47,146 nt of DNA from assembly GCA_028290905.1 (NCBI GenBank), contig JAQGIW010000099.1, positions 1 to 47,146 on the forward strand, given 5' to 3'. Under the pieces are notes generated by a model. The model had not been told where the DNA came from, did no database searches, and saw nothing but the letters and a program-made list of their open reading frames with translations. Position numbers and translations under genes: made by a program. The DNA is from Caulobacteraceae bacterium. GTDB taxonomy: Bacteria > Pseudomonadota > Alphaproteobacteria > Caulobacterales > Caulobacteraceae. Each line of letters begins with the position of its first letter. Position 1 is the stretch's first letter. This document shows positions 1 to 47,146 of the stretch, in pieces.

Positions 1-1
1 G

Positions 2-1651
2 CCCCGCGCTCTGGACGACGAGATCCCCGATTCCGCCGACCCCGCCGAGCCCGCGGACGCCTCCGGGTTCTCCCTGGCGATCAAACCGCCCAAGACCACC
101 GTGCGCGCTTCCGAACGGGAACAGCGCGAGAGCCAGCCGAACCTGCCGTTCGGGGATCCGGGCTTCCGGCTGCCCGAACTGATCATGCTCACCAAGCCCA
201 AGCCCCGGGCCTCGGCCATCGACGAGGAAGCGCTGCGCCAGAACGCCCAGCTCCTCGAAACCGTACTCGCGGAGTACGGCGTCAGGGGCCAGATCGACCA
301 CATCCGCCCGGGCCCCGTGGTGACCCTCTATGAGCTGGCGCCTGCCCCAGGCGTGAAATCGGCCCGCGTGGTGGCCCTGTCGGACGACATCGCCCGCTCG
401 ATGAGCGTGGCGGCCTGCCGGGTGAGTGTCGTGTCCGGACGAAACGCCATCGGCATCGAGCTTCCCAACGCCCGCCGCGAGACGGTCTATCTGCGCGACC
501 TGCTATCGAGCACCGAATATGAGAAGGCGAGCCAGACCCTGCCGCTGGCGCTCGGCGAGACGATCGGCGGCGAGCCCTATGTCGCCGATCTCGCCAAGAT
601 GCCCCACCTGCTGATCGCCGGCACCACCGGCTCCGGGAAGTCGGTGGGCGTCAACGCCATGATCCTGTCGATCCTGTACCGTCTGCCGCCGGACAAGTGC
701 AAATTCATCATGATTGATCCGAAGATGCTGGAACTGTCCGTCTACGATGGCATCCCGCACCTGCTGGCCCCGGTGGTGACCGATCCCAAGAAGGCCATCG
801 TCGCCCTGAAGTGGACCGTCCGCGAGATGGAGGACCGCTACCGTCGCATGTCCAAGATCGGCGTGCGCAATATCGCGGGCTACAACGAGCGCGCCAACGA
901 GGCCCTGGCCCGGGGCGAGCATTTCGTCCGTACGGTGCAGACCGGCTTCAGCGAACAGGGCCGGCCGATCTTCGAGGAAGAGAAGCTGAGGCCTGAGCCG
1001 ATGCCGTATCTGGTCGTCGTCATCGACGAGGTGGCCGACCTGATGATGGTGGCCGGCAAGGACATCGAGGGGGCCGTCCAGCGGCTGGCTCAGATGGCCC
1101 GGGCCGCCGGCATACACCTGATCATGGCCACCCAGCGGCCATCGGTGGACGTGATCACCGGCACCATCAAGGCGAACTTCCCGACACGGATCAGCTTCCA
1201 GGTCACCTCCAAGATAGACTCGCGCACGATCATGGGCGAGCAGGGCGCCGAGCAGCTTCTGGGCATGGGCGACATGCTGTACATGGCCGGCGGCGGGCGG
1301 ATCACACGCCTGCACGGCCCCTATGTCGACGACGACGAGGTGTTCAAGGTCGCTGCCTTCCTGCGGGACCAGGGCGAGCCGCAGTACCTCGAGGACGTGA
1401 CCGCCCTCCCCGACGGCGAGGACGAGGAGGGGGCGCTCTCGGCCGACGACGCGGCCAGCGCCGACCTCTACGACCAGGCCGTGGCGGTGGTGACGCGCGA
1501 CCGCAAGGCGTCCACCAGCTACATCCAGCGCCGGCTGCAGATCGGCTACAATCGCGCCGCCTCGCTCATCGAGCGCATGGAGAAGGAGGGGGTGGTCGGC
1601 GTGGCCAACCACGCCGGAAAACGCGAGATCCTCGCGGGTCCGCCCCCATGA
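2..1651 (+). CDS. ftsK: DNA translocase FtsK, C-terminal part (5' end outside window)
   Basis: Septal DNA translocase that pumps chromosome termini across the closing division site and activates XerCD recombination at dif. The reading frame is open from the first bases of the window, so this is the C-terminal ~549 residues; the N-terminal membrane domain lies upstream. Seen directly: Walker A GTTGSGKS (nt 620-643), Walker B LVVVIDEVADLM (nt 1010-1045), and a C-terminal winged-helix gamma domain (the KOPS-reading domain, from about nt 1470, with YIQRRLQIGYNRAASLIERM). A GTG at 101 is an internal codon, since coding continues before it. The stop codon overlaps the lolA start (ATGA at 1648-1651), which suggests translational coupling. 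Confidence 0.96.
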   Translation, partial: PRALDDEIPDSADPAEPADASGFSLAIKPPKTTVRASEREQRESQPNLPFGDPGFRLPELIMLTKPKPRASAIDEEALRQNAQLLETVLAEYGVRGQIDHIRPGPVVTLYELAPAPGVKSARVVALSDDIARSMSVAACRVSVVSGRNAIGIELPNARRETVYLRDLLSSTEYEKASQTLPLALGETIGGEPYVADLAKMPHLLIAGTTGSGKSVGVNAMILSILYRLPPDKCKFIMIDPKMLELSVYDGIPHLLAPVVTDPKKAIVALKWTVREMEDRYRRMSKIGVRNIAGYNERANEALARGEHFVRTVQTGFSEQGRPIFEEEKLRPEPMPYLVVVIDEVADLMMVAGKDIEGAVQRLAQMARAAGIHLIMATQRPSVDVITGTIKANFPTRISFQVTSKIDSRTIMGEQGAEQLLGMGDMLYMAGGGRITRLHGPYVDDDEVFKVAAFLRDQGEPQYLEDVTALPDGEDEEGALSADDAASADLYDQAVAVVTRDRKASTSYIQRRLQIGYNRAASLIERMEKEGVVGVANHAGKREILAGPPP

Positions 1652-2310
1652 CCCTCCGCCGCCATGCGCTGCTGGGTTTGGCCCTCGCCGTGATCGCGCC
1701 ACGGGCGATCGCGGCCGCGCCCGAGACTCCCCCGCCCCAGCCGCCCCCCTCGCTGTCGAGCGAAGACTCGCGGGAGGTGGCGCGGATCGTCGACTATCTG
1801 CAGGGCCTGACCAGCGCTCGGAGCCGCTTCGTCCAGACCGACGCACGCGGCGCTCAGAGCGAGGGGATCTTCTATCTGCAACGGCCAGGTCGGGCGCGCT
1901 TCGAGTACGATCCGCCCTCGGGGCTCGTCATCGCCTCCGATGGGCGCAATGTCACCGTGGTCGACCGCCGCCTGAGGACAAAGCACGTCTATCCTCTGGC
2001 GTCGACGCCGCTGGCCCTCTTCCTTGCCCGGAACATCCGCCTTGATAAGGGCGTCGTCGTCCGTCAGGTCTCCCGTGACGGCGGAAACGTCACGGTGGTG
2101 GCGGAGGACGCCCGGGGCAAGGCGAAGGGCCAGATCGCCCTCACCTTGACGCAGTCGCCGCTGGCGCTCACCGGGTGGTCCGTCAAGGACGCGCGCGGCG
2201 GCGTGGTCAAGGTCCGCTTGGACGGCCTCACCCGCGCTGCGCCTCACGACCCCGGCTTCTTCGAACTTCCCAACCCTCGGACGACGCCTTATCCCGACGC
2301 CAGTCGATAG
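1648..2310 (+). CDS. lolA: Outer-membrane lipoprotein carrier protein LolA
   Basis: Periplasmic chaperone that takes lipoproteins released by LolCDE and carries them to the outer membrane. The 220-residue product has a signal peptide (about residues 1-23, ending AIAAA) followed by a proline-rich linker. The LolA fold then includes the conserved stretch RSRFVQTDARG, the YLQRPGRARFEYDPPSG segment typical of the family, and LVIASDGRNVTVVDRR. Its length matches the family. The start overlaps the ftsK stop by 4 bases, so the two are probably co-transcribed. The ftsK-lolA order is common in alphaproteobacteria. Confidence 0.9.
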   Translation: MTLRRHALLGLALAVIAPRAIAAAPETPPPQPPPSLSSEDSREVARIVDYLQGLTSARSRFVQTDARGAQSEGIFYLQRPGRARFEYDPPSGLVIASDGRNVTVVDRRLRTKHVYPLASTPLALFLARNIRLDKGVVVRQVSRDGGNVTVVAEDARGKAKGQIALTLTQSPLALTGWSVKDARGGVVKVRLDGLTRAAPHDPGFFELPNPRTTPYPDASR

Positions 2311-2321
2311 CGGGGAAAAGC

Positions 2322-3122
2322 GTGCGCCTGCGGATCGCCTCCTGGAATGTGAATTCCGTTCGCCTGCGGATCGATCAGGTCGCACGGTTCGCGGCCGAGC
2401 GGTCGCCTGACGTGCTCTGCCTGCAGGAGATCAAGTGCCAGGATGGGGAGTTTCCCGCCGAGGCCCTGGTCGAGGCCGGCTTTCCTCATGTGAAGATCAG
2501 GGGACAGAAGGGGTGGCACGGCGTCGCCATCGCCTCCCGCCTGCCCATCGAGGCGGCGCCCCCGCTCGACCTCTGCCGCGAAGGGCACGCCCGCTGCGTG
2601 TCTGGCGTCGTCGCCGGCATCGAGCTCCACAATCTCTACATTCCGGCCGGCGGTGATGTCCCCGACCGAGCCAGCCGGAAGTTCGACCATAAGCTGGACT
2701 TCTACGAGCGGCTCACCGCCGAGATGGCGCGGCGCCGGCCCAACGCGCCCCTGGTCCTCGCCGGCGACCTGAACGTGGCGCCCGGCGAGCACGACGTCTG
2801 GAACCACCGTTTCATGTCCAAGGTGGTCAGCCATACGCCTGTCGAGGTGGCCGCCATGGAGGCGCTCCAGAACAGCCTCGGCTTCATCGATCTGGTCCGT
2901 GAGGCGGCGCCCGAACCGGCTAAGCTGTTTTCCTGGTGGAGCTACCGCGCCGCGGACTTCCGGGCCTCCAATCGCGGCCTGAGACTGGACCACATCTGGA
3001 TCACCCCCGGCCTCCGCGCCGCCGCCGCCCGATCCGGCGCGTCCCCGAGGATCCACGACGACGTGCGCGCCTGGGAACGCCCCAGCGACCACGCGCCGGT
3101 CACCATCGATTTGGAGGTGTGA
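2322..3122 (+). CDS. xthA: Exodeoxyribonuclease III (AP endonuclease)
   Basis: Base-excision-repair nuclease that cuts at abasic sites and has 3'-5' exonuclease and 3'-phosphatase activity. The 266-residue product has the exonuclease-endonuclease-phosphatase fold: N-terminal ASWNVNSVR, the metal-binding Glu in LCLQEIKCQ, the GDLNVAP motif and C-terminal SDHAPVT with the catalytic His. I chose the GTG at 2322 because homology (RLRIASWNVNS) begins immediately after it. The frame stays open further upstream into lolA, but that part does not resemble the family. It follows lolA by 11 bases and probably belongs to the ftsK-lolA operon. Confidence 0.93.
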   Translation: MRLRIASWNVNSVRLRIDQVARFAAERSPDVLCLQEIKCQDGEFPAEALVEAGFPHVKIRGQKGWHGVAIASRLPIEAAPPLDLCREGHARCVSGVVAGIELHNLYIPAGGDVPDRASRKFDHKLDFYERLTAEMARRRPNAPLVLAGDLNVAPGEHDVWNHRFMSKVVSHTPVEVAAMEALQNSLGFIDLVREAAPEPAKLFSWWSYRAADFRASNRGLRLDHIWITPGLRAAAARSGASPRIHDDVRAWERPSDHAPVTIDLEV

Positions 3123-3135
3123 CATCCCAAATCCG

Positions 3136-3256
3136 CTCATCGCCGTGAAAGCAGGGACCCAGCGCTTTCCAGGAATACGCATGTGGCGAATCGGGCCCCT
3201 GGCGATATGCACGCCTGGACGGACAGCGCTGGGCCCCCGCGCCCGCGGGGATTGAG
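3136..3256. repeat. Imperfect long inverted repeat between convergent genes
   Basis: A left arm (3136-3166) and right arm (3225-3256) of about 31 bases are imperfectly complementary; both contain CCCAGCGCT in opposite orientation (3158-3166 and 3225-3233). They enclose a 58-base centre. The arms resemble the dispersed GAAAGCxGGGACCCAG palindromes known from Caulobacterales and sphingomonads. The element fills the gap between exonuclease III and cenR, which converge, so its hairpin could also act as a bidirectional terminator. That role is inferred. Confidence 0.55.
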
Positions 3257-3267
3257 CGGTTGGGCCC

Positions 3268-3954
3268 TCAAGGCGCCAAGCGGTAGCCGCCGGCTTCGGT
3301 GATCAGGAGGCGGGCGTGGCCGGGGTCGGGCTCGATCTTCTGCCGCAGCCGGTAGACGTGCGTCTCCAGCGTGTGCGTGGTCACCCCGGCGTTGTAGCCC
3401 CACACCTCGGCCAGGAGTTCCTCGCGCGTCACCGGCTTTTCGCCGGCGCGATAGAGATATTTCAGGATGTTGGCTTCCTTGTCGGTCAGCCGCAGCTTGC
3501 GGTTCTTCGGGTCGACCAGCACCCGGGCGGCCGGGTGGAACTCGTAGGGACCGACCTTGAACACCACCTCTTCGGACTGTTCGTGGGCGCGCAGCTGAGC
3601 GCGAACGCGCGCGAGCAACACCGTGAACCGGAACGGCTTGGTGACATAGTCGCTGGCCCCCGCCTCCAACCCCATGATGGTGTCGGCCTCGCTGTCGGCC
3701 GCGGTGAGCATGATCACCGGGGCCGTCACGCCGGATTCGCGCAGCAGTTGGCAGACCTCTCGGCCGTTGCGGTCGGGCAGGTCGAGATCCAGCAGCACCA
3801 GATCGGGCCGCTGTTCGGCGGCGGCCTTGAGGCCGTCGGCCGCGGTCGCCGCCCCCACCGTGGCGAACTCCGAATGCTGTTCGAGTTGTTCGCGGAGGAG
3901 GTCCCGCAGGTCATCGTCGTCGTCGATGATCAGAATGGTCTTGAGTTGCGCCAT
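3268..3954 (-). CDS. cenR: OmpR-type response regulator, CenR-like
   Basis: Two-component response regulator of 228 residues. The receiver domain (about 1-120) has the acidic pocket DDDDD near residues 11-15, phospho-acceptor Asp56 in LLDLDLP and the conserved Lys in TKPF. A winged-helix OmpR/PhoB DNA-binding domain follows (about 130-228; LTDKEANILKYL, THTLETHVYRLRQKIE). In C. crescentus the essential cell-envelope regulator CenR, partner of CenK, is coded near the origin and has this form; I assign the symbol on that context and overall likeness. No histidine kinase lies next to it. It is divergent from the L,D-transpeptidase gene across 60 bases, which fits a link to the envelope. Confidence 0.82.
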   Translation of the reverse strand: MAQLKTILIIDDDDDLRDLLREQLEQHSEFATVGAATAADGLKAAAEQRPDLVLLDLDLPDRNGREVCQLLRESGVTAPVIMLTAADSEADTIMGLEAGASDYVTKPFRFTVLLARVRAQLRAHEQSEEVVFKVGPYEFHPAARVLVDPKNRKLRLTDKEANILKYLYRAGEKPVTREELLAEVWGYNAGVTTHTLETHVYRLRQKIEPDPGHARLLITEAGGYRLAP

Positions 3955-4014
3955 AGTCCCCTACATGCACCCTTTGCGGCGGGAACGCCAAGCAGGGCGG
4001 TTTGGTAACGGGCG

Positions 4015-4530
4015 ATGATGTTTTCCGTTTCCCCGGAGGGACGGCTGAGCCTGGAAGGCCGCGAGCTGCGATGCGCGCTCGGCCGCGGGGGCGTGTGTCC
4101 CGCCGCCGACAAGCGCGAGGGCGACGGCGCGACGCCGGCCGGGGTCTGGCCCCTGCGGAGCGTGCTCTGGCGGCCCGATCGCGTGCCCGCGCCCGCATCG
4201 CGCCTGCCGGTGCGGGCGATCGATCCGGATGACGGCTGGTGCGACGCCCCCCTGGACCCCGCCTACAACCGTCCGGTCCGCCTGCCTTATCGCGCCAGCG
4301 CGGAGCGGATGTGGCGGGAGGACGGTGTCTACGACCTTGTCGTGGTGCTCGGCTACAACGACTCTCCGGTCGTCTCGGGCGCAGGCTCGGCCATCTTCAT
4401 GCACGTGGCGCGCCCGGGATACGCCGCCACCGAGGGCTGCATCGCCCTGGCCCTGGACGATCTCGTCGCGCTGGTGGGGGCCGCCGCCCCGGGCGACGCC
4501 GTACGCGTGGCGACTCAGGGCGACGGGTGA
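4015..4530 (+). CDS. L,D-transpeptidase family (YkuD domain) protein
   Basis: Small 171-residue protein of the ErfK/YbiS/YcfS/YnhG (YkuD) family, whose members use a catalytic cysteine to make 3-3 peptidoglycan crosslinks or attach proteins to the wall. The active-site signature is present as a His in SAIFMHVARPGY followed by ATEGCIAL, with the nucleophile Cys. The N-terminal half carries the GATPAGVWPL segment typical of the fold. Two in-frame ATGs (4015, 4018) are possible starts. No signal peptide is visible, which is odd for an enzyme acting on the wall and leaves its location and substrate open. It is divergent from cenR. Confidence 0.82.
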   Translation: MMFSVSPEGRLSLEGRELRCALGRGGVCPAADKREGDGATPAGVWPLRSVLWRPDRVPAPASRLPVRAIDPDDGWCDAPLDPAYNRPVRLPYRASAERMWREDGVYDLVVVLGYNDSPVVSGAGSAIFMHVARPGYAATEGCIALALDDLVALVGAAAPGDAVRVATQGDG

Positions 4531-5225
4531 GCGGCCCGCGGACCGAACAGCGCCGATCCGACCCGGACGGAGGTGGCGCCATGGCGTATGGCAACCTCGA
4601 AGTCTGCGCTCATGCCCATCGACAGGCGGCTGAGCCCGTTGCGGGCGCCGATCTTGGCCAGCAGGGCGAAGTGCGGGCCCGGCGGTTCCGCCTCCGGCGG
4701 GATGCACATCAACCCCTCGACGGCCAGGCCATAGTCGCCGCGGCATCGGGCGAGGAAGGCGTCCGCCTCCAAGGGCGCCACGCCGGCCTTCTGAGGCTCC
4801 TCCCCGGTGTTGACCTGGACATAAAGCCGCGGCGCGCGGGCCCCGCGCTGGACCTCGTGGGCAAGCCGCTCGGCGAGCCGCTCCCGATCCAGGGTCTCGA
4901 TGACATCGAAGAGGTCGAGCGCGGCGCGGACCTTGTTGGTTTGCAAGGGGCCGATCAGGCGAAGCTCGAGGCCGGGCGGGTTCTGGTCGGACCACCGGGC
5001 AGCCGCCTCCTGGACGCGATTCTCGCCGAACACGCGCTGGCCGGCGGTGAGGACCGGCTCGATCGCCTCCCATGGCTGCTGCTTGGAGACCGCCGTCAGG
5101 CTGACGTCGGCGGGCTCTCGTCCCGCCGCGACCGCCGCCGCGGCGATCCTGTCCCGGATCCGCCGCAGGGCCCCGGCAGCGTCAATTGGGGCGGCGTGCG
5201 CGGCGTCATGTGTGGCGCTGACCAT
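4515..5225 (-). CDS. YggS/PROSC-type pyridoxal-phosphate homeostasis protein
   Basis: PLP-binding protein of the YggS/PLPBP family, with an alanine-racemase-like TIM barrel but no known enzymatic reaction; it buffers free pyridoxal phosphate. The product has 236 residues. Seen: the PLP-lysine motif LTAVSKQQP with Lys48, FGENRVQEA, the phosphate-side segment LRLIGPLQTNKVR, and C-terminal LSMGMSADFEVAIRHGATSVRVGSALFG (given here as separate motifs LSMGMSADFE and GATSVRVGSALFG). Its 3' end overlaps the L,D-transpeptidase gene by 16 bases in convergent orientation. It is divergent from the ThiE-like gene, with only 5 bases between the two starts. Confidence 0.93.
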   Translation of the reverse strand: MVSATHDAAHAAPIDAAGALRRIRDRIAAAAVAAGREPADVSLTAVSKQQPWEAIEPVLTAGQRVFGENRVQEAAARWSDQNPPGLELRLIGPLQTNKVRAALDLFDVIETLDRERLAERLAHEVQRGARAPRLYVQVNTGEEPQKAGVAPLEADAFLARCRGDYGLAVEGLMCIPPEAEPPGPHFALLAKIGARNGLSRLSMGMSADFEVAIRHGATSVRVGSALFGPRAAHPSP

Positions 5226-5230
5226 TGGCG

Positions 5231-5860
5231 ATGACCGACCTCGATGCGCTGTGGCGCGCGGCGCGGAAGCTAGGCTCCCGGCGCCGTTCGCGGAAGACCC
5301 TGCCGCCGCTGCTATTCTTCACCGATCCCGCCCGGACGCCGTTCCCGGAACATGTCCTGGCCCAGCTGCCGCGCGGCTCGGCGATCGTCTTCCGCGCCTT
5401 CGGCGATCCTGACGCCCTCGCGAAGGCCCGGCGCCTGGCGCAGTTCGCCCGGCGCCGAGGCGTATGGTTCTTCGTCGGGGCGGACGTGAACCTCGCCATC
5501 CGCGCCCGGGCTGACGGCGTGCATCTGCCCGAGAGGCTGGCCCACCGCGGGGGCTGTAACCGGCGCCTCCGCCAGCGCTTCCTGCTGACCGCCGCCGCCC
5601 ACGGCCTGCCAGCCGCCCGGCTGGCGCGGCGGGCGGGGGTCGAGGCCATTGTGCTCTCGCCGGTTTTCCCCAGCGCCAGCCCGTCGGCGGGGCGTCCGCT
5701 GGGCGTGCGCAGGTTCGCAGTCCTCGTCCGCGCGGCCGGCGCGCCCTGCTACGCGCTGGGCGGCGTCAATGCGCACACTGTACGGGCGCTGTGGGGATCG
5801 GGAGCGGTGGGGGCGGCGGCGGTCGGCGCGCTGACGCAGGCTGGAACTCGCCGACCTTAG
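5231..5860 (+). CDS. Thiamine-phosphate-synthase family (ThiE/TenI-like) protein
   Basis: TIM-barrel protein of about 209 residues related to ThiE and TenI. It shows LPPLLFFTDPARTP at the N-terminus, ADGVHLPE (usually GxHxGQ in ThiE), the GVEAIVLSPVFPSASP segment that aligns with the ThiE pyrophosphate loop, and the closing PCYALGGVNAHTVRAL. The ThiE GQxDLP region is not well kept and no other thiamine gene is nearby, so a TenI-type or divergent role is as likely as true thiamine-phosphate synthesis. I prefer the ATG at 5231; an in-frame TTG lies 6 bases upstream. The 3' end overlaps ntrZ by 4 bases in convergent orientation. Confidence 0.75.
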   Translation: MTDLDALWRAARKLGSRRRSRKTLPPLLFFTDPARTPFPEHVLAQLPRGSAIVFRAFGDPDALAKARRLAQFARRRGVWFFVGADVNLAIRARADGVHLPERLAHRGGCNRRLRQRFLLTAAAHGLPAARLARRAGVEAIVLSPVFPSASPSAGRPLGVRRFAVLVRAAGAPCYALGGVNAHTVRALWGSGAVGAAAVGALTQAGTRRP

Positions 5861-6252
5861 AACTTGAAGGTCGTCTCGAGCCGAACCCGCGGCGCCGCGG
5901 GGCGCGGGTCGACTACATAGGGATCGACCTGGGGATTGGGAGCGAGGCTTACCGCGCCGCCGATATGCAGGCGGGGCGTAACCTTGAAATAGACGCCCGG
6001 CTGCACGTCCCGCCACTCGCTCAGCCTGTCGGTATGCTGTTCGACCCCGAGCTTGAGACCCCAGCGACCCTTGCGCGAGTCCCACTCGAGGGTGCGGCCC
6101 GTCGTGACCGGTCCCGGAACATCGTTCGGCGAGGCGAAATCATTGCCCACCAGCATGACGCCGGCCGCTTCAGGTTGCGCGCACGCCTGTCCGGCGGCCG
6201 CCACGAGGGCGGCTCCGAAGAGAGCAAGCACGATCAGCCTGGCCGACGACAT
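5857..6252 (-). CDS. ntrZ: NtrZ-family periplasmic protein
   Basis: Small exported protein of 131 residues with a signal peptide (about residues 1-25, ending GQACAQ). The mature part has the features I associate with the NtrZ family: TLEWDSRKGRWGLKLG, GVYFKVTPRLHIGGAVSLA, and a C-terminus of PRVRLETTFKF. In Caulobacter, NtrZ is described as a periplasmic protein that restrains the sensor kinase NtrY of the NtrYX system. No ntrYX genes are in the window. The terminal aromatic KF and alternating beta-strand pattern could also suggest a small outer-membrane-associated barrel piece, but the family resemblance is the better explanation. Confidence 0.72.
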   Translation of the reverse strand: MSSARLIVLALFGAALVAAAGQACAQPEAAGVMLVGNDFASPNDVPGPVTTGRTLEWDSRKGRWGLKLGVEQHTDRLSEWRDVQPGVYFKVTPRLHIGGAVSLAPNPQVDPYVVDPRPAAPRVRLETTFKF

Positions 6253-6414
6253 ACGGTACGTTATCCCCTGACGCCCTACACGCGCCCGTCACGCGATTTT
6301 AACTCATCGAGATAAAAGCTGGCGGGTGGCGCTCGTCAATGCGTCACCCCGCAGATTCGCGCGGCGCGGCGCGGATGTGTGCGCGCCTGTGGCGATTGGG
6401 CCACTCAATTGGGT

Positions 6415-6441
6415 TTGGCGCGAACGCGGGGATGTTATAGA
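6415..6441 (+). promoter_or_regulatory. Candidate housekeeping promoter for the DUF3576 lipoprotein gene
   Basis: TTGGCG at 6415-6420 resembles the alphaproteobacterial -35 TTGACG, and GTTATAGAC at 6434-6442 resembles the -10 GCTANAWC, with about 13 bases between them, within the 10-14 usual for Caulobacter sigma-73 promoters. It lies 60 bases before the gene, in the 240-base gap shared with divergent ntrZ. Inferred by eye only. Confidence 0.4.
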
Positions 6442-6501
6442 CGCGTGGCCCGAGGGCGACAGCAGCGCGGCGCCGGGAGCGCGAAAATCTAAGTGGAACC
6501 T

Positions 6502-6960
6502 ATGATTATGCCGTCTAACCATGCGTGGGTGTCGCGGGTGTCGAGAGCCTTGATCGTATCGCTGTGCCTGCTCTCGCTGGCGGCTTGCGGCGGCCGGGCC
6601 AACCACCATCTCGCACGCTCGACTCCTGCCGGGGCCATCGGGGTCAATGGCTATCTGTGGCGGGCGACCCTCGACACCCTGGCGTTCATGCCGCTGCAGT
6701 CGGCGGATCCCTACGGCGGCGTTGTGATCACCGACTGGTACGTCAATCCCGAGAAGCCGAACGAGCGCTTCAAGGCCACGGTCTACATCCTGGATTCCCG
6801 CCTGCGGGCCGACGGCCTGAACGTCACGGTCTTCAAGCAGGTGAGCGACGGCAACGGCGGCTGGGCGCCCGCGCCCACCGCGGATCAGACCTCGACGGAC
6901 ATCGAGAACGCGATCCTGACCAGGGCCCGGCAGCTTCGCCTGTCGAACCTGCGGAGCTAG
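6502..6960 (+). CDS. DUF3576 family lipoprotein
   Basis: Putative lipoprotein of 152 residues with an N-terminal hydrophobic segment and the lipobox LAAC (LLSLAACGG), followed by the DUF3576 domain: GVNGYLWRATLDTLAFMPL, GGVVITDWYVNP, RFKATVYILDSRLRADG and a C-terminal helix ENAILTRARQLRL. The family is widespread in alphaproteobacteria and has no established function; an envelope role is inferred from the lipid anchor. Starts at 6493 (GTG), 6502 (ATG) and 6508 (ATG) are all possible, and no clear ribosome-binding site decides between them. The TAG stop lies within the first bases of a dispersed palindromic repeat. Confidence 0.85.
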   Translation: MIMPSNHAWVSRVSRALIVSLCLLSLAACGGRANHHLARSTPAGAIGVNGYLWRATLDTLAFMPLQSADPYGGVVITDWYVNPEKPNERFKATVYILDSRLRADGLNVTVFKQVSDGNGGWAPAPTADQTSTDIENAILTRARQLRLSNLRS

Positions 6961-7109
6961 AGCGCGTTCCGAAAAGTGGAACCCGGTTTTCGGATGAAAC
7001 GCGCGCCAAAACAAAGGACCAGACGGGGCGATCTGATTCCGTCAGATCGCAACCTGCTCTAGAGCGCGTTCCGAAAGGTGGGACCCGGTTTTCGGATCGA
7101 AACGCGCGC
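6957..7109. repeat. Composite dispersed palindromic repeat, two units
   Basis: Two copies of AGAGCGCGTTCCGAAA..., at 6959-7006 and 7060-7109, each with nested stems: outer GCGCGTT/AACGCGC and inner CCGAAAA/TTTTCGG in the first copy. Between them is a perfect hairpin, GCGATCTGA-TTCCG-TCAGATCGC, at 7028-7050, then CTGCTCTAG. The copies differ at a few bases. This belongs to the alphaproteobacterial palindromic element family that starts and ends with CTAG. The stop codon of the preceding lipoprotein gene is the TAG of the first copy. The hairpins may also end or stabilise transcripts between this gene and leuS. Confidence 0.8.
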
Positions 7110-7179
7110 TAAATCAAGAAGATAGCCCCGGGGTCGCCCCACGGGGGAGGCATGGAGTTCCTGAGGAGTCCGCAACCCG

Positions 7180-9753
7180 ATGGTCCGATACAATCCCAAG
7201 GCGGTGGAGCCGAAGTGGCGGGCGGCCTGGGACGAGGCCGACGCCTTTCGTGCTGAAACCGGCTCGTCGAGGCCGAAATACTATGTGCTGGAGATGTTTC
7301 CCTATCCCTCCGGCCAGCTGCACGTGGGTCACGCCCGCAACTACGCCATGGGCGACGTGGTCGCCCGCTTCAAGCGCGCCCGCGGGTTCAACGTCCTCCA
7401 CCCCATGGGATGGGACGCCTTCGGCCTGCCGGCGGAAAACGCCGCCGCCGAGCGGGGTATCGATCCCGCCGCATGGACGGGCGAGAACATCGTCCGCATG
7501 CGCGACGAGCTGAAGCGCCTGGGACTGTCCCTCGACTGGTCCCGGGAACTGGCGACCTGCGATCCGGAATACTATGGCCGCCAGCAGAACTGGTTTCTGA
7601 GGCTGCTCGAGCGTGGCCTCGTGTACCGCAAGGAAGGCCTGGTGAACTGGGACCCGGTCGACATGACCGTCCTGGCCAACGAGCAGGTCGTCGACGGGCG
7701 CGGGTGGCGGTCGGGCGCGGTGGTCGAGCGCCGCAAGCTCAACCAATGGTTCCTGCGCATCACCGACTATGCCGAGGAACTGCTTCAGGGGCTGGAGACC
7801 CTGGACCGGTGGCCCGAGAAGGTGCGGCTGATGCAGGAGAACTGGATCGGCAAGTCGCGCGGTCTGCGCCTGACGTTCCGCTTTGCCGGCCCCCTGCCGC
7901 TCCATCACGCCTCGGACGGCGTCACGGTCTACACCACCCGGCCGGACACCCTTTATGGCGCGAGCTTCATCGCCGTCTCTCCCGACCATCCCCTGGCGAC
8001 CGAGCTGGCCGCCCGCGATCCTGAGGTCGCCGGCTTCATCGCCAGGGCGCGGCAGGGGGGCACCTCCGAGGCCGAGATCGAGGCGGCCGAGAAGCTGGGC
8101 TGGGATACCGGCTTGCGCGTTGAACATCCCTTTGATTCAAAACGGGAATTGCCCGTCTGGATCGCCAACTTCGTGCTCATGGACTACGGGACCGGCGCGA
8201 TCTTCGGCTGTCCCGCCCACGATCAACGCGACCTGGACTTCGCCCGCAAGTACGGCCTGCCGGTCATCCCCGTCGTCCTGCCGCCCGCGGAAGATGCCGC
8301 CTCGTTTCACGTGAAACAGGAAGCTTATGTCGGTCCGGGCCGAATCTACAATTCCGATTTCCTCGACGGCCTGGACATCGAATCCGCGAAGGCGGCGGCC
8401 ATCGCCCGCGCCGAGGCCGAGGGGATCGGCGAGGGCGCCACGGTCTTCCGCCTGCGCGACTGGGGCGTGGCGCGCCAGAGGGGCTGGGGCTGCCCGGTCC
8501 CGGTGATCCACTGCGCCAACTGCGGCGTCGTCCCCGTTCCCGTCGGCCAGCTGCCGGTCCGGCTGCCTGAGGGCCTGGATTTCAGCCAGCCGGGTAACGC
8601 CCTGGCCCGACATCCCACCTGGAAGCACGCCACCTGTCCCCGGTGCCAGGGGCCCGCCGAGCGGGAAACCGACACCCTGGACACCTTCGTCGACTCCTCC
8701 TGGTACTTCGCCCGCTTCCCCGATCCGCACGCGGAGCCCCCCATCGACAAGGCCGCGGCCGACTACTGGCTGCCGGTGGATCAGTATATCGGCGGCGTCG
8801 AACACGCCGTGCTCCACCTGCTATATTCGCGGTTCGTCACCCGCGCCCTGGCCGATGAGGGCCTGCTGTCGGTCCGCGAGCCGTTCGCCGGCCTCTTCAC
8901 CCAGGGCATGGTCACCCACGAGACCTATCGCCGCCAGTCCGGGGAATGGCTGGAACCGGGGGAGGTGGAGATTCGCAACGAAGGCGCCACCCGCCGCGCC
9001 TACGACATCGCCACCGGCGAACCTGTCGTGATCGGCGAGGCGGAGAAGATGTCCAAGTCCAAGCGCAACGTCGTCGCGCCGGCCGACATTGCCGACACCT
9101 ATGGCGTCGATGCCGCCCGCATCTTCGTGCTGTCCGATTCCCCGCCCGAGCGCGACGTGCAATGGACCAGCGCCGGCGTCGAAGGCGCGTGGCGCCTGAT
9201 CAACCGCATCTGGGCCGAGTTCGAAGAAGGCCTGGACCATGCCGAGGGCGCCGGCGATGCGGCGGCCGGCCTCGAGCTGCGCCACTCCACTCACAAGGCG
9301 ATCAAGGCGGTCACCGAGGCCATCGAGGGCTTCCGGTTCAACAGCGCCATCGCCCGCCTCTATGAGTTCGTCGCCGCGGTGCGTGAGGCGCGCCTCGCCC
9401 GGGCCTCGGGCGACGCCCGGCGTGAGGCTCTCAGCACACTCGCCCGGCTGGTGGCGCCCTTCGCCCCTCATCTTGCGGAAGAGGTCTGGCAAACGATCGG
9501 TGAGTCTGGTCTCCTGGCTCTCGCTCCGTGGCCCGTGTGGGATCCCGGCCTCGCCGACGACGACGAGCGCATCCTGCCGGTCCAGATCAACGGCAAGCGG
9601 CGCGGCGAGGTGCGCGCGCCGGCCGGCGCGTCGGCGGGGGAGGTGGAGAAGCTGGTGTTCGAGAACGAGGAGATCGCCAGGCGCCTCGAGGGCGTCACCG
9701 TCCGCAAGGTGATCGTGGTGCCCGACCGCATCGTCAATCTGGTGGTGGCCTAG
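7180..9753 (+). CDS. leuS: Leucine-tRNA ligase
   Basis: Class I aminoacyl-tRNA synthetase that charges tRNA-Leu. The 857-residue length is normal for a bacterial LeuRS. Seen: the HIGH motif as LHVGHARN near residue 47, the CP1 editing domain with [14 protein letters not shown] and [13 protein letters not shown], a zinc-type CxxC pair (CANCGVVP and CPRCQG), the class I KMSKS motif as EKMSKSKRN, then the anticodon-binding helical domain and C-terminal domain. A TGAGGAG ribosome-binding site precedes the ATG. A parS site lies within codons 375-380. lptE follows after 3 bases and holA after that, an arrangement common in alphaproteobacteria. Confidence 0.98.
8303..8318. promoter_or_regulatory. 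parS: parS centromere site inside leuS
   Basis: CGTTTCACGTGAAACA matches the 16-base bacterial parS consensus TGTTTCACGTGAAACA at 15 of 16 positions, with a perfect 14-base palindrome at 8304-8317. It is read as S-F-H-V-K-Q at LeuRS residues 375-380. ParB from the nearby parAB genes should bind here, load CTP and spread. It lies about 3 kb from parB and about 12 kb left of the presumed origin. Confidence 0.9.
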
Positions 9754-9756
9754 GCC

Positions 9757-10269
9757 ATGCGCGGGCGCGCCCTTCTCGTCCCGGCCGCCATCCTGGCCCT
9801 GGGGGCCATTCTGGGCGGCTGCGGCTTCACCCCGATGTACGCCTCGCCGACCGTGGCCTCCGGCCTGCCGGCCATCCAGGTCGTCGCGCCCCAGGGCCGG
9901 GTGGCCTATCTTCTGCGCGAGGATCTCGACGACGCCCTGGCCCATGACAAGAGCGCGCCGGCGGCCTGGCGGCTCGAGTTCACGGTGAAGCAGACGCGCG
10001 ATCCGCGCGGCCTGAGCGTCACCGACGTGGCCGAGCGCTACGAGGTGGGCCTGACGGTCAACTATACCCTGACGTCCGTCGCGACCGGCAAGGTCGCCCA
10101 TATCGGTCAGGTCAGCACTGAGGTCTTCTACGACGAGGCCGGCGCGCCCTATGCCGGCATCGCAGCGCGCCAGGACAGCCAGGAACGGGTCGCCTCGGAC
10201 GCGGCGCGCCGCATCCAGCTCGACCTCGCCGCCTGGATGGCCCGACACAAGGGTCCGGAAGGCGGCTGA
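9757..10269 (+). CDS. lptE: LPS-assembly lipoprotein LptE
   Basis: Outer-membrane lipoprotein that plugs the LptD barrel and helps insert lipopolysaccharide. The product has 170 residues, with a signal peptide and lipobox LGGCGF (Cys22), followed directly by FTPMYAS, the usual start of mature alphaproteobacterial LptE. The rest is the mixed alpha/beta fold: YLLREDLDDAL, YEVGLTVNYTLTSVATGKVAH and a C-terminal helix SQERVASDAARRIQLDLAAW. It begins 3 bases after the leuS stop and is followed 3 bases later by holA, the conserved leuS-lptE-holA order. Confidence 0.88.
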   Translation: MRGRALLVPAAILALGAILGGCGFTPMYASPTVASGLPAIQVVAPQGRVAYLLREDLDDALAHDKSAPAAWRLEFTVKQTRDPRGLSVTDVAERYEVGLTVNYTLTSVATGKVAHIGQVSTEVFYDEAGAPYAGIAARQDSQERVASDAARRIQLDLAAWMARHKGPEGG

Positions 10270-10272
10270 GGC

Positions 10273-11325
10273 GTGATCGTCCAGCGGCGTCCGGACATCG
10301 ACCGCTTCCTGGCCGGCCCCGGACCTCAGATCCGGGCCGCGGTGCTGCATGGCCGGGATCAGGGCGTCGTCCGCGAACGCGCCCAGACCCTCGCCGCCGC
10401 CGTCACCGAGCGGCCCGACGACCCGTTCAACGTCGCCATCCTTTCCGAGGCCGATCTCGCCGCCGATGAGGGAAAGCTCGACGGTGAGCTGATGGCCCTC
10501 TCCATGCTGGGCGGCCGGCGGCTGGTCCGTCTTCGGATCGCCGGCGACAAGCCCGCCGTCGACCGCCTCGTCGCCGGGGCCCTCGCGAATCACCTCAAGG
10601 ACCGCTTCAATCCCGAGGCCTTCTTCCTGGTGGAGGCAGGCTCCCTTGGACGCGATTCGGCCCTGCGCAAGGCGGGGGAAGCGGCGCCCGGGTGCGGCGT
10701 GATCCCCTGCTACGAGGACGAGCCGGCCGACCTCGCCAGATTGGCCCGCGAAGCCCTGGCCGCCGACAAGCTCGCCCTCAGCGCCGAGGCCCTCGACACC
10801 TTCATCGCGCGCCTGCCGCACGAACGCGGCGTGGCGCGACGGGAGATCGAACGGCTGATCCTGTTCCTCGGCCCCGGACGCAACGCCACGGCCGGGCTTG
10901 CCGATCTGGAAGGCTTCTTCGGCGTCGAGCCCGAGGCCTCACTGAGCGAGGCGGCCTTCGACGCCTTTGGCGGGCGCCCGGCGGCGGCCCACGCGGGACT
11001 CCGGCGGGCCGGACAGGAAGGCGAGAGTGGCGTGGGCGCCGTGCGGGCGATGGGGATGCATCTGGCCCGGCTGCGGCGGGTTGCTGTCCTGCACCGGGCC
11101 GGCGAGGCCCTGCAGACCGCCGCCAAAGCTTCGGGGGTGTTCTGGAAGCAGGAGCGCGAATTCCTCCGCCAGGTGCAGGCCTGGAGCCTGGCCGAACTCG
11201 ACGGCGCCCAGGACGACATCCTCGCCGCCGATCGGGCCTGCAAGCGGGCCGGATCGCCCGACGCCCTCCTCGCCGAACGCCTCGCCCTCTCCATAGCCGG
11301 CCGCGCCCGCCGGCTGGGGCTCTAA
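10273..11325 (+). CDS. holA: DNA polymerase III subunit delta
   Basis: Delta subunit of the clamp loader, which opens the beta sliding clamp and loads it on DNA. The 350-residue product has family features: FLAGPGPQIRAAVLHGRDQGVVRERAQTL (in motifs PQIRAAVLHGRD and VVRERAQTL), LSMLGGRRLVRLR, FFLVEAGSL, ALAADKLALSAEAL and RREIERLILFLG. There is no Walker A, as expected for delta. The GTG start at 10273 lies 3 bases after lptE. The 3' end overlaps parB by 4 bases in convergent orientation, so no separate terminator fits between them. Confidence 0.93.
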   Translation: MIVQRRPDIDRFLAGPGPQIRAAVLHGRDQGVVRERAQTLAAAVTERPDDPFNVAILSEADLAADEGKLDGELMALSMLGGRRLVRLRIAGDKPAVDRLVAGALANHLKDRFNPEAFFLVEAGSLGRDSALRKAGEAAPGCGVIPCYEDEPADLARLAREALAADKLALSAEALDTFIARLPHERGVARREIERLILFLGPGRNATAGLADLEGFFGVEPEASLSEAAFDAFGGRPAAAHAGLRRAGQEGESGVGAVRAMGMHLARLRRVAVLHRAGEALQTAAKASGVFWKQEREFLRQVQAWSLAELDGAQDDILAADRACKRAGSPDALLAERLALSIAGRARRLGL

Positions 11326-12212
11326 TCCGACGACGCGCCGCGCGACAGCCGGCGGCACAGGTCGTCGAGCTGTTCGAGGGTGCCATAGGCGATGCGCACC
11401 TCGCCGGGGCCGCCGCGGTGACGGATCTCCACCGCGAGGCCCAGGACCTCCTCCAGATCCGCTTCCAGGGAACGCGTGTCGGTGTCTTTCGCCGCGGCTC
11501 CCTTCGCCCTCCTCGAGGCGACGCTCCCCTCCCGCTTCGCCGTCCGGGCCAGGGCCTCCGTCTGGCGCACGCTGAGTCCCAGCCTGACCACACGCTCGGC
11601 CAGGGCGACGGCGTCGCCCACCTCGAGCAGGGCCCGGGCGTGGCCCGCCGTCAGCCGCCCCTGCTCCACGTGCTCCTGGACGACGGCGGGCAGGCGCATC
11701 AGGCGCAGGGTGTTGGCCACATGGCTGCGGCTCTTGCCGACCACCTTGGCGATGGCGTCAGGGCTGCGCTTGAACCGCTGCGCCATGGCGTCATAGCCGC
11801 GCGCCTCCTCGAGGGCGTTGAGATCGGCGCGCTGGATGTTCTCGATCAGCGCCACCTCCATCACCTCCTGGTCGGCCAGGTCCCTGACCAGCGCGGGAAT
11901 GGCCCGCAGGCCGGCCTGTTGAGCCGCCCGCCAGCGTCGCTCGCCGGCGATGATCTGATAGGCTTTCTCCTGGCCGGGCATCGGCCGCACGAGAATGGGC
12001 TGCAGCACGCCCCGCTGCCTGATCGAGGCGGCCAGCTCGGCCAGCTCCTCCGGCCCGAACGCCTTGCGGGGCTGGCCCGGGTTCGGCCGGATCAGCTCGA
12101 TCGCCACGTCGAGCACCCCGGCCGCGCGCCGGCCTTCCGGGGTCGAGGCGCCCTCGACCTCGTCCAGCAGCGCGGACAAGCCGCGACCCAGGCCCCGTCG
12201 ACCTTCCGCCAT
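11322..12212 (-). CDS. parB: Chromosome-partitioning protein ParB
   Basis: parS-binding CTP clamp that nucleates the origin segregation complex. The product has 296 residues from the ATG at 12212, which is preceded by GAGGAG; a longer in-frame start at 12257 lies inside parA and lacks family similarity. Order of parts: an N-terminal ParA-contact peptide (RRGLGRGLSALL), the CTP-binding N domain with PNPGQPRKAF, QPILVRP and GERRWRAAQ, the LIENIQRADLNALEEA segment, a helix-turn-helix region (SPDAIAKVVGKSRSHVAN), and a C-terminal dimerisation domain. parA lies just upstream and overlaps none of this start; parS sites lie on both sides. Confidence 0.96.
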   Translation of the reverse strand: MAEGRRGLGRGLSALLDEVEGASTPEGRRAAGVLDVAIELIRPNPGQPRKAFGPEELAELAASIRQRGVLQPILVRPMPGQEKAYQIIAGERRWRAAQQAGLRAIPALVRDLADQEVMEVALIENIQRADLNALEEARGYDAMAQRFKRSPDAIAKVVGKSRSHVANTLRLMRLPAVVQEHVEQGRLTAGHARALLEVGDAVALAERVVRLGLSVRQTEALARTAKREGSVASRRAKGAAAKDTDTRSLEADLEEVLGLAVEIRHRGGPGEVRIAYGTLEQLDDLCRRLSRGASSD

Positions 12213-12237
12213 CACGCAAACTCCTCGGTATGCGGGG

Positions 12238-13041
12238 TCACGCCGGCGCCGCCCCACGCTCGCGCGTCATGACCTCCCGCGCCAGCTTCAGATAGGCCTG
12301 GCTGCCGGCGCAGTGGAGGTCGTAGATGATTGCCGGCTTGCCGAACGACGGCGCCTCCGAGAGGCGGACGTTGCGCGGAATCATGGTGTCGTAGACCCGG
12401 TCGCCCAGGTGGTCGCGCACGTCCTTGGCCACCTGCCCGGACAGGGTGTTGCGTCGGTCGTACATGGTCAGGACCACGCCCTGGATCTCCAGGCCCGGGT
12501 TGAGCGAGGTGCGGACCTGCTCGACGGTGCGCAGCAGCTGGGTCAGGCCCTCCAGGGCGAAGAACTCGCACTGCAGCGGCACCAGGACTGCGTCGGCGGC
12601 CGTCATGGCGTTGACGGTCAGCAGGTTCAGCGACGGCGGGCAGTCGATGAGAACATGGCTGTAGGTCCTGGCCGCGCGGAGGCCGGCGAGGGCGTCGCGC
12701 AGCCTGAACGCGCGCCTCGCCGTCTGCCCCAGCTCCAGCTCCACGCCGGAGAGATCGGCCTCGGCCGGCACGAGATGAAGACCCGGGATGCCCGTCTCGA
12801 TGATCGCCTCACTGATCGGCAGCTCGTCCATCATCACATCGTAGAGGGTCTTGGCCCGCCCGTGGGGCGGCACGCCAAGTCCCGTGGAGGCGTTTCCCTG
12901 GGGATCGCTGTCGATCAGCAGCACCGACTCGCCTACGGCCGAGAGCGCGGCGCCGAGATTGATCGCGGTCGTGGTCTTTCCCACGCCGCCCTTCTGGTTG
13001 GCGATGGTCAGAACGCGCGGGGGTCTATGGCTTGGCGACAC
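12238..13041 (-). CDS. parA: Chromosome-partitioning ATPase ParA
   Basis: Deviant Walker-type ATPase that forms the gradient along which ParB-parS complexes are pulled to the new pole. The GTG at 13041 gives 267 residues and is preceded by GAGGAG; upstream in-frame starts fall in the rsmG coding end and add unrelated sequence. Seen: deviant Walker A ANQKGGVGKTTTA near the N-terminus, DSDPQGNASTGLG, Walker B-like VLIDCPPSLNLLT, and IPRNVRLSEAPSFGKP. It overlaps rsmG by 17 bases and is followed by parB, the usual mnmG-rsmG-parA-parB order. Confidence 0.97.
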   Translation of the reverse strand: MSPSHRPPRVLTIANQKGGVGKTTTAINLGAALSAVGESVLLIDSDPQGNASTGLGVPPHGRAKTLYDVMMDELPISEAIIETGIPGLHLVPAEADLSGVELELGQTARRAFRLRDALAGLRAARTYSHVLIDCPPSLNLLTVNAMTAADAVLVPLQCEFFALEGLTQLLRTVEQVRTSLNPGLEIQGVVLTMYDRRNTLSGQVAKDVRDHLGDRVYDTMIPRNVRLSEAPSFGKPAIIYDLHCAGSQAYLKLAREVMTRERGAAPA

Positions 13042-13756
13042 GGACGAGCTCCTCGATCGACAGCAACCGCCCCCGCGGATCACTCAGGCTCGGCGTCGTG
13101 CGGGCCTTGAATCGCCAGCTCCGCCGCGCCTCGGCGATCTCCGCCTCCACCTCGGCCCCCTTGAGGAACAACCCCCGGGCGCCCCGCGCCAGATAGGGCC
13201 GGGCGTAGGTCAGGAGCCGGTCCAGAGGAGCGCAGGCGCGGGCCGTGACCATCTCGACATTCAGCTCCAGGGACTCGGCGCGCGCATGATGGACCACGGC
13301 CGGCAGTTCCAGCGCTTCGACCACCTCCGCGAGGAACCGGCAGCGCTTGGCCATGCTCTCTATCAGGTGAACCCGCGCGCCGGGACGGTCCTTGAGCAGA
13401 ATCGCCAGCACCACCCCCGGCAACCCGGCCCCGCTGCCGAGATCCGCCCAGACCAGGGCCGGTGGCTCGGCCCATAGCAGTTGGGCGCTGTCGACGAAAT
13501 GCCGCCGCCAGAAATCCGCCAGCGTCGACTCACCCACCAGGTTGGCGACGCGGTTAGCCTCCGTCAGGCGCGCGCGGAAGCGCTCGACGGACTCCAGGCG
13601 CGCGGGCGTGGCGCCCACCGCGTCGAGGAACCCTGGCGGGAGGTCCGCCAGTTCAGGGAGAATATCGGCGCGGGATGATTTCCTCTGGAAATCAGAATCA
13701 GGCGCCGCACTCGAAATCCTAGAGCACGATTCAGCCACGAGGCCGTTCCATCTCAT
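13025..13756 (-). CDS. rsmG: 16S rRNA (guanine527-N7)-methyltransferase RsmG
   Basis: SAM-dependent methyltransferase that modifies G527 of 16S rRNA. Recognised by the SAM-binding WADLGSGAGLPGVVLA, the ESMAKRCRFL stretch after strand 2, and TARACAPLDRLL. The family homology begins around DAVGATPARLESVERF. The first ~15 residues from the ATG at 13756 (MRWNGLVAESCSR) are coded by a dispersed palindrome, so the true start is uncertain; GTG at 13738 also lies in the repeat, and no well-spaced ribosome-binding site is evident. The 3' end overlaps parA by 17 bases. Confidence 0.93.
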   Translation of the reverse strand: MRWNGLVAESCSRISSAAPDSDFQRKSSRADILPELADLPPGFLDAVGATPARLESVERFRARLTEANRVANLVGESTLADFWRRHFVDSAQLLWAEPPALVWADLGSGAGLPGVVLAILLKDRPGARVHLIESMAKRCRFLAEVVEALELPAVVHHARAESLELNVEMVTARACAPLDRLLTYARPYLARGARGLFLKGAEVEAEIAEARRSWRFKARTTPSLSDPRGRLLSIEELVRVAKP

Positions 13757-13771
13757 GGCATCGTGCTCTAG
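13719..13771. repeat. Dispersed CTAG-ended palindrome between mnmG and rsmG
   Basis: CTAGAGCACGAT (13719-13730) is repeated as its exact complement ATCGTGCTCTAG (13760-13771), a perfect 12-base inverted repeat around a 29-base centre. It shares the CTAGAGC ends of the composite repeat near 6957-7109. The mnmG stop codon (13768-13770) lies in one arm, and the first possible rsmG start codon lies in the centre. Confidence 0.8.
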
Positions 13772-15621
13772 GCGGCGCGGCGGCGGACATGGGCCAGCAG
13801 GGCCGTGATCGCCCCGGGCGTCACGCCTTCGATGCGGGCCGCCTGGCCAAGCGTGGCCGGCGCGACCGCGATCAGCTTCTCCCTGACCTCGTTCGACAGG
13901 CCGCCCAGCGCCGCATAGTCAAGATCGGCCGGCAGATGCAGGTCCGCCTCCCGGCGGAACAGCGCCACATCGGCCTCCTGACGCTCGAGATAGCCGTGAT
14001 AGGCCGCGTCGATCTCGACCTGCTCTCGCGCGAACGCCGGCCAGGAGGCGATCTGCGGCCACACCCGTGCCAAGTCGCCGAGGCCGATGTCCTTGTGGGT
14101 CAGCAGCTGCTGCAGGCTCCGCCGCTGCCCATCCGGCGTGATCTTGAAGCCGGCCTGGGCCGCTTGGCCTGGCGTGAGGGAAAGATCCTGTGCGGCCTCG
14201 CGGACGCCGGAGAGTACGGCAGCCTTGGCGCCATAGGCGGCGGCGCGCACGGCGCCCACGCAGCCGAACTCGACCCCGCGTGGGGTCAAGCGCTGGTCGG
14301 CGTTGTCGGCCCGCAGCCGCAGGCGGTACTCGGCCCGGCTGGTGAACATCCGATAGGGCTCCGTCACCCCGCGCGTCACCAGATCGTCGATCATCACGCC
14401 GATATAGGCCTCGTCGCGGCCGAGGATCGCCGGCGCCGAACCCGCGGCGGCGCGCGCGGCGTTCAGGCCCGCCATCAGGCCCTGGGCTGCCGCCTCCTCG
14501 TAGCCGGTCGTCCCGTTGATCTGGCCCGCGAGATAGAGCCCTGGCAGGCGCTTGACCTCCAGGGCGCCGGTGAGCTCCCGGGGATCCACATAGTCGTACT
14601 CGATGGCGTAGCCATGGCGGAACACCGCCACGGCCTCCAGGCCGGGGATGGTCCGCAGGAACCGGTCCTGCGTCTCGGCGCTGAGCGAGGTCGAGATGCC
14701 GTTGGGATAGACGGTCGGATCGTCCAGCCCCTCGGGCTCCAGGAAAATCTGGTGGCTGTCTCGCTCGCCGAAGCGCACGACCTTGTCCTCGATCGACGGG
14801 CAGTAGCGCGGACCCCGCCCCGCCAACCGCCCGCCATAGACCGCCGATTCCGCCAATCGCTCGGCGATGATCGCGTGGGTCTCAGGGGTGGTGGCGGTGA
14901 TGCCGCACTGGATCTGCGGCGTCAGGACCGGGCCGCCCAGGAAGGAGAACGGGACCGGTGGCTCGTCCCCCGGCTGCATCGTGAGCCCGCTCCAGTCGAT
15001 GGTGCGTCCGTCGAGCCGGGCCGGCGTGCCCGTCTTCAACCGTCCCATCGACAGACCCAGGGCATACAGACGCTCGGAGAGGCCGAGCGCCGGCGCGTCT
15101 CCTGCCCGGCCCGCCGCCACCCGCTCCTCGCCGCGATGGATGACTCCGCGCAGGAAAGTCCCGGTGGTCAGCACCACTGCTCCTGCCCGATAGGCCGTCG
15201 CGCTCGCCCCCACCACGCCGGCGGCGCGGCCGTTCTCCACGATGAGGTCCTCCACCGCCTCGGCGATGATTGTGAGGTTCCGCTGCCCCTCCAGCGCCTG
15301 CCTCATCGCCGCCCGATAGCGCGCCCGGTCGATCTGGGCGCGTGGGCCACGCACGGCTGGCCCGCGCGAGGCGTTCAGCATGCGGAACTGGATGCCGGCC
15401 TGGTCGGCCAAGCGGCCCATCAGCCCGTCGAGCGCGTCGATCTCGCGCACCAGATGGCCCTTGCCCAGGCCGCCGATGGCCGGGTTGCACGACATCTCGC
15501 CGATCGTCTCGACCTTGTGGGTGAGCAGTAGGGTGGCCGCGCCGAGCCTTGCCGCCGACGCCGCCGCCTCGCAGCCGGCGTGACCCCCGCCGATCACGAT
15601 CACATCCCAGGTTCGATCCAT
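13768..15621 (-). CDS. mnmG: tRNA U34 carboxymethylaminomethyl-modification enzyme MnmG
   Basis: FAD enzyme that, with MnmE, installs the carboxymethylaminomethyl group at wobble U34 of certain tRNAs. The product has 617 residues, the normal length. Seen: an N-terminal dinucleotide-binding [40 protein letters not shown] with the conserved Cys, [13 protein letters not shown], the [11 protein letters not shown] flavin motif, and the C-terminal tRNA-binding helices with [14 protein letters not shown]. It is read from the same strand as mnmE upstream, with a 35-base gap that holds parS, and rsmG downstream. Confidence 0.97.
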
Positions 15622-15639
15622 GGCCTATCCTAGAGCATC

Positions 15640-15655
15640 TGTTTCACGTGAAACA
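15640..15655. promoter_or_regulatory. parS: parS centromere site between mnmE and mnmG
   Basis: TGTTTCACGTGAAACA is a perfect match to the parS consensus, and the palindrome extends one base on each side (15639-15656). It lies directly after the mnmE stop codon (15657-15659) and before the mnmG start (15621), about 2.6 kb from parA and 5 kb from the presumed origin. It should be a primary ParB loading site. Confidence 0.95.
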
Positions 15656-15656
15656 G

Positions 15657-16997
15657 CTACTTGCCTATGCAGAAGCTGGCGAACACCTCGCCCAGCACAT
15701 CCTCCACCCCGATCTCGCCGGTGACCCGCCGCAGGGACCGCGCGGCGAGCCGTACGTCCTCGGCGGCAAGCTCCGGCTCATCGAGCATCCCCGCCGCCCG
15801 GGCGAGGTTGTCGCGCGCTTCGGACAGGTGGCGGGCATGGCGGGCGCGGGTGGTGGCGGGGAAGTCCGTCCCCGTCAGATCCCGCGTCACCCGGCGAGAG
15901 AGTATCGCCCAGATGGCGCCGCCGTCGCCGCCGCACAGGCTGGCCGTCGCGGTCTCGAGCCCAAGCCGCCGCGCCGTCGCCGCCGCCTTCACCCCCGCAG
16001 GACTGAGGACGAGATCGGCCTTGTTGATAAGGCACAGGTCGTGCGGCTGGAGAAGGTCCAGCACCCCTTCCCAGGCGTCGTCCTGCGCCGCCCGGTCGAT
16101 CACCCAGATCCTCAGGTCCGCCGCAGCCGCCCACGCCCGCGCCCGCCGCACCCCCTCGGCCTCGATCGGTTCCCCGGACTCCCGCAGCCCCGCCATGTCC
16201 GCGATGACCACGCTGTAGCCGCCGATCCGCAAGGGCGCCTCGATCACGTCGCGCGTGGCGCCGGGCGTGGCGGTCACGATCGCCGCGTCGCGTCGAAGCA
16301 TCACGTTGAAAAAGCTGCTTTTTCCCGCGTTGGGAGCGCCGATGATCGCTACCCGGTAGCCCTCGCGCACCCGGCGCCCGCGCGCGCCATCCGCCAGGGC
16401 CTCGTCAAGCTCCCCGATCAGGGCCTCGAGCGGCGCGCGCGCCTGCCACCGCACCTCCGCGGGCACCTCCTCATCGGGAAAGTCCACCGCCGCCTCCAGC
16501 CGGGCCAGGATGCCTGTCACCTGCCGGCGCCAGGCCTTGTAACGATCGCCCAGGGACCCGCCCAGTTGTGCCACCGCCTGCCGCGCCTGGGCCGCGGTTT
16601 CGGCATTGACGAGGTCGGCGACCGCCTCGGCCTGGTCGAGATCGAGCTTGCCGTTCTCGAAGGCCCGCCGGGTGAACTCGCCCGGCTCGGCCAGTCGTGC
16701 CCCGAGCCCGGTGAGGGCCGCCATCACGCCATCCACCACCGCCGCGGCGCCATGCACGTGCAGCTCTCCGCAGTCCTCGCCGGTGTAGCTGGCCGGGCCG
16801 GGAAACCACAGCACCAGGGCGCGGTCAAGGCTCTCGCCCGCGGGGTCGGTCAAGGTCCGCAACGCCGCTGTCCGCGGCTTGAGGGCGGCCCCGCCGATGG
16901 CGGCCAGGATCGCCCGCGTCCCGGGACCTGACAGCCTCACCACCGCGACCGCCGCGCGACCGGGGGCCGTCGCGAGAGCGAAGATGGTGTCGGTCAT
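15657..16997 (-). CDS. mnmE: tRNA modification GTPase MnmE
   Basis: Potassium-activated GTPase partner of MnmG in wobble-uridine modification. The start at 16997 gives 446 residues beginning MTDTIFALATAPG, the usual family start; the frame is open further upstream but that sequence is unlike the family. Parts: an N-terminal formyl-THF-binding domain (SYTGEDCGELHVHG, FENGKLDLDQAEAVADL), a helical domain, an inserted G domain with G1 GAPNAGKSS, the TPGATRDV switch, G3 DMAG (usually DTAG) and G4 NKAD, and a C-terminal FCIGK with the conserved Cys. The start overlaps the stop of the preceding DUF6489 gene (ATGA). Confidence 0.97.
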   Translation of the reverse strand: MTDTIFALATAPGRAAVAVVRLSGPGTRAILAAIGGAALKPRTAALRTLTDPAGESLDRALVLWFPGPASYTGEDCGELHVHGAAAVVDGVMAALTGLGARLAEPGEFTRRAFENGKLDLDQAEAVADLVNAETAAQARQAVAQLGGSLGDRYKAWRRQVTGILARLEAAVDFPDEEVPAEVRWQARAPLEALIGELDEALADGARGRRVREGYRVAIIGAPNAGKSSFFNVMLRRDAAIVTATPGATRDVIEAPLRIGGYSVVIADMAGLRESGEPIEAEGVRRARAWAAAADLRIWVIDRAAQDDAWEGVLDLLQPHDLCLINKADLVLSPAGVKAAATARRLGLETATASLCGGDGGAIWAILSRRVTRDLTGTDFPATTRARHARHLSEARDNLARAAGMLDEPELAAEDVRLAARSLRRVTGEIGVEDVLGEVFASFCIGK

Positions 16998-17251
16998 CCC
17001 CCCGGTTTCAGGCCTTGCGCCCCACTCGTCGCCGCGGTCATCAGCTTGCGGAACTGCTCGGTGGCCTGGCCGCCGAAGGTCATCCAGCTGCGTAGAAGCT
17101 CTTCCGGCGCCACCATCGCCATGTTGGCGTCCAGACGCTTCTTCATTTCCTGGACCATGTGGTCGTTGAGGCCGGCGACGTCCGGCAGTCCGAGGAACGC
17201 CCGCGCTTCTTGCGGACTGCAGTCCACCTCGACCGTCACTTTCACGGGCAC
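16994..17251 (-). CDS. DUF6489-family small protein
   Basis: An 85-residue soluble protein beginning MPVKVTVEVDCSPQEARAFL, with a central helical part (NDHMVQEMKKRLDANMAM) and LRSWMTFGGQATEQFRKLM. It resembles the alphaproteobacterial DUF6489 family and, in its helical Met/Gln-rich half, small phasin-like proteins; no function is known. It lies between rho and mnmE, and its stop overlaps the mnmE start by 4 bases, so the two are probably translated together. A link to tRNA modification or to Rho is only positional. Confidence 0.8.
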   Translation of the reverse strand: MPVKVTVEVDCSPQEARAFLGLPDVAGLNDHMVQEMKKRLDANMAMVAPEELLRSWMTFGGQATEQFRKLMTAATSGAQGLKPGG

Positions 17252-17283
17252 ATCCTCCGCTAGCCGGTCCTTTCAACCCCTGA

Positions 17284-18660
17284 TCAGGTGTTCATGGACT
17301 GGAAGAAATCGGCGTTGTTCTTCGAGTTCCGCAGCTTGTCGAGCAGGAACTCGATGGCGTCCTGTGGTCCCATCGGATTGAGGATCCGCCGCAGCACGAA
17401 GGTCTTCTGCAGCTGGTCCTTCGGCGTGATCAGCTCTTCCTTGCGGGTGCCGGACTTCAGGACGTCGATGGCCGGGTAGATGCGCTTGTCGGCGACCTTG
17501 CGGTCGAGGATGATTTCAGAGTTGCCGGTGCCCTTGAACTCTTCGAAGATCACCTCGTCCATGCGGCTCCCGGTGTCGATCAGCGCCGTCGCGATGATCG
17601 TCAGCGAGCCGCCTTCCTCGATGTTGCGCGCCGCGCCGAAGAAGCGCTTCGGCTTCTGCAGGGCGTTGGCGTCGACGCCGCCGGTCAGCACCTTGCCTGA
17701 GGACGGCACGGTCGTGTTGTAGGCGCGGCCGAGCCGGGTCACCGAGTCCAGCAGGATCACCACGTCGCGCTTGTGCTCGACCAGGCGCTTGGCCTTTTCG
17801 ATCACCATCTCGGCCACCTGGACGTGGCGGATTGCGGGTTCGTCGAAAGTCGAGGAGATCACTTCGCCGCGCACCGTGCGCTGCATGTCGGTGACTTCCT
17901 CCGGCCGCTCGTCGATCAGCAGCACGATCAGATAAGCCGTCGGATAGTTGGCCGCGATCGACTTGGCGATGTTCTGCAGCATGACCGTCTTGCCAACCCG
18001 CGGCGGCGCCACGATCAGGCAGCGCTGGCCCTTGCCGAGCGGCGCGACGATGTCGATCACCCGTCCGGAACGATCCTTCAGGGTCGGATCGTCGATCTCC
18101 ATGGTCATCCGCTCTTCGGGATAGAGCGGGGTCAGATTGTCGAAGTGGACCTTGTGGCGGACATTGTCGGGATTCTCGAAATTGACCTGGTCGACCTTGA
18201 CGAGAGCGAAGTATCGCTCGCCTTCCCGCGGCGCCCGGATGCCACCGTCGACGGTGTCGCCGGTGCGCAGGCCGAAGCGCCGGATCTGCGAGGGGCTGAC
18301 ATAGATGTCGTCCGGACCCGGCAGGTAGTTGGCCTCCGGGCTCCGGAGGAAGCCGAAGCCGTCCTGCACCACCTCCAGCGTGCCTGAGCCGAAGATCTCG
18401 ACCCCCTCTTCGGCCGAGGCCTTGAGGATGGCGAACATCATGTCCTGCTTGCGCATGGCGTTCGCGTTTTCGATGTCGAACTGTTCGGCGAACGCCAGCA
18501 ACTCGGCCGGCGATTTCTCCTTGAGGTCCTGGAGGGACATTCGGGTCAGCCCCAGGGCGCCGGCGCCCCGGGGGGTGTCGTCGTCGCCGGCGGCGCCGCG
18601 GTGACCCATCAGGCCGTCGTCGGCGCTTTCAGGGGCTTCAATATCCAGAATATCTGACAT
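17284..18660 (-). CDS. rho: Transcription termination factor Rho
   Basis: Hexameric RNA helicase that ends transcription at Rho-dependent sites. The product has 458 residues, with a short acidic/glycine-rich N-terminal extension (about 1-38) ahead of the [20 protein letters not shown] helical domain. Then come the cold-shock-like RNA-binding domain ([22 protein letters not shown], in parts [13 protein letters not shown] and GPDDIYVS), Walker A APPRVGKT, Walker [13 protein letters not shown], the Q-loop [15 protein letters not shown] and the R-loop [15 protein letters not shown] 266-base region without a gene separates it from hemJ and may hold a leader for Rho autoregulation; I see no decisive element there. 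Confidence 0.98.
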
Positions 18661-18926
18661 GGTTGATCAACTCTTGTCGTTCGAGTCCGAGCGGAAATTC
18701 GGCTCGGAGTAAGTCTTCCGTGTGCGCTCATCCGGAAAACGGCGGCGCTGTGGTGGTGATCGGAGGTGGGGCACACTCAAGCCCGCGACGGGGCGGCGTG
18801 CTTTCGGGAGGCAGGCTGTGAAGATCGCCCGGACCCGGAGCGTTCTTCTCCCTACCGGAAACACACCCGCGAGCCCACGTCAAGCGTCTCGCCCGGCTCC
18901 CGACTTCGCCTGGCTTCAGAACTTGC

Positions 18927-19361
18927 CTAGCCGCCGAACTTTGTGGTGACCGAGAGCACGATGACGATGGCGGCCAGGAACGGCAGTTCGTTGGTCATCC
19001 GCCAGAAGCGCTCGCTGCGGGGACGTGCGCCGGTCGCGATCAGCCGGCGCGCCCGCATCAGATAGATATGCCAGCCGATCAGGAAAACAACGCCCGCCAG
19101 CTTCAGCGCCATCCACGGCTGGCCGAGGATCGCCACGCCGTCGAAGGCGACCAGCGTCGCGCCCAGCACGACGACCGCCACCATCGCCGGGGTCATGATG
19201 ATCTTCTCCAGCTTGGCCTCCATGGTCTTGAAGGTCTCGTCCATCTCCGAGCAGGCCGTCGCCCGCGTGTGATAGGCGAACAGCCGCGGCAGGTAGAGCA
19301 GGCCGGCCATCCAGGCGATGACGGCGAGGATATGCAGCCCGCGAATGACGTTGAAGATCAT
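18927..19361 (-). CDS. hemJ: Protoporphyrinogen oxidase HemJ
   Basis: Membrane enzyme that oxidises protoporphyrinogen IX to protoporphyrin IX, the penultimate step of heme synthesis in many alphaproteobacteria. The 144-residue product has about four membrane segments: RGLHILAVIAWMAGLLYLP with the conserved His10, ALKLAGVVFLIGWHIYLMR with the conserved Lys, and two more. The ATG at 19361 gives the family start MIFNVIRGLHI and overlaps the hemH stop (ATGA); longer upstream frames lie inside hemH. HemJ and HemH, which inserts iron next, are thus coupled. Confidence 0.93.
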   Translation of the reverse strand: MIFNVIRGLHILAVIAWMAGLLYLPRLFAYHTRATACSEMDETFKTMEAKLEKIIMTPAMVAVVVLGATLVAFDGVAILGQPWMALKLAGVVFLIGWHIYLMRARRLIATGARPRSERFWRMTNELPFLAAIVIVLSVTTKFGG

Positions 19362-20404
19362 GCCCCGGCCCCGGTTCGTGGTTTTCGCCCGCAACGCGTC
19401 TGTCTCGCCGGGCAGGCCTTGCCGTCCGGGCACGCCCCCTCCCGCTCCAGCGCCCGCAGCACCGCGCCGGCGAGGCCCCGGATGAAGTGGGTCTCGATCC
19501 CGACGACCGGCGCCCGCAGATAGGTGGGAACCCCGCATCGCACCGCCAGCTCCGCATAGTCGCGGTCCAGCTCCACCAGGGTCTCGATGTGTTCCGAGAC
19601 GAAGGCGATCGGGTCGATCAGCACGCCGAGCCCCTCGCGGCCGGCGGCCTCGATCGCCTCCGGAGTCGATGGCCCGAGCCACTTCAGCGGGCCGACGCGG
19701 CTCTGGTAGCAGATCTGCCAGTCCCAACCGGCCCCCAGCCGCTCGACGACGGCGGCGCAGGTCGCCTCGACCTGCCACTGATACGGGTCCCCGCTCTCAG
19801 CGATCCTCTCCGGGAGCCCATGGGCCGAAAACAGCAGTCGTACAGGCGGTCGCCCCGCAGCCTCCCAGGTCCGCAGGATCCGGGCCGCGTGAGCCTCGAC
19901 GAGGCCGGGATTGTCGTACCAGCAGCACAGGGCGTGGGCGCGGCCCCGGCCTCGGTAGGCCTTCTCCCAGGCGGCGAGGGAAGAGGCCGTGGTGGTGGTC
20001 GAGAACTGTGGGTAGAGGGGCGCCAGGACAATCTCGTCCGGCTCGAACGCGGCGACCTCGGCGGCCGCTTCGGCGGTCAACGGCTTCCAGTACCGCATGG
20101 CGATGGTGGTCTTGATCGAGGCCTCGGGCACGGCCTCCTGAAGGACATTCTCCAGGGCCAGGGCCTGGGCCTGGGTCTCCGCCACGATCGGCGAACCTCC
20201 GCCCATCACGGCGTAATTGGCGATCGCCGACCGCGCACGTAGCCGTGCGATCAGCGCCGCCAGCGGCCGGCGGACGATCCAGGGCGCTGCGATGATCGCC
20301 GGGTCGCAGAACAGCGCCTCGAGGAACGGCCGCACCGCCTTCGGGCCATCGGGACCGCCAAGGTTGAACAGCACCACGGCGATCCTCGGGTTCGGCTTGT
20401 CCAT
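19358..20404 (-). CDS. hemH: Ferrochelatase HemH with C-terminal cysteine cluster
   Basis: Inserts Fe(II) into protoporphyrin IX, the final step of heme synthesis. The product has 348 residues. Seen: FNLGGPDGPKAVRPFL, the MRYWKP segment, VLAPLYPQFST, the active-site His in LLFSAHGLPE, QSRVGPLKWLGPST, and IAFVSEHIETLVELD with the metal-site Glu. The C-terminal tail GACPDGKACPARQTRCG adds three cysteines to the one in VRCGVP, as in ferrochelatases that hold a [2Fe-2S] cluster, a type characterised in Caulobacter. It starts at the left edge of the presumed origin. In C. crescentus, as I recall, hemE is the gene next to the origin, and no hemE is seen here. Confidence 0.95.
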   Translation of the reverse strand: MDKPNPRIAVVLFNLGGPDGPKAVRPFLEALFCDPAIIAAPWIVRRPLAALIARLRARSAIANYAVMGGGSPIVAETQAQALALENVLQEAVPEASIKTTIAMRYWKPLTAEAAAEVAAFEPDEIVLAPLYPQFSTTTTASSLAAWEKAYRGRGRAHALCCWYDNPGLVEAHAARILRTWEAAGRPPVRLLFSAHGLPERIAESGDPYQWQVEATCAAVVERLGAGWDWQICYQSRVGPLKWLGPSTPEAIEAAGREGLGVLIDPIAFVSEHIETLVELDRDYAELAVRCGVPTYLRAPVVGIETHFIRGLAGAVLRALEREGACPDGKACPARQTRCGRKPRTGAGA

Positions 20405-20471
20405 CGGCGTCTTAGACAGCGTCGCAAGCCAGCTCTCAAGACCTCCCGGGAACCAACCGATCTCTTTCTCA

Positions 20472-20496
20472 TTAAGAAAGAATCAAGGGGTTTTAA
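20472..20496. promoter_or_regulatory. Candidate CtrA/IHF/CcrM overlap site in origin
   Basis: TTAA-N7-TCAA (20472-20486) differs by one base from the CtrA site TTAA-N7-TTAA, and another TTAA follows at 20493. The same bases carry AATCAAGGGGTTT (20481-20493), a 12 of 13 match to the IHF consensus WATCAANNNNTTR, and a CcrM site GAATC (20480-20484). CtrA and IHF sites are known to overlap in the Caulobacter origin, which supports the reading. Confidence 0.5.
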
Positions 20497-20568
20497 GGTA
20501 GTACCGATAGAAGGCCCGATAACGGGCATGAAACCCGACGGGGCCGACGGTCCCCGTCCCGATCAAAA

Positions 20569-20577
20569 CGATCCACC
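20569..20577 (+). promoter_or_regulatory. DnaA-box-like nonamer
   Basis: CGATCCACC differs by two bases from the Caulobacter G-box TGATCCACA and by one from the CGATCCACA boxes seen elsewhere in this origin. It lies 38 bases left of the AT-rich core. Confidence 0.4.
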
Positions 20578-20597
20578 GGGTTGAGATCGCGGCGAAT

Positions 20598-20606
20598 ATA
20601 TCCACC
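20598..20606 (+). promoter_or_regulatory. DnaA-box-like nonamer
   Basis: ATATCCACC keeps the TATCCAC heart of the consensus TTATCCACA (7 of 9). It lies 8 bases before the AT-rich core, where boxes usually guide unwinding. Confidence 0.4.
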
Positions 20607-20614
20607 AGCTCGCC

Positions 20615-20654
20615 AATCTAGTCTTAACATATTGTTTTTATTGAGAATATAAAC
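20615..20654. other. AT-rich segment, candidate DNA-unwinding element
   Basis: Forty bases with only eight G or C, in a chromosome of very high G+C, within the presumed origin. It includes TTAACATATTGTTTTTA (a TTAA-N7-TTTT arrangement at 20624-20638 that may also be a weak CtrA site). Such segments open first when DnaA acts. No coding frame crosses it. Confidence 0.6.
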
Positions 20655-20674
20655 ACGCCAGCAGTGTATGCCGC

Positions 20675-20683
20675 TGTGGATCG
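20675..20683 (-). promoter_or_regulatory. DnaA box
   Basis: Read on the minus strand it is CGATCCACA, one base from the Caulobacter G-box TGATCCACA. It lies about 20 bases right of the AT-rich core. Confidence 0.6.
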
Positions 20684-20753
20684 ACCTGGCGGGCCGCGCC
20701 TGTGGGAAAGGCCCGGAGGCTGTCTCCCGCGCGGTTCCAAGGGGCCGGAAAGC

Positions 20754-20762
20754 TGGGGATCG
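20754..20762 (-). promoter_or_regulatory. Weak DnaA box / W-box
   Basis: On the minus strand it is CGATCCCCA, one base from the CGATCCACA box, and it contains TCCCCA, the Caulobacter W-box hexamer. Confidence 0.4.
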
Positions 20763-20845
20763 AACGGACTCTTGTCCCCCGTGTCGGCTCGCCCGTCAAA
20801 AGACGGCGGGATCGTCAACGCCACTTCCACCGTGAAGGGGGATTG

Positions 20846-20874
20846 GTTAAGCAAACGCTAACCGCCGATCCACA
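20846..20874 (+). promoter_or_regulatory. CtrA-like site followed by DnaA box, before ppsR
   Basis: TTAA-N7-CTAA (20847-20861), one base from the CtrA consensus, lies within the near-palindrome GGTTAAGC-AAAC-GCTAACC. Five bases later comes CGATCCACA (20866-20874), one base from the Caulobacter G-box. Closeness of the two suggests competition between CtrA and DnaA at this edge of the origin. This is inferred from known Caulobacter biology. Confidence 0.5.
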
Positions 20875-20900
20875 GGACGTTTGACCCCAGGCCGTACCGC

Positions 20901-21749
20901 ATGACGTCGCCGCAGCGGCTCGCCACCTACTTCCACGTTCACCTGGTCTCCGACTCCACCGGCGAGACCCTGAACGCCATGGCCCGCGCCGCGTGCGCGC
21001 GTTTCAACAACGTCCTGGAGATCGAGCACATCTACGCCCTGGTGCGCTCGCCGGCGCAGCTGGAGCGCGCCCTCACCGAGATCGCCAACGCGCCTGGCGT
21101 GGTGCTGCACACCATCGTCGACGACACCCTGCGCGGCGCCCTGGAAGAGGGATGCCAGAAGCTTGATATGCCCTGCTTCGGGGCCTTGGATCCCCTGGTG
21201 TCGGCCCTGTCCTGGTATCTGGGCGCGCCGCTCTCCACCCGCGTGGGCGCCCAGTACGCCCTCGACAGCGACTACTTCAATCGCATGGACGCCCTCTCCT
21301 ACGCCCTGGGGCACGACGACGGCCAGGGCGGCCAGGACCTCAACCTCGCCGACGTCGTGCTGGTGGGGGTCTCACGAACCTCCAAGACGCCGACCTGCAT
21401 CTACCTTGCCCATCGCGGGGTGAAGGCGGCCAACATTCCCCTGGTCGGGACCTCGGCGCCGCCCCCAGCCCTCCTCGACCTGAAGAACGTGCCGGTGGTG
21501 GCCCTGACCCTGTCGCCGGACCGGCTGGTGCAGATTCGGCGTAACCGTCTGCGCAGCCTCAACGAGAGCCGCGAGAGCGGCTATGTCGACAGCGACGCCG
21601 TGCGTGCGGAGGTGGTCGCCGCCAGGCGGCTTTTCGAACGCCAGGGCTGGCCGGTGATCGACGTCACCCGGCGTTCCGTAGAGGAGACGGCGGCAGCCGT
21701 GATCAACATACTTTCCGGCGGCACGGCCCACGTCGAGGTCGTGGGGTGA
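20901..21749 (+). CDS. ppsR: Pyruvate,phosphate dikinase/PEP synthase regulatory protein (DUF299)
   Basis: Bifunctional ADP-dependent kinase/Pi-dependent pyrophosphorylase that switches PPDK or PEP synthase off and on by threonine phosphorylation. The product has 282 residues. Seen: N-terminal FHVHLVSDSTGETLN, DPLVSALSWYLG, the P-loop GVSRTSKTPTCIYLAHRG and KAANIPLV, then RNRLRSLNESRESGYVD, all DUF299 hallmarks. In C. crescentus this gene flanks the origin, so it is the main anchor for placing oriC here. It is followed by maf with a 4-base overlap. Confidence 0.95.
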   Translation: MTSPQRLATYFHVHLVSDSTGETLNAMARAACARFNNVLEIEHIYALVRSPAQLERALTEIANAPGVVLHTIVDDTLRGALEEGCQKLDMPCFGALDPLVSALSWYLGAPLSTRVGAQYALDSDYFNRMDALSYALGHDDGQGGQDLNLADVVLVGVSRTSKTPTCIYLAHRGVKAANIPLVGTSAPPPALLDLKNVPVVALTLSPDRLVQIRRNRLRSLNESRESGYVDSDAVRAEVVAARRLFERQGWPVIDVTRRSVEETAAAVINILSGGTAHVEVVG

Positions 21750-22339
21750 CACCGATCGTTCTCGCGTCCGCCAGCGCCTCGCGCGCAGCGCTCCTGCGCG
21801 CGGCCGGCGTGCCCTTCACGGTCACGCCGTCACGGCTCGACGAGGACGCCGTCAAGGCGCGGATGCTGAGGGAATGCGCCCAGCCGGATGTCATCGCCCG
21901 ACGGCTGGCCGAACTGAAGGCGCGGGCGGTCTCGGAGACGTCGGACGGTCTCGTCATCGGCGCCGACCAGACCCTCGACTTGGCCGGCGTCCTCCACGAC
22001 AAGCCCCGCGACCTCGCCGAAAGCCGCGATCGTCTGAAGGCCCTGCGCGGCCGCCGTCACAGCCTCCACGCCGCGGTCGCCGTGGCCCGCGGTGGCGAGG
22101 TCGTGTGGAGCGCCCTCGACACGGCCAGCCTCACCATGCGCGCCTTCTCCGACGCCTTCCTGGATGCCTACCTGGAACGTCAGGGCGAGGCGGTGACCTC
22201 GAGCACAGGCGCCTATCTGCTCGAGGGCGAGGGCGTCCAGCTCTTCGAAGCCATCGAGGGCGACTACTTCGCGATCCTGGGCCTGCCGCTGCTGGGCCTG
22301 CTGGCCTTCCTGCGCGAGGCGAAGGCCTTGCCCGCATGA
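21746..22339 (+). CDS. maf: Maf-family nucleoside-triphosphate pyrophosphatase
   Basis: House-cleaning pyrophosphatase of the Maf/HAM1 fold that hydrolyses non-canonical nucleotides. The product has 197 residues. Seen: N-terminal LASASASRAALLRAAGVPF with the SxSxxR motif, the catalytic Asp in GLVIGADQTLDL, and the KPRDLAESRDRLKALRGRRH helix (in parts KPRDLAES and LKALRGRRH), and AYLLEGEGVQLFEAIEGDYF. The GTG start at 21746 overlaps the ppsR stop. A stop/start overlap with aroE follows, so ppsR-maf-aroE-coaE form one unit. Confidence 0.93.
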   Translation: MTPIVLASASASRAALLRAAGVPFTVTPSRLDEDAVKARMLRECAQPDVIARRLAELKARAVSETSDGLVIGADQTLDLAGVLHDKPRDLAESRDRLKALRGRRHSLHAAVAVARGGEVVWSALDTASLTMRAFSDAFLDAYLERQGEAVTSSTGAYLLEGEGVQLFEAIEGDYFAILGLPLLGLLAFLREAKALPA

Positions 22340-23193
22340 GGCGCGGCGTCTCCGGGGCGACCCTGGTCGCGGGCGTCGCCGGCGCCCCCGTACGCCACTC
22401 GCTCAGCCCCCTGATTCACAACGCCTGGTTGGAGGCGGCCGGCGTCGACGGCGTCTATGTGGCGTTTGCCCCGCCGCCGGACCGGTTCGCGGCCTTCGCC
22501 GAGGGGCTTGGCGGAGGCGTGATCAGAGGTCTCAATGTCACCGCGCCGTTCAAGGAAACCGCCCTGGCGCTGGCCGACCAGGTGTCGCCCATCGCCCGCG
22601 CCGCCGGGTCGGCCAATCTCCTCATCTTCGAGAACGATGGCGCGATCCACGCCGACAGCACCGACGGCCGGGGCCTCCTCATCGCCTTTCACGAGCAGGC
22701 GCCCGGGTTCGACCCGGCCTCCGGACCTCTGGTCATCCTGGGCGCGGGCGGGGCGGCGCGGGCGGCGGCCGCGGCCTTCCTCACCGCCGGCGCGCCCCGC
22801 GTCGACTTCGTCGCCCGCACCGCCGCCCGCGGCGAGGCTGTGGTCGCGGCGCTGGGGAGCAAAACCAGAAGCTTCGGCGAGGCGGAGGCCGAGGGGCCTT
22901 TCAGGGACGCGCGCGCGGTGATCAACGCCACGCCGCTTGGCCTGAATGGTGCGCCGGGCCCCAACGCGCCTCTCGAGTTACTGGATCCCCGTTGTGTCGT
23001 CATGGACATGGTCTACCGCCCTATCCGCACGGCCTTCCTCGAGGCGGCCCGGGGGCGGGGCCTGCGCACGGTCGACGGGCTGGCGATGCTGATCGGCCAG
23101 GCGCGGCCCAGCTTCGAGCGTTTTTTCGGCCAGCCGCCGCCGGCCATCGACGTCCGCGCCCTGGCGGTGGCGGCTCTGGAGACTGATGGATGA
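22336..23193 (+). CDS. aroE: Shikimate dehydrogenase
   Basis: NADPH-dependent reduction of 3-dehydroshikimate in aromatic amino-acid synthesis. The ATG at 22336, overlapping the maf stop as ATGA, gives 285 residues; the same frame is open far upstream but that part lies in maf and is unrelated. Seen: substrate motif [24 protein letters not shown] with catalytic Lys, NTD-equivalent [11 protein letters not shown], the nucleotide-binding [24 protein letters not shown] and [12 protein letters not shown]. It ends 4 bases into coaE. Confidence 0.95.
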
Positions 23194-23795
23194 TGGTCTT
23201 GGGACTGACGGGCTCGGTCGGCATGGGCAAATCCACCACCGCCCAGATGTTCGCCGACGCCGGCGCGCCGGTCTATGACGCCGACGCCGAGGTCCACCGT
23301 CTCTACGCCCGCGGCGGCGCGGCGGTCCCGCTGATCGAGGCCGCCTTCCCGGGTGTCGTGAAGGACGGCGCCGTCGACCGCGCGCTGCTGAGGGAACGGG
23401 TGCTGGGCGACCCGGAGGCCCTGGCCAGGCTCAACGGCATCGTCTGGCCGCTGATGGGAGCTGCGCGGGCCGACTTCTTCGAGCGCGCCCGGGCCGCGGA
23501 GGCCGAGGTCGTCGTGCTCGACATCCCCCTGTTGCTGGAGACCGGCGGCGAGAAGAACGTCGACGCCGTCGTCGTGGTCTCGGCCCCGGCCGACCTGCAG
23601 CGGGAGCGGGTCCTGGCGCGGCCGGGCATGTCACCGGACAAGTTCGATGCCATCCTCGCCGCCCAGATGCCCGACGCCGAGAAGTGCGTCCGCGCCCATT
23701 TCGTGGTCGACACCAGCCAGGGGCTGGAGCCCGCGCGGCGGCAGGTCGAGGCGATCATGGCGACCTTGCGCGAGCGTGCGAAGCAGGCGAAGTGA
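23190..23795 (+). CDS. coaE: Dephospho-CoA kinase
   Basis: Last step of coenzyme A synthesis: phosphorylates the 3'-hydroxyl of dephospho-CoA. The product has 201 residues. Seen: P-loop [20 protein letters not shown] with [21 protein letters not shown], and [13 protein letters not shown] with the catalytic-side Asp. Two adjacent ATGs (23190, 23193) could start it; the first overlaps the aroE stop. dnaQ follows after 7 bases. Confidence 0.95.
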
Positions 23796-23802
23796 CGTCC
23801 GG

Positions 23803-24513
23803 ATGGCGCGCGAAATCGTCCTCGACACCGAGACCACCGGCCTCGATCCCCGCGAGGGCCACCGGGTCATCGAGATCGCCTGCGTGGAGCTGCGCGACTA
23901 TCTGCCGACGGGCGCCCACTTCCACTGCTACATCAACCCCGAGCGCGACATCGACCCGGACGCCGAGCGGGTGCACGGCCTCTCCCGGGCCTTCCTCTCG
24001 GACAAGCCGGTGTTCGCTGACACGGCGGTCGGCCATGCCCTGCTCGAGTTTCTCGGCGACGCGACGCTCATCGCGCACAACGCCGCCTTCGACCGGGGCT
24101 TCCTGAACCACGAGCTGGACCGCGCCGGCCTGCCGATCGTGGCGGAGTCGCGCTGGATCGACAGCCTGGCCCTGGCCCAGAGCCGGTACCCGGGCATGTA
24201 CAATTCCCTCGACGCGCTTTGTAAGCGCTTCAAGATCTCGCTGGCCGAGCGGGAGAAGCACGGCGCCCTGATCGACGCCCAGCTCCTGGCCGGCGTCTAC
24301 CTGGAGCTGCGGGGCGGGCGGGAGACCACCCTCGACCTGCAGCAGGCGGCGGTCCGGGGCGTCGCGCAGATCGTGGCGCAAGTCGTCCACGGCCCTCGGC
24401 CCCGTCCTCTCGCGGCTCGTCTCACCGTCACGGAACGCGCCGCCCACGAAGCCTTCGTCGCTCAGGAGCTCAAGGGCGAGGTCGTCTGGCTCTCGCTCGC
24501 CGGAGAGTCGTAG
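23803..24513 (+). CDS. dnaQ: DNA polymerase III subunit epsilon (proofreading exonuclease)
   Basis: 3'-5' exonuclease that proofreads for the replicative polymerase. The ATG at 23803 gives 236 residues starting MAREIVLDTETTGLD. DEDDh-type active site: Asp and Glu in LDTETTG, the Asp in IAHNAAFDRGFLNHEL, and His/Asp in HGALIDAQLLAGVYLEL. The C-terminal region links to the polymerase alpha subunit in DnaQ; here it is short. It ends 3 bases before the convergent secB gene. Confidence 0.95.
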   Translation: MAREIVLDTETTGLDPREGHRVIEIACVELRDYLPTGAHFHCYINPERDIDPDAERVHGLSRAFLSDKPVFADTAVGHALLEFLGDATLIAHNAAFDRGFLNHELDRAGLPIVAESRWIDSLALAQSRYPGMYNSLDALCKRFKISLAEREKHGALIDAQLLAGVYLELRGGRETTLDLQQAAVRGVAQIVAQVVHGPRPRPLAARLTVTERAAHEAFVAQELKGEVVWLSLAGES

Positions 24514-24516
24514 CCC

Positions 24517-25011
24517 TCAGGCGTTGCCGATCTGGGGGTTTTCGGCCTGGGCCTTGCGCGCCAGGTAGATGGCGGCGAAATCCATCGGCTCCAGCATCAG
24601 CGGCGGGAAACCACCCTCGGCGGAGAGGTCGGCGATCAGCCGACGGGCGAACGGGAACAGGTAGCGCGGGCACTCGATCATCAGCACCTGCTCCAGGTCC
24701 TCCTGCTCGACGCCGACCACCTGGAACAGCCCGGCATAGACCAGCTCGATCTGGAACACCGCCTCGGCCTCACGCCGGGCGGCGGCGGTGAGCTTCATTT
24801 CCACCTCGAAGACGCCGCCCTCGCGGCCCTGGGCGTTGAGCTGCACGCCCAATTCGATCGCAGGCGGCTGCGCCCCAGCCCGCAGCGCCTCAGGCGCGCG
24901 CGGGTTCTCGAACGAGAGGTCGCGGACGTATTGCGCCAGGATGCGGATGGCGGGCTGCGACCCGTCTTGGGGGAGCCCGGGCTCGGGGCCCGGGTTGAAG
25001 GCGTCGGTCAT
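24517..25011 (-). CDS. secB: Protein-export chaperone SecB
   Basis: Tetrameric cytosolic chaperone that keeps preproteins unfolded and delivers them to SecA. The ATG at 25011 gives 164 residues ([12 protein letters not shown]...); a longer upstream frame runs into the timA promoter and is not family-like. Seen: [16 protein letters not shown], the [11 protein letters not shown] strand, [13 protein letters not shown], and the [20 protein letters not shown] helix with [18 protein letters not shown] (in parts [14 protein letters not shown]). It is convergent with dnaQ and divergent from timA. Confidence 0.95.
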
Positions 25012-25100
25012 CGTTGATCGGTCCGTAGTTGTCGCGGCCGAGGCGCACGCCGGAAGCGGGCTCGCTAACATGCGCCCGACGGCGCGGCAACGGCGGCCTG

Positions 25101-25129
25101 CTGACGCGCGCGGCGCCATGGCCTATATT
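25101..25129 (+). promoter_or_regulatory. Candidate promoter of timA-mltA-smr
   Basis: CTGACG at 25101-25106 and TATATT at 25124-25129 are separated by 17 bases, close to TTGACA-N17-TATAAT. The predicted start of transcription lies just before the timA ribosome-binding site, in the gap between divergent secB and timA. Confidence 0.5.
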
Positions 25130-25154
25130 GCTGGGCGACATAAATGAAAGGCGC

Positions 25155-25775
25155 GTGCCTCCCTTGCGCATCCTCGAACTCATCATCCTCGCGGCCCTGG
25201 CCGCGGTGGTCCTGTTCCAGCTCTACGCCGTGCTCGGGCGTAGGGTCGGGCGCGGGCCGGAGGATCCTGCCCGCGCGCCCGTGACCCCGCCGGAACCCCA
25301 GCGCCTGACACCGCCGGCGGCCGAGGGCGCCGCCGCCTCGACCACCGGGGTCGCCGCCCTGCGCGCCCGCGATCCGAGCTTCGACGTCGCCACCTTCCTC
25401 CAGGGTGCGCGGCAGGCCTACCAGATGATCGTCACCGCCTTCGCCACCGGCGACCGCGCCACCCTGAAGCCCCTGCTGTCGGACGAGGTGATGACCGGCT
25501 TCGACGCCGCCATCCGTCAGCGCGAGGCCGAAGGCCGGACGGAGAACGTCGACTTCCTCCAGATACCCCGGGCCGACTTCGAGGGGGTCAATCTCGTCGG
25601 CGACGTCGCCAAGGCCTCGGTGCGTTTCCTCGCCGAGTTCCGCAACCGCTCCAAAGGCCCCGAGGGCGAGAGCGTCGACGATCGCCGCACCGCGGAGATC
25701 TGGACGTTTCAACGCAATCTTAAGAGCCGTGACCCCAACTGGACGCTCGTTCACGTGGACGCGGCGGAGGCCTGA
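25155..25775 (+). CDS. timA: Tim44/TimA-family membrane-anchored protein
   Basis: A 206-residue protein with one N-terminal membrane segment (ILELIILAALAAVVLF), a proline-rich linker, and a C-terminal Tim44-like domain (FLQGARQAYQMIVTAFATGD, LLSDEVMTGFDAAIRQRE, WTFQRNLKSRDPNWTLV, each as a separate part). In mitochondria Tim44 ties Hsp70 to the import pore; in alphaproteobacteria the TimA relatives are inner-membrane proteins of unsettled function. GTG at 25155 with AAAGG upstream is the likely start; a TTG at 25164 is possible. The stop overlaps the mltA start. Confidence 0.82.
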   Translation: MPPLRILELIILAALAAVVLFQLYAVLGRRVGRGPEDPARAPVTPPEPQRLTPPAAEGAAASTTGVAALRARDPSFDVATFLQGARQAYQMIVTAFATGDRATLKPLLSDEVMTGFDAAIRQREAEGRTENVDFLQIPRADFEGVNLVGDVAKASVRFLAEFRNRSKGPEGESVDDRRTAEIWTFQRNLKSRDPNWTLVHVDAAEA

Positions 25776-26932
25776 TGCTTCGGAGGGTGCTGGCGGTCGT
25801 CCTGGCCGCCGTTTCGCTGGCGGCCTGCGCCACCGTCCGGCCGACGGCGCCGATCGCCTGGGCGCCGCCCCCGCCCCAGGCGCCCCCGCGCCTGCCTTTC
25901 CCGATCCCCAGGCCGCTCTACATTCCCCCGCCCTACACGGGCTCGCGGGCCTTTGCCGGCCTTCCCGGCTGGGCTGACGACGACCACGCCGGGGCGCTCG
26001 CCGCCTTCGTCGCCGGCTGCGCCGTCGCGCGCGATCCCGCCCTCGCCGAGACCTGCCGGCAGGCCCGCGCCGAGGGCCCGCTCGGCGAGGCCGACGCGCG
26101 GCGGTTCCTGGAGACCCATTTCCGCCCCGAGCGCCTGGCTGCGACCGGCCTTCTTACGGCCTACTTCACCCCCATCTACGAGGCCCGCCACCGGCGCGAA
26201 GGCGACTTCACCGCCCCCGTGCGCCCGCGCCCCGACGATCTTCCCCGGTCGGCCGCCGCCGGAAGTCCGGGCTCCTACGCCGATCGGGCCGGGATCGATC
26301 GCTGGCCGGCCTCCGACGCCCTGGCGTGGATGCGCCCGGAAGACCTGCTGTTCCTGCAGATCCAGGGCTCGGGCGTCCTCACCTTCCCCGATGGCGAGCG
26401 GTGGCGGGCGGTGTTCGACGGCGCCAATGGCGCCCCCTTCGTGGGCCTGGCCGCGCCCATGCGCCGCTTGGGCCTCCTGGACCAGGACACCTCCGGCGAG
26501 CGCATCCGCGCCTGGCTCGCCGACCACCGGGGTCCCGAGGCTGATTCCGTGATCGAAATGGATCCGCGGTACGTGTTCTTCCGCCTGGAAGCCGACGACG
26601 GAGCCGAGCCGGCAGGCGCCGCGGGCCTGCGCCTCATTCCCGGCCGCGCCCTGGCCGTCGATCCCGCCCTCCACAGCATGGGCGAGGTCCTGTGGGTGGA
26701 CGCCTGCGCGCCCGCGCTCCCGGGCGCCTTCCCCCGCTACCGACGCCTGGCCATGGCGCTCGACACCGGCAGCGCTATCAAAGGCGGGGTGCGGGCTGAT
26801 CTCTACCTCGGGCGCGGCGCCGGGGCCGGCGTCGAGGCCGGCCGGGTGCGCCACCTCCTCACTCTCTATCGCCTGGTCCCGGTCGCCTCGGCCCCGGATC
26901 CCCTGGTCGCCCTCCTTTCGCCGGGATCATGA
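25775..26932 (+). CDS. mltA: Membrane-bound lytic murein transglycosylase A
   Basis: Outer-membrane lipoprotein that cleaves peptidoglycan with formation of 1,6-anhydro-MurNAc. The product has 385 residues, with lipobox LAAC (Cys18). The MltA barrel domain has LTAYFTPIYEARHRREGDF (in parts LTAYFTPIYEARH), LFLQIQGSGVLTFPDGE, and the C-terminal 3D domain with the catalytic Asp around ALDTGSAIKGGVRADLYLG (in parts ALDTGSAIKGG and VRADLYLG). It is coupled to timA by a one-base overlap and to smr by a 4-base overlap. The timA-mltA-smr order is common in alphaproteobacteria. Confidence 0.93.
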   Translation: MLRRVLAVVLAAVSLAACATVRPTAPIAWAPPPPQAPPRLPFPIPRPLYIPPPYTGSRAFAGLPGWADDDHAGALAAFVAGCAVARDPALAETCRQARAEGPLGEADARRFLETHFRPERLAATGLLTAYFTPIYEARHRREGDFTAPVRPRPDDLPRSAAAGSPGSYADRAGIDRWPASDALAWMRPEDLLFLQIQGSGVLTFPDGERWRAVFDGANGAPFVGLAAPMRRLGLLDQDTSGERIRAWLADHRGPEADSVIEMDPRYVFFRLEADDGAEPAGAAGLRLIPGRALAVDPALHSMGEVLWVDACAPALPGAFPRYRRLAMALDTGSAIKGGVRADLYLGRGAGAGVEAGRVRHLLTLYRLVPVASAPDPLVALLSPGS

Positions 26933-27498
26933 GCGCTTCCGGCGGCGAGGACCACGACGCCCGGCTCTGGCGCATCGTCACCGCGACCGTCCGGCCCCTG
27001 AGGCGCCGCCCGGCCGCCAAGCCTCGCGCCTTGGCCGCCGCCACCGCGACTCTCCCGCCGGCTCCTCCTCCGGCCCCGCCTGAAACCCGCGCCAGACCGA
27101 CCGCCGGTCCATCGCCCAGGCCAAGAGCCGCCGCCCCACGCCATCCTCCGCCGCCGCCACCCATCGAGCCTGGCCGCCGCCGTCGCCTGGAACGCGCCCG
27201 CGACGAGGTCGCCGCCACGATCGACCTGCACGGCCTGGACCAGGACCGCGCCCGCGCCGCCCTCACCGCCTTTCTCCTGCGCGGCTGGACCGAGCACCGC
27301 CGCGCCATCCTGGTGATCACCGGCAAGGGCGCCCTGGGCGACGGCGTGCTGCGGCGCCGCGTCCCCGAGTGGCTGGCCGAGCCGCCGCTGCGCCAGATCG
27401 TCGCCGGCCTCTCCGAAGCCCACCGCCGCCACGGCGGCGAGGGCGCGATCTACGTGGCCCTCAAGCGCGCCAGTCAGACTGCTCCGCATACGCCCTGA
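26929..27498 (+). CDS. Smr/MutS2-domain protein
   Basis: A 189-residue protein with an N-terminal proline/arginine-rich disordered half (about 20-88) and a C-terminal Smr domain: TIDLHGLDQDRARAAL with the DLHG motif, VITGKGALGDGVLRRRV with the GKG motif, and GGEGAIYVALKR. Smr domains nick DNA or cut RNA at stalled ribosomes (SmrB-type) in other bacteria; the substrate here is unknown. The start overlaps the mltA stop. The 3' end overlaps the convergent GFA gene by 38 bases. Confidence 0.9.
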   Translation: MSASGGEDHDARLWRIVTATVRPLRRRPAAKPRALAAATATLPPAPPPAPPETRARPTAGPSPRPRAAAPRHPPPPPPIEPGRRRRLERARDEVAATIDLHGLDQDRARAALTAFLLRGWTEHRRAILVITGKGALGDGVLRRRVPEWLAEPPLRQIVAGLSEAHRRHGGEGAIYVALKRASQTAPHTP

Positions 27499-27925
27499 TC
27501 AGCTCCGGATATTGCTCGGGAGCCGGGAATTCCTCGAAGCTGCGCGCGGCGCCTGTCGTCGCCCAGGGCAGCTTCTCGCTGGTGTAGGTCTCCATGAACG
27601 GCCGGAACGACGCCGCGCCCTCCAGCATCGTCGCCCGCACATTGACGAAGGCGTCCGTCTCCGCCAGCCGCGTGAACAGCCAACTCATGCAGGAAGGGCA
27701 GAAGAAGTGCCGCGGGGAGGCGCGCATCCCGCCGAGCACCGGTTCGCCCTCCAGCACCTCGAAGGCGTCGCTCGAATAGAGCGCGCTCAGGCTGAAGGCG
27801 CCGGCCGTCATCTTCTGGCAGCCCGTGCAGTGGCAGGCCATGGTCAGCAGCGGCTTCCCCCTGACGGCGAAGCGCACGTGCCCGCACCGGCATGACCCTT
27901 CCTGAACCGGATCCTGATCACTCAT
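27461..27925 (-). CDS. GFA-domain (glutathione-dependent formaldehyde-activating family) protein
   Basis: A 154-residue zinc protein of the GFA (CENP-V) family. Cysteine ligands: GSCRCGHVRF, CHCTGCQK and FFCPSCMSW, the usual pattern. Family members were named for the first step of formaldehyde oxidation with glutathione, but most, probably including this one, have no proven substrate. ATG at 27925. The sulfotransferase gene upstream on this strand overlaps the start by 4 bases, so the two are likely co-expressed. Confidence 0.88.
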   Translation of the reverse strand: MSDQDPVQEGSCRCGHVRFAVRGKPLLTMACHCTGCQKMTAGAFSLSALYSSDAFEVLEGEPVLGGMRASPRHFFCPSCMSWLFTRLAETDAFVNVRATMLEGAASFRPFMETYTSEKLPWATTGAARSFEEFPAPEQYPELIRAYAEQSDWRA

Positions 27926-28854
27926 CGGCGCTCCTCCGCATTTATCGTCGATCGCGCGCGCAGGGCCGCTTCCATCGCGGCGTAGTCGGCGAAGCCGAGT
28001 TTCGGCGTGACGACCTTGGCCCACATCGCATCCATGGCGGCGTCCACTTCCGGGGGAAGCTCGCCAGCATGGCCGCCGACGCCGCCCTTGCGCACCTTGG
28101 CGGAGTCGCCGCCCGGCGGCAGATTGGCCCTCTCCTCCGAGAGGCGCCGCATCATGGCGTCGTCGAACCGGTCCTTGTGCGCCAGCATGAACGCCAGCGA
28201 CGAGTGTTCCAGGGTCAGCTTCAGCAGATCATCTTCGAGCGCCAGGCCACAGAACGCGGCCAGCCGGCGCACATTGCTTTCGGGGTCGATGGTCATCTGC
28301 TCGTACGACAGCAGCAGCACGTCGGGATTGTCGCGCTGCTCCCACCAGCTGATCAGGTGGTTCCAGTAGCCGCTCCCGTCCTTGCGCTCCGTCAGCCAGC
28401 CCCGCGCGAACTCGGCGATCGGCACGGCGCCGGGTTCCAGGAACCAGCCCTCCATGAAGCGGTACATCGAGACCAGCGCGTCCTTGGGGTTGCGCAGCGA
28501 GACCACATAGCGGGCCCCCCGCGGCAGCTGCTCGAAGGTCAGGTGGCTCTTGAACCCACGCGGCTCGGCCCTTTGCGGGCCGTTGATGTCGAGCCCCAGC
28601 GCCGCGGCGGTCTCGATCCACGGCACGACGCGGGAAATGTCGTCGAAATCCATGTCACCACGCGTGCGCAGGGTGTGGAAGGTCTGCTGCAGCCAGGTGG
28701 TGCCGCACTTCCCGGCCGGCGAGATGATCACGTCGGTCGGCCGCGGCCGGTAGGCCTTGATGGACTGCTCGAGCACCTCGGCCGACATCAGCCGTCCATT
28801 GAGCGCGCCAAGCTCCGCCATGCTTCGCCCCCGGTGCGGCCCTTCGTCGTCCAC
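27922..28854 (-). CDS. Sulfotransferase-family protein (PAPS-dependent)
   Basis: A 310-residue soluble sulfotransferase that should move a sulfo group from PAPS to a hydroxyl or amine. The 5'-phosphosulfate loop is SPAGKCGTTWLQQ, and the 3'-phosphate motif is YVVSLRNPKDALVSMYRFM (in part VVSLRNPKDALVSMY). The family C-terminal KxxxGxxG-like loop appears as VRKGGVGGHAGEL. GTG at 28854 has a strong GGGGAG upstream; an internal ATG at 28821 is less well placed. It overlaps the GFA gene by 4 bases. The acceptor cannot be told from sequence. Divergent from the M81 peptidase gene. Confidence 0.9.
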   Translation of the reverse strand: MDDEGPHRGRSMAELGALNGRLMSAEVLEQSIKAYRPRPTDVIISPAGKCGTTWLQQTFHTLRTRGDMDFDDISRVVPWIETAAALGLDINGPQRAEPRGFKSHLTFEQLPRGARYVVSLRNPKDALVSMYRFMEGWFLEPGAVPIAEFARGWLTERKDGSGYWNHLISWWEQRDNPDVLLLSYEQMTIDPESNVRRLAAFCGLALEDDLLKLTLEHSSLAFMLAHKDRFDDAMMRRLSEERANLPPGGDSAKVRKGGVGGHAGELPPEVDAAMDAMWAKVVTPKLGFADYAAMEAALRARSTINAEERR

Positions 28855-28957
28855 AAGCTCCCCTTCCCATGCCTGTTATGGAGACCACGCTACACGCGGG
28901 GCTGGCGCCACGCCACCGGCCCCGTGTTAGGTTGGACCTCCGTCGGGAGGGACCGCC

Positions 28958-30472
28958 ATGCGTCGCAAGTTCGTCGTCGCCATGATGATGCATGAGACCA
29001 ACACCTTTTCGCCCCTGCCGACGCCCATCGAGTCCTTCGCCCGGCGCGGGGACATCAGCGGCCCGCGGGCGATCGCAGCGGCGGAGGGGACCAACACGCC
29101 ATTGGGTGGCTTCCTCGACCTCATGCGCGGGACGGGGGACGACTTCGTGGTCCCGATGGCGGCCAACGCCAACCCCTCTGGCCTGGTCACCGAGGCTGCC
29201 TTCGAGGAGATGGCCGGCGCCATCGTCGGCGCGGTAACGGAAGGCTGCGACGGCGTCATGCTGGCCCTGCACGGCGCCATGGTCACCGAGCGCACCGACG
29301 ATGGCGAGGGCGAGCTCCTGAACCGTATCCGCGCCATCGCCCCCGATGTCCCGATCGCCGTCGCGCTGGATTTCCACACCCAGATGACCGAGGCCATGGC
29401 CCGGGGCGCGACGATCATCACCGGCTATCGCACCTACCCGCACATCGACATGGCCGAGACCTCCCGGCGCGCCGGCCGTACCCTCAAGCGCGCCCTGGCC
29501 GGCGAGGCCGACCCCCGGATCGTCTGGGATTCCCGGCCGATCATGAGCTCCACCCTCGTCCACACCCCTTCTCGCGAGCCGATGAAGAGCCTGATGGCCA
29601 TGGCCACCGAGGCCGAAGAGACGGGGACAGTGCTCAACGCCTCGGTGTTCGGCGGCTTTCCCCAGGCCGACATTCCTCACCTCGCCCTCTCGGCGGTGGC
29701 GGTGTGTGACGGCCGCACCGCTGCGGGCGAGCTGCTCCTCGCCCGCGTCCTCGACCAGGCCTGGGAGAAGCGCGAGGGCTTCCTCTTCCACGCCGAACCC
29801 CTCGCCGACCAGATCGCCCGCGCCCGAAGCCTCGGAGTGGGGGCCGGCCCGATCATCCTCGCCGACCACGGCGACAACACCGCTTCGGGCGGCACCCAGG
29901 ACGTGATGAGCGTCATCGAGGAGGCCATCGCCCAGGGCCTTGCCGACGTCTGCGCCGGCCCGATCTGCGATCCGGACTGCGTCGCCCGGATGATCGCCGC
30001 CGGCGTCGGCGCCGAGGTGACGCTCGACCTCGGCGGCAAGGTCGACATGCCGGCCATGGGCCTGAGGGGCAAACCCCTACGCGTCACCGGCATCGTCAAG
30101 GCGATCACAGACGGAACCTTCACCGTCACCGGGCCCATGGCCACCGGGTCGACCATCCGCATGGGCCGCACCGCCGTCCTCGATATCGGGCCGATGCAGA
30201 TCGTGGTCAGCGAACAGCGCTCCGAGCCCTTCGACCTCGGCTGCTTCACCCACTGCGGCATCGACCCGACCCGTAAGCGCTATGTCCTGATCAAGTCGCG
30301 CCAGCACTTCCGCGCCGGCTTCGAGCCGATCGCCCGCCACATCGTCATGTGCGACGGCGACGGCTGCACCGCCTCCGACCTCGCCCTCTTCGACTACAGG
30401 AACATACGCCGCCCACTCTATCCCTTCGACAAGGACATGGTGCTAGGACGGAACGAACAAGCGGCGGGCTAG
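28958..30472 (+). CDS. M81-family metallopeptidase (MlrC-like)
   Basis: A 504-residue zinc protein of family M81, the family of MlrC, which hydrolyses linear products of microcystin breakdown; most members act on unknown peptides or amides. Seen: FVVAMMMHETNTFSPLPTP with HETNTF, LDFHTQMTEAM with a His ligand, YRTYPHIDMAET, the ADHGDNTASGGTQD segment, and the C-terminal LFDYRNIRRPLYPFDKD (in part RRPLYPFDKD). GGGAGGG lies 5 bases before the ATG. An SDR gene follows after 19 bases. Confidence 0.9.
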   Translation: MRRKFVVAMMMHETNTFSPLPTPIESFARRGDISGPRAIAAAEGTNTPLGGFLDLMRGTGDDFVVPMAANANPSGLVTEAAFEEMAGAIVGAVTEGCDGVMLALHGAMVTERTDDGEGELLNRIRAIAPDVPIAVALDFHTQMTEAMARGATIITGYRTYPHIDMAETSRRAGRTLKRALAGEADPRIVWDSRPIMSSTLVHTPSREPMKSLMAMATEAEETGTVLNASVFGGFPQADIPHLALSAVAVCDGRTAAGELLLARVLDQAWEKREGFLFHAEPLADQIARARSLGVGAGPIILADHGDNTASGGTQDVMSVIEEAIAQGLADVCAGPICDPDCVARMIAAGVGAEVTLDLGGKVDMPAMGLRGKPLRVTGIVKAITDGTFTVTGPMATGSTIRMGRTAVLDIGPMQIVVSEQRSEPFDLGCFTHCGIDPTRKRYVLIKSRQHFRAGFEPIARHIVMCDGDGCTASDLALFDYRNIRRPLYPFDKDMVLGRNEQAAG

Positions 30473-30491
30473 CCGCGGGAGGAACGGCGGC

Positions 30492-31340
<849 letters not shown>

Positions 31341-31349
31341 TCAGGCCTC

Positions 31350-31973
31350 CTAGGGAATCGCCAGGAAATCGAAGGTCAGCGCGGCGATCCGTTCGATCTC
31401 GGCCGGGTCGAACGGCTCCAGGCCGGTCATCGCCCGGTATTCGTGGGCGAAGACGAAGCTGGTGGTCACCAGGCCGATCACCGCGTAGTGCAGCCGGCCC
31501 GGATCGCCCGGCCGCGCCGCGCCGGCGGTCTGGGCGGCGCGGATCAGGCTGGTCGAGAACTCGAAATACGGGCGGGTGTAGGTCTGCAAGAGCCAGCGGA
31601 TGCGATCGTTGTCGGCGCGCCCTTCGAAGGTGGCGATCCGGTGGAATTCCGGCCGGCGCGATGTGAAGAGGACGAACTCCCGCACCACCGTCCGCAGCGC
31701 CTGGGCGGGACTGACCGCCTCCAGCCGCGTCCGCCAGGCGGGGAGTCGCGCGATGTTGTCGTCGAGGATCGAGGTGATCACGGCCCGCCACAGGCCCTCC
31801 TTGGTCTTGAAGTGGTAGACCACCAGTTGGTGCATCACGCCGGCCCGGTCGGCGATCTGGCGCAGGCTCGCGCCCTCGAAGCCCGAGGTGGAAAACACCT
31901 CCAGCGCCGCCGCCAGGATCCGTGACCGGCCGTCCTCCTGAGGGGCCGCCTCGATCGCCGCGCCGGTGTTCAC
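31350..31973 (-). CDS. TetR-family transcriptional regulator
   Basis: A 207-residue repressor-type protein. The N-terminal DNA-binding domain has RSRILAAALEVFSTSGFEGASLRQIADRAGV with helix-turn-helix ASLRQIADRAGVMHQLVVYH (in part ASLRQIADRAGV) and YHFKTKEGLW; the C-terminal ligand-binding domain is variable. GTG at 31973 with AAGGAG 7 bases before it is the chosen start; the longer frame to 32198 crosses the operators and the next gene. It is divergent from the oxidoreductase gene, with two matching palindromes between, so it likely represses both directions and responds to a pathway compound. Confidence 0.9.
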   Translation of the reverse strand: MNTGAAIEAAPQEDGRSRILAAALEVFSTSGFEGASLRQIADRAGVMHQLVVYHFKTKEGLWRAVITSILDDNIARLPAWRTRLEAVSPAQALRTVVREFVLFTSRRPEFHRIATFEGRADNDRIRWLLQTYTRPYFEFSTSLIRAAQTAGAARPGDPGRLHYAVIGLVTTSFVFAHEYRAMTGLEPFDPAEIERIAALTFDFLAIP

Positions 31974-32016
31974 CGCCCGCTCCTTTTCGTGATCGCCTCT
32001 TAGCGGAAGGATTATT

Positions 32017-32036
32017 GACTTTCCGGACGGAAAGTC
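32017..32036. promoter_or_regulatory. TetR operator O1 (perfect inverted repeat)
   Basis: GACTTTCCG-GA-CGGAAAGTC has perfect 9-base arms. It lies 44 bases upstream of the tetR start, in the divergent promoter. Its core repeats that of O2. Confidence 0.8.
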
Positions 32037-32049
32037 CATGGTGTCGTGA

Positions 32050-32065
32050 CTTTCCGATCGGAAAG
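32050..32065. promoter_or_regulatory. TetR operator O2 (perfect palindrome)
   Basis: CTTTCCGATCGGAAAG is a perfect 16-base palindrome that shares the ACTTTCC/GGAAAG arms with O1. Its centre is 31 bases from that of O1, about three helical turns, so two dimers would bind the same DNA face. It ends 22 bases before the oxidoreductase start. Confidence 0.8.
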
Positions 32066-32087
32066 CGCAACCGTGGAGGCGAGGGCG

Positions 32088-33197
32088 GTGAAAAGGGTCG
32101 TGATCGTGGGCGGCGGCTATGCGGGGACGATGGTCGCCCGGGCGCTCGACGGGGTCGCCGAAGTGCGGCTGATCGAGCCCCGCGACCGCTTCGTACACAA
32201 CGTCGCGGCGATCCGGGCGGTGGTCGAACCATCGCTCCTCGACCAGCTGATCATTCCCTATGACCGCCTCCTTCGGCGGGGATCGGTGGTTCAGGGCGTG
32301 GCCGCGGAGATCGGCGAGGGTCGCGTGACCTTGGCCGACGGAGTGACGGTCGAAGGCGACATCGTGGTCGCCGCCACCGGCTCGGCCTACGCCCAGCCCT
32401 TCAAACCGCAGTCGGCTTCAACGGCGTCGTTCGCGAAGGACAGCCGCGCCGCGCACGAAGCGTTGCGCGCGGCGCGTTCCGTCGCCATCGTCGGCGGCGG
32501 CGCGGTGGGTGTCGAACTGGCCGGCGAGATCACGGCGGCCTGGCCGGAGAAGTCGGTGACCTTGCTCGCCGCCTCGCCGAGTCTGCTTCCCGGCTACTCC
32601 GCCCGGCTGTCGGCGGCGCTCGCCGGACAGCTCGAGGCCCAGGGCGTGGCGCTTCGCCTGGGCGCCCGGGTCGAGGGCCTGGAGACCGTCGCGCGGCCCT
32701 TCGCCGGCGCCCTCGCCGTCGCGGGCCGCACCTTCGAGGCCGATCTGGTCTTCCCGGCCATCGGCGCTCGCGCGGTTCCTCCGCCGATCGCGGCTGGCGG
32801 AATGACGGCCCCCGGGTTCGCCCCTTCCGGCCGGCTCGAGGTCGATCCGTGGCTGCGGCCCGCGGACATGTACGGCGTCTTCGCCCTGGGCGACGCCGCC
32901 GAGACCGGCGACTTCATGACCATCGTGGCCATCACCCGCCAGGCGCCCTGGCTGGTGAAGACCCTCAGGGCGATGATGGCCGGGCGGGCGGTCGAGAGCC
33001 TGGCGCCCTACGCGCCCTGGCCGGCGCCGGCGATCCTGGTGCCGCTGGGCCCGAAGTCCGGCGCCAGCCTGCTGCCGGTGACGCGCCGTGGCCTGACCGT
33101 CGGCCGGCGAACAACCGCCGCCCTCAAGGGTCGCGACCTCTTCATCCCGCGCTACCGCAAGGAATTCGGCTACGGCGCGGCGGCCCGGTCGCGCTGA
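32088..33197 (+). CDS. NAD(P)/FAD-dependent oxidoreductase (FSP1/AMID or NDH-2-like)
   Basis: A 369-residue two-dinucleotide-domain flavoprotein. First Rossmann motif VVIVGGGYAGTMVARAL at the N-terminus (FAD), second SVAIVGGGAVGVELAGEI near residue 140 (NAD(P)H), and FAD-contact DMYGVFALGDAAETGDFM (in part GVFALGDAAE). It resembles AMID/FSP1-type quinone reductases rather than ferredoxin reductases. GTG at 32088 with GGAGG before it is the likely start; the ATG at 32046 lies inside the operator. First gene after the TetR operators; it may feed electrons to the pathway or recycle a quinone. Confidence 0.85.
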   Translation: MKRVVIVGGGYAGTMVARALDGVAEVRLIEPRDRFVHNVAAIRAVVEPSLLDQLIIPYDRLLRRGSVVQGVAAEIGEGRVTLADGVTVEGDIVVAATGSAYAQPFKPQSASTASFAKDSRAAHEALRAARSVAIVGGGAVGVELAGEITAAWPEKSVTLLAASPSLLPGYSARLSAALAGQLEAQGVALRLGARVEGLETVARPFAGALAVAGRTFEADLVFPAIGARAVPPPIAAGGMTAPGFAPSGRLEVDPWLRPADMYGVFALGDAAETGDFMTIVAITRQAPWLVKTLRAMMAGRAVESLAPYAPWPAPAILVPLGPKSGASLLPVTRRGLTVGRRTTAALKGRDLFIPRYRKEFGYGAAARSR

Positions 33198-33223
33198 ACC
33201 GTGCCGGCAAAGCCGTGAGCGCC

Positions 33224-34141
33224 ATGAAGATCGAAGACGTCGCCTTCGTCCGCTTCCGCGCGCCGGATCTGGATCGGATGCGCGGCTTTCTCCAGGACTT
33301 CGGCCTGCGGATCGTCGACCAGGACGACCGGCGCCTGTTCGCGCGCGGCGCGGGGGCTTCGCCGGTCCTGCACATGACCGAGTTGGGCGAACCCGGTTTC
33401 GCCGGCCTGGGATTGCGGGCGGCCTCGCTCGACGACCTCGAGGCCCTGGCCGAGGCCGAGGGCGCGGCGGTCGGCTCGCTGGATGCGCCCGGCGGCGGCA
33501 AGGTGGTGACGCTGCGCGATCCCGACGGACATCGCATCGATGTGGTCGCTGGTCAGCAGGCGCCCGATGAAACGCCTCTCCCGGCCCCAGGGGTCTGGAA
33601 CAGCGCGCGCGATCCCCGGCGCCTGCGCCGCGTCGAGCGGACCGCGCCGGGCCCGTCCCACGTGGTGCGGCTGGGCCACTGCGTGCTGAACGTCTCCGAC
33701 TTCCGCGTCTCCGAGCGCTGGTACAAGGAGCGTTTCGGCTTCATCACCTCGGACGAGATCGTCCTGTCGCCGAGCCTGTCGGTGGGCGCCTTCCTCCGCT
33801 GCGACCGGGGCGACACGCCCACCGATCACCACACCCTGTTCATCGTCCAGAGCCCCAAGGGCGCCGGCTTCAACCACGCCGCCTTCGAGGTGGCCGATCT
33901 CGACGACCTGACGGCGGGTCACGACCGGTTGAAGGCGGCGGGGTTCACGCCGGAATGGGGGGTGGGTCGCCACGTCCTCGGCAGCCAGGTGTTCGACTAC
34001 TGGCGCGACCCGTGGGGCCACACCCTGGAGCATTGGACGGACGGTGATCTGCTCACCGCGGCCGACGGCTCCAGCAACGCATCCCTGCAGGATCTCGTGG
34101 GCGTTCACTGGGGTCCCCCCGCCCCGCCCACCATGGCCTGA
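33224..34141 (+). CDS. Extradiol ring-cleavage dioxygenase, VOC superfamily
   Basis: A 305-residue two-domain protein of the type I extradiol (BphC/catechol 2,3-dioxygenase-like) family, which splits a catechol next to the hydroxyls. The iron triad is seen in the C-terminal half: His152 (RLGHCVLNV), His218 (GFNHAAFEVADLDD) and Glu269 (GHTLEHWTDGD). The N-terminal VOC half lacks the ligands, as is usual. ATG at 33224 is preferred; GTG at 33215 is possible. It is 26 bases after the oxidoreductase and 19 before the hydrolase gene. Confidence 0.88.
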   Translation: MKIEDVAFVRFRAPDLDRMRGFLQDFGLRIVDQDDRRLFARGAGASPVLHMTELGEPGFAGLGLRAASLDDLEALAEAEGAAVGSLDAPGGGKVVTLRDPDGHRIDVVAGQQAPDETPLPAPGVWNSARDPRRLRRVERTAPGPSHVVRLGHCVLNVSDFRVSERWYKERFGFITSDEIVLSPSLSVGAFLRCDRGDTPTDHHTLFIVQSPKGAGFNHAAFEVADLDDLTAGHDRLKAAGFTPEWGVGRHVLGSQVFDYWRDPWGHTLEHWTDGDLLTAADGSSNASLQDLVGVHWGPPAPPTMA

Positions 34142-34160
34142 CGCGACGACGGAGCGAAAC

Positions 34161-34988
34161 ATGCAACGCGAAACCCACGTGGTGAGCGAGATCTTCGCCC
34201 ACCGCTTCCGCGGGCCGGACCCGAAGTACGCCCTGGTGATCTCCCACGGCATCGGCGCGCACGGCGGCATCTACGACCGGTTCTGCGTCCATCACGCCGC
34301 CAAGGGCGTCGACATCTGGTCCTATGACGCGCCCGGCCACGGCCGCTCGACCACCAACCGGCCGCGCGGGCAATGGAGCCTCTCCGAGTGGGTGGACGCG
34401 GGCGTGATGTACGCCGAGCACGTCAGGGCCGAGACCGGCCTGCCGGTCATCCTTCTGGGCTCGAGCCTCGGCGTGGCGGCGGCGTTCAGCGGCCTTTGCT
34501 CGGATGCCGTCACCGGGGCCGTGCTGATGGGGTCGCCCGCCGTGCCCTCCGGTCCGGCGCTCGCCGCCGCCGGCGCCGCCTGGGGCAGCGAGGGGGTCCG
34601 GCAGGTGCTGAAGATGACCGGCCGCGCCGCGCGGCTGGACGTCGGCCTGCTGTTCAACTTCGACGAGGACTATGGCTACGCCGGCGCCGGCGAGCAGAAG
34701 CGGCTCGATCCGTGGAACACCTGGTCCTACGACCTGGCGTCATGGGCGACACTGTTCACCTACGATCCGCCGGTCCCGGCGGCCGCCAACCGCAAGCCGG
34801 TGCTGGTCTCATGCGGCGCCAAGGACCCGTCCTTTCCGCCCAGCGTGATGAAGGCCGTCGCCGACGCCATCGCCGGCCCGGTCGAATTCTATTGCCTGGA
34901 AGACGGCTCGCACCAGCTCATGCTCTTCCACACCGAGGTCTATTCGCGCACAGTTCACGACTGGGCGCTTCGTCAGATCCAGAGCTGA
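34161..34988 (+). CDS. Alpha/beta hydrolase, probable meta-cleavage product hydrolase
   Basis: A 275-residue alpha/beta hydrolase. Catalytic triad read as Ser102 (LGSSLGVA), Asp222 (CGAKDPSF) and His251 (EDGSHQLM), with the oxyanion HG in LVISHGIGAHGG. ATG at 34161 with GGAG upstream; a longer frame from 34044 lies in the dioxygenase gene. Between a ring-cleavage dioxygenase and other pathway genes it probably hydrolyses the ring-fission product (a C-C hydrolase), but an ester or thioester substrate is possible. Confidence 0.82.
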   Translation: MQRETHVVSEIFAHRFRGPDPKYALVISHGIGAHGGIYDRFCVHHAAKGVDIWSYDAPGHGRSTTNRPRGQWSLSEWVDAGVMYAEHVRAETGLPVILLGSSLGVAAAFSGLCSDAVTGAVLMGSPAVPSGPALAAAGAAWGSEGVRQVLKMTGRAARLDVGLLFNFDEDYGYAGAGEQKRLDPWNTWSYDLASWATLFTYDPPVPAAANRKPVLVSCGAKDPSFPPSVMKAVADAIAGPVEFYCLEDGSHQLMLFHTEVYSRTVHDWALRQIQS

Positions 34989-35018
34989 GAGCTCGGGAAT
35001 CGCATCGGAGGAAACATT

Positions 35019-35720
35019 ATGGCCAAGCCGAACGGCATCCACCATTTCGCGATCTGCACCGCCGACATCAAGGCCCAGATCGACTACTTCACCGACGTGC
35101 TCGGGATGGAGCTGGTCGCCCTCTACTGGATGCATGGCGTCGAGGGCGCCTGGCACGGCTTCCTGAAGCTGAACGACCAGTGCTCGATCGCCTTCGTCCA
35201 GACGCCGCGGATCGCCAACATCCCGGTGGAGATCGGCAAGACCCATTCGGGCAACCCCGGCGGCGACTGCGCGCCGGGGACGCTCCAGCACATCGCCTTC
35301 AACGTCGACACCGAGGCCGAGCTGATGACCATGCGCGATCGCATCCGCTCCCGCGGCGTCGACGTCTTCGGCCACATCGACCACGGCTTCTGTAAGTCGA
35401 TCTACTTCGCCGGTCCGGAAAACCTCACCCTCGAGGTCTCGACCTCCGAAGGCCACGCGATCGACCCCGAGGCGTGGATCGATCCCGAAGTGACAGCCCT
35501 GGCGGGTATCTCCGCCGAGGAGCTGAAGCGGTACAAATCCCCCGCCTCCTTCACCCGCCCCGCCGACCCCGTGGCCCAGCCGGCCTACGATCCGGCCAGG
35601 CCGCACATGGTCTTTCCGCCCGCGGTCTATCAGGCGCTCTTCGGCGCTACCGATGCCGAGATCCTGGCCCGCATGAGCGAGGCGGAGCCGCCGGTCAGGG
35701 TAGGCGTTCCGGCCGAATGA
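35019..35720 (+). CDS. VOC-superfamily protein (glyoxalase/dioxygenase fold)
   Basis: A 233-residue protein whose first ~130 residues form a VOC fold: HHFAICTADIKAQIDYF with a ligand His, LQHIAFNVDTEAELMTM with a second His, and KSIYFAGPENLTLEVST with a closing Glu. Thus a H-H-E metal site is kept. The C-terminal ~90 residues are Pro-rich and unlike classical dioxygenases. It could be a second dioxygenase, an isomerase or a hydratase of the pathway. GGAGGA lies before the ATG. The stop overlaps the monooxygenase start (ATGA). Confidence 0.82.
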   Translation: MAKPNGIHHFAICTADIKAQIDYFTDVLGMELVALYWMHGVEGAWHGFLKLNDQCSIAFVQTPRIANIPVEIGKTHSGNPGGDCAPGTLQHIAFNVDTEAELMTMRDRIRSRGVDVFGHIDHGFCKSIYFAGPENLTLEVSTSEGHAIDPEAWIDPEVTALAGISAEELKRYKSPASFTRPADPVAQPAYDPARPHMVFPPAVYQALFGATDAEILARMSEAEPPVRVGVPAE

Positions 35721-36945
35721 AGGCGCTGATCGCCGGCGCCGGCATAGGGGGCCTCGCGGCCGCCCTATCGCTGAGCGACGCCGGCTTCGACGTCGAGATC
35801 TACGAGCGCACGCGCGGGCTCGGCGAGGTCGGCGCCGGTGTCCAGGTGAGTCCCAATGGCGCGCGCGTGCTGCATGCCCTTGGGCTGGCCCCGGCCCTGG
35901 AGCGCGCCGCCTTTCGTCCCCAGGCCGTGGAGCTTCGCCTGCACCGCTCGGGCCTCACGGTGGCGCGAACGCCCCTGGGCGCGCGAAGATCGAGCGCCGC
36001 TACGGCTTTCCCTATTACCACCTGCACAGGGCCGACCTGCACCGGGTGCTGGAGGCCGCCGTGCGGGAGCGGTGCGGCGGGACCGCCATCCGGCTCGGCT
36101 GCGCGGTCGACCGCATCGAGCAGGACGGGAACGGGGTGGAGTTCGTCTTCGACGACGGCGACCGCGCCGGCGGTGATGTGGCGGTCGGCGCCGACGGCAT
36201 CCACTCTCGGGTGCGCGCCGCCCTGCTCGGCCCCGAAAGCCCGCAATTCACCGGCCACGTGGCCTGGCGGGGGCTCGTGCCGGCCGACCGGCTTCGGGGG
36301 GCCGGCTTGCGCCCCGTCGTGACCAGTTGGATGGCGCCCCACAGCCACGCGGTCACCTACTTCGTGCGGCGCGGCGAGCTTGTGAACTTCGTCGGCGTCA
36401 CCGAGCATCAGGCGTGGCGCAGCGAGTCCTGGACCGAACGGGGCGACAAGGCCGAGCTTCTGCGCGACTTTGCCCATTGGCATCCGACCGTGCGCGCCAT
36501 CGTCGAGGCGATCGACGAACCCTATCGGTGGGCCCTGTTCGTCCGCCCGCCGTTGCCGAAGTGGAGCGAAGGGCGCGTGACCCTGCTGGGCGACGCTTGC
36601 CATCCCATGCTCCCCTACATGGCCCAGGGCGCGGTGATGGCTATCGAGGACGGCTGTGTGCTGGCACGATGCCTGAAGTCCCGGCCCGGCGACGTACCGG
36701 GCGCCTTGAAGGACTACGAGGCGACGAGGCTTCCTCGAACGGCGAAGGTCCAGGCCGGCGCCCGGGCAGCCGGCGCGCGGCTTCACCTCTCCGATCCTCT
36801 GGCGCGCCTGAAAACCTACGGCAGGATGGGCCTCGACGCGCGCTTAGCGCCGCGCAAGGCGGCCAGCGCGGGCGACTGGTTGATGGCGTATGACGCGACC
36901 CAAGGTAACCTGACCGGGCCCCGTAAGGAAATTAACTTTGCTTGA
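35717..36945 (+). pseudogene. FAD-dependent aromatic monooxygenase, interrupted by a 1-base frameshift
   Basis: Flavin hydroxylase of the salicylate/3-hydroxybenzoate hydroxylase group, with about 410 residues if repaired. The first part has FAD motif IAGAGIGGLAAALSLSDAG; the second has GADGIHSRVRAALLG and GDACHPMLPYMAQGA, the second FAD motif. The reading frame breaks near 35984: restoring one G (GCGCGGAAG for GCGCGAAG) rejoins the parts as LGARKIERRYGFPYYHL. This may be a sequencing error or a true null mutation. It would put the hydroxyl on the ring before cleavage, so it would come first in the pathway although it is last in the operon. Confidence 0.85.
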
Positions 36946-37047
36946 CGTTTCCACGCCCTGAACGGCCAAGAAATCGCTGGTGGCCTCCCGCGACAACGCC
37001 TAGCTTTTCAAGCACACATGCCCAATGTCGGGCGAGGGGGAACATCG

Positions 37048-37494
37048 ATGAAGATCATCCTGCTGGCGGCGATGTCGTCATGCCTGGCCACCGCCGCCCT
37101 GGCGGATCCCTGGGTCGACTACACCCCGGCCAAGGGCGCCTATATAAAGACCATGGTCCATGTGGAGCCGGGCAAGATCGACGACTACCTGACCAACGTC
37201 ATCAAGAAGGTGTGGATCCCGACGCAGGAGTCGGCCAAGAAACACGGGATCATCGACAGCTACGTGGTCCAGGTGAAATCCGACATCTACGGCCCGGGCC
37301 CCAACGTCGCCCTCATCATCCACTATGCCAATAGGGCGGCCATGGATCCCGACAAAGCCCGCGACCAGGCCATGGACAAGGAATTCGAGGCGATCCAGCC
37401 CAAGTCGAGCGAACCGGCGGTGGTGGCCGAGCGCGCCAAGTACCGCACCGTGCTCTCCGAAGAGATCTGGAACGTGATCGAGTACGGAAAGTAG
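37048..37494 (+). CDS. Secreted protein of unknown function
   Basis: A 148-residue protein with a signal peptide (MKIILLAAMSSCLATAALA, cut before DPWVD). The mature part, with AYIKTMVHVEPGKIDDYL, KKVWIPTQESAKKHG and VALIIHYANRAAMDPDK, suggests a ferredoxin-like alpha/beta (dimeric alpha-beta barrel) fold, to judge by the pattern; I do not recognise a family. ATG at 37048 is preceded by GAGGGGG; an ATG at 37018 is in frame but would precede the ribosome-binding site. It is separated from the catabolic operon by 102 bases with no clear promoter. Confidence 0.7.
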   Translation: MKIILLAAMSSCLATAALADPWVDYTPAKGAYIKTMVHVEPGKIDDYLTNVIKKVWIPTQESAKKHGIIDSYVVQVKSDIYGPGPNVALIIHYANRAAMDPDKARDQAMDKEFEAIQPKSSEPAVVAERAKYRTVLSEEIWNVIEYGK

Positions 37495-37554
37495 CGCCGT
37501 CCTCCAGGGGGGTGGCGAGCGGGGCCGGAACAAAGGCTCAAAAGTGGCGTTGAT

Positions 37555-37570
37555 CTCTTGCAATCAAGAG
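37555..37570 (+). other. Small hairpin at the ribosome-binding site of the 26-residue gene
   Basis: CTCTTG-CAAT-CAAGAG is a perfect stem of six with a four-base loop. Its right arm overlaps AGAGAGG (37567-37573), the probable ribosome-binding site of the small membrane protein, so it could hide it. The effect is inferred. Confidence 0.45.
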
Positions 37571-37579
37571 AGGCGTCCC

Positions 37580-37660
37580 GTGCGATCCATCCTCCTCTAC
37601 TTCCTGGGCATTCCCATCCCGATCATCCTGCTTCTCGCCTTCTGCACCCATCACTTCTGA
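37580..37660 (+). CDS. 26-residue membrane peptide
   Basis: A very short frame: GTG start at 37580, stop at 37658-37660, with AGAGAGG 6 bases before it. The product is almost entirely one hydrophobic segment (LLYFLGIPIPIILLLAFC) ending THHF. Small proteins of the form MRxILLWxLGxPIPIIxLL are common in Caulobacterales and rhizobia, and this fits. No function is known. It lies 22 bases before the membrane protein gene, which suggests co-expression. Confidence 0.6.
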   Translation: MRSILLYFLGIPIPIILLLAFCTHHF

Positions 37661-37682
37661 CGAGCGGGAGGCGGAAAGCGGC

Positions 37683-38354
37683 ATGGCAATCGATCTTACG
37701 ACGACGGCAGTCGACGAGGCCTCGCTCCAGGGCGAGGCCCATTCCGCCGTTTCCTGGGGAGCCGTCCTGGCGGGGGCCGTGGCGGCCCTGGCGCTGTCTT
37801 TCGTGCTCGTGGCCCTGGCCGGCGGCTTTGCCCTGAAGCTGCCCACCCCCTGGCCGGGCGCCCTGGGCGCGTCAGCGCACTTCTCGCCCACGGTGGGCGC
37901 GTTGATGATGGTGGTCCAGGTCCTCTCCAGCGCGCTTGGCGGCTACCTGGCCGGACGGTTGCGGACCAAGTGGGTCAATGTCCACGGCCACGAGGCCCAT
38001 TTCCGCGACACCGCCCATGGCCTCCTCACCTGGGCGGTGAGCACCCTGGCCGGGGTCGTCCTTGTGGCCATGGTGCTCGCGCCCCTGGAAGAGCGCGCCG
38101 CGGCCCTGGACGCCTCCGCCGTCGTCTATGAGGCGACAGTCTCGCCGCTCCCGGTGGACCCGGTCGCAATCCGGATGCGCATGATGCGCGAAGCCAACCT
38201 CGCCGCCCAGGCCTCCTTCTTCATGGGCGTCGGTCTGCTGCTGGGCGCCTTCACCGCCTCCGTCGCCGCCGCGGTGGGCGGCCAGCGCCGGGACGACATG
38301 CACGCCCGCTACTGGGCCGAGCGCCCGCGGGCCGGGCAGCCGGTCGGGCCGTAG
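37683..38354 (+). CDS. Integral membrane protein, PhnA-like annotation group, unknown function
   Basis: A 223-residue protein with about four membrane segments: SWGAVLAGAVAALALSFVLV, PTVGALMMVVQVLSSALGGYLAG (in part MVVQVLSSALGGYLAG), GLLTWAVSTLAGVVLVAMV and FFMGVGLLLGAFTASVAAAV, with HGHEAHFRDTAHG as a conserved cytosolic-side loop. Proteins of this shape in rhizobia are often annotated PhnA-like without evidence. GGCGG-type upstream sequence, ATG at 37683. Confidence 0.75.
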   Translation: MAIDLTTTAVDEASLQGEAHSAVSWGAVLAGAVAALALSFVLVALAGGFALKLPTPWPGALGASAHFSPTVGALMMVVQVLSSALGGYLAGRLRTKWVNVHGHEAHFRDTAHGLLTWAVSTLAGVVLVAMVLAPLEERAAALDASAVVYEATVSPLPVDPVAIRMRMMREANLAAQASFFMGVGLLLGAFTASVAAAVGGQRRDDMHARYWAERPRAGQPVGP

Positions 38355-38449
38355 ACGGAACGGAGGAACGGCAACCTTTACCACGCCGTCGGCGGCGCCT
38401 AGTCTTTGGGATCGGCCTCGACGGGCCCTTTACGTCCTGGAGCTGACCG

Positions 38450-39402
38450 GTGCTGATCCGCCCCGCGCTGCGCGAATACCGGACCTGGAGCCTGGATAGC
38501 CGCCGCTGGACGGACTACACGCCGCGCCCGGACGACATCGTGATTGCCACCGCGCCCAAGTGCGGCGCCACCTGGACGCAGCAGATCGTCGCCTCCCTGG
38601 TCTTCCAGGACGGCGGGGCGCGCGCGATCCCGGACCTCTCGCCGTGGATCGACGCCCGCTTTCGAGGCTTCTCGGAGGAGGTCTTGCCAAGCGGGAAGCC
38701 CAGACCCACCGGCGGTTCATCAAGACCCACCTGCCGATCGACGGCCTGCCGCTCCACGACGAGGTCCGCTACCTTCACGTGGCCCCGGACGGCCGCGACG
38801 CACTCATGTCGATGCACAACCACTTCACCGGCTACTCGCCTGCCCAGTACGACGACTTCGACCGCATTGGGCTGGACGACCCCGCCGTCGGGCGGACCTA
38901 TCCGCGCCTCCCCGCCAGCGCGGCCGACTACTTCCGCCTGTGGATCTCGACCCCGTGCGTGCCCGGCCAGACGGAGGGAATCCCCCAACCCCTCATTCTT
39001 CGACCTCGAGGTGGGCTACTGGGCCGAACGACGGCGGCCCAACGTGCTGCTCGTCCACTACGCCGACCTGAAGGCCGATCTCGACGGCGAGATGCGCCGC
39101 ATTGCCGCCTTCCTGGACATCGCCGTCGACGAGGCGGTCTGGCCCTTCCTGGTCGCCTCGGCGCGTTTCGAGACCATGCGCGAGAGGGGCGGCGAGCTGA
39201 TGCCCCAGATGAAACCATGTTTTCCGAGGGCGCGGCCAGGTTCTTCAACAAGGGCGTCAACGGGCGCTGGCGCGACGTCCTGACGTATGAGGACCTCGCC
39301 CTCTACGACCCCAAGGTGCGGGAAAAGTTCTCGCCCGGCCTGGCGGCCTGGATCGAGGGCGGTCGCCGCGGCGCCGGGGAACCCCGGCGGCTGCCCGACT
39401 AA
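38450..39402 (+). pseudogene. Sulfotransferase-family gene with three single-base indels
   Basis: A second PAPS-type sulfotransferase, of about 317 residues if repaired, unlike the one at 27922. Start GTG at 38450; 5'-phosphosulfate loop ATAPKCGATWTQQIV. Frame breaks: near 38685 (TTGCC, one G missing from TTGGCC), at the C run 38982-38986 (five C instead of four), and at 39212-39214 (AAA instead of AAAA). After repair FIKTHLPIDGLPLHDEV, SFFDLEVGYWAERRRPNVLL (in part FFDLEVGYWAE) and the C-terminal FFNKGVNGRWRDVLTYED (in part NKGVNGRWRDVL) join up. All three are in runs of one base. Confidence 0.85.
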
Positions 39403-39487
39403 GGCGGGGCGCACTGACGGTCGCCCTTGACACCCGATGGGGCCTGCGTTCCGCTCCGGCAGGGTGGGGCCGCGCCAGGAGATTGTC

Positions 39488-39700
39488 ATGACGACTTTGA
39501 CGGTGGAGCAGTTCGGCGAAGACCTGGTCATCCGGCTGACCGCCGAGGCCAGGACCAGCCTCTGCCTTAGGGCGGGAGACGAGGTGATGCTGGTGAGGAC
39601 CGTCCACGGCGAGGTCTCGCTCGCCGCGGCGGACATGGACCACCAGATCCGCCTCGAGCGCAGCCGCGCCTTCCTGCGCCACCTGCGAAATCCGAACTGA
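39488..39700 (+). CDS. AbrB/MazE-like small DNA-binding domain protein
   Basis: A 70-residue protein beginning MTTLTVEQFGEDLVIRLTA, with LRAGDEVMLVRTVHGEVSL, the strand-loop-strand pattern of the SpoVT-AbrB/MazE N-terminal fold. AbrB domains in MazE bind DNA as antitoxins. No toxin gene follows; the next gene is on the other strand. The ATG at 39488 has AGGAG upstream (CAGGAGATTGTC). Confidence 0.6.
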   Translation: MTTLTVEQFGEDLVIRLTAEARTSLCLRAGDEVMLVRTVHGEVSLAAADMDHQIRLERSRAFLRHLRNPN

Positions 39701-39715
39701 GGACGACGACCGGCG

Positions 39716-40207
39716 TCACACTTTCCGCCACGTCGGCTGGCTCGGATCGGCCAGCCGGATGTCGACCGGGCCGAGGCCGAAGATGGCGATCACCGCGGGC
39801 TCGGTCGCGGTGCTGGGCGCGCCGTCGTAGTGCCAGGTCCGCGCGGCGCGCTTGACGAAGCCGCCGGCCGGGACCCTGACCGCCATCTCGGGCGTGAAGT
39901 CGGCCCCGCTGTCGACCCACCAGGCGCCGGACATCACCATCTGGATGCGGTCGGTCGCATAGCTGTGCGGCGCGCTGAACCAGCCCGGATTCCATTTCAT
40001 CAGGACGAGGTAGGGTCCCGGCTTGTTCAGGTCGCCATAGAGGGGCGCCATCTCGCCGCTGCCGGGCGGCAACCCCTGCCACGGCTCGAATTTGATCTGG
40101 TCCGGCTGCAGGACGAACGTCTCGCGCGGATCGATCGGCGAGGCGAACCCCTGGCCGGCGAGCAGGGCCGGCGCCAGGGACGCCAGCATGAAGGTACGGC
40201 GTTGCAT
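39716..40207 (-). CDS. Secreted cupin-domain protein
   Basis: A 163-residue protein with an export signal MQRRTFMLASLAPALLAGQG (in part MQRRTFMLASLAPALL; RR pair, possibly Tat) and a cupin barrel. The cupin metal motif 1 has NPGWFSAPHSYATDRIQMV (in part SAPHSYATDR), and motif 2 appears as PAGGFVKRAARTWHYDG. ATG at 40207 is preceded by GAGGAG. The substrate is not known. It converges with the AbrB-like gene across 15 bases. Confidence 0.82.
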   Translation of the reverse strand: MQRRTFMLASLAPALLAGQGFASPIDPRETFVLQPDQIKFEPWQGLPPGSGEMAPLYGDLNKPGPYLVLMKWNPGWFSAPHSYATDRIQMVMSGAWWVDSGADFTPEMAVRVPAGGFVKRAARTWHYDGAPSTATEPAVIAIFGLGPVDIRLADPSQPTWRKV

Positions 40208-40304
40208 GGGTGACTCCTCGAGGTCCTCCCAAGGCAGATGACTCCGACGGGAGCATTTGTGAAATGCATCCTTGTCACGGGTCCTTCCTGACCTTGAATT
40301 CAGA

Positions 40305-40823
40305 TCAGTACGGCGTCCCGCCGCAGAGGTTGCCGGGCGGCCCGTAGCGGCAGACGAGCACTTCGCTCGCGGCCGCGTAGGCCACGGCGCAGCCGATGCG
40401 GCGCGTGCCCTTCCAGATGACCTGGGTGTAGTGGCCGGTCCGGCCGAGACCGCTGAGGTCGGCGCAGTTGAGCGGCCCGTACCGATACCGCTCGCCCTCC
40501 CGCGCCCAGCCGGAGAACATGGCCGTCGCGCTCGCATGCGCCCCGTCGATCCGCGCCAGGTTCTCCCCCTCGCCCGGCCGGCTCGTGTGGGGCGAGTGCT
40601 CCAGCCCCGGCCCGCTTACCAGCCGGTCCGCCCAAACCTGGGCGTGGCGCGCGAGCGCCTCGTCCCAGATCACCGGCGGCAGGCCGACGCCGGCGCGCAG
40701 GGCGTTGTGGTCCCGGACCATCTCGCCCGCCAGGTCGGGTCGACCCTCCTGCGCCACGGCGGGCGCGCACAGCGCGGGCGCCCCGATCGCGAAGGAATAG
40801 AGGATGGCGACGGAGGTCTTCAT
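40305..40823 (-). CDS. CAP-domain (SCP/PR-1-like) secreted protein
   Basis: A 172-residue protein with a signal peptide (about 1-24, ending PAVAQ) and a CAP domain: DHNALRAGVGLPPVIWDEALARHAQVWAD (in parts HNALRAGVGLPPV and LARHAQVWAD), LEHSPHTSRPGEGENLA (in part PGEGENLA), GHYTQVIWKGTRRIGCAVA (in part GHYTQVIWKGTRRIGC) and LVCRYGPPGN. CAP-family His and Glu pairs are present. Bacterial members are exported and of unknown role. ATG at 40823 is chosen; 40844 is in frame. Confidence 0.9.
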   Translation of the reverse strand: MKTSVAILYSFAIGAPALCAPAVAQEGRPDLAGEMVRDHNALRAGVGLPPVIWDEALARHAQVWADRLVSGPGLEHSPHTSRPGEGENLARIDGAHASATAMFSGWAREGERYRYGPLNCADLSGLGRTGHYTQVIWKGTRRIGCAVAYAAASEVLVCRYGPPGNLCGGTPY

Positions 40824-41061
40824 GGTCGGCTCCCGGATCAGCACGCCCGAGCTGACCCTCCGTACACTAGGGCGTTCGCCGCTGAAGTGGGAACTGGTTC
40901 GGCGAACAGCGAACGCTCCAGTGTATGAGTCTGGCGCATTAGGGCGCCGCGCCTCGCCGCTCCCGTGCTAGGGTGACAGCAGGGAAACCCGGTCGAGCCG
41001 CCGGGTGGTCGTGAACCGCCGCGCATCGCGCGTCTTCGCGTCCGTTCCTGAAAGCGCCGAC

Positions 41062-43434
41062 ATGACCGTCGCCCAGAACCGAGCCGCTCCCGCCGTGCGG
41101 GGGGTCGAGATCGACGTCTCGAAGCCGCGCGAACCCGTCGCCGCTGTCGGCCGGCTCCGCCGCGTCGCCTTGATCGGCAACGCCCTCCCGCGGCGTTGCG
41201 GCATCGCCACCTTCACCACCGACCTGAGGAACGCGGTCGCGGCCGGCGCCCCGGACCTTCACACCTGCGTCGTGGCGATGACCGATGGCGGGCAGGTCTA
41301 CGACTATCCGCCCGAGGTCGGCCTGCAGATCCATGACGACGACCCGCGGGACTACCGCAGCGCCGCCGACTTCCTGAACGCCGGTGGGTTCGACGTCGTC
41401 TCTCTGCAGCATGAGTTCGGCATTTTCGGCGGCGTGGCAGGCGCGGACCTGCTGCCGCTGCTCTCGCGTCTCGCCATGCCGGTGGTGACCACGCTGCACA
41501 CGGTGCTGGCCGAGCCGACCGCCGAACAACGCGACGTGCTGACCCGGATCGTCGAGGTCTCGGCCAAGGTGATCGTCATGGCCGACAAGGCGCGGGCCCT
41601 GCTGACCGACGGCTATGGCGTCGCGCCGCAGAAGATAGAGGTCCTCCCCCATGGCGTTCCCGACATCGCCTTCCGCGATCCGGACGGCGCCAAGGCGGCG
41701 CTCGGCTACAGCGGCAGGAAGGTGATCCTCACCTTTGGACTGCTCTCCCCCAACAAGGGTGTCGAGGTGGTGATCGACGCCATGCCGGCGATCCTCGAAC
41801 GGTGTCCGGAGGCGGTCTATGTCGTGCTTGGCGCGACCCACCCCAAGCTCGTGCGCCGCGACGGCGAGGCTTACCGCGAAGGCCTGATGAAGCGCGCGCG
41901 CGATCTCCGCGTCGACACACGGGTGGTGTTCCTCAACCGGTTTGTCGATCAAGCCACCCTGCTCGGCTTCATCTCCATGGCCGACCTCTATGTCACCCCC
42001 TACCTCAACGAAGCGCAGATGACCTCGGGCGCCCTGGCCTACAGCTTCGGCTTGGGAAAGGCCGTGGTGTCCACGCCCTACTGGCATGCGCGCGAACTGC
42101 TTGCGGACGGGCGGGGCGTGTTCGTGCCCTTCGGCGATTCGAAGGCGACCGGCGAGGAGATCGCCGGCCTGTTGACCGACGACGCGCGCCGCGAGGCCAT
42201 GGGCCGGCGCGCCTATGCGAGCAGCCGGTCGATGACCTGGGCGCGCACGGCCCAGCGCTACATCGCCGTGTTCGACGCCGCCCGCGCCGCTCGCCCGTCT
42301 CCCGCCGTGTCGTCTCCCGCCGCCTCGCCGTCTGTCGCGCCGCCGGCCCCCGATCTTCAGTTCGGGCACCTTCTGTCCATGTGCGACGACACCGGCCTCT
42401 TCCAGCACGCGGTCCATTCCGTGCCCGACCGGGCCCATGGCTATTGTGTGGACGACAACGCACGGGCCTTGCTGCTCGCCTGTTCCTTAGGGCAAGGCGA
42501 GCGGCGCCTGCCGGACGACCTGATCGCGCGGTTCGCGGCCTTCGTGCAGCACGCCTGGAACCCGGACACGCGCGCCTTCCGCAACTTCATGAGCTTCGAT
42601 CGCCGCTGGCTGGAAGACGTCGGGTCGGAAGACAGCCACGGCCGGACGCTCTGGGCCCTGGGCGCGTGCGCGCTCGGCGATGTGAGTCCGTCGCGCCGGC
42701 GCTGGGCCGCGAGCCTGTTTCTGGAGGCGCTGCCGAGCGTCGAGGCCTTCTCCTCGCCCCGCGCCTGGGCCTTCACCCTGCTCGGTCTGGACGCCTATTG
42801 CGCGGCGACCGGCGGCAAGGGCGCCGCCGGGTGGATGCGCCGCCTGCTCGCCGCCCGGCTGACCGCATGCCTGGCGGACACCGAGACCTGGGATTGGGTG
42901 TGGTTCGAGGACGGCCTCGCCTATGACAACGCGCGCCTGCCCCAGGCTCTGATCGCAACCGGCCATGCCACCGGCGCGCCGGCCCAGGTCGCGGCGGGAC
43001 TGCGCGCCCTGGCGTGGCTGATCCCGCGACAGACGGCGCCCGCCGGCCATTTTCGACCCGTGGGGTCCGACAGCTTCGGCGAGCTTCGCAAGCCGCCGCG
43101 CCCGTTCGACCAGCAGCCGCTCGAGGCGGCCGCGACCATTTCCGCGTGTCTGGCCGCGGCGCGGGTCGAAGCGGAGACCGACTGGACGATCGATTGGATG
43201 GGCGAAGCCCAGCGCGCCTTCGCCTGGTTCCTCGGCGAGAATGACCTGGCGACCCCGCTGGTCGACGTGGCCACCGGCAGCTGCCGCGATGGCCTGCATC
43301 CCGACCGCGCGAACGAGAACCGCGGCGGCGAGTCGGTCCTCTCCTACCTGCTGGGCCTCGCCGAACTGAGAGGGACGGAGCGCCACGCGCAGGCCCACTC
43401 GGTCCACGTCGTTCCGTCGGCCTTCAACCGCTGA
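41062..43434 (+). CDS. GT4 glycosyltransferase fused to an (alpha/alpha)-toroid-like domain
   Basis: A 790-residue protein. Residues about 30-410: GT4 family GT-B fold, with NALPRRCGIATFTTDL, FGIFGGVAGADLLPLL, LPHGVPDIAFRD, TFGLLSPNKGVEVVIDAM (in part FGLLSPNKGVEVVIDA) and NEAQMTSGALAYSFGLGKAV. After a Pro/Ala/Ser-rich linker (about 415-432), the C-terminal half (HGYCVDDNARALLLAC, WDWVWFEDGLAYDNARLPQ, each as one part) looks like a six-hairpin glycosidase fold, as in a sugar-processing domain. ATG at 41062 is preferred to GTG at 41005, for lack of a clear ribosome-binding site at either. GH130 follows after 36 bases. Confidence 0.85.
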   Translation: MTVAQNRAAPAVRGVEIDVSKPREPVAAVGRLRRVALIGNALPRRCGIATFTTDLRNAVAAGAPDLHTCVVAMTDGGQVYDYPPEVGLQIHDDDPRDYRSAADFLNAGGFDVVSLQHEFGIFGGVAGADLLPLLSRLAMPVVTTLHTVLAEPTAEQRDVLTRIVEVSAKVIVMADKARALLTDGYGVAPQKIEVLPHGVPDIAFRDPDGAKAALGYSGRKVILTFGLLSPNKGVEVVIDAMPAILERCPEAVYVVLGATHPKLVRRDGEAYREGLMKRARDLRVDTRVVFLNRFVDQATLLGFISMADLYVTPYLNEAQMTSGALAYSFGLGKAVVSTPYWHARELLADGRGVFVPFGDSKATGEEIAGLLTDDARREAMGRRAYASSRSMTWARTAQRYIAVFDAARAARPSPAVSSPAASPSVAPPAPDLQFGHLLSMCDDTGLFQHAVHSVPDRAHGYCVDDNARALLLACSLGQGERRLPDDLIARFAAFVQHAWNPDTRAFRNFMSFDRRWLEDVGSEDSHGRTLWALGACALGDVSPSRRRWAASLFLEALPSVEAFSSPRAWAFTLLGLDAYCAATGGKGAAGWMRRLLAARLTACLADTETWDWVWFEDGLAYDNARLPQALIATGHATGAPAQVAAGLRALAWLIPRQTAPAGHFRPVGSDSFGELRKPPRPFDQQPLEAAATISACLAAARVEAETDWTIDWMGEAQRAFAWFLGENDLATPLVDVATGSCRDGLHPDRANENRGGESVLSYLLGLAELRGTERHAQAHSVHVVPSAFNR

Positions 43435-43470
43435 TTCGCACCGCAGCTCTGTAAACCCATCGAGGCCGAA

Positions 43471-44769
43471 TTGACGGACGTTCCATTCCTGAATCGCCAG
43501 GCGCTGTACCTGCGCCCCGATCCCGCGCGGGTGCTGGTGCGAGCGTTCAAGCCGGCCATCGAGCCGCGCGAGCTCAATCCCGTCGACAGGACGCGGGCCA
43601 ACCACATCATCGATCGGGTCCTGGCCCTCGACGCCGACGCCGCGACCGCCCAGCTCGATGACGTGCTCGAGAACTTCCAGGGCCGTCACCGCAACCTGCT
43701 CGCCACCTTCGACGCCCGAGCCGACGAAATGGAGGACACCCTGGCCTTCCATCCGGCCCTGAACGAGACCCAGCGTCAGCTGATCGGCGCCTATTTCCTG
43801 CATGAGTATTCGTTCGAGGCCTCGGCGCTCTTCAATCCGAGCATTGTTCCCCACCCTGATCAGACCGCCGCGCCTCCCGGCGGCCTGAGGTTCATTCTCA
43901 GCCTGCGGGCGGTCGGCGAGGGCCACGTCTCGTCGCTGACCTTCCGTTCGGGGACCATCGCCGCCGACGGCGCCATCGCGGTCGATCCGACCGGGCGGCT
44001 CAGCGCGATCCCCCGTATCACCTCGCGCGTCCGCGGCCCCGGCGGCGAGGAGGTCGAGGTGACGTTCAGGCCGGAGGAGGATATCAGCGAGCGCGTGATC
44101 TTCCCGATCACCGAGGCCCAGTCGAACGGGATCGAGGACGCCCGCTTCGTGGCGTTCGAGGACGGCGGCGAGACGACGTTCTACGCCACCTACACGGCCT
44201 ACAGCGGCCGGGCGATCCGCTCGGAGCTGATCGAGACCCGCGACTTCGTCTCGTTCCGCATGACGCCGCTGCGCGGGGCGGCGGCGAAGAACAAGGGCAT
44301 GGCGCTGTTTCCGAGAAAGCTCGCCGGCCGCTACGCCATGATCGGGCGGCAGGACAGCGAGAACCTGTACCTGATCTATTCGGACGACCTTCACACGTGG
44401 GACGGCGGCGAGGTGATCCTGAAGCCCGAATTCTCCTGGGAGTTCGTGCAGATCGGCAATTGCGGATCGCCGATCGAGCTCGACGAGGGCTGGCTGCTGC
44501 TGACCCACGGCGTCGGACCGGTCCGAAAATATTCGATCGGCGCGGTGCTGCTCGACAAGGCCGATCCGTCCAGGGTGCTCGCAAGGTCGCGGGAGCCGTT
44601 GGTGCGTCCCGCCCCGTCGGAACGCGAAGGCTATGTCCCCAACGTCGTCTACACCTGCGGCGCCCTGCGGCACCGCGACCTGATCATCCTCCCCTATGCG
44701 GTCTCCGACACCTTCTCCAACTTCGCGACCATCAGGATCGACGCGCTGCTGGGGACACTGCGCGGATAA
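43471..44769 (+). CDS. GH130-family mannoside phosphorylase/hydrolase-like protein
   Basis: A 432-residue protein of the five-bladed beta-propeller GH130 family, which phosphorolyses or hydrolyses beta-1,2- or beta-1,4-mannosides. Seen: FNPSIVPHPD, the catalytic-Asp region NGIEDARFVAFED with ATYTAYSG, NKGMALFPRKLAGRYAMI (in part KGMALFPRKLAGRYAM), WEFVQIGNCGSPIELDEGWL (in part IGNCGSPIEL) and EGYVPNVVYTCGA. An N-terminal helical extension of about 100 residues is present. TTG start at 43471 with GAGG 5 bases before it. Together with the GT4 fusion gene it suggests turnover of an intracellular mannoside polymer or oligomer. Confidence 0.88.
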   Translation: MTDVPFLNRQALYLRPDPARVLVRAFKPAIEPRELNPVDRTRANHIIDRVLALDADAATAQLDDVLENFQGRHRNLLATFDARADEMEDTLAFHPALNETQRQLIGAYFLHEYSFEASALFNPSIVPHPDQTAAPPGGLRFILSLRAVGEGHVSSLTFRSGTIAADGAIAVDPTGRLSAIPRITSRVRGPGGEEVEVTFRPEEDISERVIFPITEAQSNGIEDARFVAFEDGGETTFYATYTAYSGRAIRSELIETRDFVSFRMTPLRGAAAKNKGMALFPRKLAGRYAMIGRQDSENLYLIYSDDLHTWDGGEVILKPEFSWEFVQIGNCGSPIELDEGWLLLTHGVGPVRKYSIGAVLLDKADPSRVLARSREPLVRPAPSEREGYVPNVVYTCGALRHRDLIILPYAVSDTFSNFATIRIDALLGTLRG

Positions 44770-44853
44770 CCGGTGGTCATCGGCGGTGGCCGGACCGCGC
44801 GCTCGCCGCCGTCTCCCCGCCGCGGGACGGCCGCATGAGTTCCCCGCCTTCCG

Positions 44854-45495
44854 TTATTCGGGCCAATTGGAATTGAGGATCATGTCGGTGAAGCTGACCC
44901 GCCGGTAGGTCGGGTCGCGAAGCGCCAGCACATCGGCCTTCACGTTGCCGAAGGTCGTTTCGGGCTTTCTGAACGTGCCGCACGCAAAGGCGTTGATGAT
45001 GCCGTCCTTGAAGTCGTGGCCGCGAGGGTGGCAGGCGCAGACTTCGCGGCGTTGTTCGGGCGTGAACGCGTCGTATGCGATGCCGAGCACGTCCATCTCG
45101 ACGCCGGCCGTCACCAGCGCCACGACCGGTCGCTTGTGCTTGGGGATCCCGGGTGTGGTGTGCAAGGCGATCGCGTCCCACACGTCCTCGACAGCGCGTT
45201 CGTCGATTCCGTGCGCCCGCATGAAGCCGGCGGCTGCGTTGGCGCCGTCGACCTCGAAGCGCTCGTCGACGGTCGCGTAGGGCGGCTGCAGGCCCATGTC
45301 GTGGAACATGGCCCCGATGTAGAGCAGCTCGAGGTCGACCTCGAGGTCCTTGCGCTGGCCGGCGAGGGCGCCGAACAGGAACACACGGTTGGAGTGGTGG
45401 AAGAGCAGCTTGGATTCGGTGTCGCGCACCAGCTCTTCGACTTCCTTAGCGAGCGAGCTGTCCGGAACGCGAACGCCGGCGATCATCTTCGACAT
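44854..45495 (-). CDS. HD-domain phosphohydrolase-like protein
   Basis: A 213-residue protein of the HD superfamily: [15 protein letters not shown] (His), [12 protein letters not shown] (HD pair), and [15 protein letters not shown], with a C-terminal Asp likely, which could bind metals. It resembles cyanamide-hydratase/HD-type proteins often found in alphaproteobacteria and fungi, for which substrates vary. ATG at 45495, AGGAG 9 bases before it. It starts inside the catalase coding end, overlapping by 50 bases in another frame on the same strand, and so is co-transcribed with catalase. Confidence 0.85.
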
Positions 45496-46960
45496 GGCGA
45501 TTGTCTCCTAAGTCCGCGGTGTTCAGCAGCCGCTCGATCGCTTCGGCGACGCCTCGGCCGTAGGCCGGGTCGGCCCTGGCGCAGTTGTCGACATGCCGCT
45601 GGCGGATGTGCGCCTGGGCCCCGCTGATAGCCCGCGCGGTGTTGTCGAACAGGGTCTGCCGCTGCTCAGGGCTCATCTTGCGGAAAAGGATGCCTGGCTG
45701 CTCGTAGTGGTCATCGTCGACCCGGTGGTCCCAGTGGGCGGCCGCGCCGTCCAAGGAAAGTGGCGGCTCGTTGAGGTCGGGCCGATCGATCCACTCCCCA
45801 AGGCTGTTGGGAAAGTAACTCGGCGTGCGACCCAGGTTGCCGTCCGCACGCATCGCGCCGTCGCGGTGATAGCTGTGGACCGGACACTTGGGCGCGTTGA
45901 CCGGGATATGGTTGAAGTTGACGCCCAGGCGATAGCGCTGCGTGTCACCATAGGAGAACAGCCGCCCCTGCAACATCTTGTCGGGGGAAAAGCCGATCCC
46001 CGGAACCACGTTGGCCGGCGAGAACGCCGCCTGCTCGACCTCGGCGAAGAAGTTCTCCGGATTGCGGTTCAGCTCGAAGAATCCGACTTCGATGAGGGGG
46101 AAGTCGGCTTTGGGCCAGACCTTCGTCAGGTCGAACGGATTGAACGGGAACGCCTTCGCTTCGGCGTCGGTCATCACCTGGATGAAGAGCGTCCAGCGCG
46201 GAAAATCGCCGCGCTCGATGCTCTCGAAGAGATCGCGCTGGTGGGTCTCGCGGTCCTTGCCGACCGCGGCCTCCGCCTCGGCGTCCGTCAGGTTCTCGAC
46301 GCCCTGCTGGCTCCGGAAATGGAATTTCACCCAGATCCGCTCATTAGCGGCGTTGATGAAGCTGAAGGTATGGCTGCCGAAGCCGTGCATGTGGCGGAAG
46401 CTGCGCGGAATGCCGCGATCGCTCATCACGATCGTAACCTGGTGCAGCGCCTCTGGCAGGAGAGACCAGAAGTCCCAGTTGTTGTCGGCGCTGCGCATGC
46501 CGGTGCGCGGATCGCGCTTGATGGCATGGTTGAGGTCTGGAAAGCGCAGCGGATCGCGGAAGAAGAATACCGGGGTGTTGTTGCCGACGACGTCCCAGTT
46601 GCCTTCCTCGGTGTAGAACTTGAGGGCGAAGCCGCGGATGTCCCGCTCGGCGTCGGCCGCGCCCCGCTCCCCCGCCACCGTGGAGAACCGCGCGAACATC
46701 GGCGTCGACTTGCCGACTTCGGAGACGATCTTGGCCTTGGTGAAGCGGGTGATGTCGTGCGTCACGGTGAAGGTTCCGAAGGCTCCCGAGCCCTTGGCGT
46801 GCATGCGCCGCTCGGGGATGACCTCGCGGTCGAAGTGGGCCAGCTTCTCGATCAGCCAGATATCTTGCAAGAGCGCTGGACCGCGGGGGCCGGCGGTCTG
46901 GATGTTGACGTTGTCGGTGACCGGCGCGCCGGTCGCGCGGGTCGAGTCGGGATTTTTCAT
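45446..46960 (-). CDS. katA: Monofunctional heme catalase (clade 3-like, small subunit)
   Basis: Breaks hydrogen peroxide to water and oxygen. The ATG at 46960 gives 504 residues; upstream in-frame starts up to 47014 are less family-like. Catalytic His in [15 protein letters not shown], Asn in [10 protein letters not shown], and heme-ligand Tyr in [14 protein letters not shown], with [14 protein letters not shown]. The C-terminal ~27 residues after LLNTADL are Arg/Asp-rich and not catalase-like; they overlap the HD gene. No OxyR gene is next to it; what lies upstream is outside the window. Confidence 0.95.
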
Positions 46961-47146
46961 GGTGTCGTTCTCGGCCTTCACCTTCACCGACCGCGGTTGG
47001 GTCCGCCTGACCATGCGGGAGGCGGAATTGCGCGTCCTTGGGCCTTTCCTGAGATGTGATGAGCAGGCCTGAGCGGGGCTTCGTTAGATTTCCCGCGGCC
47101 CATTCGCCGCCCCAGGCCTGGAGCCCGCGCGTGACCATGGACTCTC

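Follow-up and report, generated by a model that had tools for sequence, protein, structure and literature searches.

In Caulobacter crescentus, the chromosomal origin (Cori) was placed experimentally between hemE and the COG1806/DUF299 gene (PMC1914354). The locus described here raises the question of whether an intergenic gap that has the second of these genes on one side and hemH on the other is still the origin of its chromosome and, if so, what became of hemE. The window (the whole stretch of 47,146 nucleotides that was analyzed) is contig C203 of a 317-contig draft genome of 5.23 Mb; among relatives of its ppsR, the nearest named loci are those of uncultured Caulobacteraceae. An initial annotation had proposed that the 496-bp gap at positions 20405 to 20900 is the oriC of a Caulobacter relative, noting that the C. 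crescentus origin adjoins the DUF299/ppsR gene. Gene order, position-matched elements, a unique CtrA/G-box element, and the adjacency of the genome's only parS sites uphold the proposal, and we consider it highly probable that the whole intergenic gap is the chromosomal oriC and is homologous to Cori. For a case argued from sequence, this assignment of a predicted Cori-type origin on the basis of gene order, boxes, and the composite element is firm.

Gene order around the hemH-ppsR gap

The gap is bounded on the left by hemH (ferrochelatase; PF00762; 19358 to 20404, minus strand), which stands in the place of hemE, and on the right by ppsR (DUF299/COG1806; PF03618; 20901 to 21749, plus strand), the usual right neighbor of Cori. 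Reading away from the gap, the left side carries hemH, hemJ, rho, mnmE, mnmG, gidB, parA, and parB, all on the minus strand; the hemJ gene was identified as a Pfam UPF0093 match, which we take to be hemJ. The right side begins with ppsR, maf, aroE, coaE, and dnaQ, followed by secB on the opposite strand, and Tim44, mltA, smr, an M81 gene, and an SDR gene also lie on the plus strand. Among the genes identified within about 11.3 to 31.3 kb of the window, secB was the sole exception to the initial observation that most genes point away from the gap on both sides.

Of the two genes that flank Cori, ppsR is present and hemE is absent, an absence that the initial annotation had not remarked on. Since rho, hemJ, hemH, and a left promoter-like element are in place (the rho-hemJ-hemH order being that of Caulobacter sp. 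locus L043), the position of the gap is still homologous, and with hemE missing from its left side, the gap is classed as a variant of Cori rather than as a plain member. Unlike the C. crescentus origin, the window has hemH directly abutting the gap, as do seven other gaps. In locus L017 of genome G011 (900 to 2285), a hemJ-like open reading frame abuts the origin gap, and neither a hemH nor a hemE match was found between rho and ppsR. Flanking genes have also changed in some lineages among the Rickettsia and Wolbachia origins that were predicted from Cori; Wolbachia, Ehrlichia, and Anaplasma have kept hemE but have COG1806 displaced (PMC1914354), whereas the window has kept ppsR and lost hemE. 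A plasmid origin was also considered and was rejected when no similar DNA was found in plasmid records at an E value of 1e-5.

Sequence elements of the gap and of related origins

For comparison, the best 80 of 118 ppsR relatives, the loci for the best 30 ppsR matches, and the window were combined into 111 records; ppsR was found in 98 of 99 genomes. After four loci with neither hemE nor hemH as a neighbor (L017, L047, L098, and L104) were dropped and duplicates of the same gap were collapsed, the set comprised 92 distinct gaps, of which 84 have hemE on the flank and 8 have hemH, L090 (the window's own copy) being one of the 8; it leans to near relatives, and its members are not independent. 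A model-free k-mer search of these gaps had TTAAC-type words and words with TCCACAG or TCCCCA among its top scorers. Compared to shuffled sequences, TCCACA was enriched 9-fold (119 versus 13.4), TCCCCA 6-fold (244 versus 38.2), and TTAA-N7-TTAA 326-fold (228 versus 0.7, with palindromes counted on both strands); TCCGCA (24 versus 27.4) and TCCTCA (20 versus 18.8) showed no enrichment in the 92 gaps, and the Escherichia coli box TTATCCACA occurred in none of them. The W-box of C. crescentus has the published consensus TCCCCA (PMC4285127), and such boxes are enriched in related origins as well, partly at recurrent distances. Position-matched elements and the enrichment of boxes and CtrA sites in the homologous gaps count in favor of the initial proposal.

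The gap contains an A+T-rich element of about 40 bp at 20614 to 20655, which is the likely unwinding element. Three overlapping 40-mers starting at 20614 to 20616 contain 32 A or T residues each, compared to at most 26 in any 40-mer of the window outside the gap, and the approximately 80% A+T core that had been seen initially is the only one of its kind in the window. Folding of the region from 20585 to 20700 was unremarkable (z = -0.53). No exact match to the IHF consensus was found in the gap, and there were two matches with one mismatch against 0.31 expected. The C. crescentus origin is described as containing an RNA, CcnA (PMC8959179); between 18600 and 22400 of the window, no RNA family was matched at the gathering score.

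Both of the nonamers CGATCCACA reported initially are exact at their places. One of these G-box-like DnaA boxes (20675 to 20683, minus strand) lies beside the A+T core, and the other (20866 to 20874, plus strand) lies at the place of TGATCCACA in Caulobacter locus L043; unlike the G-box of C. crescentus Cori, the window's nonamer starts with C and not T, the first base being the one that differs from TGATCCACA. A W-box (TCCCCA, within CGATCCCCA; 20754 to 20762, minus strand), placed by box spacing among anchored loci, is faced by a weak W-box-like sequence, TTGTCCCCC (20772 to 20780, plus strand), placed by alignment. Boxes of both the G-box and W-box types are therefore present, namely, two CGATCCACA, one TCCCCA, and further weak ones. 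The gap contains two sites for NGATCCACA, compared to 0.012 expected from shuffles. The octamer GATCCACA has 195 sites in the 5.23-Mb genome, so pairs within 500 bp arise elsewhere and the number of boxes by itself is not decisive. When the window was divided into 933 tiles of 500 bp that were scored for boxes together with CtrA-like sites, all 13 tiles with scores of at least 3 overlapped the gap. The right-hand pattern could anchor only 20 of the 92 gaps. Relative to the right box, a minus-strand box stands at -132 or -133 in 9 of these 20 (3 of the 9 being near-alike Caulobacter loci) and at -121 in the window.

The initial annotation had taken CGATCCACA to be a box sequence of this genome's own. 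We rejected this reading because the same nonamer is present in 4 of the 91 other origin gaps (L013, L032, L041, and L112) and because positions 1 to 3 of the boxes vary widely across origin gaps, where TCC[A/C]CA is kept and is mostly followed by G. The binding domain of DnaA in this genome has GGRDHTTV, presumably the usual signature of that domain. The dnaA gene lies on a contig other than that of the gap, and the 600 bp preceding its earliest possible start contained no NNNTCCMCA box.

The right G-box belongs to a composite element (20846 to 20875, plus strand) in which it follows a CtrA-like site, TTAAGCAAACGCTAA, at 20847 to 20861. The pattern GTTAANNNNNNGYTAACNNNNNNTCCACAG was searched with at most one mismatch in 60 genomes, with the reversed pattern as a control. 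Since the pattern was drawn from an alignment holding several of the matched loci, the test speaks for uniqueness and not for discovery: 12 of the 60 genomes had the element, once each, and in all 12 the ppsR match followed 23 to 165 bp downstream, whereas the reversed control gave no match in the 60 genomes. Eight matches were in the window's genus and four were in other genera of the family. The remaining 48 genomes, including all 24 of other families, gave no match, and so the exact composite element is not universal; TCCCCA forms occupy its place in Phenylobacterium loci L022, L056, and L079.

The left CtrA-like site, TTAAGAAAGAATCAA, is at 20472 to 20486. A site with seven to eight matches at -520 to -400 of ppsR was present in 6 of the 8 hemH-flanked gaps versus 15 of the 84 hemE-flanked gaps, against 1.3% by chance. 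Unlike C. crescentus Cori, for which five CtrA sites are described, the window's gap has no perfect TTAA-N7-TTAA and two imperfect sites, each matching at 7 of 8 positions. A loss of CtrA sites along with hemE was considered and was not retained: the eight hemH-flanked gaps have zero or one perfect site (three have none) and the 84 hemE-flanked gaps have a mean of 1.3 (12 have none), numbers too few to separate the two groups. The gap nevertheless resembles Cori in having ppsR on its right, an A+T-rich core, and parS nearby (PMC4468827, PMC4285127, and PMC1914354, for the features described there), as well as G-box-type DnaA nonamers, TCCCCA W-boxes, and a CtrA-type site next to the right G-box.

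Partition sites, GC skew, and the origin assignment

With up to two mismatches allowed, the genome contains no more than two parS sites, and both are in the window, 5 and 12 kb from the gap: a perfect site at 15640 to 15655 and a site with one mismatch at 8303 to 8318. Nearby are parB (11322 to 12257, minus strand; PF02195 and PF17762) and parA (12238 to 13083, minus strand; PF13614). According to a survey quoted in PMC4468827, the origin-proximal 15% of the chromosome holds 92% of parS sites. By homology with Cori, DnaA would bind the two CGATCCACA boxes and then the weak TCCCCA-type boxes and would open the A+T core. CtrA, bound next to the right DnaA box (at 20847 to 20861) and to the left CtrA-like site, would exclude DnaA until removed, and ParAB acting on the parS sites would then carry the origins apart.

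Within the window, the GC skew did not change sign at the gap and was mostly negative on both sides. In a complete relative (G034; 40 stretches), the skew split at the homologous ppsR site was 0.0193, with P = 0.0066 by a permutation that ignores the likeness of neighboring stretches; the best split (P = 0.042 for the best split anywhere) was at 3.35 Mb, 0.3 Mb from ppsR, and 13% of the tested positions beat ppsR. In a second relative (G026; 20 stretches), the split at ppsR had the wrong sign (-0.0057) and the best split, 0.0057, was elsewhere. Of the two sampled relatives, then, G034 weakly supports an origin at ppsR and G026 does not. For several alphaproteobacteria, skew has been noted not to suffice for locating the origin (PMC1914354).

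We also considered whether the gap might do no more than drive divergent transcription of hemH and ppsR, under the control of CtrA and DnaA as transcription factors, while replication starts at some other locus. Both proteins do regulate promoters (PMC4468827), the right element is within 23 to 165 bp upstream of ppsR, and the left element is directly upstream of hemH or hemE. A promoter, however, can do without W-box clusters that recur at set distances and without an 80% A+T core that is unique in the window. Moreover, the C. crescentus origin has been mapped to the homologous gap (PMC1914354), and it is next to the gap that the genome has its only parS sites. A gap that serves solely as a promoter region is thus very improbable, and assignment as oriC is preferred.

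Loss of hemE and the outward promoter-like element

Among 16 genomes of the window's genus, 7 lacked hemE at the origin and carried it elsewhere (G002, G009, G011, G012, G013, G014, and G015), 5 had a single hemE at the origin (G003, G005, G007, G008, and G010), and 4 were left unclassed (G000, G001, G004, and G006). In G000, hemE (uroporphyrinogen decarboxylase) was not found by either family or protein searches, and hemH and hemJ were present; an assembly gap is most likely. G001 has a divergent hemE and apparently no origin contig. A loss of ppsR from G001 is not believed; the rho search was also empty and the only Maf match was 40% identical, so that the origin contig is probably absent from the assembly. 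The hemE of G004, close to a contig end, is origin-like; G006 has a third hemE type, and its ppsR is close to a contig end. The hemE of the window's own genome may likewise be missing from the assembly. A small ppsR tree, some nodes of which were weakly supported, grouped most of the genus members that are hemE-less but placed L100 and L119 apart from them, which makes more than one loss of hemE likely.

A divergent hemE elsewhere was present in all eight typed genomes without an origin hemE and in none of the five with one. G041, of another genus, combines a hemH-flanked origin with a divergent hemE. The divergent hemE loci away from the origin are L177 to L180, L183, L185, L207, L208, and L211 (genomes G001, G002, G009, G011 to G015, and G041). 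It might be supposed that hemE was not replaced but merely moved within the chromosome, and relatives do carry hemE elsewhere. However, the copies found elsewhere are 75 to 88% identical to the G012 copy (75% for G001) and only 46 to 50% identical to the Caulobacter origin copy, compared to 60 to 68% for the origin-borne copies of the same genus (L015, L016, L018, L019, and L032), and a simple move is therefore unlikely.

At the left edge of the gap, a promoter-like element, CTTGAG-N18-TCTAA (20412 to 20440, minus strand), reads outward into hemH and is position matched to an element before hemE in relatives. Its general form, CTTGAG-N18-TYTAA, appears to resemble a housekeeping promoter. When 650 bp upstream of ppsR was taken and the range from -640 to -400 was searched with at most one mismatch, this form was found in 85 of the 92 origins (78 of 84 flanked by hemE and 7 of 8 flanked by hemH, L014 being the exception) and in 0 of 460 shuffles. 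The 78 hemE-flanked loci ruled out an element restricted to hemE-less origins. The copy at 20412 to 20440 is the only exact one in this genome. Across 60 genomes, there were 19 exact matches in 17 genomes, versus 17 matches for the reversed pattern; 9 of the 19, all in the window's genus, were at the left origin edge or directly above hemE, and the other 10 were elsewhere. Since the element is about as frequent genome-wide as its reversed control, its weight derives from position. It was not found in the 400 bp above the nine divergent hemE copies or in the L017 gap.

The element is present in front of hemE and of hemH alike, and hemE thus seems to have been deleted from the stretch that separated the element from hemH; the left flank would have lost hemE and the element would have stayed, now facing hemH. 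This retention may reflect a need of the origin for outward transcription, or only a need of hemH for a promoter. According to the first possibility, in the window's lineage and in the other genus (G041), a divergent hemE elsewhere would have freed the origin hemE for deletion, and the outward promoter would have remained at the origin and passed to hemH, the origin needing outgoing transcription and not hemE itself. We propose this tentatively, at somewhat less than even odds. The chances are about equal for and against the element having been kept only for hemH transcription, in which case it would tell nothing about replication: any gene deprived of the operon partner ahead of it would require a promoter, and the element lies on the outermost border of the origin, where hemE or hemH starts, yet its distance from ppsR is similar in 85 of the 92 origins and hemE transcription is described, in a figure legend, as important for C. 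crescentus replication (PMC8959179).

It is this description that makes the locus useful, since here hemE is gone and the promoter-like element and the origin boxes are left. An origin that has exchanged this gene but kept the element before it offers a natural test of the requirements for its function, and a comparison of hemE- and hemH-flanked origins could separate the contributions of the gene, the transcript, and the binding sites. No paper on Caulobacteraceae origins without hemE was found among the open-access papers searched, judged by titles and the beginnings of abstracts. The origin is of a known kind and its location is as expected for the family; the gene swap behind the retained element is apparently new. 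Only 7 bp separates the promoter-like element from the start codon of hemH, a spacing at which the hemH message may be nearly leaderless.
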